From assembly GCF_964019385.1 (NCBI RefSeq), contig NC_088651.1, positions 5,029,110-5,093,109 on the forward strand: DNA of 64,000 bases, in the 5' to 3' direction. Of the stretch, positions 1 to 64,000 are shown piece after piece (position 1 is the stretch's first letter; each line of letters begins with the position of its first letter). The translations under genes were made by a program, and so were the position numbers. Origin of the DNA: Sycon ciliatum. Taxonomy: Eukaryota > Porifera > Calcarea > Leucosolenida > Sycettidae. The notes below the pieces were generated by a model that saw only the letters and a list, made by a program, of their open reading frames with translations, was not told the DNA's origin and made no database searches.

Positions 1-1213
1 AGTTCAAACAATAGTAAAAGCAGTGCACCGTAGGAAGATGGAGAGAACTGATAATCGGATTTTAAGGCTGAGCGAAGGGGATCAAAGAGGGGTAGAAGGG
101 AGCTGGAGTGCGGTCAGTATAATTAGGCTGGTGTGTTGGCTGCGATGGAGTTGTCTTTTGATGGTGGCGAGATTGTCCCAAGTATCCGCTGCTGATGTTG
201 TGATCGCAGTTTCTAGCTTCTGTTTGTATTCATCTTGCAGTGCGTTGTTGCCTGGTAATTTGTCAACTAAGATCCTGGGATTCTTCTTGCGTCAGACGAA
301 GCTGGTTCTGCGGATCTGATGGAGATTGACCATGGTAGTAACCACCATCCTATGATCTGACGATAATTCACAACCTGCGTATGACCAACCGTTTCTGAGG
401 CCGCTAACAAGGCGATTGGGGACAAGGATAAAGTCGATTTGATTGTAGATTGGTTGAGGCACTGTATCACTGGCGCTTGAACACTCCTGTCCACGTCGCA
501 TTATGGCGTGCTGGGTGTTGAAATACGGTGTTTGACAGCTTCATGTCCAATTCATCCGCGCACAACAGGAGTGAATCACCGTGGTCATTGCGTCTGCCCT
601 TGGACCAGCTTCCCAAACAATTGAAGTTGTCAGCTGCCTTTCGGTGCCCAACCTTTGCATTGAAGTCACCGCCGACAAAAACGTCCGTACGGCGAGAAAA
701 ACTTCGAACGAGGGAGGTTAGCGACTCATAGAAGTTGTTTCGGAGCTCAGGGTTACTCGATGACTTTGGTATTGTCGGAGCAAACGCCGTAATAAACGCA
801 AGCGGCGACTTATTTGATGAAGGGAACGAGAATAGGGCATAACCAATTCTGTCACTCACAGCTTTCCAGCACGACAAGAATGGCCACAAAGAAGGTTCCA
901 CGGGCACGCAAACTCCGCTAAACCTGTTGCTTGTCGACATAGTGAGGAGTTGGTAGCCCAGTGGCAAGTCCCAGCAGCGCTGTTCCAGAATTTTAGTGTC
1001 CTGAACTGCGCAAACATCGACAGCACGAACCGAGAGCGAGCGGGCGAGTTGCTCTCGCCGATAAAATGAGGAGCAGCTACGGAAATTCCACGAAGCCAGT
1101 GGGAAAAATTTGTTAGTCATTTTCCCAGAAATGTAAGACAGAGAAGGTAGGATGAGATAGGAAAGGAGAAAGGAGAAGGAGAGAGAAAAGAAAGGACATG
1201 GGCTTGTCAGCAC
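1..1213 (-). pseudogene. LINE APE-type endonuclease fragment, frameshifted
   Basis: Read leftwards from 1213 this is the apurinic-like endonuclease (EEP fold) of a non-LTR retrotransposon, the enzyme that nicks target DNA to prime reverse transcription. One frame, down to about 467, shows VQDTKI, GGDFNAKVG and HNATWTG. A frameshift near 470-500 moves reading to a second frame with QIDFILVP and the closing catalytic SDHRMVV (about 340-362). Below about 300 a further frame reads like the linker before reverse transcriptase. The glutamate of motif VQET, seen in the related copy near 18.1 kb, is Asp here. The first 30 or so residues are low-complexity hydrophobic sequence and need not be translated. 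The RT part would lie left of the window. Inactive. Confidence 0.85.
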
Positions 1214-2551
1214 CCAAACATTTTTAGTCCAATACAGTTACGACTACTAGTTCTTCTTAGGCAAACATTTGTCTTATTAGTGTTCTTCCTAACGAGGTTT
1301 TACTGTATTTCACTTTTTTCTATTTTTAAATATGTTCACATAGCCAGCTCGAAAAGAACAAGCGGAAAGACAATGGTGCGGAGACTTACACCAACATGCA
1401 AACTCATGAGCAGGCGCTGCACCGAGACGCAACAGTGATTGTGGGGCATTGATGACTCTGCCGACCTGAGGTTACTTGACTGACTCACGACTGCCATGCG
1501 GCGCACACGAGGATCACGTCGCACCTTTCACTGGGCAGGCTTGCAAGAAATTGAATCAGTCAAGGATCAAGTTTGGCAAGAGGCTTGTTTACCCCGTTGG
1601 AACAATCATCTTCATGACTAACACGGCCGAACTTGCCTCTTCTACATTCGCATCATTGTCCTTCTCCCGAACGTGCGGTTATTGGTTGGAGGTGACAGCG
1701 CCGTGAATATTTACTGACTCTCAATGTCTGTCGAGTACAAATAGATGATGACTCTGACTCAAGCTGTTACCTGGGGATTCACGAGGTTTTTGTCGCACTG
1801 GAAACTAAGTGTCTCTGTAAGTTTGTATCCCTGTTGATGGTTTGCTCTGGTGAGCCGTATACATGTATAAGTGGTGGAGTTCAGGCACAATGTTCCTCAG
1901 CCTACTCAAACTTCTCTGATGAGGCGTGGATTCCCCCGAACACTGTGTATTGAGCAGAGATTGGTGCTTCCTAGCAGGTTTGCTGAGTGGAAGGTGCGAA
2001 GGGGAATCCTCGTATGCTCCGCGTGGCAGTCGTGAGTTGGTCAAGTGTCAAGTTCGGCAAAAGGCGTGTGTTCCTCGGTGGAACAACCAGATACTTCTGG
2101 AATGATACCGCGGAAGTCGCAACTTCTAAACAATTGTGGGTCAAAAATATTGTTTGCAAAACAGTTCTCTACTAAACCATCCTAATTATGAGTAATCACC
2201 CTATTAACCGCTCCCACAAGCTGTACGGCTTAGACCGACTCCTGAGAAATGCCAAGTTTTCAAGACCGTCGTAATTTAGGATACGAAAGTCGATGCTTGC
2301 CATTCTGCCCCTCTTCGGGTGGGAGATCGTGACGAAGGACACGCGATAAAACTGCACACTCTGATTACGGAAAAACCAAAAATTATGCGAAAAAAAGTCT
2401 CTAACGTTCAAGTGCGTTGCAGGAATCGAACCGGCATAGATACCTTGTGATACGTACTTCGAAGTAGTAGTACATACACAAGAAACAAGATATTCAAGAT
2501 ATTCAAACACGCCAATGAGGCTGCTATACACACCTGCTGTTGAGGGTCTAA
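1214..2551. repeat. higher-order repeat copy, blocks U3-U4-U1
   Basis: First copy of the satellite-like background unit. It starts at the LINE junction with block U3 (TTCTTAGGCAAACATTTG, about 1254), passes through the stretch around TCTGATGAGGCGTGGATT (1915), then U4 with a minus-strand B-box-like GGAATCGAACC (about 2422) and the start of U1 (2515). Closely related copies lie near 10.7-13.0, 18.4-20.0, 40.3-41.1, 52.7-54.2 and 56.8-57.8 kb, all in this orientation. Short open frames here do not agree between copies, so no gene is called. Confidence 0.8.
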
Positions 2552-2671
2552 TAGGCGATTCACACGACAGGCAAATCCACGTTTACAGGAGAATCAAAAT
2601 GGAGATATTCCTGCGGGCGACCAAAATTTCTCCGCAGGAATCAAAAGTGTCCATGGGCTTTTTGCCCGCGG

Positions 2672-4444
2672 ATGCCCTCACTTTTACACACGCTGAACAG
2701 GGAAGCATGCCTGCGCAACATGCGTCACCTATGCCCATCCCTGGCGACAGTCGTTATTAACAGCTACCGACAACCCGCAAAGCTGTTTGTTGGGGGCAGC
2801 GTCATCATGTCGGCAGAGGGCACCACCCAAGGCGATCCCATCGCGATGCCGATGTATGCGCTGGGCATTCTACCCCTCATTCGTGCTCTCTCGGCTGAGG
2901 GAACGATCCAGATGTGGTTTGCAGACGACTCCTCCGCGGTCGGCAGAGTCCAACGACTACGCGCTTGGTGGGATATTCTGCGACAGAAAGGACCGGCATA
3001 TGGGTACGCAGCAAATGCTGAGAAATCAGTCCTGGTTGTCAAGGCCGGTCACCTGACGGAAGCTGAGGACGCCTTTGCAGGGACCGGTGTGCACATTACC
3101 ACCGACGGCCACCGGTTTCTAGGTGCTGCACTCGGATCGACGGAGTTCGTCCAGAGCTATGTTTCCCAGAAGGCAAACGGGTGGAAAGACGAGATCGTGT
3201 CCTTGGCCAAGATTGCCAAAACCCAGCCACAGGCTGCCTATGCAGCATTCACGCAAGGCCTGAAGCATCGCTGGTCCTTCCTGTGCAGAGTCATGGAGTG
3301 TGCTGCTGAAAATCTTGGCCCTCTGGAAGACACCATCACCAATGTCCTTATTCCTGCCCTGTGCGGTAAGCCAGTAAACTCACGTGAGCGAAGGGTCCTT
3401 GCTTTCCCATGCCGTGAAGGAGGCCTCGGCTTAGTCGACCCCACCACCTTGGGCGACCAGTTCCGGGCATCGGCAGCGATAACCTCGGCGCTCGTCCGCA
3501 AGATTCTGGACCAGGACACCCAGATTGGCCATGTGCTGGACCTGGTACGGTCCACTAAGAGGGAGGTGGCAAGTCGTACCCGCACTTCAACGGCCCAAGC
3601 AGCCAAAGAGTTCATCCTGACGCAGAACACTGATATCCAGCTCTGTGTCGGTCTGGCGGCGGAGAAGGGTGCGTCGGCTTGGCTGACCTGTAGACCCCTG
3701 AAGGCCCATGGCTTTGCCCTCTCGAAGGGTGAGTTCCGGGATGGCCTTGCGCTCCGCTATGGCTGGCCGCCAGCCCACCTTCCATCGATCTGCCCGTGTG
3801 GTGCATCGTTCACCGTCGCCCACGCCTTGTCGTGCTCTCTGGGTGGGTTTCCCTCACTGAGGCACAACGAGGTACGAGATGTTACGGCTGGTCTCCTCAA
3901 ACGGGTCGCCAACAACGTCACCACTGAACCACACCTGCAGCCGGTAACTGGGGAAGCATTCCGCTACCGCTCTGCCATAACGGACCCTCAGGCTAGGCTG
4001 GATATAGCAGCGAGTGGTGTCTGGGGTGGGCGTTTTGACCGCACTTTCTTCGACGTACGGGTTTTTAACCCTTTCGCGGCTTCAAATCGCTCCACCTCAG
4101 TACCCTCCTGCTACCAGCGCCACGAACGGGAGAAACGCCGCTGCTATGAGGAGCGTGTTCGAGAGATCGAACATGCAACTTTTTCACCTCTCGTTCTCTC
4201 CTCAACAGGCGGCATGGGCAAGTCGGCAACAGCCTGCTATAAGCGGATTGCCGGGCTCCTGTCCGACAAGACGAAGGAGCCGTACAACCGTGTAATGGCG
4301 TGGATTCGCTGCCGACTTGGCTTTGCTCTGGTTCGCTCCAGCATGGTTTGTTTGCGTGGTGCTCGGCGACGCCCCATGCGCGTCAGCGATGTGGCGGATG
4401 CATCTGCTACCTTGGCCGTTGCCGAGGCCCGCTGCCCTGTGTAA
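2672..4444 (+). pseudogene. LINE reverse transcriptase with C-terminal restriction-like nuclease, 5'-truncated
   Basis: A 590-residue open frame. It begins inside RT motif A: the expected Asp-Ala codons at 2671-2676 are out of frame with the rest, so the start codon is incidental. Motif B is GTTQGDPIAMPMYAL, and motif C is WFADDSSA. The C-terminal third has a Cys/His cluster (CPCGASFTVAHALSC, about 3790-3835) followed by RLDIAASGVWGG and FFDVRVFNP, resembling the PD-(D/E)XK endonuclease downstream of RT in R2-like elements. The ADDS plus nuclease architecture is common in invertebrate genomes. The clade is not assigned. Apart from the lost 5' half the frame is open, so the insertion is not very old. 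Stop at 4442-4444, then about 240 bp of 3' UTR. Confidence 0.8.
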
Positions 4445-4685
4445 CTGACTGCAAGTGGTTCCTAAATCAGTTCCTATTCCCCATTGTTGCTTCTTTTTTT
4501 CCCCTCTAGTTTTCTTTTACGGTATTATAATTTCACGGAGAAGGCGGAGAGCCCGAACGTGTGCAGTTTTATGTTTATTATTTGCCATGGCGACCCCCGT
4601 AAGTCCAAATAACTGGCAGGGCAGGGTTGGGCCTTTTTCTTTCTTCTCGGATTTATTTTCATGACATGCTCACTGGAGTACTGCG

Positions 4686-4711
4686 GAAAAAAAAAAAAAA
4701 AAAAAAAAAAA
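4686..4711 (+). repeat. poly(A) tail of the inserted LINE
   Basis: A run of about 26 adenines closes the RT-bearing LINE and fixes its 3' end and orientation. Directly after it lies an inverted repeat, ACTCACGTAAAA ... TTTTACGTGAGT (4711-4743), belonging to the host element. No confident target-site duplication was found, so the exact 5' break of the LINE stays open. Confidence 0.75.
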
Positions 4712-5092
4712 CTCACGTAAAATTTGACGTGTTTTACGTGAGTTGACTGTCCCGCACGTAAGTTCATGACGTGAGTTTTTGGAAGTTTCGCTTGGTTATA
4801 CCGATCGAATTTGTGTGAGTTTCCGGAATTTTATCGAGATTTATCAAGTTTGTTGGACTTTTACAGTTATGAGGCTGTGAGGTCGTACTATCGTACGGTA
4901 GTCTTGAACCCTGGTAGTTTGGCCTTTGTTTTTGGGTACTCATTCCAAATCACCACAGTAACGTCGTATACTCACTGGATACTCGCCGGAGCTCTGGCCG
5001 CCACCCGCCTTCGTGTGAACTGCAGCCTCACGCTTCACTTCCTGCGGGCACATGACAAACGTGAATTTGCCTGTCGTGTGAATCGCCTATAA

Positions 5093-5226
5093 GACTCCGC
5101 ACATTTCTACCCACGACCACTCAGCCGATCGACTATACCTTATTAATTTATTCCCGTAGCTATGCAGAAGACGTTACTTTACTTACAGTAACGTCTGGCG
5201 CTAGCCAGGGTCCACACAGCTTTAAT
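5093..5226. repeat. background block U2, then a diverged 69-bp repeat unit
   Basis: After the Harbinger-like element the background U2 block resumes (ACCACTCAGCCGATCGACTA). At about 5153 it gives way to one unit of the TTCCCGTAGCTATGCAGAAG repeat. This unit carries about 8 extra bases (TTACTTTACTTACAGTAACG) and marks the left edge of the first Helitron-like block. The unit is cut at 5226 by the THAP transposon; its sister units continue at 8161. Confidence 0.75.
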
Positions 5227-5464
5227 AGACCGATCCCCTTATTATTGTCTGGGTTCGAGCAAGGGGGCAACTCCGCAGTCGCGTGGGATCCTGCTGCACA
5301 CACGCGACCAACCTCACCTCGGCTTTGCGTGACTTCTCGCATGCGAAGTGCAGAGCACGCGAAATCTACACGCAGTGCAAGCCTGTCTACAAAAAATGCC
5401 ACAAGGACTTTTGATTTGAGCTGTTTTGTTTTTGTTTAGACGTCTTCCTTTTTACGACTTCAGG

Positions 5465-6320
5465 ATGCCTTCTCAGGATCATTGCTGCGTTCCTCACTGT
5501 TAGAACAGGAGGACGAAGCAAGCAGGTCATTTCACTCCTTTCGTCGTGTGGAGCCACAGCGGCCTGGAGCAAGCGGATCCAGGCTATTCCCCGTGAGGAA
5601 GGACGTAGTTTTAGGGTCACTCTGAATATTTGAGATGCAGCGATCATTTCGATCCCGAAGTCGAAATCGTTTTGCCCAGCTCTACAAGGGCAGGATGAGT
5701 CCAGGAAACCAAACAGCTGTCCTACGGTACCAGGTTTGCTTTTCGCAAGAAAGTGGAGTCTGGACGCTCTGCTCCCTATGCTCGCAAAACAGTATTTGCT
5801 GAGCCTAGTGCAGTTCGGTCATGGAAGTGCAGCGTCTGCATCACGAGCTCCCCATGCTCGCAAACCAGTATTTTGCTGAGAGGCAACGGCATTTTGAGTT
5901 GGAAAGGAACCTGGCTTAGTGTAGTTTGGTCCTGTAATGGAAGTGCAGCATCTGCATCAGGAGTTGGCAGCAAGTAGAGCTCGTGTACAGCGTCTCGTGG
6001 AGCAGTTGGACGATGGGGTGAAGAAAGCCGAAAAACAGCTTACGTACAATAACATGAAGAAAGACTCTGAGCCGTGCCAGTTTCTGACTGGTTTGCCTTC
6101 AGGTGTTTGGACCGCTCTGTGGGACTTCTTTGAGCCTAGCCGAGAAAATGTACTGCGCCGAGCCAGATCTGCGAAGACGGAAGCTGAGGGACGGCGGATA
6201 CAGTTGGAGGTGGCCGTAAATCGCCAATTAGCATGTAATGGAGGATCAGCTGCTATTGGCATTGATGTGTCTAAGCCTGGGCCGAATGGGACAGAAGCTG
6301 TCATGCGAGGCACAAGTTAA
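5465..6320 (+). pseudogene. THAP/HTH transposase, broken by stops and frameshifts
   Basis: Pieces of a transposase in shifting frames. From the ATG at 5465 the first frame reads MPSQDHCCVPHC and hits a stop. A second frame reads IQAIPREEGRSFRVT, a third CSDHFDPEV (5636-5662). Together these are the C2CH signature of a THAP zinc finger (C..C, then C..H). From 5822 and again 5939 an Met-Glu-Val-Gln start-like repeat opens a coiled coil (VQRLVEQLDD). Then YNNMKKDSEPCQFLTGLPSG (about 6044-6105) matches the helix-turn-helix that precedes the DDE domain in such enzymes. The frame ends at 6320, and the DDE domain after it is not recognisable. Non-functional. Confidence 0.7.
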
Positions 6321-7879
6321 TCATCCGTTTCACGGTATATACTATATAGCTAGCTGAGCTGGAAAGATGTCTTGTTTCTCCGTTTGGGCATGATCCCCAT
6401 TTGGGCGAGCTGGCGAGATGTTCAGTCATCAATGCCATGTACCGCAAGACATTCTGCATTGTGGATGAAACAGTTCTATTTTGCCATGCACTTAGGGTTC
6501 TCGCACCGGCACAAAAAGACCCAACAGATCCTTGCGCTCTTATTTTCTCCCATGGTAACATTGCTGATCACAACACCCGGTAGCCAGTCGCAGATGCAAC
6601 CAAATCAACCAGGTTCTCTTACTCTTTTTTTCCAATACTGAAACCAAAGGTATACCAATATTTGCATTGAATGCAGTGATGATTTCAATACTGTCCACAA
6701 GTACAACGCATTACCAGACTGGCATATAATCATGATAATATTATCCATTTCGCAATCACTGTCATTGCTTTCTTAGATCTTCAATCATCAATATCGGACC
6801 ATAAACCGTCTATCATCTTCTATTATATCATCATTAGTATCCTGCTACTATCCTCCTCTAACGATGAGCTCGAAGAAAAGAAACAGCGGTCTAGAGGCGT
6901 AAACAATATCTGTCAACGGAAGTGTCCTTGCTGTGCTGGTGTGTTTATGCTTCGTGCATTAGTTCGGCCAAGAGCGCATGGTGCTGGCGGGTTGAGGATG
7001 TTAAATATACTAGAAAATAGTTCACTCTGAACGTGCAGGGGGTATATTCATAGGTTCGAAAGAACCGCACACACACTTTGCTGCAGACAGCGGCAAGCTT
7101 TGGCCCTCGTGCTTCGAAGAGGGAGCAATCCACTGCTCTACGCTTGCGATTAACAGCAAGCTTCGACTTTTCAAAGGTACGACTCATCATTGGCTCTGGG
7201 GTAATGTTCCTGGAACAAATGCCCCATAGCCAACTGAGGGCCAGGGAGCACGCAATCTGCCTTCCTGGGCGAGAAGTGTTCCAGCACAAGAAGCAGCACG
7301 AATACATGCTGACAAAGACCACCATCACCACCAGCCGGCACACAGCACACTGTTCTTCAAACACCATCCACTCCGTCCATGTGTTTGCACTGTCCTCCTC
7401 TAGCTCTTCACGCTCAACAAATAACACGCACTGCTCATCGTTTTTTTTATGCTTCCTCTGGGTTGGCTAGCCCTTCGACTTGACAAAACAGCGATCACCA
7501 CTGCACTGCTATCGTCACCTCAAAGCAGTCGCTTCCACCAGTGGCTTTTCCTGTCTTTGCAAGGTGTCCAAGGATGGCTGCTGTTGTCACTACAGGCAAA
7601 TCAGACTGAGTACTTTAGTGGCTGATGTCCAACCAGATCGTTGGAAAATCGATTTTTCCACTTCAGGGCTGCTGATCGCGACTTGGTGACTTGGCAGCAC
7701 CACGGTTACCTTCATAGAAGATGGCTCTGGAGAGGAAAAAGACAGACCAGAAAAAGTTTACTATTATCTTCAGCACCGATCGCAAGGAGAAAGAAATATG
7801 GTCTGCTGTAGCCTAGGCACAAAATATATCTCACAACACGATTCGCGATTCGAATATTTCAACACCAAAAAAACTCACC

Positions 7880-8016
7880 TCTGAAGTAACTCCTGTTTGT
7901 GGCCCGAGATCGTTCCCTCCCGCGCCTTGAAAAAATCCTGCAGCGGCATCACAGTCCATGTCTCTCTCGGAGACTCTGCTCCTACCAGCAGGAGGTTTAG
8001 CACCGCTCGAAGCCAT
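7880..8016 (-). CDS. possible first exon of a second transposon gene
   Basis: On the minus strand an ATG at 8016 opens MASSGAKPPAGRSRVSERDM and runs to about 7880, where a good 5' splice site (AG|GTGAGT) follows. An acceptor-like CTCTCCAG lies further along near 7728. ISL2EU-type elements often carry a second gene opposite the transposase, so an exon here is plausible. The product is not recognised and no downstream exon can be joined with confidence. Confidence 0.3.
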
Positions 8017-8160
8017 CGCAAACTACTTCAACTAAGCAGAAGACATTCCAAAACAAACCTGAAACACACTGTCAAAGATGCTGTCACGTTCAAAAACTAG
8101 CTCGATCACGAGTGAGGTTGCCCCCGTGCTCGAACCCAGTATAATAAGGGGATCGGTCTA

Positions 8161-8298
8161 TTCCCGTAGCTATGCAGAAGACGTTACTTCAGTAACGTCT
8201 GGCGCTAGCCAGGGTCCACACAGCTTTAATTCCCGTAGCTATGCAGAAGACGTTACTTCAGTAACGTCTGGCGCTAGCCAGGGTCCACACAGCTTTAA
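8161..8298. repeat. 69-bp tandem repeat (type A), 2 copies
   Basis: Two units at 8161 and 8230, period exactly 69. Each contains the perfect inverted repeat ACGTTACTTCAGTAACGT. Three identical-period units lie at 41082-41288, a diverged unit lies at 5153, another at 44555, and a reversed unit at 56330-56393. The array always stands at one end of a Helitron-like block, so it is probably a terminal or subterminal element feature. It is open in one frame only because 69 is a multiple of three. Confidence 0.85.
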
Positions 8299-8802
8299 TT
8301 TGGTGTTTGTGTGTTTGTTTGTGTCACGCCTGGCGACATCCCGTATCTGTCCCGTACTGTACCGTACCAGCAAAGACAGCTGGCCACAATATTTTTGTTT
8401 GTTTGTGCCATCGACATGCCTGGCGCTATCCCATACCTGTCCCGTACCATCAAGAGTACGGTACCATCAAGAGTACGGTACTATCAAGAGAATGAGTATA
8501 TATGCGAAGTGTATCGGGGGAATGCATTCAGTGCAGTAACATTTTGTGTGTGCGAGGCCGAGATCCCACTAGCAGGCTGGCTGGGCCGCCTGTCGACCAG
8601 CCCGGGAATCGCATGTAGGCCGATAGCATAATAATTATAACGTATATACAGTCATGTAGATGTATAGCAGGGAGTCATATTATGTAAACGACTCCCTGCT
8701 GTATGGGGAGATTTTCTGGAAAGAAATACGAAGAAGGGAGACGAGTAAATGCAATCAGAATGTATGTTAGTTGCCGTCAGTATAATAATAAGAAGAAGAA
8801 CT

Positions 8803-8940
8803 CCCGTGATCGGCAGAGTCAGCGCCGGTCCCAGGAAACGTCAGGACAGACATCCCGTCGACTCCAGAACGCCCGTGATCGGCAGAGTCAGCGCCGGTCC
8901 CATAACTATGCAGAAGACGTTACTTCAGTATCTCATTGAA
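8803..8940 (+). repeat. 69-bp tandem repeat (type B), coding-derived
   Basis: Units start at 8803 and 8872 (period 69). They translate as an arginine-rich 23-residue repeat of the form DRQSQRRSQETSGQTSRRLQ. Longer arrays at 41780-42080, 45600-45890 and 49140-49470 open with an ATG (MRQHKHTLEERSRRLQNKRE). Charged 23-residue repeats of this kind sit near the N-terminus of proteins encoded by Helitron-type elements in other invertebrates. Here stops and frame shifts appear after one to three units, so this is a coding relic. Confidence 0.6.
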
Positions 8941-9136
8941 ACGTTTTTGCAATACAATGATGTAGCTAATAAAAGGAAAAAGCATTTCCATCAGTTCTAA
9001 CAACATGCACGATGAGCCAGGCAACAAAGCATAGCGCAGGGCCCTGAGCTTCCAAGCTCTCTCGTTTGGTATTTGTGTGTTTGTTTGTTTGTTTGTTTGT
9101 TTGTGTCACGCCTGGCGCTATCCGTATCTGAAGGCA

Positions 9137-9645
9137 AAAAAAGCATAGGATGTTATAAATTTTTCAATTCTCCTATTTTTTTTCAGGCATATCCTGGGAT
9201 TCGAACCCGCACTATCGCCCTACATGCATTCCCCCATACACTTCGCATTCATACCCATTCTTCCAAGTTGTTTCACGTTATTATCTTGCATTTGAAAGCC
9301 CTATTTGAATATTGCAGGCAGCTGTATGTGGCCAGCTGTGTTTGATGGTACGGTACGAGAGACGGTGTCGTATCACCCTCGATCGTACCTGTCCCGTACC
9401 TATCCCCTACCGTACCGTGCCATCAAAGACGGCTGGCCACAATGAATATTCAAATAGGGCTTTCAAATGCAAGATCACAATGTGAAACAACTTGGAAGAA
9501 TTAGTATGTATGCGAAGTGTATCGGGGGATGCATGCAGGGCACGCGATAGTGCGGGTTCGAATCCCAGGTTATGTCTTTAAAAAAAAAGGATTTTTTTAA
9601 AGAATTTATAACATCCCTATGCTTTTTTTTGTCTAGGTCATCAAG
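9137..9645. repeat. large fold-back containing an inverted pair of tRNA-like segments
   Basis: The arms (about 9137-9350 and 9405-9645) are reverse complements over roughly 200 bp with small differences. Each arm includes GGGTTCGAATCCC, a Pol III B-box, once on each strand, and GCGAAGTGTATCGGGG, which loosely resembles an A-box. The centre is CG-TACC rich (GGTACGGTACG ... CCGTACCGTG). Equivalent fold-backs occur at 44770-45225 and 50400-51740; the last is interrupted by a 770-bp insertion. Confidence 0.75.
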
Positions 9646-9690
9646 GCAAAAAAGCATAGCGAAGGGCCCTGAGCTTCCAAGCTATTTCGT

Positions 9691-10365
9691 TTCTCTCAAC
9701 TCCTGGTCCATGACCAAAGACCACCTTTAAAATGACAGTCAAACCTCTTTCGAATATATCTTATTCATTTATTTCTCTCAACTCCTGATCCACGTGCTCC
9801 TGCGTACGCCAGTCACCTGGTCACCGGGCCTGCAGGGTATAACTAACTAGCCTGTTTGACCTTTTTTGGGTGCAGTCCTGTCACTCGAGTTGAACTCGAG
9901 TTGAACCTTGGTGTGAAAGTTGTCGCCTGCTGGCGTGGTGACCAGGTGATTTGGGCACCCAGGAGCACGTGACAGCGTGTTCAACCATGTTCGATTGGGA
10001 ATATAGGAGGAACGCTGCATCGCAGCCTTTTCGGACCAAAACCAGTCGACTCAGCGTCCTAAAGACTACAACATATGGGCCAATCGCGGTCATCCGTGCT
10101 TTTATAACAACGAAATGGCGCTTTTAGTGACATTTTGCATACAAATCCCCATCTAGTAGGGCGCAGTCACCCAGTTTCGGTGGAAATGCGCGAGTTCGAT
10201 TGGGATTCAAGTAGGAAGGGAGCGTCTCAGCTTTCTCGGACCAAGACCATTCGACTCAGCACCCCGAAGACTACAACTGGTGAAATTTTAATTTTTGCCT
10301 TAACTTCCCCTTTAAACTATTTATTATTTAACATAATATTAATGATAGCGATTATAAATATGTCG
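9691..10365. repeat. background U2 fragments and a local duplication
   Basis: Background U2 (CTCTCAACTCCTGGTCCATG) resumes at 9691 and recurs at 9778. Two related stretches follow (about 9990-10085 and 10190-10280), each with CTCGGACCA or TTCGGACCA and CGACTCAGC before AAGACTACAA, an imperfect direct duplication about 200 bp apart. A short inverted motif ACTCGAGTTGAACTCGAGTT lies near 9883. No gene is seen. Confidence 0.5.
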
Positions 10366-10373
10366 ATGGTGGA

Positions 10374-10576
10374 TAGGCATTGGCGGATAATGCTCGAAAA
10401 GGTGGCAGGTTTTGCTCGAAAAGCAGAGAAATTGGCAGAACCATACAAGCCTTATGGTGGGCAATTCCTCGAATTCTACTCCATTTCTGTATCTACATAC
10501 CAAACATGCATGAAACTTACCAGAAAAAGTACCGAATTCTGCCAATTTTTCTGGCGGCATTATCCGCATATGCCTA
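10374..10576. mobile_element. hAT-type MITE, 203 bp
   Basis: Ends TAGGCATTGGCGGATAATGC and, reversed, TAGGCATATGCGGATAATGC form imperfect TIRs of about 20 bp. The flanks ATGGTGGA (10366-10373) and ATGGTGGC (10577-10584) form an 8-bp target duplication. Copies occur at 39965-40177 (same site in a homologous background copy), 42081-44316 (different site, split by Gypsy-3) and as a partial copy near 53003-53130. The 8-bp duplication and the TAGGGGTGTGC terminus of the third copy are hAT features. No coding capacity. Confidence 0.75.
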
Positions 10577-10584
10577 ATGGTGGC

Positions 10585-13059
10585 AATACTTGCCCTAGGC
10601 TACGCTTGGAGGATCGAGATTGAATTAAAATTAATAACAAAGAATTGCCAACTCTGAGTGCTTAAAAACATTTGAAAGTAAAAACGAGGAACACACGCCT
10701 CTTGCCGTACTTGACATTTGACGGAATCACGGCTGCCATCCAGAGCTCAAGAGGAGCACCTCGCATCTTCCACTCGGCAGGCTTGCAATGAAGTGAATCA
10801 GTCAAAGGTCAAATTCGGCAAGAGGCGTGTTTTCCTCATTGGAACAATCATCTTCATGACTAACCGGATTGCAGTCGTGAGTCAGTCAAGTGCCAAGTTC
10901 GGCAAAAAGCGTGTGTTCCTCGGTGTAACAACCAGTTACTTCATTACTGATAGCGCGGAAGTCGCAACTTCGAAACTATTGTGAGTCAAATCAATGGTTT
11001 GTAAAACAGTTCTCCGTTAAAACACCATAATTATGAATGTTTACCCTATTAACCACAAGCTAAACGGCTTAGACCGACTCATGAGAAATGCCAAGTTTTC
11101 AAGACCTTCGTAATTTAGGATACCAAAGTCAATGCTTGCCATTCTGCCCCTTTTCTGGTGGGAGATCGTGTCGAAGGACACGCGTAAAAACAGATAACTG
11201 CACACTCGGGTAACGGAAAAACAAAATTTTATTGCCAAAAAAAGTCTCTATATGAACTAACATGTGCGTTGCAGGAATCGAACCTGCATGTGCACCTTGT
11301 AATACGTACTCGGAGGTAGTATATGTACAAGAAACAAGATATTCAAACACGCCAACACAGCACTATTACCTTTAAAGGCCGTAGTTGAACCTGCATATTA
11401 GCTCTCTATTTCAACTTAACACCTGTCTCATTGTAGAAAAAATATTAATTTAATAGTGAAAAACTTCGAAACCAAACAAAAGATCACCAGCGTGATGAAG
11501 AAAGGGTCGCAAAAGCCGAACACCCGTCATGTTCAGTAGAAACGATGAGTGACTGGTAGGAGTAAGTGGATTACGCTGGAAAAATGTTTGGCATAATCAG
11601 GTCCATTTTGCGAAGGAGCATAGAATTGTATCGAAAAAACGATGGGCAGATGCCCAATGAGCATGCTATACACACCTGCTATTGAAGGCCTAATAGAAGG
11701 CCCCTACATCTGGCATTTTGGGAAGTAGCATAAAAGGTATCGGAAAAACAAGGGCAGATGCCCAATGAGGATGCTATACACACCTGCTATTGAAGGCATA
11801 ATAGAAGGCATAATAGAGAGGATCCCCTGGTGCATAATCTGGTCATTTTCCGAGCATAATCCTCTGACCCCTAGTGACTGGGCAGCTTGGGAACACATGA
11901 AAGAACACTCTCGGCATATTTCTATCCACGACTACTCAGCCGATCGACTATATCTTATTTCATTCATTTCTCCCAACTCCTGGTCCATGACCAATGGCCA
12001 CCTTTAAAATTACAGTCAAACCTCTTCAGGAGGAAGATGAAGGGACATAATTATGTTATTCTGTTCGCGTTAACGGGAGCTCTTCTTATCCATATGTTTT
12101 ACCTAGTGAAATCACAGGGTTTTATCCAATACAGTTACGAATATTGGTTCTTCTTAGGCAAATATTTGTCTTATTAGTGTTCTTCCTAACGAGGTTTCAC
12201 TGTATTTCACTTTTTTTCTATTTTTAAATATGTTCACATAGCCAGCTCGAAAAGAACAAGCGGAAAGACAATGGTGCGGAGACTAACACAAACGTGCAAA
12301 CTCATGAGCAGGCGCTTCACCGAGACGCAGCAGGGATTGTGAGGCATTGATGACCCTGCCGACCTGAGGCTACTATACAGACTTACGACTGCCATGCGGC
12401 GCAAATGAGGAGCACGCCGCACCTTTCACTCGTCAGGCTAGCAAGAAATTTAATCAGTGAAAGGTCAAGTTTGCCAAGAGGCTTGTTTAACTCGATCGTT
12501 GGAACAATCATCTTCATGACTAACACCGCCGAAATTGCTACTTCTTAGTTCGTGTCGTTGTCCTTCACCCGAACCTCCGAATAGTTGTTGAAGATGACAG
12601 CGTGAATATTTACTGGCTCTCACCGTGTGTAGAGTACAAATCCATGACGACTCTGACTCAAGCTGATAACTGGGGATTAACGAGGTGTTTGTCGCGCTGG
12701 AAACTAAGTGTCTCTGTTATTTTGTATCCCTGTTGATGGTTTGCTCTGGCGAGCCGTATACATGTATAAGTGGTGCAGTTCAGGCACAATCTTCCTCAGC
12801 CTACTCACATTTTTCCGATGAGGCGTGGATTCCGCGGAACACTGTATATTGAGCAGGGACTGGTGCTTTCTTACAGGTTTGCTGAGTGGAAGGTGCGACG
12901 GGACTCCTCGTGTGCTCCGGATGAAAAAAAATATTTTTTGTCAAACAAGTCTCCATTGAAATATCATAATAATGAGTGTTTACCCTATTAACCGCTCCCA
13001 CAAACTGAACGGCTTAGACCGACTCCTCAGAAATGCCAAGTTTTCAAGACCTTCCTAAA
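10585..13059. repeat. higher-order repeat, U3'-U4-U1-U2-U3
   Basis: A long uninterrupted stretch of background that shows the block order: a U3-related part (10680-11040), U4 with GGAATCGAACCTGCAT (about 11275), U1 twice in tandem (about 11580-11690 and 11695-11830), U2 (11870-12030), then U3 (12135-13020). One full cycle from U4 to the next U4 (13474) is about 2.2 kb. No convincing gene. Confidence 0.8.
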
Positions 13060-13455
13060 AGTCCACATCATGGCAATGGGCGCAGTACAACTCCAGGACG
13101 ACTCTGACTCAAGCTGCTACCTGGGAATTCAGTCACTTCACGATATCGCAACTTCTAATTTCGTATTGTTGTCCTTCACCCGCACGTTGGACCAGTTGCT
13201 GGAGGTGACAGCGTTGTGAATATTTACTGGCTTTCGCCATCTGTCGAGTAAAACTCTGTGATGACTCTGATTCAAGCTGCTACCTGGGGCTCTAGTTCAG
13301 GACCTTCGCTATCTAGGTCACGAAAGTCGATGCTTGCAATTCTGCCCCTTTTCTGGTGGGAGATCGTGGTGAAGGACGCGCGTAAATAAAACAGGTAACT
13401 GCACACTCTCATTACGGAAAAACCAAACATTATTGCCAAAAAAGTCTCTTAATAA

Positions 13456-13545
13456 ATCATCATGTGCGTTCCAGGAATCGAACCTGCATACATGTAGATA
13501 CCTTGTGATACGTACTCGGAGGTAGTACATGTACAAGACACCCGA
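13456..13545 (-). repeat. tRNA-like segment of block U4, representative copy
   Basis: On the minus strand GGTTCGATTCC matches the Pol III B-box, flanked by a 4-5 bp stem able to form a T-arm (CAGG/CCTG, better in copies ending TGCAGG/CCTGCA). An A-box is weak (CCGAGTACG). Other copies are near 2422, 11275, 14240, 15692, 16461, 19467, 27948, 30211, 53824, 58297, 58749, 59508, 60600 and 61359. This is a tRNA-derived relic, not a tRNA gene, because no acceptor or anticodon stem can be drawn. Confidence 0.5.
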
Positions 13546-13840
13546 TATTCAAACACGCCAACACAGCACTGTTACCTTTAAAGGCCGTACTTGAACGTGC
13601 ATATTGGCTCTTCTTTCCACCTGGCTCACTGTGGAAATTAGTAACACACTTCGAAACCAAACAAAACATCGCCAGTGTGCTCGAGAAAGGATCGATAAAG
13701 CCGAAGACCCAAAACAATTGTTTGTAAAAGCAGTTCTACATTTAAACATCATACGTGTTTATCCTATTAACCGCTCCCACAAGCTGAACGGCTTAAACCG
13801 ACTCGTGAGAAGTGTAAAGGCTTCAAGACTTTCGCTATTC

Positions 13841-14023
13841 AGGATACGAAAGTAAATGCTGGACATTGTCCCAAAATACCTCGGCGTCTTGATCGATGAA
13901 CGAATGGCCTGGATACCGCAAATTGACCAGTCCATCGCACGAACTGCTAGGAAGACCCGTAATCTGTGCCGGGCGCGACGCTGTCTCACTCTTGCTAGTC
14001 GAATCAAGTGTAATCGCTCCCAC
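13841..14023 (+). pseudogene. LINE reverse-transcriptase fragment (block V2)
   Basis: A short open stretch with KYLGVLIDERMAW and ARTARK, the segment just after the palm in CR1/L2-type LINE reverse transcriptases (KYLGVxID). No RT motif A-C lies nearby. Equivalent scraps sit at about 16066-16200, 16846-16990, 59131-59297 and 60980-61147. A stop separates it from the upstream frame in most copies. Confidence 0.7.
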
Positions 14024-14652
14024 AACGTGGACAGCTTAGAACAGCCCATGCCAAGTGTCAATGACATTGGCTATCTAGGATACGAAAGTCGATGCTTGCC
14101 ATTCTGCCCTTTTTCCGGTTGGAGATCGTGGCGAAGGACGTGCGTAAAAAAAAAACAGGTAACTGCGCACTTTGATTACGGTAAAATATAAAATTATTGC
14201 CAAAAAAAGTCTCTTTCAGAACAAACATGTGCGCTGCAGGAATCGAACCTACATAGACACCTTGTGATAGGTATCAGGAGGTAGTACATGTACAAGAAAC
14301 AAGATACATGTATTCAAACACGCCAACACAGCACTGTTACTTTTAAAGGCCGTATTTAAACGTGTCTATAGGATCTTTCTTCCAACTTATCACCTGTCTC
14401 ATTGTAGAAAATATTAATTTAATAGTGAGAAACTTGGAAATCAAACAAAATACCGCCAGCGTGCTGGAGAAATGGTCGCAAAAGCCGAAGACCCGTAATG
14501 TTCAGTGGAGATGATGGGTGACCGGTAGGGGTAAGTGGATTATGCTGGCATAATTTTTGGCATCATCATGTTCTTTTGAAGAAGTAGTATAGAATAGTAT
14601 CCAATAAACAAGGGCAGATGCCCAATGAGGCTGTTATATACACACCTGCTAT

Positions 14653-15280
14653 TGAAGTAATAATAATAATATCTTTATTAGGATGACCCAGAGGCTTGTC
14701 GCCTATCAAGGGGTCCACCGCTTTGAAGGATGTACATGTACATGTACATATATGAGCTAAAGTGAAAGTAGTGAAAAGTTGTGCAGCGTGAATGCGTGGG
14801 GGAGCACACGCGTAGGCATACCGGAGAGCGAAGCACTATGTTTGCAAGTGAGTTTGCGAAGCTCATTCTTGAAAACAATAATGGATGGTTCTGCAGTTAG
14901 TCTTGGTGGGAGGCAAATCCATAAGAGGGAGGTTTGGAAGAGAAAAAACGATTTTGATGTGGTCTTTGCTTTAGGTAGAATATTTTTGTTAGGGCGTCTC
15001 GCACTCTGCGTGATATTGAAATGGAATGAAGCTAGGCAACGTCGATACTTGAAAATAAATTTGTCCATGGTAACTAAGCTTAAAAACTGCCTGCGGTAAA
15101 GAAGGGATTCAATGTTAGTTTTTTTATTAAGATCCTGTTTGGGTGTAATACATAGGGCTTCTTGTCGATTTGAAATATTATTTTGGCAGCCATTATAGGC
15201 CATCTCCCAAAGGTTCAGCGTTTGTTTTTGAATTTGGTATTCCTCTTGCATATTATTGTCTTGTTTTTTTCACAAAACTC
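14653..15280 (-). pseudogene. 3' end of a CR1-like LINE
   Basis: Minus-strand frame 15251-14757 carries the C-terminal tail of a CR1-type RT: FFLFQTSLLWICLPPRL and FKNELRKL match the SF...LWN.LP...F...L pattern. Past the frame comes a 3' end with AATAAA followed by an (ATT)n tail (plus strand AATAATAATAATATCTTTATT, 14657-14677), as CR1 elements have. A close copy lies at 29145-29814, and the part nearest V1 recurs at 27050-27165, 31845-31965, 52255-52370 and 60050-60170. The 5' part is missing. Confidence 0.75.
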
Positions 15281-15284
15281 GAAG

Positions 15285-17230
15285 TCCACATCATGGCAAT
15301 GGGCGGAGTACAACTCCAGGACGACTCTGACTCAAGCTGCTACCTGGGAATTCAGTCACTTCACGATATCGCAACTTCTAAGTTCGTATTGTTGTCCTTT
15401 ACCCGGACGTGGGACTAGTTGCTGGAGGTGACAGCGTTGTGAATATTTACTGGCTCTCGCCATCTGTCGAGTAGAACTGTGTGATTACTCTGATTCAAGC
15501 TGCTACCTGGGGCTCTAGTTCAGGACCTTAGCTATCTAGGTCACTAAAGTCGATGCTTGCCATTCTGCCCCTTTCTGGTGGGAGATCGTGGTGAAGGACG
15601 CGCGTAAAAAAACAGGTAACTGCACACTCTGATTACGGAAAACCAAACATTATTGCAAAAAGTGTCTCTTCATGAATCATCATGTGCGTTCCAGGAATCG
15701 AACCTGCATACATGTAGATACCTTGTGATACGTACTCGGAGGTAGTACATGTACAAGACACCCGATATTCAAACACGCCAACACAGCACTGTTACCTTTA
15801 AAGGCGTACTTGAACGTGCACATTGGCTCTTCTTTCCACCTGTCTCACTGTGGAAAATAATAAAGAACTTCGAAACCAAACAAAACATCGCCAGTGTGCT
15901 CGAGAAAGGATCGATAAACCCGAAGACCCCAAACAATTGTTTGTAAAAACAGTTCTCCATTGAAACATCATACGTGTTTACCCTATTAGCCGCTCCCACA
16001 AGCTGAACGGCTCAAACCGACTCATGGCTGGTGTAAAGGCTTCAAGACTTAAGCTATTTAGGAAACGAAAGTCAATGCTGGACATTTTCCCCAAATACCT
16101 CGGCGTCTTGATCGATGAACGGATGGCCTGGCAACCGCAAGTTGACAAGTGCATCTCACGAACTGCTAGGAAGATCGGTAGTCTGTGCCGGACGCGATGC
16201 TAATTCACTCTTGCTAGTCGAATCAAGTGTAATCGCTCCCACAATGTGGACGGCTTAGAACAGCCCATGGCAAGCGTCAAGGCTTCGAGACATTGACTAT
16301 CTGGGGTACGAAAGTCGATGCTTGCCATTCTGCCTTTTTTCCGGTTGGAGATCGTGGCGAAAGACGGTCGTAAAAAAACAGGTAACTGCGCACTCTGATT
16401 ACCGTAAAACAAAACATTATTGCCAAAAATGTCTCTTTCAGAACAAACATGTGCGCTGCAGGAATCGAACCTACATAGACACATTGTGATAGGTATCAGG
16501 AGGTAGTACATGTACAAGAAACAAGTTACATGTATTCAAACACGACAACACAGCACTGTTACCTTTAAAGGCCGTACTTGAACGTGCATATTGGCTCTTC
16601 TTTCCACCTGTCTCACTGTGGAAAAAAGTAACAAACTTCAAAACCAAACAAAACATCGCCAGTGTGCTTGAGAAAGGATCGATAAACCCGAAGACCCAAA
16701 CAATTGTTTGTAAAAACAGTTCTCCATTGAAACATTATATTCGTGTTTACCCTATTAACCGCTCCCACAAGCTGAACGGCTTAAACCGACTCATGACTAG
16801 TGTAAAGGCTTCAAGACCTTCGCTATTTAAGATACGCAAGTCAATGCTGGATATTGTTCCCAAATACCTCGGCGTCTTGATCGATGAACGAATGGCCTGG
16901 CAACCGCAAGTTGACCAGTGCATCTCACGAACTGCTAGGAAGATCAGTAGTCTGTGGCGCGCGGGACGCTGCCTCACTCTACTGTCTCTAGCTATTCGAA
17001 TCAAGTGTAATCGCTCCCACAACGAGGGCGGCTTAGAACAGCAAATGACAAGTGTGTAGGCTTCGAGACGTTGGCAATCTATGATACGAAATTCGATGCT
17101 TGCCATTCTGCCCTTTTTCCGGTTGGAGATCATGGCGAAGGACGGGCGTAAAAAAACAGGTAACTGCGCACTCGACCTCTGATTACCGTAAAACAATAAA
17201 TTATTGCGAAAAAAGTTTCTTTCTGAACAA
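15285..17230. repeat. higher-order repeat, V1-U4-V2-U4-V2
   Basis: V1 at 15285-15670, U4 (about 15692), V2 with KYLGVLIDERMAW (16066-16200), U4 (about 16461), V2 again (16846-17040), then a V1-like end to 17230. The RT scraps are 3-10% different from the 13.8-kb copy by eye. 17230-17500 contains no recognised feature. Confidence 0.75.
16846..17059 (+). pseudogene. LINE reverse-transcriptase fragment (block V2)
   Basis: Best-preserved V2 scrap: the frame from 16664 is open through KYLGVLIDERMAWQPQVDQ and ARKISSLWRAGRCL up to 17059. It aligns with the part of the CR1/L2 RT at 48.0-47.7 kb (KYLGVTIDDQLSWQPHVSS ... LWRHGRSLPI). It lacks the catalytic palm. Confidence 0.7.
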
Positions 17231-17503
17231 TCCATGAAGTCCAAATTTGAAATTACTATTATTATTGCAAATAAAGCTGAGTGATAACACGAATGCATAA
17301 AAACCAGCATTTGCTTTCGGGAAGGATTCACAAGCATAAGACAAAAACACAATGGCTCAATGTAACTGCACATACGGAAAGCAGCTTCCATTGTCAAGTT
17401 CGAGTGGCGATGTCAGAAAGGCGGTAGACTCTTCGTGCACGATGGTCACCCTGCAGGGGATAAGTCAAGGACGCGGCTCGCCCGAGGAAGATGAGTGCCG
17501 TGG

Positions 17504-18354
17504 GGTGCCATTCCACCGTGACCTTTAAGCGTGCCCAGGCGAACGCCGAGTCGGGCTAGGCAGTCCTGAGAAGAGGAGAGTTGTCCTGGGTCGGCCCAGT
17601 CGACCGCGCAGGCTCGCGGCGGCTGAAAACTCTAACACACGCTGTGGGGGAGAGCTCTTCAGCTTTCCAGCACGACAAGAATAGCCACAAAGTAGGGCCC
17701 ACGGCCACGCCAACTCCGCTAAACCTGTTGTTTGTCGACATAGTGAAGAGTTGGTAGCCCAGTGGCAAGTCCCAGCAGCGCTGTTCCAGAATTTTAGTTT
17801 CCTGAACTGCGCAAACATCGACAGCACGAACTGAGAGCGAGAGGGTGCCATTCCACCGTGACCTCTAAGCGTGCCCAGGCGAACGCGGAGTCGGGCTAGG
17901 CAGTCCTGAGAAGAGGAGAGTTGTCCTGGGTCGGCCCAGTCGACCGCGCAGGCTCGCGGTGGCTGAAAACTCTAACACACGCTGTGGGGGAGAGCTCTTC
18001 AGCTTTCCAGCACGACAAGAATAGCCACAAAGTACGGCCCACGGCCACGCAAACTCCGCTAAACCTGTTGTTTGTCGACATAATGAAGAGTTGGTAGCCC
18101 AGTGGCAAGTCCCAGCAGCGCTGTTCCAGAATTTTAGTTTCCTGAACTGCGCAAACATCGACAGCACGAACCGAGAGCGAGCGGGCGAGTTGCTCTCGTC
18201 GACAAAATGAGGAGCAGCTACGGAAATTCCGCGAAGCCAGTGGGAACAATTTTTTAGTCATTTTCCCAGAAATGTAAGACAGAGAAGGTAGGATGAGATC
18301 GGAAAGGAGAAAGGAGAAGGAGACAGAAAAGAAAGGACATGGGCTTGTCAGCAC
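17504..18354 (-). pseudogene. LINE endonuclease fragments with a 340-bp tandem duplication
   Basis: From 18354 leftwards the same EEP N-terminus as at 1213 is seen (FRSCSSFCRREQLARSLSVR, VDVCAVQETKILEQRCWDLP), here with the canonical VQET. After about 120 residues it runs into unrelated sequence (TACVRVFSHREPARSTGPTQ). A 340-bp segment is then repeated: GGTGCCATTCCACCGTGACC begins at 17504 and 17844. The right edge joins block U3 at exactly the point where the 1213 copy does, so this fragment is part of one subfamily of the satellite unit. Confidence 0.8.
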
Positions 18355-20010
18355 CCAAACATTAATTTTTTAGTCCAATACAGTTACGAATATTGGTTCT
18401 TCTTAGGCAAACATTTGTCTTATTAGTGTTCTTCCTAACGAGGTTTTACTGTATTTCACTTTTTTCTTTTTTTAAATATGTTCACATAGCCAGTTCGAAA
18501 AGAACAAGCGGAAAGACAGTGGTGCGGAGACTAACACAAACGTGCAAACTCATGAGCAGGCGGTTCACCGAGACGGAGCAGTGATTGTGGGGCATTGATG
18601 ACCCTGCCAACCTGAGGCTACTATACAGACTAACGACTGCCATGCGGCGCAAATGAGGAGCACGCCGCACCTTTCACTCGACAGGCTTGCAAGAAATTGA
18701 ATCAGTGAAAGGTCAAGTTCGGCAAGAGGCGTGTTTACCTCGTTGGAACAATCATCTTCATGACTAACACCGCCGAAACTTCTCAGTTCGTGTCGTTGTC
18801 CTTCACACGAACCAGCGAATAGTTGTTGGAGGTGACAGTGCCTTGAATATTTACTGGCTCTCAACGCCTGTTGAGTACAAATCCATGACGACTCTGACTC
18901 AAGCTGTTACCTGGGGATTCACGAGGTGTTTGTCGCGTCGGAAACTAGGTGTATCTGTAAGTCTGTATCCCTGTTGATGGTTTGCTCTGGGGAGCCGTAT
19001 ACATGTATAAGTGGTGGAGTTCAAGCACAATCTTCCTCAGCCTACTCAAACTCCTCTGATGAGGCGTGGATTCCGCGGGACACTGTATATTGAGCAGGGA
19101 TTGGTGCACTCTTACAGGTTTGCTGAGTGGAAGGTGCGACGGGACTCCTCGTGTGCTCCGGTTGAAAAAAATTATTCTTTGTGAAACAGTTCTCCATTGA
19201 AATATTATAATTATGAGTGTTTACCCTATTAACCGCTGCCACAAGCTGACCGGCTTAGACCAATTCATGAGAAATGCGACGTGTTCAAGACCTTTGTAAT
19301 ATAATAATACAAAAGTCGATGCTTGCCATTCTGCGCCTCTTCGGGTGGGAGATCGTGGCAAAGGACACGCGATAAAACAGGTAACTGCACACCCTGATAA
19401 CGGAAAAACCAAATATTATTTGCGAAAAAAAGTCTCTTACGAACCAATTCATGTGCGTTGCAGGAATCGAACCTGCATAGACACCTTGTGATACTCACTC
19501 TAAGTAGTAGTACATGCACAATAAACCAGATATTCAAACACGCCAACACAGCACTGTTACCTTTAAAGGCCGTATTTGAACGTGCACATTGGCTCTTTCG
19601 TTCAACTTAACACCTGGCTCATTGAAGAAAAATATTACTATTAAGCAGGGGGTCGTATACGAATCCCTGCTATTAAGTAATTAAATATTGACAAACTTGG
19701 AAACCAAACAAAACATCGCCAGCGTGCTGGAGAAAGGGTCGCAAAAGCCGAAGACCCGTCATGTTCAGTGGAGATGATGGGAGACTGGTAGGGGTAAGTG
19801 GATTATGCTGGCATAATTTTTGGGATAATCATGTTCTTTTGAAGAAGGAGCATAGAATGGCATCCAATAAACAAGGGCAGATGCCCAATGAGGCTATTAT
19901 GCACGCCTGCTATTGAAGGCCTAATAGAAGGCCTAATTTTTGGCATAATCAATTATATTTTGAGAAGGAGCATAAAATGGCATCCGAAAAACAAGGGCAG
20001 ATGCCCAATG
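18355..20010. repeat. higher-order repeat, U3-U4-U1
   Basis: U3 (18400-19240), U4 (about 19467), a small hairpin-like AGCAGGGGGTCGTATACGAA (19645), then two U1 copies (19860 and 19981) ending in AGATGCCCAATG, which is the left target duplication of the LINE that follows. No gene. Confidence 0.8.
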
Positions 20011-20110
20011 TTCTGTTCTCCATAAAATCAGAAACACCCAGCTTTCAGAAGCCAATGATCGCCTCGACAAAATTGCTGAACAAATCGATAACGCTCCTGA
20101 TTCGGTGAAG

Positions 20111-21494
20111 ATGTTTCAGGCGGCGAAGGCCCTGAAACGGAAGTCTGCAGATAGTTCGGTGAAGGTTGAGTCTACCGACGGTGAAGTTGTTGCCCAGAGC
20201 CAGGAAAAAGCGGACATAATCGCGGCGCACTTTCGACAGCAGTTCTATTCTGTGCTGATATCAACAGTCGAACGCCCAACGCCCCATAAGCTGGAGGTTC
20301 CCGTGGCCATTGCTGAGGTGAGCCGAGCCCTTCAGCGGTTGAAGAACCAAAAGGCCTGTGGAGAGGACCTGGTACATGGAGAGCTGCTGAAATATGGCGC
20401 AGAATATACCGGCCCTATAGTTGCAGATCTCCTGAATACCAGCATCATCCGAGGCCTAGACTTCTCGAGCGTCGTCGGCCCAGGCGTCCTAATCCCGTTG
20501 GCCAAACCAAACAAACCCCGCGGACCACTCACGAGTTTGAGACCGATAGTCCTACTCAATGCAATAAGGAAAGTATTCTCACTCGTGATACTAGCACGGA
20601 TATCAACAGCAGTGTCAGAATTTCTGGGACCCACCTCGTCGGGATTTCGAGCTGCAAGGGGAACGAGTGATGTCGTGTTCACCCAACGTTGGTTATCGGC
20701 CAAGTCACAGAGGTACGTGTGGGAGTGTCATGCCTTGGGGCTAGACATGTCAAAGGCATTTGACACCATCAACAGAGCCAAGCTCCTGGATGTTATGAGC
20801 TCGTTCCTTGGCCGCGATGAAGTCCACATGATACAGCATCTTCTGTATGGCACCACCATATCTGTTCGTATGTGCAGCTCCACTTCCAAGGCATTCCACA
20901 CCACCATCGGCACGCCCCAGGGGGACAGTCTAAGTCCCGTGCTGTTCGTCTGTTACCTTGAAGCTGCCCTGCAAGAATGCCGCCCAAGACTCCCACAGCG
21001 ACCTATAACTGATGGAGGCATCCCTCCAAAAACCGGGTACGCTGATGACATAACGTTCTACTCTACCAGTAAACCTTGGCTCGAGGAATCACTACCCATC
21101 ATATCCTCGACACTGCAGTCTTGGAACCTAAGAGTAAATGAGCAAAAAACGGAATGGGTGCACTTTACGTCAGGCGATTCATCAGGCAGCGTGGCTCTCT
21201 TATGGGGGGCGCTGAGGATATCGACAGGCGGATTTCGCTGGCATCCCAGGCATACGGTAGTATGTTCAGCCTCTGGCTGCGGCGCAAGCATGTGTGTGTG
21301 GGGTTTTTTTTTTGTTTTTTTTTACTAGAGCCACGTGTATGTGTCCGAAAGGTCCAGGCTCAAGCTGTACAGCTCGCTTGTGCTGCCTGTCCTCCTTTAC
21401 AACTGTGAGACTTGGGGAGTAACCCAGCCAGTCTTTCAGCGACTGGACTGTTTTCACCGCCGACAGCTCAGAAACCTGGTGGGAGTGCGATATC
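20111..21494 (+). pseudogene. LINE reverse transcriptase, part before the Gypsy insertion
   Basis: RT domain with LDMSKAFDTI (motif A), GTPQGDSLSPVLF (motif B) and TGYADDITFYS (motif C, about 21037). The finger region has PNKPRGPLTSLRPIVLLNAI. Reading from an upstream frame before 20111 also looks RT-like, so that ATG is not a true start. A frameshift near 21150-21190 and an inserted T-rich stretch (21299-21324, GGTTTTTTTTTTGTTTTTTT) break the frame; it recovers as YSSLVLPVLLYNCETWGVT before Gypsy-1 interrupts at 21495. The part after the insertion starts at 26571. Catalytic residues persist but the gene is dead. Confidence 0.85.
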
Positions 21495-21699
21495 TGATGT
21501 ATATGGCATACTTCCGTATATGGTGCAACTCCTGCACCCCGTATGCACCCGCCTAGAGCTCCTGCTTCCATATGCGCTCGTACACACTTTCCTTGGTGTT
21601 CGTACACACTTCCCTTTTGTGTTCGCACACTGCTTGGAATGTTGTTCTTCGTTTGTTGTCCTCCTTGCTAGTTGTGAATAAACTCTGTCTGACACCACA
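21495..21699 (+). repeat. Gypsy-1 5' LTR
   Basis: 205 bp, starting TGATGTATATGG and ending GACACCACA. It contains AATAAA (about 21677) as a likely polyadenylation signal. I see no difference from the 3' LTR. Confidence 0.95.
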
Positions 21700-21712
21700 T
21701 GGCGCTGTGAAC
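21700..21712 (+). other. Gypsy-1 primer-binding site
   Basis: TGGCGCTGTGAAC follows the LTR end directly, where the 3' end of a host tRNA primes minus-strand synthesis. Gypsy-2 has a near-identical site (TGGCGCTGCGAAC), so both probably use the same tRNA; which one cannot be told here. Confidence 0.75.
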
Positions 21713-21915
21713 ATTTCGTCCTGTAGTTTCCATTCTGTCCACACCAACCTAGTTTGTAGTGTCTTACCTGGCCCAGTAGCAGTGTAGCACTCCGTTGGAT
21801 TTGGATTAGATTACCCTGCAGTTAGTTTGTTAGTTCGTTTTAGATAGGAGTGTTGTTCAATTTATTTCGTAGGACGTAGTCGTGTGAGCTGTCACAACGA
21901 GCATTTGTGATCAGC

Positions 21916-24900
21916 ATGGCGAGCAGCGATCCCGCAGCACCTTCTGGTAATGGAGTGCCTGACGTCGCCACGCTCCTGCAGCTCCTGACAACTCAGGCAC
22001 AGGCGTCTGCACTGCGAGACCAGCAGTTTCAGACCCTGATGGAAAGGATGTCCAACCAGACCAGTACTAGTTCTACAACCCCACCCGCACCCAAGTCTGT
22101 GTCCGCAGAACGACCAGTATTGTTATCTACTGCCACAATGGCAGAATTTACCGCTTGGGAGGAGGCCTGGCGTGACTATGCGCAATGCCAATGTCTCGCC
22201 AGCCACGACCGCCATACACGTATGTCAGCGTTCCGCCAGGCCCTAGATGAGGACCTGCGCCGTTTCATCCGAGAAGGCATTATCGCCTTCCCGGAAGACG
22301 CTGACATTGCTGATGCCATCCCGGTCCTCCAGCAGTACATCCGGCGGCAGAGGAACCCGCTGCTCGACCGAATCGAATTTTACAAGAGACGGCAGCAGCG
22401 TGGGGAATCATTTGACTCCTTTTATACGGCCCTCCGTGAACTGTTTCACGCGTGTGACTTTTCTGGGTGTTCAGTATGTCATAAATGCAACCAGGCGATG
22501 TGCAACCCCTGCAAGGCAGGCCTGTTGAAATTCAACAACGACATACTACGTGACCGCATTGTGACAGGTGTATTTGAGGACGACGTGCGTCACAAGCTGC
22601 TGGCCCTCCAGAACTTGGATCTGGAGGCAACCGTGAAGCTCTGCCGTGCTGAGGAAGCAGCCTGCCAAACTTCCTCTGGCATTCCCTCCAGTGGTCACGT
22701 GCACGCAGCTAAGAAATCATCTTATAAACAGCAGAAGGCGAGCCGGCCCGCACCCGTGAAGTCTACACCAGACAAGCCCGCAGGTGACAAGTGTCCCGGC
22801 TGTGGTCGCAGTCCCCACACCAAAGGCACATGTCCTGCGAAGTCACGCAAATGTAACGGATGTCAACGCGTCGGACATTTCCAGTCCATGTGCCCGCACA
22901 AAGGCAAACCAACAGCATCCGGCAAAGTCGGCCAACTTAAGTTGCAACGTGCCTCTGTTCGACATGGTCTAGAACTCAGTGTCCACACGCAGCTCAACAC
23001 AGAACCGACCGCCGAAGCCATGACATGGATTCCAGACACCGGCAGCGATGTTGACGCCATTGGGCCAGCACATCTTTCCCAGCTAGGTGGCTTCCCTGAG
23101 AACCTTGCCGTCGATTCCGACACTGTTTCAGCAGCAAACGGCACCTCTCTGGTCAGCCTGGGAAAGATTTCTGCCACGCTCTCCATTGGCTCAGCCCAGC
23201 ACACCACGGTACTTCATGTGTATGAAGACCTCGATGAGGCGTTGCTGTCATGCCAATCTCTCCGTGCTCTTGGCATTCTCCCTGAGTCCTGGCCGCGGAT
23301 CTCCCGTGTGAAGTCCGAACCCAGTAGTGCAGACATTGCTGATGTTAAGGCTCAGCTGATGCAAGAGTTTGCTGATGTATTTGACGATTCCCAATTGAAA
23401 CCCATGGCTGGTCCTCCCATGGAGATAAAGCTTCAATCTGACGCCACACCAACTCGTGTTAATGGTGCCCGCGCAATCCCATTCGCATTCCGAGATCAGA
23501 TAAAATCTCAACTGGACGACATGGTGATCAATAGAATTATTGAGCCAGTCACTGAACCGTCAGACTGGTGCCACCCGATCGTCATCGCAGATAAGAAGTC
23601 TTCTAACGAGAAGCGCCTCACCGTTGATTTGCGTAAACTCAACGACCAAGTCTGCCGACCAACACACCCAGCTCGTACTCCGCGTGACGCCGTGACAGCT
23701 ATTGGTAAAGCCCGTTTCTTCACCACACTCGACGCTCGTCATGGGTACTGGCAAATACCCCTGTCCGACGACTCGAAGCCGCTCACGACATTCATCACGC
23801 CCTGGGGTCGGTATCGCTATTGCCGCAACCCTCAAGGTCTGTCCTCAGCAGGTGACGAATTCAACTGCCGCACAGACGCAGCATTTGACCACCTCGCTAA
23901 CTTCGTCAAAGTCGTTGATGACGGCCTAGTACATGACGTCGATTTTCAAGACCACGTCACCCACGTTCGTGACGTCCTTCACCGTGCCCGTGAGCATCAC
24001 ATTACGCTCAGCCCACACAAGTTTGTATTCGGTGCTAGTGAAGTACAGTTCTGCGGATTCTTTATCAACGCTGATGGTTATGCCGTTGATGGTAGCAAGA
24101 CATCTGCCATTCGCCAGTTCGAAGTGCCCTGCAACCGCACTGACCTCCGCTCGTTCTTCGGTTTGGTCAACCAATGCAGCGACTTCACACCGCGCATTGC
24201 TGAACTAAGTGAGCCGCTTCGCCCACTCCTGAAAACCAGCAATGAGTTCGCCTGGGATCAGCAGCACACCATAGCATTCGAAGCCGTCAAAGCCATCCTG
24301 ACTGAGTCACCAGTGTTAGCTTTCTTCCAGCCTGGCAAGCCTCTCCGTCTCGAGACTGATGCATCTGTGAAGAATGGCCTCGGATTTGCCCTATGGCAAC
24401 AGCATGTTGACCAGCAATGGCACCTCATCCAGCGTGGAAGTCGTTTCTTATCTGACGCTGAAACAAGGTACGCTGTAATCGAGCTCGAGTGCCTCGCAGT
24501 CGTCTGGGCAGTGCACAAGTGCCGCTTGTATCTATCTGGTGCACAGTTCTCACTAATCACCGACCATCGTCCGCTTGTACCGATTATCAACAGCTACACC
24601 CTTGACCAGATTGAGAACTCTCGTCTACTCCGATTGATCATGAAACTTCGTCCGTATCAAGTGAAAGCATCGTGGCGTAAGGGTTCAGAGCACGTATTCG
24701 CAGACGCCCTCTCACGACATCCTGTATCAATCCCGACTAGTGATGATGAACTTGGAGAAGATCCAGCACTGTCCTGCCGCAGTATCCGTATCTGTCTACT
24801 CCAAGGTGGTCCCCAGAGTCTCCAGTTCGCTAAGCTCCGTGCCGCAGCAGCATCTGACCCTGACTACCAGACGCTACTCGGGTATATCCAGAACGGATTT

Positions 24901-26133
24901 CCCTCAGCACAAAAGCAGCTGCCCGAGCCTCTTCGTGCGTATTGGAACGTGCGTGAACATTTGTCCACCGACCATGGCATAGTCCTGAAAGGTCTACGCA
25001 TAGTCGTCCCAGTCTCTCTGCGTGCGTCAATGCTGATCGACCTTCACGCAGCCCACCAAGGTCTGACCCGTACCAAACGACGTGCTCGTCAGACAGTGTA
25101 TTGGCCCGGAATGAACAGTGAGTTAGACACGCTAGTCCGCAGCTGTGATGCATGCCGTGAATTTCAGCCGTCTCAGTCTGCCGAACCGCCCATTTCTGAC
25201 CGCAAGCCCACTTTGCCATTCGAAAGTGTTAGTGCTGACCTTTTCAGTTGCCAAGGTTGCGAGTATTTGGTATTCGTCGACCGCTTAACCGGATGGCCAT
25301 GCATAGCCAAGCTTGGTCACTCAGCCACGTCAGCTGACGTCATTCGTCATTTCCGCAGGTGGTTCCCAGATGTAGGCGTACCACAGGTCATTTCAACGGA
25401 CGGCGGTCCTCAGTTTGCGTCTCACAGATTTGCTGAATTTTGCGAGCGCTGGGGAATCCGTCATATCAAGTCGTCCCCTCACTACCCACAGTCGAACGGA
25501 CATGCGGAAGCAGCCGTAAAGGCAATGAAGTACCTGGTGGAAAAGACTACCAATGACGGTAATCTAGACACCAATGCTTTCCAGCGCGGCCTTCTCGAAT
25601 GGCGCAATACTCCTGGCACTTCGGGAAAGAGTCCTGCCCAGTTACTGTATGGTCGCCCACTCTTCTCCTTCGTTCTCGCCCAATGGAGCCAGTTTGACTC
25701 CCACTGGCAAGACACCGCATCTGACATGGATGATGTCGATCGAGTAGACCAGCCTCCCAGTCAGCCTCACCGAGAGCTTCCTCACTTGTCTATCGGGACG
25801 CACGTTGACATTCAGCACTCGAAGACAAAACGGTGGTCTTCCCGCGGCGTTGTCGTGGCTATCGGTGACCACCGCGACTACTACGTCAAGCTACCGAGTG
25901 GACGCGTATATTGGCGCAACCGTCGCTACCTCCGCCCGTACTGTCCTCCTACTCCAGCTTCAACAGCCATGCCTGCATCGTCTCCCGTACCCGACGCTGC
26001 ACCACAAGCAGTCCCTGTGACTCAGTCGTCGCCACAGTCAACTGTTCAGGTACCACCTCGAACAAGCCAACGTCCCCGGCGACAGAATGTCCCCTTTAAC
26101 ATTATTTCAACGCGTGGACAATCGTACAATTAA
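21916..26133 (+). CDS. gag-pol: Gypsy-1 Gag-Pol polyprotein
   Basis: One frame of 1405 codons; the ATG at 21916 (MASSDPAAPSGNG) is preferred over the in-frame GTG at 21907. Approximate order by residue: capsid-like region 50-240; two zinc knuckles 290-330 (CPGCGRSPHTKGTC, CNGCQRVGHFQSMC); protease with DTGSD (about 373); RT with DARHGYWQIP (about 605) and VVDDGL (about 665); RNase H with ETDAS (about 812); integrase with an HHCC finger (AAHQGLTRTK ... CDACRE, 1040-1080) and a DD35E core (SADLF, STDGGPQF, HAEAA; about 1106-1197); then a chromodomain-free tail (RYLRPYCPP). Gag and Pol are fused without a frameshift. The RT motif is V-V-D-D rather than Y-V-D-D; the two aspartates are kept. No stop or frameshift. 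Confidence 0.95.
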   Translation: MASSDPAAPSGNGVPDVATLLQLLTTQAQASALRDQQFQTLMERMSNQTSTSSTTPPAPKSVSAERPVLLSTATMAEFTAWEEAWRDYAQCQCLASHDRHTRMSAFRQALDEDLRRFIREGIIAFPEDADIADAIPVLQQYIRRQRNPLLDRIEFYKRRQQRGESFDSFYTALRELFHACDFSGCSVCHKCNQAMCNPCKAGLLKFNNDILRDRIVTGVFEDDVRHKLLALQNLDLEATVKLCRAEEAACQTSSGIPSSGHVHAAKKSSYKQQKASRPAPVKSTPDKPAGDKCPGCGRSPHTKGTCPAKSRKCNGCQRVGHFQSMCPHKGKPTASGKVGQLKLQRASVRHGLELSVHTQLNTEPTAEAMTWIPDTGSDVDAIGPAHLSQLGGFPENLAVDSDTVSAANGTSLVSLGKISATLSIGSAQHTTVLHVYEDLDEALLSCQSLRALGILPESWPRISRVKSEPSSADIADVKAQLMQEFADVFDDSQLKPMAGPPMEIKLQSDATPTRVNGARAIPFAFRDQIKSQLDDMVINRIIEPVTEPSDWCHPIVIADKKSSNEKRLTVDLRKLNDQVCRPTHPARTPRDAVTAIGKARFFTTLDARHGYWQIPLSDDSKPLTTFITPWGRYRYCRNPQGLSSAGDEFNCRTDAAFDHLANFVKVVDDGLVHDVDFQDHVTHVRDVLHRAREHHITLSPHKFVFGASEVQFCGFFINADGYAVDGSKTSAIRQFEVPCNRTDLRSFFGLVNQCSDFTPRIAELSEPLRPLLKTSNEFAWDQQHTIAFEAVKAILTESPVLAFFQPGKPLRLETDASVKNGLGFALWQQHVDQQWHLIQRGSRFLSDAETRYAVIELECLAVVWAVHKCRLYLSGAQFSLITDHRPLVPIINSYTLDQIENSRLLRLIMKLRPYQVKASWRKGSEHVFADALSRHPVSIPTSDDELGEDPALSCRSIRICLLQGGPQSLQFAKLRAAAASDPDYQTLLGYIQNGFPSAQKQLPEPLRAYWNVREHLSTDHGIVLKGLRIVVPVSLRASMLIDLHAAHQGLTRTKRRARQTVYWPGMNSELDTLVRSCDACREFQPSQSAEPPISDRKPTLPFESVSADLFSCQGCEYLVFVDRLTGWPCIAKLGHSATSADVIRHFRRWFPDVGVPQVISTDGGPQFASHRFAEFCERWGIRHIKSSPHYPQSNGHAEAAVKAMKYLVEKTTNDGNLDTNAFQRGLLEWRNTPGTSGKSPAQLLYGRPLFSFVLAQWSQFDSHWQDTASDMDDVDRVDQPPSQPHRELPHLSIGTHVDIQHSKTKRWSSRGVVVAIGDHRDYYVKLPSGRVYWRNRRYLRPYCPPTPASTAMPASSPVPDAAPQAVPVTQSSPQSTVQVPPRTSQRPRRQNVPFNIISTRGQSYN

Positions 26134-26350
26134 CACTCGCTCTGTTCAGTTGTTGATGTCCATTGTACCTATTCAATTGTCATTCCCATTGTTTCGCAGT
26201 TGAAAACCTTCATGTATATAATTTTTGCAATTATCCCTTTTACAAGTCTGTTGGAAGTTGCTGCTGTTCGGCGACATGTCATTTGCTACGCACATGCAAT
26301 TTTCACATTATTTTTTGTTGATTAGATAAACACTTGTACGTTTTTATCTT

Positions 26351-26360
26351 AGGAGGGGCA
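26351..26360 (+). other. Gypsy-1 polypurine tract
   Basis: AGGAGGGGCA immediately precedes the 3' LTR, the usual plus-strand primer position. About 215 bp of AT-rich non-coding sequence separates it from the stop codon. Confidence 0.75.
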
Positions 26361-26565
26361 TGATGTATATGGCATACTTCCGTATATGGTGCAACTCCTG
26401 CACCCCGTATGCACCCGCCTAGAGCTCCTGCTTCCATATGCGCTCGTACACACTTTCCTTGGTGTTCGTACACACTTCCCTTTTGTGTTCGCACACTGCT
26501 TGGAATGTTGTTCTTCGTTTGTTGTCCTCCTTGCTAGTTGTGAATAAACTCTGTCTGACACCACA
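26361..26565 (+). repeat. Gypsy-1 3' LTR
   Basis: 205 bp, apparently identical to the 5' LTR, followed by the ATATC duplication and the rest of the host LINE. Confidence 0.95.
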
Positions 26566-26570
26566 ATATC

Positions 26571-26890
26571 CAGACAGAATTACGAATGATGATCTGTATT
26601 CCAGATGTAACTCGCAGCCACTGTCGGAGCTTGTTGCCAAGCGACGCCGTAGCCTCACTGGCCATGTGCTGAGGATGAGTGAGCAGTCACCCCCTTGCCT
26701 TGCGATGTAATGCTATTTTCAAGCGGGGTTATGTGGACCAAGGGGCCGTCCCGCGGCTACTCTCCCTACCACCATCATGAAGGACCTGGCAGGGCACGAC
26801 ATTCCTTTGAAGAATGCCAGCGACCTAGAAGGAGCACGAGCATTTGCTGCAGACAAGTCGAAATGGAGATCAGACATTGTTTATGGATGA
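26571..26890 (+). pseudogene. LINE reverse transcriptase C-terminus, after the Gypsy insertion
   Basis: Continuation of the frame broken at 21494: DRITNDDLYSRCNSQPLSEL and RRRSLTGHVLRMSEQSP are typical of the LINE C-terminus (SLTGHVLRM). Two frame changes follow (near 26695 and 26770) before a last stretch KDLAGHDIPLKNASDLEGAR ending at a stop near 26890. After it comes a short 3' UTR and an (ATT)n tail. Confidence 0.8.
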
Positions 26891-26996
26891 GTTTTTGGTT
26901 GACTGGAGACAGAAGCGGACTTGGCTTAATTTCAGTGTATTCTCATGCATTGTTCTTTGGCCTTTGTACGCGTGCTGTGGTATTATTATTATTATT

Positions 26997-27540
26997 AGAT
27001 GCCCAATGAGGCTGTTATAATTATACACATCTGCTATTGAAGGATCATACATAGGGCTTCTTGTCGATTTGAAATATTATTTTGGCAGCCATTATAGGCC
27101 ATCTCCCAAAGGTTCAGCGTTTGCTTTTGAATTTGGTATTCCTCTTGCATATTATTGTCTTGTAGTTGATCAAAACGCAAAGTCCACATCATGGCCATGG
27201 GCGGAGTACAACTCCAGGACGACTCTGACTCAAGCTGCTACCTGGGAATTCAGTCACTTCACGATATCGAAACTTCTAAGTTCGTATTGTTGTCCTTCAC
27301 CCGGACGTGGGACCAGTTGCTGGAGGTGACAGCGTTGTGAATATTTATTGCTTTCGCCATCTGTCGAGTAGAACTGTGTGATGACTCTGATTCAAGCTGC
27401 TACCTGGGGCTCTAGTTCAGGACCTTCGCTATCTAGGTCACGAAAGTCGATGCTTGCCATTCTGCCCCTTTTCTGGTGGGAGATCGTGGTGAAGGACGCG
27501 CGTAAAAAAACAGGTAACTGCACACTCTCATAACGGAAAA
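26997..27540. repeat. background blocks U1-V1
   Basis: U1 resumes (GATGCCCAATGAGGCTGTTA), then the CR1-derived stretch (27050-27165) and V1 (27180-27520), ending in ATAACGGAAAA (27530-27540), the left target duplication of the next insertion. Open frames do not persist between V1 copies. Confidence 0.75.
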
Positions 27541-27882
27541 AAAAATTAAAAAAAAAATTTCACGGTTTGCGTGAGACTCGGCCAAAGGCCCAGTTTTCCG
27601 CATCCGCAGGAACGCCACCACCCTCTTGGATCAAGGCGCAGATGCAGCTCCTAAACGGTGGGAGGTGAGTAGATCAGACCCACCACAAAGTGGTCAAAGA
27701 CCGAAATCCCATTCACTGCATCCATGTTTCCCTCGGGCCAGGCCACGAGTTCCCAATTAACTGTGGGTCGCAGCACGGCTGGAAAAAATCCTTCCGCTTC
27801 CAAGCAGGACTTGAACCTGGTACCCTCTGTTTCTCAATCATGGTCTTAGACCATCCCACTATGCCTGCCTGCATAGCGGTGC
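27541..27882 (-). mobile_element. tRNA-derived SINE
   Basis: Flanked by ATAACGGAAAA on the left and ATAACGGAAAA (27883-27893) on the right, inside a V1 copy. On the minus strand near its right end GCATAGTGGGATGGTCTAAG resembles an A-box, and CAGGTTCAAGTCCTG is a B-box with T-arm stem, as in a tRNA-derived head. The left end is A-rich on the plus strand, hence T-rich in the sense direction, which is unusual for a SINE tail. Single copy in this window. Confidence 0.65.
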
Positions 27883-27894
27883 ATAACGGAAAAA

Positions 27895-28326
27895 CCAAAC
27901 AATATTGCAAAAAAGTCTCTAATAGATCTTCATGTGCGTTCCAGGGATCGAACCTGCATACATGTAGATACCTTGTGATACGTACTCGGAGGTAGTACAT
28001 GTACAAGACACCCGATATTCAAACACGCCAACACAGCACTGTTACCTTTAAAGGCCGTACTTGAACGTGCATATTGGCTCTTCTTTCCACCTGGCTCACT
28101 GTGGAAATTAGTAACAAGCTTCGAAACCAAACAAAACATCGCCAGTGTGCTCGAGAAAGGATCGATAAAGCCGAAGACCCAAAACAATTGTTTGTAAAAG
28201 CAGCTCTACATATAAACATCATACGTGTTTATCCTATTAACCACTCCCACAAGCTGAACGGCTTAAACCGACTCGTGACTAGTGTAAAGGCTTCAAGACT
28301 TTCGCTATTCAGGATACGAAAGTAAG
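27895..28326. repeat. background U4 and truncated V2
   Basis: U4 (B-box about 27948) and the sequence leading into V2, which stops at GATACGAAAGTA, a few bases before the RT scrap would begin. The retrozyme-like array replaces it. Confidence 0.7.
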
Positions 28327-28459
28327 AGAGAGCGTGTGTGGGCAGGCGTGTGTTTACCGCCATATTGCCAGGTGTGTCTTTACCACCATATTTATCAACC
28401 ATAAGAACAGCTGCAGTGGTGTCTTCAATTTCATTCTCCCGAGTCAAGCTCCGTATGAA

Positions 28460-28528
28460 GACATCCAAGAAGAAGATTGCCTGATGAGTCCAGCGGGGAC
28501 GAAACGTACCTCGCAATCGAGCTATGTC
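28460..28528 (+). ncRNA. hammerhead ribozyme (type I), copy 1
   Basis: Core CTGATGA (28481-28487) and GAAA (28501-28504) are joined by helix II GTCC/GGAC with loop AGCGG. Helix I is GATTGC (28475-28480) with GCAATC (28513-28518), extended beyond an internal loop by GACAT/ATGTC. Predicted cleavage is after 28512. The triplet is CTC instead of GTC as in copy 2; this loses the second pair of the very short helix III. Confidence 0.8.
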
Positions 28529-28811
28529 GTTGCTGTGTCATCATCTGTGTGCCATGCGCTACTTGATGTACCAGCCTGCTATGCCGGATACCGCCAGCCA
28601 TGCATCGACCAGGCGCCAGGCGCGAACTGATGGTGGTGGTGGTGAGAAGGAGAGCTCTGTGCCAGAACTTTGCAGCCTAGAGAGCGTGTGTGGGCAGGCG
28701 TGTGTTTACCGCCATATTGCCAGGTGTGTCTTTACCACCATATTTATCAACCATAAGAACAGCTGCAGTGGTGTCTTCAATGTCATTCTCCCGAGTCAAG
28801 CTCCGTATGAA

Positions 28812-28880
28812 GACATCCAAGAAGAAGATTGCCTGATGAGTCCAGCGGGGACGAGACGTACGTCGCAATTGAGCTATGTC
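28812..28880 (+). ncRNA. hammerhead ribozyme (type I), copy 2
   Basis: Same layout 352 bp on: CTGATGA (28833-28839), helix II GTCC/GGAC, cleavage triplet GTC ending at 28864, then GCAATT pairing with GATTGC (one G-U). The core reads GAGA instead of GAAA, which should impair catalysis. The consensus of the two copies has every conserved position. Helix III with its loop is ACGTACGT, self-complementary, as in hammerheads that act as dimers. Confidence 0.75.
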
Positions 28881-29144
28881 GTTGCTGTGTCATCATCTGT
28901 GTGCCATGCGCTACTTGATGTACCAGCCTGCTATGCCGGATACCGCCAGCCATGCATCGACCAGGCGCCAGGCGCGAACTGATGGTGGCGGTGGTGAGAA
29001 GGAGAGCTCTGTGCCAGAACTTTGCAGCCTAGAGAGCGTGTGTGGGCAGGCGTGTGTTTACCGCCATATTGCCAGGTGTGTCTTTACCACCATATTTATC
29101 AACCATAAGAACAGCTGCAGTGGTGTCTTCAATTTCATGCTATT

Positions 29145-29814
29145 GAAGTAATAATAATAATACTATCTTTATTAGGGTGACCCAGAGGCTTGTCGCCTAT
29201 CAAGGGGTTCACCGCTTTGAAGGATGTACATGTACATGTACATATATGAGCTAAAGTGAAAGTAGTGAAAAGTTGTGCAGCGTGAATGCGTGGGGGAGCA
29301 CACAGGGGGGGGGGGGGGGTTATGTACATGGCGTAGTCATACCGGAGAGCGAAGCACTATGTTTGCAAGTGAGTTTGCGAAGCTCATTCTTGAAAACAAT
29401 AATGGATGGTTCTGCCGTTAGTCTCGGTGGGAGGCAGTTCCATAAGAGGGAGGTTTGGAAGAGAAACAACGATTTTGATGTGGTCTTTGCTTTAGGTAGA
29501 ATAATTTTGTTAGGGCGTCTCGCACTCTGCGTGATATTGAAATGGAATGAAGCTAGGCAACGTCGATACTTGAAAATATATTTGTGCATGGTAAATAAGC
29601 TCAGAAACTGCCTGCGGTAAAGAAGGGATTCAATGTTAGCTTTTTTATTAAGATCCTGTTTGGGTGTAATACATAGGGCTTCTTGTCGATTTGAAATATT
29701 ATTTTGGCAGCCATTATAGGCCATCTCCCAAAGGTTCAGCGTTTGCTTTTGAATTTGGTATTCCTCTTGCATATTAGTGTCTTGTACTTTCACAAAACTC
29801 GAAGTCCACATCAT
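29145..29814 (-). pseudogene. 3' end of a CR1-like LINE, second copy
   Basis: Minus-strand frame 29814-29320 ends in LLWNCLPPRLTAEPSIIVFK, with the canonical LWN that the 15-kb copy has lost. A G-run (29306-29320) interrupts the 3' region. The tail on the plus strand is AATAATAATACTATCTTTATT at the left end. Right neighbour V1 is joined exactly as at 15285, so LINE and V1 were duplicated together. Confidence 0.75.
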
Positions 29815-30390
29815 GGCAATCGGCGGAGTACAACTCCAGGACGACTCTGACTCAAGCTGCTACCTGGGAATTCAGTCACTTCACGATATCGCAACTTCTA
29901 AGTTCATATTGTTGTCCTTCACCCGGACGTGGGACCAGTTGCTGGAGGTGACAGCGTTGTGAATATTTACTAGCTCTCGCCATCTGTCGAGTAGAACTGT
30001 GTGATTACTCTGATTCAAGCTGCTACCTGGGGCTCTAGTTCAGGACCTTCGCTATCTAGGTCACGAAAGTCGATGCTTGCCATTCTGCCCCTTTCTGGTG
30101 GGAGATCGTGGTGAAGGACGCGCGTAAAAAAACAGGTAACTGCACACTCTGATTACGGAAAACCAAACATTATTGCAAAAAGAGTCTCTTCATGAATCAT
30201 CATGTGCGTTCCAGGAATCGAACCTGCATACATGTAGATACCTTGTGAAACGTACTCGGAGGTAGTACATGTACAAGACACCCGATATTCAAACACGCCA
30301 ACACAGCACTGTTACCTTTAAAGGCCGTACTTGAACGTGCACATTGGCTCTTCTTTCCACCTGTCTCACTGTGGAAAATAGTAACAAACA
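29815..30390. repeat. background V1-U4
   Basis: V1 (29815-30180), U4 (B-box about 30211) and the usual ACCTTTAAAGGCCGTACTTG stretch, ending where Penelope-type sequence begins. Confidence 0.75.
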
Positions 30391-30423
30391 AAATTGATGG
30401 GTAGGCTGCCCCCTTAAAGTAAT

Positions 30424-31139
30424 GTCAATTTATTCACCTGTGAGTGTGACCGCAGGTACATTGGCAGGACAACACAACGATTGGATGATCGCATAGAGCA
30501 GCACATCCCCAACAAACTCATTCGGACAGTTGCAGAAACAACAACACCGGTCAGGACAGGGAGAAGCCGAGCAGGCAAGGACATCACCGTCTCCGTCAAC
30601 TAAAGGAGAAGCAAATCAACACCGATCAAACCACCAGCAACTGTCACGACGCGAAGTGAACGGCTGCGTCTCCGCAACAACGCTTTTCCTTTAGCGGCTG
30701 ATACAGGATCGGCATGTGGAACAGTGTGTGACTCCTCGCCCGGCAGTTTCTTTGGTGCGTCCATGGAGCTATGAAGCCGAGACCTCTGGTCGGCGGAGCT
30801 TAATGGGCCCCACCACCACACTCCATCATTCACCCCAGTGTCTGGAGATATGTGGATTTTGTAGAAAAAAAAAAAAAAAAAAAAAAAAGTGAAGTCGCCA
30901 GCGGCACAACTGCGATGCACAATAGCTACCACCGGAATGGACCAACGGACAATGACGATAGTGAGAAGGACTCAGCGATACTCTGTCACCTAACATCGTC
31001 ACCAGCCTGCCTAAGTGCGGTCTGCAAACATGGCACCCAATCTAACTTCACTATTCAAGCTCGCGCGCGCAACAAATCTCACCTTGCTGTGCTGGAGGCA
31101 GTGTACATTGCCAAGCTGAAGCCTGAACTGCGCGTGTAA
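30424..31139 (+). pseudogene. Penelope-like GIY-YIG endonuclease, interrupted
   Basis: Frame 30424-30603 reads CECDRRYIGRTTQRLDDRIE, the N-terminal half of the GIY-YIG endonuclease of Penelope-like elements (YIG with the following Arg). After about 260 bp of unrelated sequence and a 24-base A-run (30866-30889), the C-terminal half resumes: AILCHLTSSPACL, FTIQARARNKSHLAVLEAVY and IAKLKPELRV with a stop at 31139. The gap with poly(A) looks like an inserted, 5'-truncated retrosequence, but no target duplication is clear. RT is absent. Confidence 0.7.
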
Positions 31140-31490
31140 AAGTAGGATGTGCAAAAGTTGTCACTGTTTTGACATTGTAGTACCGTGGTCCCCACTGTTG
31201 TCTGATACTGGTAATATTCATTGTCTCAGTGTGTACTTTGCGCCACTAGCGCTATCTTTTAAATTGCTATTTGGGCTATGCTCTGACCGCCAAATATGCT
31301 GTTGGAGCCACTAGCGCTATTTTTCAAGTGCTCTTTTTTGTCAATGCTCTGCCCGCCAAAAGTGCCGGTTAAAAGGACTTGCTTACTACCTTGTTATCCA
31401 CCATTGTTTTCGACCTGAAGAGTAATGGAATGAAAGGCCTAGTCGAAAAATTATATGCCTTCTGTGCTTCGTGTGCTCAAGTAAAATAAT
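31140..31490 (+). repeat. probable 3' end of the Penelope-like fragment
   Basis: Non-coding. It has two related segments, GCCACTAGCGCTATCTTTTA (about 31242) and GCCACTAGCGCTATTTTTCA (about 31306), each followed by a CTATGCTCTG or CAATGCTCTG and CCGCCAAA motif: a direct repeat about 64 bp apart. The background array starts again near 31490. Confidence 0.5.
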
Positions 31491-32145
31491 AGTGACAAAC
31501 TTGGAAACCAAACAAAACATCGCCAGCGTGCTGGAGAAAGGGTCGCAAAAGCCGAAGACCCGTCATGTTCAGTGGAGATGATGGGTGACTGGTAGGGGTA
31601 AGTGGATTATGCTGGCATAGTTTTTGGCATAATTAGGCCCTTTTGAAGAAGGAGCATAGAATGGCCTCCGAAAAACAAGGGCAGATGTCCAATGAGGCTG
31701 TTATACACATCTGCTATTGAAGGCATAAGTGTTGGCATAATCAGGTCCTTTCTGAGAAGGAGCATAAAATGGCATCCGAAAAACAAAGGCAGGTGCCCAA
31801 TGGGGCTGTTATATACACACTTGCTATTGATGGATTATTTATAGGGCTTATTGTCGATTTGAAATATTATTATTATTTTGGCAGCCACTATAGGACGTCT
31901 ACCAACAATTCAGCGACTGCTTTTGAATTTGGTTATCATCTTGCATACTATTGTCTTGTACTTCATCAATTCTCCCAGTCCACATAATGGCAATGGTTTG
32001 AGTCCTTTTTTCATGACCATTATCATTATTCTGTTCTTTTGGCCAGATTTGATATTTTCGGTGAAGCATATAAGTATAAGCATACTCGGAGGGAGTTGTG
32101 GTTGCTCGTGAGAGTGCTCAATACACCACGGTGTAGAGCCTAGTA
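31491..32145. repeat. background U1 and CR1-derived stretch
   Basis: GACAAACTTGGAAACCAAAC, then U1 in two tandem copies (about 31680 and 31790), the CR1-derived TTTGAATTTGGTTATC part (31850-31965), and about 170 bp not matched elsewhere here except near 52390-52470 (TTTTTTCATGAC). No gene. Confidence 0.65.
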
Positions 32146-32177
32146 CACACACTTAAGAGGGACGAAAAGCGTTTCTT

Positions 32178-32219
32178 CTGTAACTCTGAGTTTCACGGTT
32201 TTAACCGATCATCAGACAG
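32178..32219 (-). ncRNA. hammerhead ribozyme candidate in the left terminal copy
   Basis: Reverse complement of the motif at 39599-39640, unchanged in every core and stem base: CTGATGA at 32215-32209, GAAA at 32194-32191, predicted cleavage between 32182 and 32181. It is antisense to the RT frame. Confidence 0.65.
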
Positions 32220-32287
32220 CAACTTGACTACAAGTTTCAGAAGATAAGATTGATATAGGCTGCAAGCTTGGATCATAGCGCGAATGG

Positions 32288-33837
32288 ATGATCCGGGCTG
32301 ATAGTGTAATTGTAAAAATGCGTGAGTTGGTTGATGGGGTGCAAAAATCCAAAAGCGAAATCGGAAGAATCAGCAAAACGATATTATCAGGAATTGTCCG
32401 AGATGTAAGGGAAGAGTTATCACTTAACTCCTGGAAGAATACAGCCGCAGTGATTGACTGGTTCCAAGCAATCGAGAGGGAGCCGGAGTGTGCATTTGTC
32501 TGTTTCGATATTGTGGAATATTACCCATCCATTTCGGAAGATCTCCTTCTGCTTGCTATCGAGTTTGCTGAACAGTACACCGATATTAGCAAACAAGACA
32601 GAGACATCATCCTACATTCGCGGAAGTCGCTATTATTCAGTGGAGACAATACTTGGATGAAGAAGAACGGAAGGGGACTATTCGACGTCACGATGGGATG
32701 CTTCGACGGTGCCGAAGTATGCGAGCTAGTTGGGACGTATGCACTGTCTACGATTGCACACGAAATGAACAGCAGTGACGTCGGACTGTACCGCGATGCC
32801 GGCCTAGCAGTGCTACGAGACGTGACAGGCAGCGAAGCAGATCGAATGAGGAAGACGGTCTGCAAGATATTCAACAACCTCGGACTACGACAAACCATCG
32901 ACACCGGTATGAAGGTTGTGAATTTTCTGGACGTGACGCTGAACCTAGCAGACGGAACATATCGTCCGTATAGAAAACCGAACGATACATTGGTCTATGT
33001 CCACAGCCAATCGAACCATCCGCCAACAATCATCAAGCAAATACCGAAAGCTATTAGTAGGCGGCTAACCGATATTTCATCCAACCAAGATGCGTTCAGA
33101 GAAGCCGCACCGCTATACAACAGCGTGCTTAGGAACAGTGGCTATACCGAAGGACTAGAGTACTTGGGAGAGAGAGACAAGGATTCAAGCAAGAAAAAGA
33201 AAAACAGGCGGCGGAATATCATCTGGTACAACCCGCCATTCAGCAAGACAGTGGCCACAAACATCGGACAGAGATTCTTGCGATTAATCGAAATACACTT
33301 CCCCGCCGGATCCAGACTACACAAGATCTTCAACCGGAATACAGTTAAAGTAAGCTATAGTTGTATGCCGAATATGTCTGCAATGGTCAAGTCACACAAC
33401 AACTCAGTTAAACGGAAAAGTGGAAACAACGATGGACAGCCCAAGGAAAGACGATGCAACTGCAGAGACAAAGCGCAGTGTCCGATGGACGGCAACTGCC
33501 AAATCAGCTCTATTGTGTACAAGGCAACCGTCCAAATAACCGGAGAGGACAGACAGAAGGAGTATATCGGCCTTACGGAACCAGAATTCAAGAAGAGATA
33601 CGGCAACCATTTGACATCATTCAGACATGAGAGACATGAGAAGAGCACAGAACTATCAAAGTGTGTCTGGAACCTGAAGCTTCAAAACAGCGAGTACAGT
33701 CTTGGTTGGTCAGGTATCGCCCAGACTCCAGGTTACAGTAACATAACTAAGCGCTGTCCTCTGTGCCTAAGAGAGAAGCTGGAGATCCTACAGGCGGACA
33801 AGCGTGTCAACATCAACAAAAGATCGGAGCTAGTTAG
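32288..33837 (+). pseudogene. Penelope-like RT with GIY-YIG endonuclease, part before Gypsy-2
   Basis: About 516 residues. RT motif A: VCFDIVEYYPSI (about 32500). Motif B: TMGCFDGAEVCELVG. Motif C: YRDAGLAV (about 32788), where related proteins have YRDDGL, so one catalytic Asp is Ala. Then KVVNFLDVTLNL and YRKPNDTLVYVHSQSNHPP. Further on come a Cys cluster CNCRDKAQCPMDGNC (33454-33500) and GIY-YIG with KATVQI, EYIGLTEPEFKKRYGNH and ELSKCVWNLK. The frame is cut at RSELVS (33837); the last codons lie at 39274-39333. Compared with full PLE proteins the N-terminus is short. No frameshift, but the motif C change argues against activity. Confidence 0.8.
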
Positions 33838-34050
33838 TGTAGTATTGTTTCTTCTTCAGTCCAAAACAACAAGACTCCAGAGTCAAACCATGCACAGCAA
33901 CTAAAAGCCGCGAAGTCCGTTTCACGCGCGCGCGGGAAACTGCACATGCTACATGCATAACATCACGATGTACTACTACTACTACATGCATCATGAATGT
34001 CTGGAGTGGCCAAGGAATGCCACAGCGCGTAGGAACAAGTGAACACTACA
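33838..34050 (-). repeat. Gypsy-2 3' LTR
   Basis: 213 bp; on the plus strand TGTAGTATTG to GAACACTACA. It includes CGCGCGCG and a (TAC)n stretch. Confidence 0.9.
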
Positions 34051-34260
34051 TCTCTCCCAAGCACAGATGAAAAAACGTAGGGTGAAAAGTGGAAAAGTGA
34101 AAACACGAGGCATGGATAAAATTAATGACTTGATGTCAGGCTGTCCCTCTCCCTATGCTACAGATAGAAAAGGCGGAGCAGGTAAACAGTCACACAAAGG
34201 ATAAAAGGGAAAAAACTGAAGCCAGTCTGAGATTCAGGGTGGACTTGATGCACACATACA

Positions 34261-35535
34261 TCAGGTGGCGCGTGCTGTTTGGACATATTTGTGGACCGCC
34301 TTGGCCGAGCGCGGTGGCTGCTGACGCCGCCGGTGGGGCAGGGTCGGTGTTGTCGGTGGTGGCGGCGGTGGCGGCGGGGTAGGTAGTGGAGGCTCGGGTG
34401 ACGGAGGATGAACCACGATAGCGGGAGCCGGCTTCATAAATGACACATGCCTAGAGACCCGCTGGCCTGTGACTGGATGGGTGATGACCACGGTGGAGCC
34501 CGTCATCTCGTCCACAGTCCATGGGTTTGGATCCCAGATTGAGTCGAGCTTGTTGTGCTGCAGTTCGTTCTTGCGCAGAACTTGTTGACCCGGCTTGAGG
34601 GTGATGGTCGAAGCCGGTTGCGCACTGCGATGGTGGTTCGCCGCCTCGCATTGGCGGGCGCGGAACGCATGCTCCTTGTTCGCCGTGACGGTCGCATCTG
34701 GTGCTGGGGCCGTGCACAGGCTGGGGAGAGTGTCCCGGATGCTGCGGCCGAACATGATGGTAGCTGGCGGCAGGCCTGTGGCGGGGTGGGGAGTGGTGCG
34801 GTATGCGAGTAGCCACTCGTCAAGTGCAGCACGCAAATCTCGGCCATCCAGTTGGGCAGCACGGAGGACCTTGCCGATCGTGCGGTTCATCCGCTCCACT
34901 GCACCATTGGCTTGGGGCCAGAGAGGAGGCGTGCAACGGTGAGCGATGCCCATCTGGGCCAGGAAACGGTTGAACTCCGCCGAGCGGAACTGGGGGCCGT
35001 TGTCAGAGACCACTTCTTCTGGCAGGCCGAATGCTGCGAACGCACTGCGGAGCACTGCAAGTACGCCAGCTGTAGCGGGAGTGGAGTTGAACACGTGAGT
35101 GACTGGGTAGCGACTCAGTTGGTCCACCGCAACCAAGAGTGTGCTTCCGCCTGGCAAGGGGCCATACAGGTCGACAAACACCCGTTGCCATGGCGCTGTC
35201 GATGGTGGGGTCGGTGTGGATTCCGGCCTGTATGGGCCTGTTGGCGTGTTTGCCTGACAGGAGAGGCATTGGCGGCAGAGGGATTCCGCAGCGGACGTCA
35301 TGCCAGGCCACCAGACTTTCGTGTACAGTCGTTGCTTGGTCCGTGTCATGCCTTGGTGGCCGGAGTGGGCCAGTTGAAGTGTCCGCTCTTGGAGAGACAG
35401 TGGAATCACCAGACGATGGTCCTTGAGCAGGAGACCGTCGGCGGCGGAGAGTGCATGCCTTTGCGTGTAGAAAGGGCGGATGTCCACTGCCTTGTCGTCC
35501 CACATGCCCGTCTGCAGTGACAGTGTCGTATCCAT
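34261..35535 (-). CDS. Gypsy-2 integrase
   Basis: 424 residues. HHCC finger: LAHSGHQG and CRQCLSC (residues 57-93). Catalytic core DD35E: D122 (FVDLYG), D177 (VVSDNGPQF), E213 (GAVERMN), with 35 residues between the last two. Then KPGQQVLRKNELQ and a proline-rich end (PPSPEPPLPTPPPPPPPP). The upstream join to RNase H is lost in a 580-bp non-coding spacer. The domain itself is undamaged. Confidence 0.85.
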   Translation of the reverse strand: MDTTLSLQTGMWDDKAVDIRPFYTQRHALSAADGLLLKDHRLVIPLSLQERTLQLAHSGHQGMTRTKQRLYTKVWWPGMTSAAESLCRQCLSCQANTPTGPYRPESTPTPPSTAPWQRVFVDLYGPLPGGSTLLVAVDQLSRYPVTHVFNSTPATAGVLAVLRSAFAAFGLPEEVVSDNGPQFRSAEFNRFLAQMGIAHRCTPPLWPQANGAVERMNRTIGKVLRAAQLDGRDLRAALDEWLLAYRTTPHPATGLPPATIMFGRSIRDTLPSLCTAPAPDATVTANKEHAFRARQCEAANHHRSAQPASTITLKPGQQVLRKNELQHNKLDSIWDPNPWTVDEMTGSTVVITHPVTGQRVSRHVSFMKPAPAIVVHPPSPEPPLPTPPPPPPPPTTPTLPHRRRQQPPRSAKAVHKYVQTARAT

Positions 35536-36115
35536 ACGATTGGCACGTGCCTTTTAGGCCTCTACGGGACAAGTATGCCTTATTTAGGTGTCTTATTATT
35601 TATCTATCTCCCGTAAACGGGTTCATAATCGTCTTTATTTTATATCTTCACACAATGCCTTATTTGGTATACGCTGTTATTTCCCCACATGGCTCCCGCT
35701 CTTTATGCAACAGTTCGTACACACATTTACTACGGTTTGATACGCTATTGCATGCGGGACCAGCAATCTCGTGGCCATGGACTTCCATGGCCGCAACTAG
35801 ATACTATTGCGATGACTTTCCTTCTTTCTCTCTCTCTTGCTTTCCGCCTTCAGGCGGAAGCTTCGGCTTCCGTCTCTCTTGCCTTGTGCTCTCAAGATCG
35901 GCTCTTGAACTAAGTATAACGGTTAGCTCCTTTCAAGATGTGAGTCAACCTGAGCTGAACGCTGGTGTGAGTGTACGTGTCTGTATATGCCTGAGTGTGT
36001 GTGTGAGAGTATGTCTAGGTATGTGTGCGTGCGTGCGTAAGAGTAATTCTGTTGGTGGACTCTCTCCAAGTGGCCACCACTGCACGGCCTTGTAATGTGA
36101 AGGTTTATTAGTAAG
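35536..36115. other. non-coding spacer inside Gypsy-2 pol
   Basis: Between the RNase H and integrase frames, where pol should be continuous, stand about 580 bp with no recognisable coding sequence. Features are CATGGACTTCCATGG, TTTCCGCCTTCAGGCGGAAGC (hairpin-like, about 35840) and a GTGTGT/GTGCGTGC run (35990-36035). Probably a secondary insertion, but clear target duplications were not found. Confidence 0.55.
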
Positions 36116-36796
36116 TTAGTTCATGTCGACGACCGCAGCCTTGGGGTCTAACCCCGGGCCGACCGGATGCGACAACAGCAGCACGGCCTGGAGCGTTGAG
36201 TCTGCTCGAGTTGCACCTTGGATGTCGGACAAGAGGAGGGCGTAGGGAACAGAGGACTGCGCGATGGCATTGATATAGGCGGTGTCCTCCTCCTCACCAA
36301 CATTCGGCAGGGGAGGATGTGGCTGAGGGTGACGACTCAAGACGTCTGCTGGGTTGGTAGGGCCAGGTTCATACACCAGCTTGAAGTGGAGGTCTTGGAC
36401 CTTGAGAGCCATCCGTTCAATGCGGGGTGGAGGTCGTGAAGACGGGTGAAGCAGCTGTAGAAGGGGCTTGTGATCGGTGTGGACCGTGAAGCCGGGGTCG
36501 CCGCTGAGGAAATGGGAGAAGCGCAAGCAGCCGTACTTCACACCGAGGGCTTCGCGTTCCGTTTGCGAATAACGCTGCTCAGTGGGGGTCAGGCTGCGGC
36601 TTGCGAATGCGACTGGTTTCAGCTCGGAGTGATCCTGGACGACTGCTTCAGGAGACTGGCAGAGGATGGCGCCAAGGCCAACGGGTGAGGCATCGACGTA
36701 AAGGTGAGTTTATTTGGTATGGTCGAAGTAGGCGAGGGCCCGATCAGCTGCTATGTCGGCTTTGATGGCATCAAATGCTGCCTGAGCCTCGGGTGA
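36116..36796 (-). pseudogene. Gypsy-2 RNase H region, frameshifted
   Basis: Frame 36541-36116 has TVHTDHKPLLQLLHPSSR and NPADVLSRHPQPHPPL, the C-terminal half of the retroelement RNase H plus its connection. The upstream half (36796-36545) can be read only by changing frames; it shows SPVGLGAILCQSPEAVV and YSQTEREALG, typical of RNase H, with a stop between it and the RT. Confidence 0.75.
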
Positions 36797-37574
36797 TCAA
36801 TCCCACTGCTGACCCTTGCCAAGGAGTTTCCGCAGGGGTGCCGTCTTGGTGGCCATGTCGGGGATGTAATGGCGCATGAATGTCGCCAAACCCAGGAAAC
36901 TCTTGATATTGGAAGCTGACTTGGGTGTGGCGAAAACAGCAATGCTCTCTTTGTGGTGTGGTGCAGCCTGAGTGCCCCGGCGACTGTAGATAGTCGACAT
37001 GAAGGCCAGGCGAGTTTGGCGAAACTGGCACTTCGCCAGGTTGAGGGTAACATTGTGGGCACGTAGGCGTTGCAGGCAGGCGTGCAGGCGCTCATCGTGG
37101 ACTTGGGCCGTCTCGCCGTAGATGAATATAATTGTCGTGCACGCTGCGAACACCTGGGAGACCCGCGAGGACACGGTCCATGGTCCGCTGGAGGATCTCA
37201 GACGCTGAAGCCAACCCCATGGCGAGTCGCTTGCACCGCATTAGGCCGAGGGGTGTGTGGAACACGGTGAAAAGACGGGATGACTCGGACAGTGAGATCT
37301 GGTGGAAAGCCTTGTTCATATCCAACTCGGTGAACACGGTGGCCCCTGGCATGTCGGAAGTAATCTCCTCAAGCGTGGGGATGGGATGGCGTTCCCGTGC
37401 CGCAACGGCGTTGACATCACGGAAATCCTGCGTGAGGCGCACTTTGCCCTTGCGCTTCGGCACGACCACCATTCGGGCAACCCTTGGGGTGGGGCCAGTG
37501 GCAGGCTCGATGACATCCAATACGACCTGCTCATGGAGCTCAGCGAGTGCGTCCTCCTGGAGGTGGACAGCCAC
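36797..37574 (-). pseudogene. Gypsy-2 reverse transcriptase, frameshifted at the active site
   Basis: Frame 37574-37092 carries RVARMVVVPKRKGKVRLTQD, FTELDMNKAFHQISLSESSR and TPLGLMRCKRLAMGLASASE. The catalytic box lies at a frame change near 37130: one frame reads VHDN, the other continues IFIYGETAQVHDERL, where Y-x-D-D-I-I-V-Y-G is usual. The second Asp is therefore lost and the frame broken. The rest of the domain (KCQFRQTRLAFMSTIYSRRG, SFLGLATFMRHYIPDMATK) runs to 36797. Confidence 0.8.
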
Positions 37575-37628
37575 TTTGGATGGTGCGTGAGCGACAGGGC
37601 GGGCGTTGCCATCTACGTAGATATGGGC

Positions 37629-38012
37629 TTATACGTCGTTGATGCAGCCGAGGCCCTGGAAGCGGTCGTGGTACTCAGCAAGGTCGTCTTGCAGTTGCGG
37701 ACTTTCGATGCTGTGGACCAGCTGGATGAGGCCAAAACGCATGGCGGTTTCGCGGCCAACGATAGCAGCGGTACGTGGCGCGTGTGCGACAACGAGGAAT
37801 GTTGCCGTCGAACTCATGGTAGCGGAGGAAACACAGAGGGTGATGCTACCCAGAAGAAGAAGAGGTGAAGTTGAGCCGTAAGCAAAGATTTGCACATCCG
37901 TTTGCTGAAGTGCTGCACCAGGGGCAACCTTTGCCAGGTCATCAGTATTGATGATATTGTGACTGGCACCACTATCCACCAAGACAGTCAGGGGTATGCC
38001 GTTGACGTGCAC
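37629..38012 (-). pseudogene. Gypsy-2 aspartic protease
   Basis: Contains LTVLVDSGASHNIINTDDL, the retropepsin active site (DSGAS), and AIVGRETAMRFG as the second-strand motif. A stop (37629) separates it from RT, though in a working element the two are one polyprotein. Confidence 0.8.
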
Positions 38013-38177
38013 GGTGCGCCGGGCATCCTCACGGCAGGGTGCCGTAGATGGGCGAGGCGGAGAGTGGGTAGAAAACAGCTCTGCGCCAATCTCTAAAGAA
38101 TGAATGGCATGGTGGCCGCTGTTGACAGCGTGCTGGTCAGAGTGTTGGTGGGGACGGCGTTCCCTGAACGTGCGGGC

Positions 38178-38456
38178 CTAGATGGCGGAGTCCGAGGCGC
38201 GGCATGCCGCAGCGAAATGGTTTGGCTTGCCACAGCGGCTACAGAACTGGCCCTTGGCAGCGTCACATGTGGCATGGCCTGGCTTTCCACACCGGTAGCA
38301 GGTGAGACCGGATGAGGTAGACTGTGGACACTGGGCTTGGGGCTGGCGTGCAGCTGCGTAGCCGTGGCGCTGTGACCCCGAGAGGGCATCCACATGGGCA
38401 GGCTGGGGTGCTGCTGACGCCAGGGAAGCGACGTGGGCGTCCTGCTGTGAAGCCAC
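38178..38456 (-). pseudogene. Gypsy-2 nucleocapsid with two zinc knuckles
   Basis: CYRCGKPGHATCDAAKGQFC and the following CSRCGKPNHFAAAC are two CCHC-type knuckles, the first with a short final spacing. A stop (TAG) divides it from the capsid frame at 38469. Length and composition agree with the C-terminal end of a Gypsy Gag. Confidence 0.8.
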
Positions 38457-38468
38457 TGAAGAGCCCAG

Positions 38469-39023
38469 TTAGGCGTCCTTGATGGCGAGTACATGGGTGA
38501 TGCTGGCCTCATACGCGCGAGCTGCTTTCAGAGCTTTGTCGGAGTCGAGGCCATCGATCTCCAGCAGTTTTCGCCGAAGGGCGTCGGACTTGCAGCCGAT
38601 AATCAGCTGGTCCAAGACAGCCAATTTCTCAGCGGCCGTATCCGAGAAGCCGCTGCGTTTCACGTGGTCGCCCAAACGACAACAGCAACCCTCCATAGTC
38701 TCGTTCGGCTGTTGACGAAGCGGATGGAAATTGAACCTGAGGAGCGTTTTGTTTTGGTGTTTATCGAACTCGTCCTGCAATGCTTTGGCGAGGTCGTCGA
38801 ATGTTGCCCCTGTGTTGCTGAGAGTGGGCACGAGTTGCTGGATGTCGTCTCCTCCCAGGTACTGGAGTAGCCCACGCTGTTGGTCGTCATCGCCAATTTT
38901 GGACGCAGCAAGATAAAGTTTGAAACTCCGTGTCCAGGCGAGCCAGCGCGTGGCGGCATCGTAGAGGGAGACATAAATAGGAAAAGGTCCAGGGGGCGGA
39001 ATGGCGGGTGGTCGGTCACCCAT
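38469..39023 (-). CDS. gag: Gypsy-2 Gag (capsid part)
   Basis: The ATG at 39023 (MGDRPPAIPPPGPFPIYV) lies just inside the primer-binding site and is the natural start; the open frame upstream covers LTR sequence only. The body, WLAWTRSFKLYLAASKIGDD to LIIGCKSDALRRKLLE, is the usual alpha-helical Gypsy capsid with a FNFHPLRQ-PNETMEGCCCRL segment. The frame ends at 38469 by a stop that a functional element would not have. Confidence 0.75.
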   Translation of the reverse strand: MGDRPPAIPPPGPFPIYVSLYDAATRWLAWTRSFKLYLAASKIGDDDQQRGLLQYLGGDDIQQLVPTLSNTGATFDDLAKALQDEFDKHQNKTLLRFNFHPLRQQPNETMEGCCCRLGDHVKRSGFSDTAAEKLAVLDQLIIGCKSDALRRKLLEIDGLDSDKALKAARAYEASITHVLAIKDA

Positions 39024-39060
39024 GCTCGCCGCGGAGGAACGAAATAGTTCGCAGCGCCAA

Positions 39061-39273
39061 TGTGGTATTGTTTCTTCTTCAGTCCAAAACAACAAGACTC
39101 CAGAGTCAAACCATGCACAGCAACTAAAAGCCGCGAAGTCCGTTTCACGCGCGCGCGGGAAACGGCACATGCTACATGCATAACATCACGATGTACTACT
39201 ACTACTACATGCATCATGAATGTCTGGAGTGGCCAAGGAATGCCACAGCGCGTAGGAACACGTGAACACTACA
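39061..39273 (-). repeat. Gypsy-2 5' LTR
   Basis: 213 bp; differs from the left LTR at three sites (TGTGG for TGTAG; AAACGG for AAACTG; AACACG for AACAAG). The target duplication GTTAG follows. Confidence 0.9.
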
Positions 39274-39477
39274 GTTAGCAAGTGCAGGCATGAAAATAAG
39301 TACTACCTCTCAAAATTCTCACCATCAGCCGTCACATAACCTTCTCACCACTCGCAGTCGGAGGTGATGTGCTGCTCATAATTACCGAATTGTCCTTCTT
39401 CTTGCCTCCCTCAGAAGAACATGTGGTCGCATGAGCCTAGGCCTAAAGTGTATTCTTTTTTTTGCGCCTATTTTTGC
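39274..39477 (+). pseudogene. Penelope-like protein C-terminus and 3' region
   Basis: After the GTTAG duplication the PLE frame resumes with KCRHENKYYLSKFSPSAVT and stops at about 39333. About 145 bp of non-coding 3' sequence follow, up to the inverted terminal copy at 39478. Confidence 0.8.
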
Positions 39478-39598
39478 ACCCCATCAACCAACTCACGCAT
39501 TTTTACAATTACACTATCAGCCCGGATCATCCATTCGCGCTATGATCCAAGCTTGCAGCCTATATCAATCTTATCTTCTGAAACTTGTAGTCAAGTTG

Positions 39599-39640
39599 CT
39601 GTCTGATGATCGGTTAAAACCGTGAAACTCAGAGTTACAG
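39599..39640 (+). ncRNA. hammerhead ribozyme candidate in the right terminal copy
   Basis: CTGATGA (39603-39609) and GAAA (39624-39627) enclose helix II CGGT/ACCG with loop TAAA, closed by a U-U mismatch. Helix III is three pairs, ACT (39627-39629) with AGT (39633-39635). Triplet GTT gives cleavage after 39636. Helix I is CTGT (39599-39602) with ACAG (39637-39640). All core bases are present. Short helix III and a location in a terminal copy agree with the hammerheads of Penelope-like elements. Confidence 0.7.
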
Positions 39641-39672
39641 AAGAAACGCTTTTCGTCCCTCTCAAGTGTGTG

Positions 39673-41081
39673 TAATTATAAACATAATTGGCTGTTTTCT
39701 CGAGCATTCTGCGAGCATCGTCTAGAGCATATTCTAGTCATTTCTTCAGCATAATCCTCTTACCCCTAGTGACTGGGCAGCTTGGGAACACTTGAAAGAA
39801 AAGACTCAGCACATTTCTACCTACGACCACTAAGCCGATCGACTAAATCTTATTTCATTTATTTCTCTCAACTCCTGGTCCATGACCAATGGCCACTTTC
39901 AAACTATTTATTATTAAACATAATATTAATGATATCAATGATCAATAATTATGTCGATGGTGGCTAGGCATTGGCGGATAAAGCTCGAAAAGGTGTCGGA
40001 TTCTGCTAGAAAAGCAGAGAACAAATTGGAAGAACCATACAAACCTGTTTTATGGTGGGCAATTCCTCGAATTCTCCTCCATTTCTTTATCCACGTACTA
40101 ATCATGCATCAAACTTACCAGAAAAGTACCGAATTCTGGCAATCTTTTTGTATGCCGGCATAATCCGCATATACCTTATGGTGGTGGCCACACTTGCCTT
40201 AGTCTACGCTTGAAGGATGGCGAAGAATTGCCCACTCTGAGTGCGGAAAAACATTTGAAAGTAAAAACAATTGTGAAGTTGGCAGTTGCAACGAGGAACA
40301 CACGCTTCTTGCAGTACTTGACACTTGACGGACCCACGGCTGCAATCCGGAGCCCACGAGAAGCACCTCGCACCTTACACTCGGCAGGCTTCCAAGAAAG
40401 TGAATCAGTCAAGGGTTAAGTTCGGCAAGAGGCGTGTTTTCCTCGTTGAAACAATCATCTTCATGACTAACAGGGGCGAAATTGCCACTTCTAAGTTCGT
40501 ATATCGTTGTCCTTCACCCGAACGTGTGACTAGTTGTTGAAGGTGACAGCGTCGTGAATATTTACTGGCTCTCACCGTCTGTTGAGTGCAACTCCATGAC
40601 GACTCTGACTCTAGCTGTTACCTGTGGGTTCACGAGGTGTTTGTCGCGTTGGAAACTAAATGTATCTGTAAGTTTGTATCCCTGTTGATGGTTTGCTCTG
40701 GCGAGCCGTATACATGTATAAGTGGTGTAGTTCAGGCACAATCTTCCTCAGCCTACTCAAACTTCTCTGATGAGGCGTGGATTCCCCCGAACACTGTGTA
40801 TTGAGCAGAGATTGTTGCTTTCTAGCAGGTTTGCCGAGTGGAAGGTGCGACGGGATTCCTCATGTGCTCCGGATGGCAGTCGTGAGTCTGTCAAGTGTCA
40901 AATTCGGCAAAAAGCGTGTGTTCTTCCGTGAACCAACCAGTTACTTCATGACTAATACCGCGGAAGTCGCAACTTCTACACAATTTTGAGTCAAAACAAT
41001 TGTTTGTAAACCAGTTCTCCATTGAAACATCATAATTATTAGTGTTTACCCTACCAGTTCTCCATTGAAACATCATAATTA
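39673..41081. repeat. higher-order repeat U2-MITE-U3
   Basis: U2 at 39770-39900, an hAT-type MITE (39965-40177, flanks ATGGTGGC and ATGGTGGT), then the U3 group (40320-41060), which ends in a duplicated CCAGTTCTCCATTGAAACAT. The layout parallels 9760-11000, with the MITE at the same site, so the MITE inserted before the unit was copied. Confidence 0.75.
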
Positions 41082-41288
41082 TTCCCGTAGCTATGCAGAA
41101 GACGTTACTTCAGTAACGTCTGGCGCTAGCCAGGGTCCACACAGCTTTAATTCCCGTAGCTATGCAGAAGACGTTACTTCAGTAACGTCTGGCGCTAGCC
41201 AGGGTCCACACAGCTTTAATTCCCGTAGCTATGCAGAAGACGTTACTTCAGTAACGTCTGGCGCTAGCCAGGGTCCACACAGCTTTAA
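41082..41288. repeat. 69-bp tandem repeat (type A), 3 copies
   Basis: Units at 41082, 41151 and 41220, virtually identical, each with ACGTTACTTCAGTAACGT. Marks the left end of Helitron-like block 2. A TTTG microsatellite follows (41293-41343). Confidence 0.85.
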
Positions 41289-42080
41289 TTTGGTGTTTGT
41301 TTGTTTGTTTGTTTGTTTGTTTGTTTGTTTGTTTGTTTGTTTGTGTCACGATTGGCGCTATCCCGTATCTGTTCCGTACCGTACCGTACCAGCCAAGACA
41401 GCTGGCCACAACATTTTGGTTTGTTTGTGCCATCGGCATGCCTGACGCTATCCCGTACATGTCCCGTACCATCAAGAATACGGTACAATCAAGAGAATGA
41501 GTATATATGCGAAGTGTATCGGGGGGAATGCATTCAGTGCAGTAACATTTTGTGTGGATTTGTGTGCGAGGCCGAGATCCCACTAGCAGGCTGGCTGGGC
41601 CGCCTGTCGACCAGCCCGGGAATCGCATGTAGGCCGAAAGCATAATAATTAACGTATAAAGATGTATAGCAGGTAATCGTATTATGTAAACGACTCCCTG
41701 CTGTGTAGGGAGATTTTCTGGAAATTAATACGAAGTAGGGAGATGTGGAAATGCAATTAGACTGGACGTTAGTTGCCGAATGGGTGACATGATGCGTCAG
41801 CAAAAACAACCTTTAGAAGAGAGATCCCGTCGTCTCCAAAATAATCCTGAACGGGCGAGTCAGCGCCGGTCACAGGAAACGTCGGAAGAGAGATCCCGTC
41901 GACTCCAGAACGTCCGTGATCGGCAGAGTCAGCGCCGGTAACAGTAAACGTCGGAAGAGAGATCCCGTCGACTCCAGAACATTCGTGATTGGCAGAGTCA
42001 GCGCCGGTCACAGGAAACGGCAGGACAGACATCGCGTCGACTCCAGAACGCCCGTGATCGGCAGAGTCAGCGCCAGTCAC
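41289..42080. mobile_element. Helitron-like block 2, left part
   Basis: TTTG repeat, CGTACC-rich part, GCCGAGATCCCACTAGCAGG stretch, hairpin sequence (TAGCAGGTAATCG ... CGACTCCCTGCTG, 41665-41705) and then the 69-bp type-B repeat from 41781. The last has the best-preserved coding frame: MRQQKQPLEERSRRLQNNPE, several units, then stops. The same order is seen in block 1. Confidence 0.5.
41781..42080 (+). pseudogene. start of an arginine-rich repeat protein (type-B repeat)
   Basis: From an ATG at 41781 a frame reads 23-residue units ending RRSQETSEERSRRLQN, with two stops in the third unit and then further units. Related N-terminal repeats are known from Helitron-encoded proteins of invertebrates. 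Only the repeat part is present; the region where helicase or Rep domains would follow is taken by unrelated sequence. Confidence 0.5.
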
Positions 42081-42266
42081 TAGGGGTGTGCGGATAATGC
42101 TCGAAAAGGTGGCAGATTCTGCTCGAAAAGCAGTGAAATTGGCAGAACCATACAAACCTGTGGCGGGCAATTCCAATTCTGCTCCATTTCTTTATCCACA
42201 TACCAAACATGCATGAAACTTACCAAAAAAGTAACGAATTTGCCAATTTTTCTGCCGGCATTATCC

Positions 42267-42538
42267 TTTAGCAAATTTAGGTCTGCGCCTGCTAAGGGGG
42301 CGCGCGAATCGGGCCACTTCCTGGTCACAACGGACACTTCGACAGTTAGCGGCAATGATTACTTTACACGTTACAGTTAGAAAGATTCGGCAGACTACAT
42401 ATGAACAAGAAATAAGTACAGGGGCAAGGAGCCATAAAAAGGTGCTTCGGCAAGGGCCAAGCAAGCAGAGAGAGATTGTCAGGAAGAGAAAAGGCAAGCT
42501 GGCTGGCGGCAACCGTATGCAAAAGTGAGGTTCGTGGC
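42267..42538 (-). repeat. Gypsy-3 3' LTR, 5'-truncated
   Basis: 272 bp matching 43896-44167 almost exactly. The first about 134 bp of the LTR, present at 44168-44301, are missing here. Confidence 0.8.
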
Positions 42539-42895
42539 GAGATCGGTTACGGTGTCATGCAGGGCACGGTTGCGGATGTCTACAGTGAGACCGAACTTGT
42601 GGAGGAAATCGGCTCCGAGAATTGGACTAGAAACATCGGCGATCACAAAGAGCCATGGGAATGACCGACGAAGACCGAGGTCAAGGGTGAGCGATCGACA
42701 GCCATATGTGGGAATGCTAGTTCCGTTGGCTGCACGCAACGTGTCAATGACGGCGGTCTGCTTGCCTTTGCGGAACGTGGTTGGCAAGACACTGACGGCG
42801 GCGCCAGTGTCGACTAGGAGACGCAAACCCGTGACACGGTCTCGGACATAGAATAGGCGACATGTGGTCTGCAGGCCAGCGGTGCTGGTCGCCAA
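42479..42895 (-). pseudogene. Gypsy-3 aspartic protease, running into the LTR
   Basis: LRLLVDTGAAVSVLP is the active site and PILGADFLHKFGL the downstream motif. It uses a different frame from gag (-1 or +1 shift), as in many Gypsy elements. The C-terminus from about 42540 on (NLTFAYGCRQPACLFSS) is LTR sequence added by the deletion. Confidence 0.8.
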
Positions 42896-42909
42896 CAGGG
42901 GCTGGCCAG

Positions 42910-43851
42910 CTAGTTTGACGACCGGGAGCAGGGTGGTCGGCAGTTCTTAGCTTGGTCGCCAAACTTGCTATGAAAGAAACACAGGCCGGGCCGACCGGGC
43001 GAGTTGTTCCGTGAGCGCGGTGGACCAGATCCACGGCCAGGGCTGCGACCCCGGGATCCGTCCAACCGTTTATGCAGAGAGCTGACGGCCTCGGTCAGGG
43101 CAGCAATCTGTTGCTCCAGGGCGGACATCCGAGCGTCGTCCTGTGGTGGGCGTTGGATGGCGGAGACTGAGGCCTGGGTTGTCTCCATAACCCGGTCAGC
43201 AATGGCAGCTAATTCGGAAAGGCTTGTAGCCTTTGGGGTCGACGCAAGGACCAGCTGGGCATTGCTCGGAAGTCGCTGCAAAAACAGCTCCCGTAAAATC
43301 GACTCATCCAATTGGCTGGAGCCAATAAGCTGCTGCATGCGGCGCAACAGGTGGGATGGGGTGCGGTCTCCAAGCTCCTCTTCCGTGAGCAGACGCCGGA
43401 GTCGCTTCTGCTCAGACATCTGAGTGCGGGCGATGAGCTGGCTTTTCAGCGTCGTGTATGGCTCAGTCTGCGGGGGACTGATGAGCAGCTCTCGGACCTC
43501 CATGGAGAACTGCTCCGACAGTGCCGCAGCTACATAATCGAACTTGGTCCGCTGGGCAGTGATGCCACGATGACTGAAGAGACACTCAGCCCGGGCAAAC
43601 CACAGAGCGGGATCCGAAGGGTAAAAATCGGGCAGCTTGATACTGACGGCTGCCACAGCTGGGGGCCGGTCCAACTCAGGGCTACTCCCAATAACACTAC
43701 CACTGGTACTGGCTGTGGCCTGTGCCTTGTTGAGCTGATCCAGCAGAGCCTGCTGCTGTTGCCTGAGCTCCATGAGTTCCTCCCTGGTAACTGAGGGTGC
43801 GTCCGGGAAAGGTTTTCCACGGCCCTTCCCGTTGCTGGCCGGCGTGGTCAT
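42910..43851 (-). CDS. gag: Gypsy-3 Gag
   Basis: About 313 residues from the ATG at 43851 (MTTPASNGKGRGKPFPD); an upstream TTG in frame is not needed. VSIKLPDFYPSDPALWFARA and FDYVAAALSEQ are typical of the capsid of Gypsy/BEL-like invertebrate elements; an arginine- and glycine-rich stretch (SRGRSPGRGSGPPRSRNN) and one CCHC-like motif (CFFHSKFGDQAKNC) close it. Intact. Confidence 0.85.
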   Translation of the reverse strand: MTTPASNGKGRGKPFPDAPSVTREELMELRQQQQALLDQLNKAQATASTSGSVIGSSPELDRPPAVAAVSIKLPDFYPSDPALWFARAECLFSHRGITAQRTKFDYVAAALSEQFSMEVRELLISPPQTEPYTTLKSQLIARTQMSEQKRLRRLLTEEELGDRTPSHLLRRMQQLIGSSQLDESILRELFLQRLPSNAQLVLASTPKATSLSELAAIADRVMETTQASVSAIQRPPQDDARMSALEQQIAALTEAVSSLHKRLDGSRGRSPGRGSGPPRSRNNSPGRPGLCFFHSKFGDQAKNCRPPCSRSSN

Positions 43852-43895
43852 GGTGAACAATGTAGCCTTGCCTACAGAAATATCGGGGTCACCAA

Positions 43896-44301
43896 TTTAG
43901 CAAATTTAGGTCTGCGCCTGCTAAGGGGGCGCGCGAATCGGGCCACTTCCTGGTCACAACGGACACTTCGACAGTTAGCGGCAATGATTACTTTACACGT
44001 TACAGTTAGAAAGATTCGGCAGACTACATATGAACAAGAAATAAGTACAGGGGCAAGGAGCCATAAAAAGGTGCTTCGGCAAGGGCCAAGCAAGCAGAGA
44101 GAGATTGTCAGGAAGAGAAAAGGCAAGCTGGCTGGCGGCAACCGTATGCAAAAGTGAGGTTCGTGGCATACGGTACGCCAATATGCTAACGTACGCTAAA
44201 GCCAGTGCTTCCAAAAACATTGCGGAAAAGTGCAGCGTGGGCAGCACAAAAGCCACGTGGGTGACTGTGAGAATTATGACGTAGCAAGTCGTAGCACGAC
44301 A
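43896..44301 (-). repeat. Gypsy-3 5' LTR
   Basis: About 406 bp. In the sense direction it starts TGTCGTGCTACG and ends TTTGCTAAA just before the primer-binding site. The end is not the canonical CA. The limits rest on the ATCC duplication. Confidence 0.7.
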
Positions 44302-44324
44302 ATCCGCATATGCCTACCGTTCAC

Positions 44325-46757
44325 AGGAAACGTCAGGACACACATCCTGTCGACTCCAGAACGCCCGTGATCGGCAGAAACGAGCCAGGTGCGGGATAGC
44401 GCCAGGCATGCCGATGGCACAAACAAACAAAAAATGTTGTGGCCAGCTGTTTGTGGCCAGCTGCCTTTGATGGTACGGTACGGGACAAATACGGGGTAGC
44501 GCCGGGCGTGACACAAAAAAATTAAAAATTAAAAATAAACAAAAAATATTAATCCCGTAGTAATGCAACAGACGTTACTTCAGTATCGTTTGGCGCTAGC
44601 CAGGGTTCACACGGCTTTGGCACGTCACATGCATGATGAGCAAGCAAAAAAGCATAGCGTAGGGCCCTGAGCTTCCAAGCTCTCTCGTTTGGTATTTGTT
44701 TGTTTGTGTGGTTTGTGTGTTTGTTTGTTTGTTTGTTTGTTTGTGTCACGCCTGACGCCATCCGTATCTGACGGCAAAAAAGCATAGGATGTTATAAATT
44801 TTTCAATTCTCCTTTTTTTCAGGCATATCCTGGGATTCGAACCCGCACTATCGCCCTACATGCATTCCCCCATACACTTCGCATTCATACCCATTCTTCC
44901 AAGTTGCTTCACGTTAATCTTGCGTTTGAAAGCCCTATTTGAATATTGCGGGCAGCTAGACCGTGTCGTATTACCCTCGATCGTACCTGTCCCGTACCTA
45001 TTCCCTACCGTACCGTGCCATCAAAGATGGCTGGCCACAATGCATATTCAAATAGGGCTTTCAAATGCAAGATCACGATGTGAAACAACTTGGAAGAATT
45101 AGTATGTATGCGAAGTGTATCGGGGGCTGCATGCAGGGCGCGCGATAGTGCGGGTTCGAATCCCAGGTTTAAAAAAAGGATTTTTTTTAAGAAAACATCC
45201 CTATGCTTTTTTTTGTCTAGGTCATCAAGGCAAAAAAGCATAGCGCAGGGCCCTGAGCTTCCAAGCTCTCTCGTTTGGTATTTGTTTGTTTGTGTGTTTG
45301 TTTGTTTGTTTGTTTGTGTCACGCCTGGCGCTATCCCGTATCTGTCCCGTATCTGTCCTGTATCTGTGACTACAAAGGCTCTACAGGATTGTACATAACA
45401 GCTGTCCACAATATTTGCGGGCTCCTGTATCTGTCCCGTACCGTACCAATATTTGTCGTATTATGTACACGACTCCCTGATGTAGAGGGAGATTTGGAAA
45501 GAAATAGGAAGACGAGAAGGAAATTAAATTAGAATAGACGCCGAATAGGTGATAGGATGCGTCAGCATAAATAGCGTCAGCATAAACATACATGTACTTT
45601 GGAAGAGAGATCGTATCGTCTCCAAAATAAGCGTGAACGAGCGATTCAGCGCCGGTCACAGGAAACGTCGGAAGAGAGATCCCGTCGACTCCAGAACCCC
45701 CGTGATCGGCAGAGTCCGCCGCTCCCAGGCAACGTCAGGACAGACATCCCGTTGAGTCCAGAACGCCCGTGATCGGCAGAGTCTAAGCCGGTCCCAGGAA
45801 ACGTCAGGACAGACATCCCGTTGAGTCCAGAACGCCCGTGATCGGCAGAGTCAGCGCCGGTCCCAGTGAACGTCAGGACAAACATCCCGTCGACGCGCAG
45901 AAAAACTAAATCTGCAGCCTCTTTTGCCGTCGGACAGGATACGTATTATAGGAGACTGTAAAGTTATGTAATGTCCAAATTTCCACGTGAGCAGCAGGTC
46001 ACTCGCGTTGATTCTTCGACGTGCGAGCCAAATAACGCGAGCTGAACTTTCGAGTCGCAGACATCCGGTCGACGCGCAGAAAAACTAAATCTGCAGACTC
46101 TTTTGCCGTCGGACAGGATACGTATTTTAGGAGACTGCTAAGTTATGTAATGTGCTCCACAGGCAACCAATGCATTCGGCGTCGTCATTGGCTCAACAGG
46201 TCAATGTACATGTATTACTACAAAAAGGCCAGAAAATCCGATTACTGTATTAAAATCAACTAATTTTCGCTGGCGATTTAATTTCGCTGATTTCGCCGCT
46301 TGGTACCAACCGGCCAAAGTAAATCGCAGGCCACAGTTTGTCATATAGGCAAATGATGCATGATTGAGCAATGGATGCATGTGAGAGCAAAAATACCGAT
46401 CGATTTCAAATTTGACGTGAAATTGCGCGTCACTTCGGAAACGAGAGAGCTTGGAAGCTCAGGGCCCTACGCTATGCTTTTTTGCTTGCTCATCATGCAT
46501 GTTTTTGCAATACAATGATGTGGCCAATCAACGGAAAAAAAACATTTCCATCAGTTCTTATAACATGTACGATGAGCTAGGCAAAAAAGCATAGCGTAGG
46601 GCCCTGAGCTTCCAAGCTCTCTCGTTTGGTATTTGAATGTGTGTTTGTTTGTTTGTTTGTTTGTTTGTTTGTTTGTGTCACGCCTGGCACTATCCCGTAT
46701 CTGTCCCGTATCTATCCCGTATCTGTGACTACAAAGGCTCTGCAGGATTGTACATAA
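44325..46757. mobile_element. Helitron-like block 2, middle part
   Basis: Type-B repeat remnant (44326-44385), a diverged type-A unit (44555), GTTT microsatellites (44697-44745, 45282-45320, 46637-46676), the fold-back 44770-45225, type-B units from 45560 to 45890, and a 180-bp direct duplication (GTCGACGCGCAGAAAAACTA at about 45890 and 46070). 45388-46440 recurs at 48991-50020. Coding stretches break after at most about 50 codons. Confidence 0.55.
44770..45225. repeat. fold-back with inverted tRNA-like segments, copy 2
   Basis: Arms about 200 bp with GGGATTCGAACCC (about 44831) and its complement GGGTTCGAATCCC (about 45152). The spacer is shorter than in the 9.1-kb copy. Same centre with CTCGATCGTACC. 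Confidence 0.75.
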
Positions 46758-46789
46758 TAGGCCATTCACACGACGGGCAAACTTACTTT

Positions 46790-47018
46790 TATCGTACTGT
46801 TTCCAAGGATATTTACTCGGATACGATAAACTTGGACACACGCGTGCAACTGATTTTTATCTTGGCCGAGGCCCTTTTGCTCGCAATTATCTTTGCACGC
46901 CAGGAAAAGTGTCGGTTGTTGAAAGTGCGTACTGCGAATTCAGTGCTTGAACAAGGGAAAGTTCAACATTTCCCGGCATTTTCAGGAGGTCACTATGGAT
47001 ACATTGACGGTTGCAAAG
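46790..47018 (+). pseudogene. possible transposase remnant
   Basis: Open frame through LDTRVQLIFILAEALLLAII and FARQEKCRLLKVRTANSVLE to HFPAFSGGHYGYIDGCK, where LINE sequence starts. FP...IDG fits the segment with the first Asp of PIF/Harbinger transposases, but the rest is not recognised. Weak. Confidence 0.3.
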
Positions 47019-48960
47019 TTTGTTTGTTTGTTTGTTTCTTTTATTTGAATTCGTTTAGAGCACAGGCAATTCTGCCTTCTCACCAGAGGAAAAACCTCCG
47101 GTTCCTGCTAAGAACGAATATAATATTATGAGAGAAGGAAATATGTAAAAGAATCATAACATGATAATTCCAAAGCACAAAGTTTGTATATAATTCAAAT
47201 GGGTGTTTGTATGTGTAAGCATGCAGTGAAGAAAACACCGAGAAAACATGCAGTAATGTTTAGGGATGCCGAGCAAGTTGGTTACAAATTACAATTAATT
47301 CTGTTCAGAGCCAGTTTAAAGGCAACCGCCGCACTGTGGAGGCGAATATCGCTGGGAAGGGCATTCCAAAGAGTGCTTCCCACAAATGTCAATGACTGAC
47401 GACCGGAAGGTCCAGGAAGGAAAGGCACTTGCAGTAGCCGCTGCTCCTGTCCTCGAGTAATTCGGCGATCATCCCGGGATGCTTGACCTGTGTTAGCCAT
47501 CAACTGAAAGTAGGCGCAGAAAAGAGGACTTGCAAGATCATGTAGGCAACGGAAAACAAAAAACAAAACCTTGTAGTTAAAAATGTGAGTTAGGGATCGA
47601 ATAGATAAGCGCACGAGGAGGGGGGCTGTGGATGCACGGCTGGAGAGTCGGAAAATTGCACGAATTCCGGATTTGCTGGATTTGATTAAACGACTCTGCA
47701 GCTGCTGTGTCAGCGACGGGAAGAATGCATTGGATGCGTACGTTAGTCGTGCTTGCACAATGCCAATGTACCAAAGTCTGCGGGCTCTTATGGGCAGAGA
47801 TCGCCCATGGCGCCATAGCTGGCTGATGGCGACTGACGCCTTCTGCACAACACTGGAGACATGTGGCTGCCAGGATAGCTGGTCATCAATGGTTACGCCA
47901 AGGTATTTGGCAGTGGAGGTAACAGTTAAGGCTTGATCCTTACATTTCACGACTGGTATGTCGCCAGTGAGTCCCCGAGGTTGAATTACCATGACTTGGG
48001 TTTTGCGGGTGTTCAGCAGAAGCCCAATTTCGGAGAGCCAGTCAGACAGACGTGTCACAGCTGTAGTCAACGTCTTGCAAACAGTGTCCAGATCTGAATC
48101 AGAATAATCTAGGATGATGTCGTCCGCGAACTCCTGATGAACAACACTGCAAGGTATGACGTCGGAAATGTCACTCGTGTAAAGGACAAAGAGAAGCGGC
48201 CCAAGAACACTGCCTTGGGGCACACCTCTTGAGCATGGGACTGCATCAGAGAGAGCCTCACACATCTTGACACGCTGAGTACGACCAGACAGATAGCTAG
48301 CCAACCATAACAATACTCTGCCATTGACTCCCAGGGTGAATAGTTTATCAATCAGACGTTGATGTTGGACAAGGTCAAACGCTTTTGACATGTCAACCAT
48401 CACTATACCTGTGTATTTTCGCTCTTGTTTGGCCAACAGCCAACGGTTGGCGGCTAGAACTAATGCATCTTCGGTAGAGTGCATTTTCCTGTAGGCAAAC
48501 TGGCTGCTAGGTAATATACTATGTTGCGTGAGGTATGCTGTGAGTTGCTTCTTTACAAAGAACTCCAAAACCCGGGACAGAATAGGGAGCAATGACACTG
48601 GTCTATAGTTAGTAGGGGATGTTGCATCGCCACTCTTGAACAGTGGACTAATGTGTGATGTTTTAAAACACACTGGCACAGTACCTGATGTCAAGGATGC
48701 ATTGACTAGGGTGGTAAATGGAGGTGCCAGGACATCTGAACACTGCTGCAGTACAATTCCAGGAATGTTGTCACTCCCAGATGCTTTGTGAGGACTCACA
48801 GTTTGCAAGCATTGTGCAACATCAGACACGCTTACCGGCTGAAATGTTGAGAAGCTAGATGCAGAGGCTGGACCATGTGGTATATGCAGCTCCAAGTTTG
48901 CCCAGCACCGTGTGAACTGGATCACGGTTTGCCAGTGTTATCTTGGTCACACATGTGCAA
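47019..48960 (-). mobile_element. 5'-truncated CR1/L2-type LINE
   Basis: Minus-strand element with a long RT frame, a 3' UTR of about 240 bp, AATAAA (plus-strand TTTTATTTG, 47040) and an (AAAC)n tail (plus-strand TTTGTTTGTTTGTTTG, 47020-47036). TGCAAA flanks both ends (about 47013 and 48956), a weak target duplication. The endonuclease is missing. Confidence 0.8.
47282..48925 (-). CDS. LINE reverse transcriptase, nearly intact C-terminal part of ORF2
   Basis: 547 residues, open throughout. Finger region SGSDNIPGIVLQ and HISPLFKSGD-TNYRPVSLLP. Motif A VMVDMSKAFDLV; motif B GVPQGSVLGPLLF; motif C FADDIILDYS, both Asp kept. Then KYLGVTIDDQLSW, and a C-terminus TLWNALPSDIRLHSAAVAFK as in CR1/L2/Jockey elements. 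The first methionine is arbitrary because the element is 5'-truncated. Without endonuclease it should be inactive, but the RT domain looks undamaged. Confidence 0.9.
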   Translation of the reverse strand: MIQFTRCWANLELHIPHGPASASSFSTFQPVSVSDVAQCLQTVSPHKASGSDNIPGIVLQQCSDVLAPPFTTLVNASLTSGTVPVCFKTSHISPLFKSGDATSPTNYRPVSLLPILSRVLEFFVKKQLTAYLTQHSILPSSQFAYRKMHSTEDALVLAANRWLLAKQERKYTGIVMVDMSKAFDLVQHQRLIDKLFTLGVNGRVLLWLASYLSGRTQRVKMCEALSDAVPCSRGVPQGSVLGPLLFVLYTSDISDVIPCSVVHQEFADDIILDYSDSDLDTVCKTLTTAVTRLSDWLSEIGLLLNTRKTQVMVIQPRGLTGDIPVVKCKDQALTVTSTAKYLGVTIDDQLSWQPHVSSVVQKASVAISQLWRHGRSLPIRARRLWYIGIVQARLTYASNAFFPSLTQQLQSRLIKSSKSGIRAIFRLSSRASTAPLLVRLSIRSLTHIFNYKVLFFVFRCLHDLASPLFCAYFQLMANTGQASRDDRRITRGQEQRLLQVPFLPGPSGRQSLTFVGSTLWNALPSDIRLHSAAVAFKLALNRINCNL

Positions 48961-48990
48961 ATGTTTACACGTCGTGTGAATGGCCTATAA

Positions 48991-50637
48991 CAGCTGTCCA
49001 CAATATTTGCGGGTTCCTGTATCTGTCCCGTACCGTACCAATATTCGTCGTATTATGCATACGACTCCCTGATGTAGAGTGGGATTTGGAAAGAAATAGG
49101 GAGACGAGGAGGAAATTAAATTAGAATAGACGGCGATTAGGTGATAGGATGCGTCAGCATAAACATACTTTGGAAGAGAGATCCCGTCGTCTCCAAAATA
49201 AGCGTGAACGAGCGATTCAGTGCCGGTCACAGGAAACGTCGGAAGAGAGATCCCGTCGACTCCAGAACGCCCGTGATCGGTAGAGTCCGGCGGTACCAGG
49301 CAACGTCAGGACAGACATCCCGTTGAGTCCAGAACGCCCGTGATCGGCAGAGTCTAAGCCGGTCCCAGGAAACGTCAGGACAGACATCTCGTCGAGTCCA
49401 GAACACCCGTGATCGGCAGAGTCAGGGCCGGTCCCAGTTAACGTCAGGACAGACATCCCGTCGACGCGCAGAAAAACTAAATCTGCAGCCTCTTTTGCCG
49501 TCGAACAGGATACGTACTTATATAGGAGACTGTAAAATTATGTAATGTCCAAATTTCGATGTGAGCAGCAGGTCACTCGCGTTGATTTTTTCGACGTGCG
49601 AGCAAAATAACGCGAGGTGAACTTTCGCGTCGCAGACATCCCGTCGACGCGCAGAAAAACTAAATCTGCAGACTCTTTTGCCGTCGGACAGGATACGTAT
49701 TTTAGGAGACTGTAAAGTTATGTAATGTGCTCCACAGGCAACCATGCATTCGGCGTCGTCATTTGCTCAACAGGTCAATGTACATGTATTACTACAAAAG
49801 GCCAGAAAATCCGATTCCTGTATTAAAATCAACTAATGTTCGCTGGCGATTTAATTTCGCTGATTTCGCCGCTTGGTACCAACCGGCCAAAGTAAATCGC
49901 AGGCCAACGTTTGTCATATAGGCAAATGATGCATGATTGAGCAATGGATGCATGTGAGAGCAAAAATACCGATCGATTTCAAATTTGACGTGAAACTGCG
50001 CGTCACGTCGGAAATAACGTGCATCTTAACCTCTCTAATCGAGAGGTTTCTATTTCTCATCGGCCAAAATTTGTTGATTTACAATATAAGGAGATAAAAA
50101 TTAAAGAAGGAGCAAAACAAAAGTAGATGATTATTAGAGAAACAACAATCCGCAATAAATTCTGCAAATAATTTTGCCTAACTCATAATATTCAAACCGA
50201 TTGAAACGTTTTTGCAATACAGTGATGTGGCCAATCAACGGAAAAAGACAATTCCATCAGTTCTTATAACATGTACGATGAGCTAGGCAAAAAAGCATAA
50301 AAGCATAGCGTAGGGCCCTGAGCTTCCAAGCTCTCTCGATTGGTATTTGTTTCTGTGTTTGTTTGTTTGTTTGTGTCACGCCTGGCGCTATCCCGTATCT
50401 GACGGGAAAAAATCATAGGGATGTTATAAATATTTCAATTCTCCTATTTTTTTTCAGGCATATCCTGGGGTTGGAACACGCACTATCGCCCTACATCCAT
50501 TCCCCCATACACTTCGCATTCATACCCATTCTTCAAAGTTGCTTCACGTTATGATCTTGCGTTTGAAAGCCCTATTTGAATATTGCGGGCAGCTGTATGT
50601 GGCCAGCTGTGTTTGATGGTACGGTACGGGAGACGGT
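48991..50637. mobile_element. Helitron-like block 2, right part, with a 1-kb duplicated segment
   Basis: 48991-50020 repeats 45398-46440 in the same order: ACAGCTGTCCACAATATTTG, hairpin, type-B units with MRQHKHTLEERSRRLQNKRE (from 49149), the 180-bp pair, and the AATTTTCGCTGGCGATTTAA stretch. 50020-50200 is AT-rich and without match here. From 50270 comes another terminal palindrome, GTTT repeats and the left arm of the third fold-back. Confidence 0.6.
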
Positions 50638-51407
50638 ATGCTTTCCAACGGCCAAAGACAGTTGGAAAGGTTGTGTCTTTGTGGGTAACCTGAACATTTG
50701 GGCTCATGCAAAATCGCACCGATTTTGGGATTTCCCCACAACTTTTTGCGTCCGCAAAAATGTTGTGCTGGACCGCATTCCTGTCACTTCGCAGTGGCTT
50801 TTCGTTGGTGCAGTTTGTATCCCACCCTCCCACCCCTGACTTCTGGGTGTGTGTTTATCGATATATTATCGTATTGGTTTTTCTTATTGGCCATGTGGCT
50901 GTTGCAGTTACGACTGCTTTTCTTTTTTAGTTAAAAAACGTAGGGGTGGTGTGTGCGTCGTGGGCCATTGTATGGTTACATACAGCTTCAGATTGTATGG
51001 CTAGTGACAGGGGGGTTGAGTCTGCAGGGGAAGAATACAGTGATTGAACTGAAGCTGGATGATGACCGTGTGGTGAGTGTGTGAGGGGTTCGAGATGCCG
51101 TCCTGGGGCAGGGATGTCGGTCCTTTAGCTTGGACGGGTGTTGTTACATTCATTGTAACATTTTGTCGTTTTCTGTGTGTTTTGCTGTGCGACTAAGTAG
51201 CAGCAGTGTCTTGTGCTAATTTTCCTTATGATATCAGGCCCTATGCGTACAATTATTCAAAAAAGAAAAAAGAAAAAAAATATATCAGGAAGGAGATATA
51301 ATAATATCAATAATAAAGCCATTGCCGAGCCACCGTGCGCCATTGCCGAGCCACCGTGCTCACAGCAGAGACTTCTGTATGTGTTATTGCTGTGAAGTGG
51401 ACCACAA
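50638..51407. mobile_element. 770-bp insertion of unknown type, 7-bp flanking repeat
   Basis: AGACGGT stands at 50631-50637 and 51408-51414; without the insertion the fold-back would read as at 9340-9380. The left end has a perfect hairpin CTTTCCAAC ... GTTGGAAAG (50641-50669). A 21-bp unit starting GCCATTGCCGAGCC is doubled (51317-51358). No TIR, no poly(A) at an end, no recognised frame. The first about 180 bp are open (WKGCVFVGNLNIWAHAKSH) but unidentified. Confidence 0.6.
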
Positions 51408-51414
51408 AGACGGT

Positions 51415-51890
51415 GTCGTATTACCCTCGATCGTACCTGTCCCGTACCTATCCCTACCGTACCGTACCAGCAAAGACGGCTGGCCACAATGCATATTCAA
51501 ATAGGGTTTTCAAATGCAAGATCATAATGTGAAGCAACTTGGAAGAATTAGTATGTATGCGAAGTGTATCGGGGGATGCATGCAGGGCGCGATAGTGCGG
51601 GTTCGAATCCCAGGTTATGTCTTAAAAAAAAAAGGAGTTTTTAAAGACCGGAGGATGCATGCAGGGCGCAATAGTGCGGGTTCGAATCCCAGGTTATGTC
51701 TTAAAAAAAGGAATTTTTTAAAGAATTTATAACATCCCTATGCTTTTTTTTTGTCTAGGTCATCAAGGCAAAAAAGCATAGCGTAGGGCACTGAGCTTCC
51801 AAGCATTTCCATCAGCTCTAACAACATGCACGATGAGCTAGGGAACAAAACATAGCGCAGGGCCCTGAGCTTCCAAGCTCTCTCCTAGTG
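51415..51890. mobile_element. Helitron-like block 2, right end
   Basis: Right arm of the third fold-back with a duplicated tRNA-like part: GTGCGGGTTCGAATCCCAGG at about 51596 and 51676. Then TTTATAACATCCCTATGC, and two copies of the end palindrome region (GAGCTTCCAAGC, 51793 and 51869). The background resumes at about 51891. Confidence 0.6.
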
Positions 51891-54240
51891 AGAAATTTGG
51901 AAACCAAACAAAACACCGCAAGCGTGCTGGAGAAAGGGTCGCAAAAGCCGATGCCCCGTCATGTTAAGTGGAGATGATGGGTGACTGGTAGGGGTAAGTG
52001 GATTATGCTGGCTTAATTTTTGGGATAATCATGTTCTTTTGAAGAAGGAGCATAGAATGGTATCCAATAAACCAGGGCGGGTTCCCAATGAGGCTGTTAT
52101 GCACACCTGTAATTGAAGGCTTAATAGAAGGCATAATTGTTGGCATAATCAGGTACATTTTGAGAAGGAGCATAAAATGGCATCCGAAAAACAAGGGCAG
52201 ATGCCCAATGAGGCTGTTATATGCACATCTGCTATTGAAGGATCGTACAAAGGGCTTCTTGTCCATTTGAAATATTATTTTGGCAGCCATTATAGGACAT
52301 CTCCCAAAAAATCAGCGCTTCCTTTTGAATTAAATATTTGATTATCCCCTCGAATATTATTGTCTTGTACATCAACAAATCTCCCAGTCCTCATCATGGT
52401 TATGGTCGAAGTCCTTTTTTCATGACAATTATTAGTCCTTTTTGCCGGTTTTGGTGCTTTCGGTGAAGCGTATAAAAGCGTAATTGGCTGTTTTCTCGAG
52501 AATTCTGCGGGGATTCGCTAGAGCATAATCTGGTCATTTTCCGAGCATCATCTTCTAACCCCTAGTGAATGGGCAGCTTGGGAACACATGAAAGAAAAGA
52601 CTTTGCACATTTCTATCCACGACCAATCATCCGATCGACTATATCTTATTTTCATTTATTTCTCTCAACTCCTGGTCCATGACCAATGGCCACGTTTAAA
52701 ATCACAGTCAGACCTCTTCTAGTTCTTCTTAGGCAAACATTTGTCTTATCAGTGTTCTTCCTAACGAGGTTTTACTGTATTTCACTTTTTGTGTTTTTTT
52801 TAATATGTTAACATAGCCAGCTCGAAAATAACAAGTGGAAGTACAATAGTGGCGGGGCTATTACAAACGTGCAAACTCATGAGCAGGCGCTGCACAGAGA
52901 CGCAGCAGTGATGGTGGGGCATTGATGACTCTGCCGGCCTGAGGTTACTTGACTGCCTCACGACTGCCATGCGGAGCACACGACTAGCACGTCAAACATT
53001 ATGGTGGGCAATTCCTCGAATTCTACTCCATTTCTTTATCTACATACCAAACATGCATGAAACGTACCAGAAAAAGTGCCGAATTCTGCCAATATTTCTG
53101 CCGGCATTATCCGCATATGCCTAATGGTGGCAATACTTGCCCTAGGCTACGCTTGGAAGATCGAGATTGAATTAAAATTAATAACAAATAATTGCCAACT
53201 CTGAGTGCTTAAAAACATTAGAAAGTAAAAACGAGGAACACACGCCTCTTGCCGTACTTGACATTTGACGGACTCACGGCTGCCATCCAGAGCTCACGAG
53301 GAGCACCTCGCACCTTCTACTCGGCAGGCTTGCAAGGAAGTGAATCAGTCAAGGGTCAAGTTCGGCAAGACTCGTGTTTTCCTCGTTGGAACAATCATCT
53401 TCATGACTAGCCGGATTGCAGTCGTGAGTCAGTCAAGTGTCAAGTTCGGCAAAAAGCGTGTGTTCCTCGGAGTAACAACCAGTTACTTCATTACTGATGG
53501 CGCGGAAGTCGCAACTTCGAAACTATTGTGAGTCAAAACAATGGTTTGTAAAACAGTTCTCCGTTAAAACACCATAATTATGAATGTTTACCCTATTAAA
53601 CACAAGCTGAACGGCTTAGACCGACTCATGAGAAATGCCAAGTTTTCAAGACCTTCGTAATTTAGGATACCAAAGTCGATGCTTGCCATTCTGCCCCTTT
53701 TCTGGTGGGAGATAGTGTCGAAGGACACGCGTAAAACAGGTAACTGCACACTCGGGTTACGGAAAAACCAAATTTTATAGCCAAAAAAAGTCTCTATAAT
53801 AACCTTTCATGTGCGTTGCAGGAATCGAACCTGCATGGGCACCTTGTGATACGTACTCGGAGGTAGTACATGTACAAGAAACAAGATATTCAAACACGCC
53901 AACACAGCACTATTACCTTTAAAGGCCGTATTTGAACCTGCCTATTAGCTCTCTTTTTCAACTTAACACCTGTCTCACTTTAGAAAAAATATTAATTTAA
54001 TAGTGAAAAACTTCGAAACCAAACAAAACATCACCAGCGTGCTGAAGAAAGGGTCTCAAAAGCCGAACACCCGTCATGTTCAGTAGACACGATGGGTGAC
54101 TGGTAGGAGTAAGCAGATTACGCTGGAAAAATGTTCGGCATAATCAGGTCCATTTTGCGAAGGAGCATAGAATTGTATCGAAAAAACGATGGGTAGATGC
54201 CCAATGAGCCTGCTATACACACCTGCTATTGAAGGCCTAC
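51891..54240. repeat. higher-order repeat U1-U2-U3-MITE-U3'-U4-U1
   Basis: U1 in two copies (52075, 52197), CR1-derived stretch, U2 (52560-52720), U3 (52725-52985), a 5'-truncated hAT MITE (53003-53130, right end GCATTATCCGCATATGCCTA), a U3-related part (53220-53580), U4 (about 53824) and U1 (54190). Nearly the same series as 10.4-11.7 kb. No gene. Confidence 0.75.
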
Positions 54241-55075
54241 TAGGAGGACCTTTGCAAGGACGTCTGCAAGTCCAATAGTGGCGTCTACGACTAAAACTAA
54301 ATAATATTGCTACGAAATATCACAGTTTAATAATAGCTATGAAAAGTATGAATGCCGCAGACATCACCACGCAACATGACAATTTGTTCAAGGTTTGGGT
54401 TTGTGTGTTTCCAAAATCGCAAAAGCCCGATTTGTGTAAGCAAAAAGAACATGTTTTAGCACTTAGGTTATTTTCGTGAGTTTGCACCCCGTGTTCATGA
54501 GTTGTTTCTGCACTGTTCATGCCCGTTTGTCACACTTACTCTTTATTTTAGTTCTCACTTTTTGTAATACTTACCACAAGTTACCCGTCATGTGTCACAC
54601 GTCTTTGGATTTTTAACCTTTGGTTTTCCCTTGATCTCTTTAGTTCCGTGTTTCCACTGATGATCGGAGCGTGATAATCGATTTTGGAAACACACAAACC
54701 CAAACCTTGAACAAATTGTCATGTTGCGTGGTGATGTCTGCGGCATTCATACTTTTCATAGCTATTATTAAACTTTTATCTCGACGTAGATTATTTGTAA
54801 ATATCACAGTACTGCTTTTCATAACTGCTGCGGTAATAATAATTGACATCTTTTTTAAATACCAACAAAATTCCTCTCTTAACGTAGTGCGTGGATTTGC
54901 ATCCACCTGCCACCATTTTACTGGATTATTCTCAAGCAGGTCCGTCTTGTATTGTATTTCTATTTCTATTGTCGTTGCTCTTTTATTTTTATTTTTCATT
55001 TCCCAATTCCCAAGTCCATTCAGCCCGTGCGAATTTGTGGGCGGTTTACCACCGCTGACATTGACGCGTAAGTGC

Positions 55076-55104
<29 letters not shown>
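54241..55104. repeat. fold-back with 96-bp perfect arms and unique flanks
   Basis: Arms 54324-54419 and 54679-54774 are exact reverse complements over 96 bp, separated by 259 bp. The arm contains AATGCCGCAGACATCACCAC. Sequence between and to 55080 does not match anything else in the window, and an (ATA)n run (55077-55104) closes it. Frames through it on either strand are hydrophobic or random and are not called as genes. Confidence 0.75.
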
Positions 55105-55108
<4 letters not shown>

Positions 55109-55417
55109 TTCCCGTTTGTCTCTTTCCCTCAAACCAGTTGATATTATATGACTTGGGGCTCCCCGCGTGCTAGTTTGTACGTGAAGTGCGTGGGTTACAG
55201 TGAGGGCTGCGTCCCACCCGCCTGTGTGGATTCACAGGAAGTGTGAGTTACGAAGTCTGAAGAAAATGTTGAACGGCCTCTGCTGGGATGACGACTACAC
55301 CATAGCTCAGTGGTTAGAGCATCGCTGGCTACAAGCGAGGGTCCCTGGTTCGAGTCCTGGTGGTGACAGTCAATTTTTTCTTCAGACTTTTCCCGTTTGT
55401 CTCTTTCCCTCAAACCA
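55105..55417. mobile_element. tRNA-like insertion between 32-bp direct repeats
   Basis: ACTTTTCCCGTTTGTCTCTT opens a 32-bp sequence present at 55105-55136 and again at 55386-55417. Between them lies a 249-bp segment with a tRNA-like region (55296-55368). Such a long direct repeat is larger than a usual SINE target duplication, so a local duplication is also possible. Confidence 0.55.
55296..55368 (+). tRNA. tRNA-like sequence (SINE head or decayed tRNA)
   Basis: A-box TAGCTCAGTGG and B-box GGTTCGAGTCC are perfect. A full cloverleaf can be drawn: D-stem GCTC/GAGC, anticodon stem TCGCT/AGCGA, T-stem CCTGG/CCTGG with one mismatch, acceptor with five of seven pairs. The anticodon loop GGCTACA lacks U33, and its middle would be CTA, so it is unlikely to work as a tRNA. 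Best seen as a recent tRNA-derived SINE head with a working internal promoter. Confidence 0.55.
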
Positions 55418-55420
55418 TTT

Positions 55421-56395
55421 GAAACGAGAGAGCTTGGAAGCTCAGGGCCCTGCGCTATGCTTTGTTGCCTAGCTCATCGTGCATGTTGTTAGAACTTATG
55501 GAAATGCTTTTTCCTTTGATTAGCTACATCATTGTATTGCAAAAACGTTTCAATGAGATACTGAAGTACAAGTAACGCCTTCTGCATAGCTATGGGACCG
55601 GCGCTGACTCTGCCGATCACGGGCGTTCTGGAGTCGACGGGATGTCTGTCCTGACGTTTCTTGGGACCGGTGCTGACTCTGCCGATCACGGGCGTTCTTC
55701 TTCTTATTATTATTATACTAACGGCAACTAACATCCATTCTGATTGCATTTACTCGTCTCCCTACTTCGTATTTCTCTCAGAAAATCTCCCCGTACAGCA
55801 GGGAGTCGTTTACATAATATGACTCCCTGCTGTATGGGGAGATTTTCTGATTGCATTCACTCGTCTCCCTACTTCGTATTTTTTTTTAGAAAATCTCCCC
55901 ATACAGCTGGGAGTCGTTTACATAATATGACTCCCTGCTATAGATCTACATGACTGTATATACGTTATAATTACTCAATCTGATACGTTATAATTATTAT
56001 GCTATCAGCCTACATGCGATCCCCGGGCTGGTCGACAGGCGGACCAGCCAGCCTGCTAGTGGGTTCTCGGCCTCGCACACAAATCCACACAAAATGTTAC
56101 TGCACTGAATGCATTCCCCCGATACACTTCGCATAATCTCATTCTCTTGATGGTACCGTACTCTTGATGGTACGGGACAGGTAGGGGATAGCGCCAGGCA
56201 TGTCGATGGCACAAACAAACAAACATATAGTAGCCAGCTGTCTTTGCTGGTACGGTACAGCACGGTACAGATACGGGATAGCGCCAGGCGTGACACAAAC
56301 AAACAAACAAACAAACAAACACCAAATTAAAGCTGTGTGGACCCTGGCTAGCGCCAGACGTTACTGAAGTAACGTCTTCTGCATACCTACGGGAA
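55421..56395 (-). mobile_element. Helitron-like block 3, inverted
   Basis: Same parts as block 1 in reverse: end palindrome GAGAGCTTGGAAGCTC (55425), type-B units (55592-55700), two copies of the hairpin AGCAGGGAGTC / GACTCCCTGCT (about 55798-55838 and 55906-55940), GCCGAGAACCCACTAGCAGG-type stretch, CGTACC part, CAAA repeat (56292-56322) and one type-A unit (56330-56393). It begins after CAAACCATTTG and stops at an (ATA)n run (56396-56413). This is the only block of reversed orientation. Confidence 0.55.
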
Positions 56396-57873
56396 TAATA
56401 ATAATAATAATAATAGCTGAAGGCCCCTACACCTGGCATTTTGAGAAGTAGCATAAAAAGGTATCGGAAAAACAAGGGCAGATATCCAATAAGGCTGCTA
56501 TACACACCTGCTATTGAAGGTATAATAGAGAGGATCCCCTAGTGTATAATCTGGTCATTTTCCGAGCATTATCTTCTAACCTCTAGTGACTGGGCAGCTA
56601 GGGAACACATGAAAGAAAAGACTTAGCACATTTCTATCCACGACCAATCATCCGATCGACTTTATCTTATTTTCATTTTATTTCTCTCAACTCCTGGTCC
56701 ATGACCAATGGCCACGTTTAAAATCACAGTGAAACCTCTTTCGGACGAAGATCAGGGGAAAGATGATGTAAAAATTGTTACGCGATAACGGGAGCTCTTC
56801 TTATCCATATGTTATACCTAGTAGATACACAGGGTTTTATCTGATAAAGTTACGAATACTAGTTCTTCTTAGGCAAACCTTTGTCTTATTAGTGTTCTTC
56901 CTAACGAGGTTTTACTGTATTTCACTTTTTATTCCATTTTTAAATATGTTCACATAGCCAGCTCGAAAAGAACAAGCGGAAATACAATAGTGCGGAGATT
57001 AACACAAACGTGCAAACTCATGAGCAGGCGCTTCACCGAGACGCAGCAGGGATTGTGGGGCATTGATGACCCTGCCCACCTGAGGCTACTATACAGACTT
57101 ACGACTGCCATGCGGCGCAAATGAGGAGCACGCCGCACCTTTCACTCGGCGGGCTAGCAAGAAATTGAATCAGTGAAAGGTCAAGTTTGCCAAGAGGCGT
57201 GTTTAACTCGTTGGAACAATCATCTTCATGACTAACACCGCCGAAATTGCAACTTCTTAGTTCGTGTCGTTGTCCTTCACCCGAACCTGCGAATAGTTGT
57301 TGGAGGTGACAGTGCCGTGTATATTTACTGGGTCTCAACTCCGGTTGAGTACAAATCCAAGACGACTCTGACTCAAGCTGTTACCTGGGGATTCACGTGG
57401 TGTTTGTCGCGCTGGAAACTAAGTGTCTCTGTTAATTTGTTTCCCTGTTGATGGTTGGCTCTGGCGAGCCGTATACATGTATAAGTGGTGCAGTTCAGGC
57501 ACAATCTTCCTCAGCCTACTCAAACGTCTCTGATGAGACGTGGATTCCGCGAAACACTGTATATTGAGCAGGGATTGGTGCTTTCTTACAGGTTTGCTGA
57601 GTGGAACGTGCGACGGGACTCCTCGTGTGCTCCGGATGAAAAAAATTATTTTTTGTCAAACAGGTCTCCATTGAAATATCATAATTATGAGGGTTTACCC
57701 TATTAACCGCTCCCACAAACTGAACGGCTTAGACCGACTCCTCAGAAATGCCAAGTTTTCAAGACCTTCCTAATTTAGGATACGAAAGTTGATGCTTGCC
57801 ATTCTGACCCTCTTCGGGTGGGAGATCGTGGCGAAGTACACGCGATAAAACAAGTAACTGCACTCTGATTACG
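56396..57873. repeat. higher-order repeat U1-U2-U3
   Basis: (AAT)n, U1 (56400-56560), U2 (56590-56740) and U3 (56850-57790) in the standard order. U3 carries CTGATGAGACGTGGATTCCG followed by CGAAAC (57530-57555), the version closest to a hammerhead core. No gene. Confidence 0.75.
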
Positions 57874-58226
57874 AAGAGTGCATAAACAAGAGTATGCAAC
57901 TGTGGTTATGGGTCAGTGCGCGGTGCGCTGCCTTCATTACGTAACTTGCCTTCATCACGCTGGGAAAGCATGCATTCAAACTCACAATTTCTCGTACGAG
58001 CCCATCTGTTTTTGCTCGATTCGTTCCAGTACCTGCGCGGTCTCTAAAATCTGGCGCGTGAGCTCCAGTTCCGTACGAAAGTTCATTTCAAACCAGAGGG
58101 AAAGTGCGTTGTTTGATTTTCCGCAGTGCGCGGACTGCAGCTGAATGATGTAATGAAGGCAGCGCGCCGCACATCTGGCCCATAGAAAAGAGATCACAGT
58201 TGCATACTCTTGTTTATGGACTCTTG
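57874..58226. mobile_element. 353-bp MITE with long TIRs
   Basis: Left end AAGAGTGCATAAACAAGAGT and the reverse of the right end (CAAGAGTCCATAAACAAGAG) match over about 31 bp, and matching resumes at GCGCGCTGCCTTCATTAC, so arms reach about 70 bp. TGATTACG stands on both sides (57866-57873, 58227-58234), an 8-bp duplication. Long arms with 8-9 bp duplications suit Mutator-like or hAT elements; the superfamily is open. Confidence 0.75.
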
Positions 58227-58234
58227 TGATTACG

Positions 58235-61200
58235 GTAAAACAAAAAATATTATTGCGAAAAAGTCTCTTTCAGAACAAACATGCGCGCTGCAGGAATCGA
58301 ACCTACATAGACACCTTGTGATAGGTACCATAAAGTAGTACATGTACAAGAAACAAGATACATGTATTCAAACACGCCAACACAGCACTGTTACTTTTAA
58401 AGGCCGTATTTAAATGTGCACATTGGCTTTTTCTTTCGACTTAACACCTGTCTCATTGTAGAAAAATATTAATTTAATAGTGAGAAACTTGGAAACCAAA
58501 CAAAACACCGCCAGCGTGCTGGAGAAAGGGTCGCAAAAGCCGAAGACCCGTCATGTTCACTGGAGATGATGGGTGACTGGTAGGGGTAAGTGGATTATGC
58601 TGGCATAATTTTTGGGATAATAATGTTCTTTTGAAGAAGGAGCATAGAATGGTATCCAATAAACAAGGGCAGATGCCCAATGAGGCTACGGAAAAACCAA
58701 ACATTATTGCAAAAAAGGTCTCTTAAGAAATAATCATGTGCGTTCCAGGAATCGAACCTGCATACATGTAGATACCTTGTGATACGTACTCGGAGGTAGT
58801 ACATGTACAAGACACCCGATATTCAAACACGCCAACACAGCACTGTTACCATTAAAGGCCGTACTTGAACGTGCATATTGGCTCTTCTTTCCACCTGGCT
58901 CACTGTGGAAATTAGTAACACACTTCGAAACCAAACAAAACATCGCCAGTGTGCTCGAGAAAGTATCGATAAAGCCGAAGACCCAAAACAATTGTGTGTA
59001 AAAGCAGTTCTACATTTAAACATCATACGTGTTTATCCTTTTAACCGCTCCCACAAGCTGAACGGCTTCAACCGACTCGTGAGAAGTGTAAAGGCTTCAA
59101 GACTTTCGCTATTCAGGATACGAAAGTAAATGCTGGACATTGTCCCAAAATACCTCGGCGTCTTGATCGATGAATGAATGGCCTGGATACCGCAAATTGA
59201 CCTGTCCATCGCACGAACTGCTAGGAAGATCCGTAATCTGTGCCGGGCGCGACGCTGTCTCACTCTTGCTAGTCGAATCAAGTGTAATCGCTCCCACAAC
59301 GTGGACGGCTTAGAACAGCCCATGACAAGTGTCAAAGACATTGGCTATCTAGGATACGAAAGTCGTAGCTTGCCACTCTGCCCTTTTTCCGGTTGGTGAT
59401 CGTGGCGAAGGAAGTGCGTAAAAAAACAGGAAACTGCGCACTCTGATTACGGTAAAACAAAATATTTTGCGAAAAAGTCTCTCTCAGAACAAACATGTGC
59501 GCTGCAGGAATCGAACCTACATAGACACCAGGTGATAGGTATCAGGAGGTAGTACATGTACAAGAAACAAGATACATGTATTCAAACACGCCAACACAGC
59601 ACTGTTACCTTTAAAGGCCGTATTAGAACTTGCACATTGGCTTTTTCTTTCGACTTAACACCTGTCTCATTGTAGAATAATATTAATTTAATAGTGAGAA
59701 ACTTGGAAACCAAACAAAACACCGCCAGCGTGCTGGAGAAAGGATCGCAAAAGCTGAAGACCCGTCACGTTCAGTGGAGATGATGGGTGACTGGTAGGGG
59801 TAAGTGGATTATGCTGGCATAATTTTTGGGATAATAATGTTCTTTTGAAGAAGGAGCATAGAATGGTATCCAATAAACAAGGGCAGATGCCCAATGAGGC
59901 TATTATGCACGCCTGCTATTGAAGGCCTAATAGAAGGCCTAATTTTTGGCATAATCAATCACATTTTGAGAAGGAGCATAAAAGGCATCCGAAAAACAAG
60001 GGCAGATGCCCAATGAGGCTGTTATATACACACCTGCTATTGAAGGATCGTACATAGGGCTTCTTGTCGATTTGAAATATTATTTTGGCAGCCATTATAG
60101 GCCATCTCCCAAAGGTTCAGCGTTTGCTTTTGAATTTAGTATTCCTCTTGCATATTATTGTCTTGTGCTTTCACAAACCTCGAAGTCCACATCATGGCAA
60201 TGGGCGGAGTACAACTCCAGGACGACTCTGACTCAAGCTGCTACCTGGGAATTCAGTCACTTCACGATATCGCAACTTCTAAGTTCGTATTGTTGTCCTT
60301 CACCCGGACGTGGGACCAGTTGCTGGAGGTGACAGCGTTGTGAATATTTACTGGCTCTCGCCATCTGTCGAGTAGAACTGTGTGATGACTCTGATTCAAG
60401 CTGCTACCTGGGGCTCCAGTTCAGGACCTTCGCTATCTAGGTCACGAAAGTCGATGCTTGCCATTCTGCCCCTTTTCTGGTGGGAGATCGTGGTGAAGGA
60501 CGCGCGTAAATAAAACAGGTAACTGCACACTCTGATTACGGAAAAACCAAACATTGTTGCAAAAAGAGTCTCTTCATTATTCATCATGTGCGTTCCAGGA
60601 ATCGAACCTGCATACATGTAGATACCTTGTAATACGTACTCGGAGGTAGTACATGTACAAGACACCCGATATTTAAACACGCCAACACAGCACTGTTACC
60701 TTTAAAGGCCGTAATTGAACGTGCATATTAGCTCTTCTTTCCACCTGGCTCACTGTGGAAATTAGTAACACACTTCGAAACCAAACAAAACATCGCCAGT
60801 GTGCTCGAGAAAGGATCGATAAAGCCGAAGACCCAAAACAATTGTTTGTAAAAGCAGTTCTACATTTAAACATCATACGTGTTTATCCTTTTAACCGCTC
60901 CCACAAGCTGAACGGCTTAAACCGACTCGTGAGAAGTGTACAGGCTTCAAGACTTTCGCTATTCAGGATACGAAAGTAAATGCTGGACATTGTCCCAAAA
61001 TACCTCGGCGTCTTGATCAATGAACGAATGGCCTGGATACCGCACATTGACCAGTCCATCGCACGAACTGCTAGGAATATCCGTAATCTGTGCTGGGCGC
61101 GACGCTGTCTCACTCTTGCTAGTCGAATCAAGTGTAATCGCTCCCACAACGTGGACGGCTTAGAAAAGCCCATGACAAGTGTCAATGACATTGGCTATCT

Positions 61201-61432
61201 AGGATACGAAAGTCGATGCTTGCCACTCTGCCCTTTTTCCGGTTGGAGATCGTGGCGAAGGACGCGCGTAAAAAAACAGGAAACTGCGCACTCTGATTAC
61301 GGTAAAACAAAAAATTATTGCGAAAAAGTCTCTCTCAGAACAAACATGTGCGCTGCAGGAATCGAACCTACATAGACACCTGGTGATAGGTATCAGGAGG
61401 TAGTACATGTTACAAGGAACAAGATACATGTA
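58235..61432. repeat. higher-order repeat, variant units
   Basis: U4 (58297), U1 (58668), U4 (58749), V2 (59131-59297), U4 (59508), U1 (59882 and 60000), CR1-derived stretch, V1 (60180-60540), U4 (60600), V2 (60980-61147), U4 (61359). The distance between corresponding V2 copies is about 1.85 kb. An ATGAATGA stop marks V2 at 59177 as a pseudogene. Confidence 0.8.
60980..61147 (+). pseudogene. LINE reverse-transcriptase fragment (block V2)
   Basis: Same scrap as at 13.85 kb: KYLGVLINERMAWIPHIDQ, open to about 61200. The counterpart at 59131-59297 has a stop after the VLIDE motif (TGA at 59176). Confidence 0.65.
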
Positions 61433-61959
61433 TGTTGGACTGAGTAGAGCGTCCAGCCCCTATATGATGTCCAACCCCTATATAGAGTCCATTGGTCCAA
61501 AATCCACTGTACAGAGTCCAAACTTGGAATCAACTGTGAGCTCAAAGTTTAGATGGACATCACTCCCTGTATAGAGTCCAGCCAATTGGCTTCACCCCTA
61601 TATAGAGTCCATTGGTCCAAAATCAACTGTACGGAGTCCAAACTTTGAAATCAACTATAAAGATTAAAGATTCTTTATGTGGACAACACTCTGTATAAAG
61701 TCCAGCCAATTAAGCATCCCCTAACGAGTTCGAAATTAGACATAGGATCTGCTGTAAGCAGTGAATATTAACCAGAACACGGCCTCTCCCTTTAATCCTT
61801 TACATCATTCACTTCTCAAGAAAAAAATATGTATTGAGGGGCCGCTGCAGCCACTTCATTACATGAAAAAGCCTACAAACACCATCCTCAAATCAATTGG
61901 TCTCTTCGCAGACGCTGCAAATTAAAATATCTCAATCATGTAGTGTTGCCAAATTATTG

Positions 61960-62112
61960 TGCACGCACACACACATGCACACACCCACACAACGCCAAGA
62001 AAATACCTAGAAAAAAAACAAGAATCGAAAGAGAATAATGGAGAGCCCAGGATTAATTATTTGTTTTCAAATTATTGCGCGCGCGCGCGCACACACACAC
62101 ACACACACACAA
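61960..62112. repeat. CA/GC microsatellites
   Basis: Two tracts, ACACACACATGCACACAC (61965-61990) and GCGCGCGCGCGCACACACAC (62078-62110), each followed by ACAACGCCAAGAAAA, which shows that a unit of about 115 bp was duplicated. Confidence 0.8.
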
Positions 62113-62309
62113 ACTTACACAACGCCAAGAAAAGAGTAGAGACACAATACACGCGCAACTCCAACAGCCATACAAACGTCCACCCATTTACACGTAAAGT
62201 CAAGAGGGATAACAAATAATTATACGAAACGAATGCATACAGGGACGGGTACACGCACGTTTACATACACGTAGTAGTGTAAGAGAGTAACATAGTGCAG
62301 TGGTCAGCA

Positions 62310-63090
62310 TAATACTAGCACATGCTGAGAGTGCAATAGCAAGCTTCACCCTTGCTCACGGCCATGCAAATGTTCAGCAGCACTCAGTTCCGCAAGCTTC
62401 TGAAGATCAGCACACCTGCAACAAATAGACAGCACACGGATACGCTTATTACCGTAATGATGCATGGGAGCACACAACAACCAAGTTCTCAACGAATGTG
62501 ATGCTCAATGAAAATCAATCCACTCAAAGACCTGTGAACAGGTGACGGTGGGGACAATAATCTATTAGTAATACGAGGAATAAGATCGTTTGTGCACACT
62601 CAAGACGCACAGACACACCAACATCACAATGTCATACGAGTATTAGCTTGAGAAGCTTTTTCTTGTCATTGGCAAACAAGCAATCCTCCTACTACTACTA
62701 GTACACTGGCACTGCGTTTGTGGATCCCATTGTATTTGACATCATACTAGAGGAAGAGTGTCGTGGAGTTTCACATAATTATCACAGGGATAAAAATACA
62801 TTTCTCATGAAATAATTATAATAATTGATGATAGCTAGACGATCGTATACGATTGATGCAAAGTCCTTGCAGTCCTTGAGGACTATTACGAAGTGGTTGA
62901 TTACTTTTAGGGCATTCATTCAAGCAACATCAAACAAACGCGATACGCTCCTTGAAAATGGAAAAAAAATTCAAGCATAACAACAGAACAGCAGACCAAT
63001 CGAAACGAGTAAAAGCTTCCTTACCTCAGTCTTCGTCCTGCCATGTAGTTGGACAGCCTTTTGACACGGTGGTACAGGCAGCTCTTGTCC
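62310..63090 (-). CDS. possible two-exon gene in the TIR element
   Basis: A minus-strand exon ends at CTGAG|GTAAGG (about 63027), a good donor; an acceptor TTGTTGCAG lies at about 62417. Joining them keeps a frame ending ELSAAEHLHGREQG and a stop near 62350. Upstream, CLYHRVKRLSNYMAGRR is basic and short, with a stop about 24 codons from the donor, so a further exon would be needed. Not recognised; splice signals are the only support. Confidence 0.25.
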
Positions 63091-63786
63091 AGTCAAACAG
63101 GGGTATCCTTGTGGCGTCGAACGAAAGAGAGTGTCAGTGTATCTGACTCGTCAAATTGGAACTGTGCTGAACATTTCTCTTTCTCCGGTTCTGCTTTCAT
63201 CCCTCGCTCTGATGAAACCGTTCAAACGTCTTACTGGCAGCAATGGCCAGCCAAACAGGGAATCCTTGTGGCGTCGAACGAAAGAGAGTGTCAGTGTACC
63301 TGACTCGTCAGATTTGAACTGTGCTGAACTTTTCTCGTTCTGCAATTTCTGCTTTCATCCCGCGCACTGATGAAACGTCTTCAGAGAACCACAAGACGCT
63401 TTCCAGATTTGATTTTGAACGTCTCCTTATCCTCCTTGGTTACCTCGAGACAGATTACTGTCAGCAACTGCACAGCAGAACTGGCAGCTAGCCATGGCTG
63501 AAGTGAAGAAAGGAATGCGCTGCCACGAGGCAAGCAAAACTGAAAATGTGCTTGTTCTCTTTCGGGCACAACGCGTACACACAGGACGGCGTGACTGGAT
63601 AAACTGGACTCCTGGACTGTGAATAGGGGACTTGTAGAAAAAGTGTACTCCTTATAGGGGATTGCGCGGCAGGATGAAGCTGATCAAAACTGAGTGGACT
63701 CCTGGACTCTGTATAGTGGATTGGGACCAATGGACTCTATATAGGGTGCTGGACATCATATAGTGCATGGACTCTATACTGAGTCC

Positions 63787-64000
63787 TACATGTATTCAAA
63801 CACGCCAACACAGCACTGTTACCTTTAAAGGCCGTATTTGAACGTGCATATTGGCTCTTTCTTTCAACTTAACACCTGTCTCATTGTAGAAAAATATTCA
63901 TTTAATAGTGAGTAACTTGGAAACCAAACAAAACACTGCAAGCGTGCTGGAGAAAGGATCGCAAAAGCCGAAGACCCGTCATGTTCAGTGGAGATGATGG
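63787..64000. repeat. background U4/U1 at the window edge
   Basis: After the TACATGTA duplication the satellite resumes exactly where it was cut (TTCAAACACGCCAACACAGC), then TTTAATAGTGAGTAACTTGG and the part leading into U1. The array continues beyond the window. Confidence 0.8.

Follow-up and report, generated by a model that had tools for sequence, protein, structure and literature searches.

How does a tandem repeat that carries a ribozyme in each full unit enter a genome, and what kind of machinery takes it there? The question is raised by an array of 352-bp units in the 64,000-nucleotide stretch of Sycon ciliatum DNA analysed here (the window), which lies on C10 of a 538-Mb genome. TRF places the array at 28327-29138, with a period of 352, 2.3 copies and a 98% match. 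A sequence-only reading had described it as a 352-bp tandem with a hammerhead in every full unit, and this description is borne out by TRF and by matches to the Rfam model Hammerhead_1. The repeat, which we call family A, has a unit GC content of 52.8%. Its features in the window are as follows, S and L being two sites in the unit at which arrays end elsewhere in the genome (see below).

28327..28678, plus strand: unit 1 of the 352-bp candidate retrozyme array (family A), from TRF and a search of the own genome
28395..28407, plus strand: S site (unit 69-81), from the outer ends of arms in other copies of the first sample
28433..28447, plus strand: L site (unit 107-121), from the outer ends of arms in other copies of the first sample
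28475..28518, plus strand: type I hammerhead, copy 1, RF00163, 24.6 bits
28512..28513, plus strand: predicted cleavage junction in unit 1 (unit position 186/187), by its place in the Rfam alignment
28679..29030, plus strand: unit 2 of the array, 98.6% identical to unit 1
28827..28870, plus strand: type I hammerhead, copy 2, RF00163, 29.6 bits
28864/28865, plus strand: predicted cleavage junction in unit 2, by its place in the Rfam alignment
29031..29138, plus strand: partial unit 3, abutting the flank at the L site (unit ~108)

The BLAST match of the partial third unit extends to 29141 with one mismatch. A 152-aa ORF spans the array, and read-through of the repeated units stays open for at most 164 codons.

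The helix and core motifs of the hammerhead (GATTGC/GCAATC, CTGATGA, GTCC/GGAC, ACGTACGT, GACAT/ATGTC) were all located as the sequence-only reading had given them, and the junction that it placed at 28512/28513 agrees with the site predicted from the Rfam alignment. The deviations it had pointed out are also real: copy 1 has CTC in place of GTC at the cleavage triplet, which breaks one helix III pair, and copy 2 has GAGA in place of GAAA in the core; an altered helix I, GCAATT, is an additional change in copy 2. The gathering score of Hammerhead_1 (RF00163) is 34 bits, and both window copies are below this cut-off, with 24.6 bits (E 0.15) and 29.6 bits (E 0.0032; both for the whole window). 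The cut-off is passed by intact copies elsewhere in the genome, which reach 35.4 bits (L012, L014, L024, L084). The consensus had been called canonical, and indeed 95 of 105 complete hammerhead copies from 36 loci, the window's two among the 105, are one identical, canonical hammerhead.

A genome search with one unit as the query returned at least 209 matches, partial ones counted (from 40 scored of 1,172 first-look candidates); the element is dispersed. Because of these matches, and because intact copies pass the Rfam cut-off, the hammerhead array is more than a chance resemblance. Of 38 loci fetched, L010 and L028 were left out of the counts as segmental duplicates of L009 and L018. L010 is a relative of the window locus at a distance of 106 kb, with 98.5-99.5% identity including the flanks and with one unit fewer (2.3 units in the window vs 1.3 in L010), which means that the copy number shifted after the duplication. 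Over 349 sites of 86 full units, the mean number of differences is 1.7 within an arm, 2.5 between the arms of an insertion and 4.1 between insertions; with so few differences at each of these levels, the copies of family A are evidently young. A search of a phage sequence collection gave 0 matches. Four of 20 hammerhead matches with partial model coverage were considered as possible Penelope elements and rejected, as L082, L083 and L085 are relatives of a 226-bp family (see below) and L084 belongs to family A.

By its sequence, the element appears to fit the metazoan non-LTR retrozymes. These elements, known from coral, mussel and axolotl (PMC7229834, in part), likewise have a type I hammerhead, tandem units of a few hundred bp, dispersed copies and target-site duplications (TSDs), and the axolotl retrozyme shares the weak palindromic helix III (same source, in part). 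Family A consists of type I hammerhead units in tandem, within the range of about 150-450 bp, in dispersed copies whose TSDs, where present, are longer than 4 bp. It is the tandem type I hammerhead units, the dispersed young copies and the TSDs that support the earlier suggestion of a candidate retrozyme. Unlike the GC content below 50% given, as a descriptive trait, for metazoan non-LTR retrozymes in the part of PMC7229834 consulted, that of the unit is 52.8%, and head-to-head arms with paired fixed ends are, by comparison with the same part, described here alone.

These arms are best seen across the 36 loci, which resolve into 38 clusters. Left arms are on the minus strand and right arms on the plus strand, each arm being tandem, so that the arms stand head to head; 25 of the 38 clusters have such a minus-left/plus-right pair, and the remaining 13 are one-armed or ambiguous. 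Such an arrangement is expected when both cut strands are elongated from their 3' ends with sense RNA as the template. The outer ends of the arms sit at two sites in the unit, S at 69-81 (mean 75.6) and L at 107-121 (mean 112.7), the ranges having been fixed after a first inspection of the ends in the first sample. In that sample, every two-armed insertion with classifiable ends (21/21) has one S and one L end, with L at the left in 12 and S at the left in 9. Four of the 25 two-armed clusters have an end outside both ranges (the second cluster of L016, L040, L043 and L046). When clusters are joined by hand, two more S/L insertions appear, namely L031 (75/112) and L016 (73/111, across a 0.48-kb interruption).

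A second sample was drawn with the unit of L084 as the query, which led to 14 new loci; pieces of 10 were fetched, both sides were seen in nine, and the ends were classed by eye, reusing the ranges of the first sample. All six classifiable two-armed insertions are again S/L; one of the seven two-armed insertions has an S end, with the opposite end truncated at 36, which is neither site. Two insertions are one-armed, with ends at 117 and 64, and at the tenth locus, also two-armed, one end was seen, at 111. In total, 27 of 27 classifiable two-armed insertions of the two samples are S/L, to which the two hand-joined S/L cases may be added, with one L/L and no S/S; random pairing of 27 S and 27 L ends would give mixed pairs throughout with a chance of 7e-8. 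The L/L case is L084 (C7:28791500-28798500), an older insertion of family A; both of its outer ends are L, it lacks a clean TSD, and it was reached by another route than either sample.

Direct repeats in the flanks score 8.3 on average over the 38 clusters, vs 2.0 in 30 shuffles (shuffle maximum 2.9). Among the 24 two-armed cases measured, 18 have a TSD of at least 8 bp and six a shorter one; the lengths are 12 bp in eight cases, 13 bp in five, 14 bp in two, and 9, 11 and 22 bp (the last a microsatellite) once each. L024, outside these 24, has a TSD of 13 bp by the flank-repeat scan. Several TSDs are microsatellite sequence. Since the left and right flanks share direct repeats, the whole composite appears in most cases to have been inserted once.

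The two arms of an insertion also share alleles. At eight variants, each found in at least three insertions, the left arm matches the right one in 148 of 149 comparisons and in 16 of the 17 that are informative, where shuffling gives a mean of 123 and a maximum of 134 in 5,000 trials; an earlier arm comparison had used six of these eight. With all 18 variants, rare ones included, the agreement is 321/328 (informative 16/23; shuffled mean 296, maximum 307). In L024, a 1-nt deletion is present in the full units of either arm. When units of the same insertion are compared, 151 of the 355 pairs that include a minor allele agree, compared to 8% in shuffles (maximum 14%). Alleles common to both arms would fit a circular template, and the incomplete agreement of arms and units suggests that later mutation or a mixed template was also at work. 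A dimeric circle in L024 was considered and rejected, as its G193A sits in a CpG and the copies of A5G are five units apart.

At the inner junctions, where the arms meet, the left and right coordinates are uncorrelated (r 0.03, n=25); 16 junctions have an overlap of 1-6 bp, five are without overlap, and four contain 3-8 bp of filler. At the start sites, the overlap between target and RNA was measured in 13 insertions with clean TSDs. It is 1.27 nt vs 0.75 nt simulated when gaps are taken as zero (null maximum 1.23 of 400), and 0.54 vs 0.75 nt expected when gaps are taken as negative. Long homology to the target is absent at the start sites, and small homology is possible; a firm claim of starts free of microhomology was rejected, as a simulated null with consistent treatment of gaps does not exclude microhomology. 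When the fold of one natural unit is predicted as a circle, S falls within a small hairpin (63-81) and L is placed at a large loop (102-114); the predicted stability of this fold is no greater than that of shuffles (z +1.5). Inverted repeats at 46454-46612 of the window and at L014:970-1136 match microRNA models below their cut-offs. The latter is a head-to-head junction, and microRNA-family matches at arm junctions, being below cut-offs, were rejected and taken as hairpins formed by inverted arms.

This anatomy resembles that of Penelope-like elements. The purified Penelope (Poseidon) protein of Anolis cuts both strands and extends them, has a preference for AT-rich ATT sites, and begins copying at two positions inside the RNA that are non-homologous to the target and that bound a 30-40 bp tail (PMC11167929, in part). 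The pLTRs of Penelope in Adineta are inverted and in most cases head-to-head, and one of them bears the tail (PMC3846280, in part). The two end sites of family A, about 37 nt apart, are like the RT start sites and the tail of those elements (PMC11167929, PMC3846280, both in part). Shared as well, as far as these partial sources go, are a tail carried by one of the two inverted ends, the head-to-head order, TSDs and the hammerhead, and the trinucleotide repeats that serve as some of the family A targets. The combination of inverted head-to-head ends with one 30-40 bp tail was found in 27 of 27 classifiable cases, L084 being the exception. There are also differences: the units seen here leave no space between them for an RT/endonuclease gene, the TSDs are mostly 12-14 bp as opposed to 8-10 bp in Adineta (PMC3846280, in part), and the homology-free start of the Anolis enzyme (PMC11167929, in part) is not clearly reproduced in family A.

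Given the units, the ribozyme, the head-to-head arms with their TSDs, the S/L pairing, the alleles shared between arms and the uncorrelated inner junctions, we propose, with a probability of roughly 0.73, that family A is a non-autonomous 352-nt retrozyme and that Penelope-like machinery reverse-transcribes a single, perhaps circular, RNA with both target strands as primers. The arrays would be transcribed and the transcript cut into units by the hammerhead, probably acting as a dimer, since its helix III is short and palindromic; the units would then be closed into circles. An enzyme that we infer to be a Penelope-like RT-endonuclease would cut both target strands about 12 nt apart, leaving 3' overhangs, and each 3' end would prime inside the same RNA, presumably at the same time, one at S (unit ~75) and the other at L (unit ~112). 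As the two cDNAs travelled around the template, tandem copies would arise on each strand, and the cDNA ends would be joined at variable places, yielding head-to-head arms between TSDs. The sequence-only reading had ascribed the copying to the machinery of Penelope-like elements; the insertion ends fit this indirectly, when read against PMC11167929 and PMC3846280 (both in part).

Priming of the same kind, on both strands and for the same element, may have used a linear multimeric transcript as the template, which we regard as possible, if doubtful. In vitro, the Anolis protein still inserts RNA with a dead hammerhead, and unprocessed RNA is its main substrate (PMC11167929, in part); furthermore, variants recur within one arm (A5G in two units five apart in L024, C123G in two units in L012), and the agreement between units of one insertion, in only 151/355 minor-allele pairs, is also in line with a linear RNA. 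The common variants present in both arms (16/17 informative) and the L024 deletion point the other way, although uniform source arrays could mimic such sharing, so that it is not decisive. That the unit should be a pseudo-LTR belonging to an autonomous Penelope-like element, and the arrays solo pLTRs, appears unlikely, even though Penelope elements are reported in the partial sources to have head-to-head arms, a tail, a type I hammerhead and TSDs. Units directly adjoin each other in the 38 fetched loci, and because the largest gaps, 0.48 kb (L016) and 0.27 kb (L017), are too short, an RT gene would not fit between the units of these loci.

LINE-type TPRT with twin priming would likewise leave arms head to head with a single TSD, and it makes use of microhomology; the small excess of overlap at the start sites, when gaps are taken as zero, fits the latter. 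In twin priming, however, the 3' end is fixed and the second start varies, whereas in family A both starts are fixed and paired, and poly(A) was not seen at the ends inspected in the first sample; we consider this route quite improbable. Ordinary satellite DNA, amplified by unequal exchange and with inversions, would agree with the tandem copies and with the change in unit number between the duplicated window locus and L010, but the arrays are short and dispersed, their outer ends are fixed, and TSDs surround whole arrays, which makes a satellite origin hardly credible. Snap-back self-priming of cDNA, proposed for the Penelope palindromes of Adineta (PMC3846280, in part), would also place arms head to head; as the inner coordinates of the two arms lie 11-163 nt apart in the 25 junctions, with no correlation between them, we see almost no chance that it made these arms.

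The S/L signature is not a property of every hammerhead repeat in this genome. A second dispersed family of tandem type I hammerheads has a unit of 226 bp (L050:928-1553; L069, L070, L078 (C189)), with 41 copies within one 9.5-kb stretch. In this family, 25 of 29 outer ends are at unit 224-226 and 27 of 28 clusters have one arm, in a count from which nine loci (long arrays or repeats of others) were left out and in which about seven loci (L052, L071-L076), having flanks in common, are not independent of each other. The main 3' end is 13 nt beyond the predicted cleavage site, and the family lacks the S/L signature. Judging from this contrast with family A, the routes by which hammerhead repeats enter one and the same genome may differ. 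A fragment of the 226-bp family, about 95-105 bp long, is also found in L071-L077, L079 and L081, inside repeats with common flanks.

The window has an RT-like ORF of its own:

32288..33904, plus strand: RT-like ORF, 538 aa, from the ORF list and its relatives

This ORF has YRDA where its relatives carry YRDD, and its C-terminus is, as we take it from the motif, GIY-YIG-like; that it is Penelope-like is our guess. Pfam gave nothing above cut-off for the ORF or for four relatives, PF26215 and PF28514 are precomputed domains in many of the relatives, and a profile search against solved structures found nothing significant (best E 0.11). A structural model (mean pLDDT 75) has weak matches to telomerase and other polymerases, with query TM 0.20-0.36 and a best E of 7e-6 among the 50 matches listed. 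Pieces from both ends of the RT-like element near 32144-34050 recur at 39061-39273 and 39470-39674 (98.6 and 99.5%, one of them inverted) and are perhaps a deleted, rearranged copy of it. A tandem of 108-119 bp, with about two units and no Rfam match, occurs at three places in the window (11604-11809, 31624-31830 and 59836-60087) and is possibly another small tandem element, and a 69-bp repeat with 100% identical units has two copies at 8160-8300 and three at 41081-41290.

The element itself fits a known kind of retrozyme, and the new part is the anatomy of its insertions. Penelope has been named a strong candidate for the mover of retrozymes, and both this mover for animal retrozymes and the circle as its template were proposed in 2020 (PMC7229834, in part). 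The main text of that paper contains neither 'inverted' nor 'head-to-head', and the part consulted does not describe this anatomy; among the titles and abstract openings surveyed in open-licence literature, none mentions retrozymes with fixed ends in pairs or with arms set head to head. The insertion ends of family A provide evidence in cis for Penelope-type two-strand priming, extending the two-site start of the Penelope protein in vitro (PMC11167929, in part) to single insertions that use both sites as a pair, and they turn the question of the mover into one of counts, which can be made in any retrozyme-bearing genome. Tentatively, and at rather less than even odds, we suggest further that S and L are each occupied by a different subunit of a Penelope-type RT dimer, which would extend the two cut target strands simultaneously, in a double rolling-circle reverse transcription on one circular RNA. 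If true, this would explain why only one of two inverted Penelope ends has a tail, and retrozymes would be circular-RNA parasites of Penelope elements.
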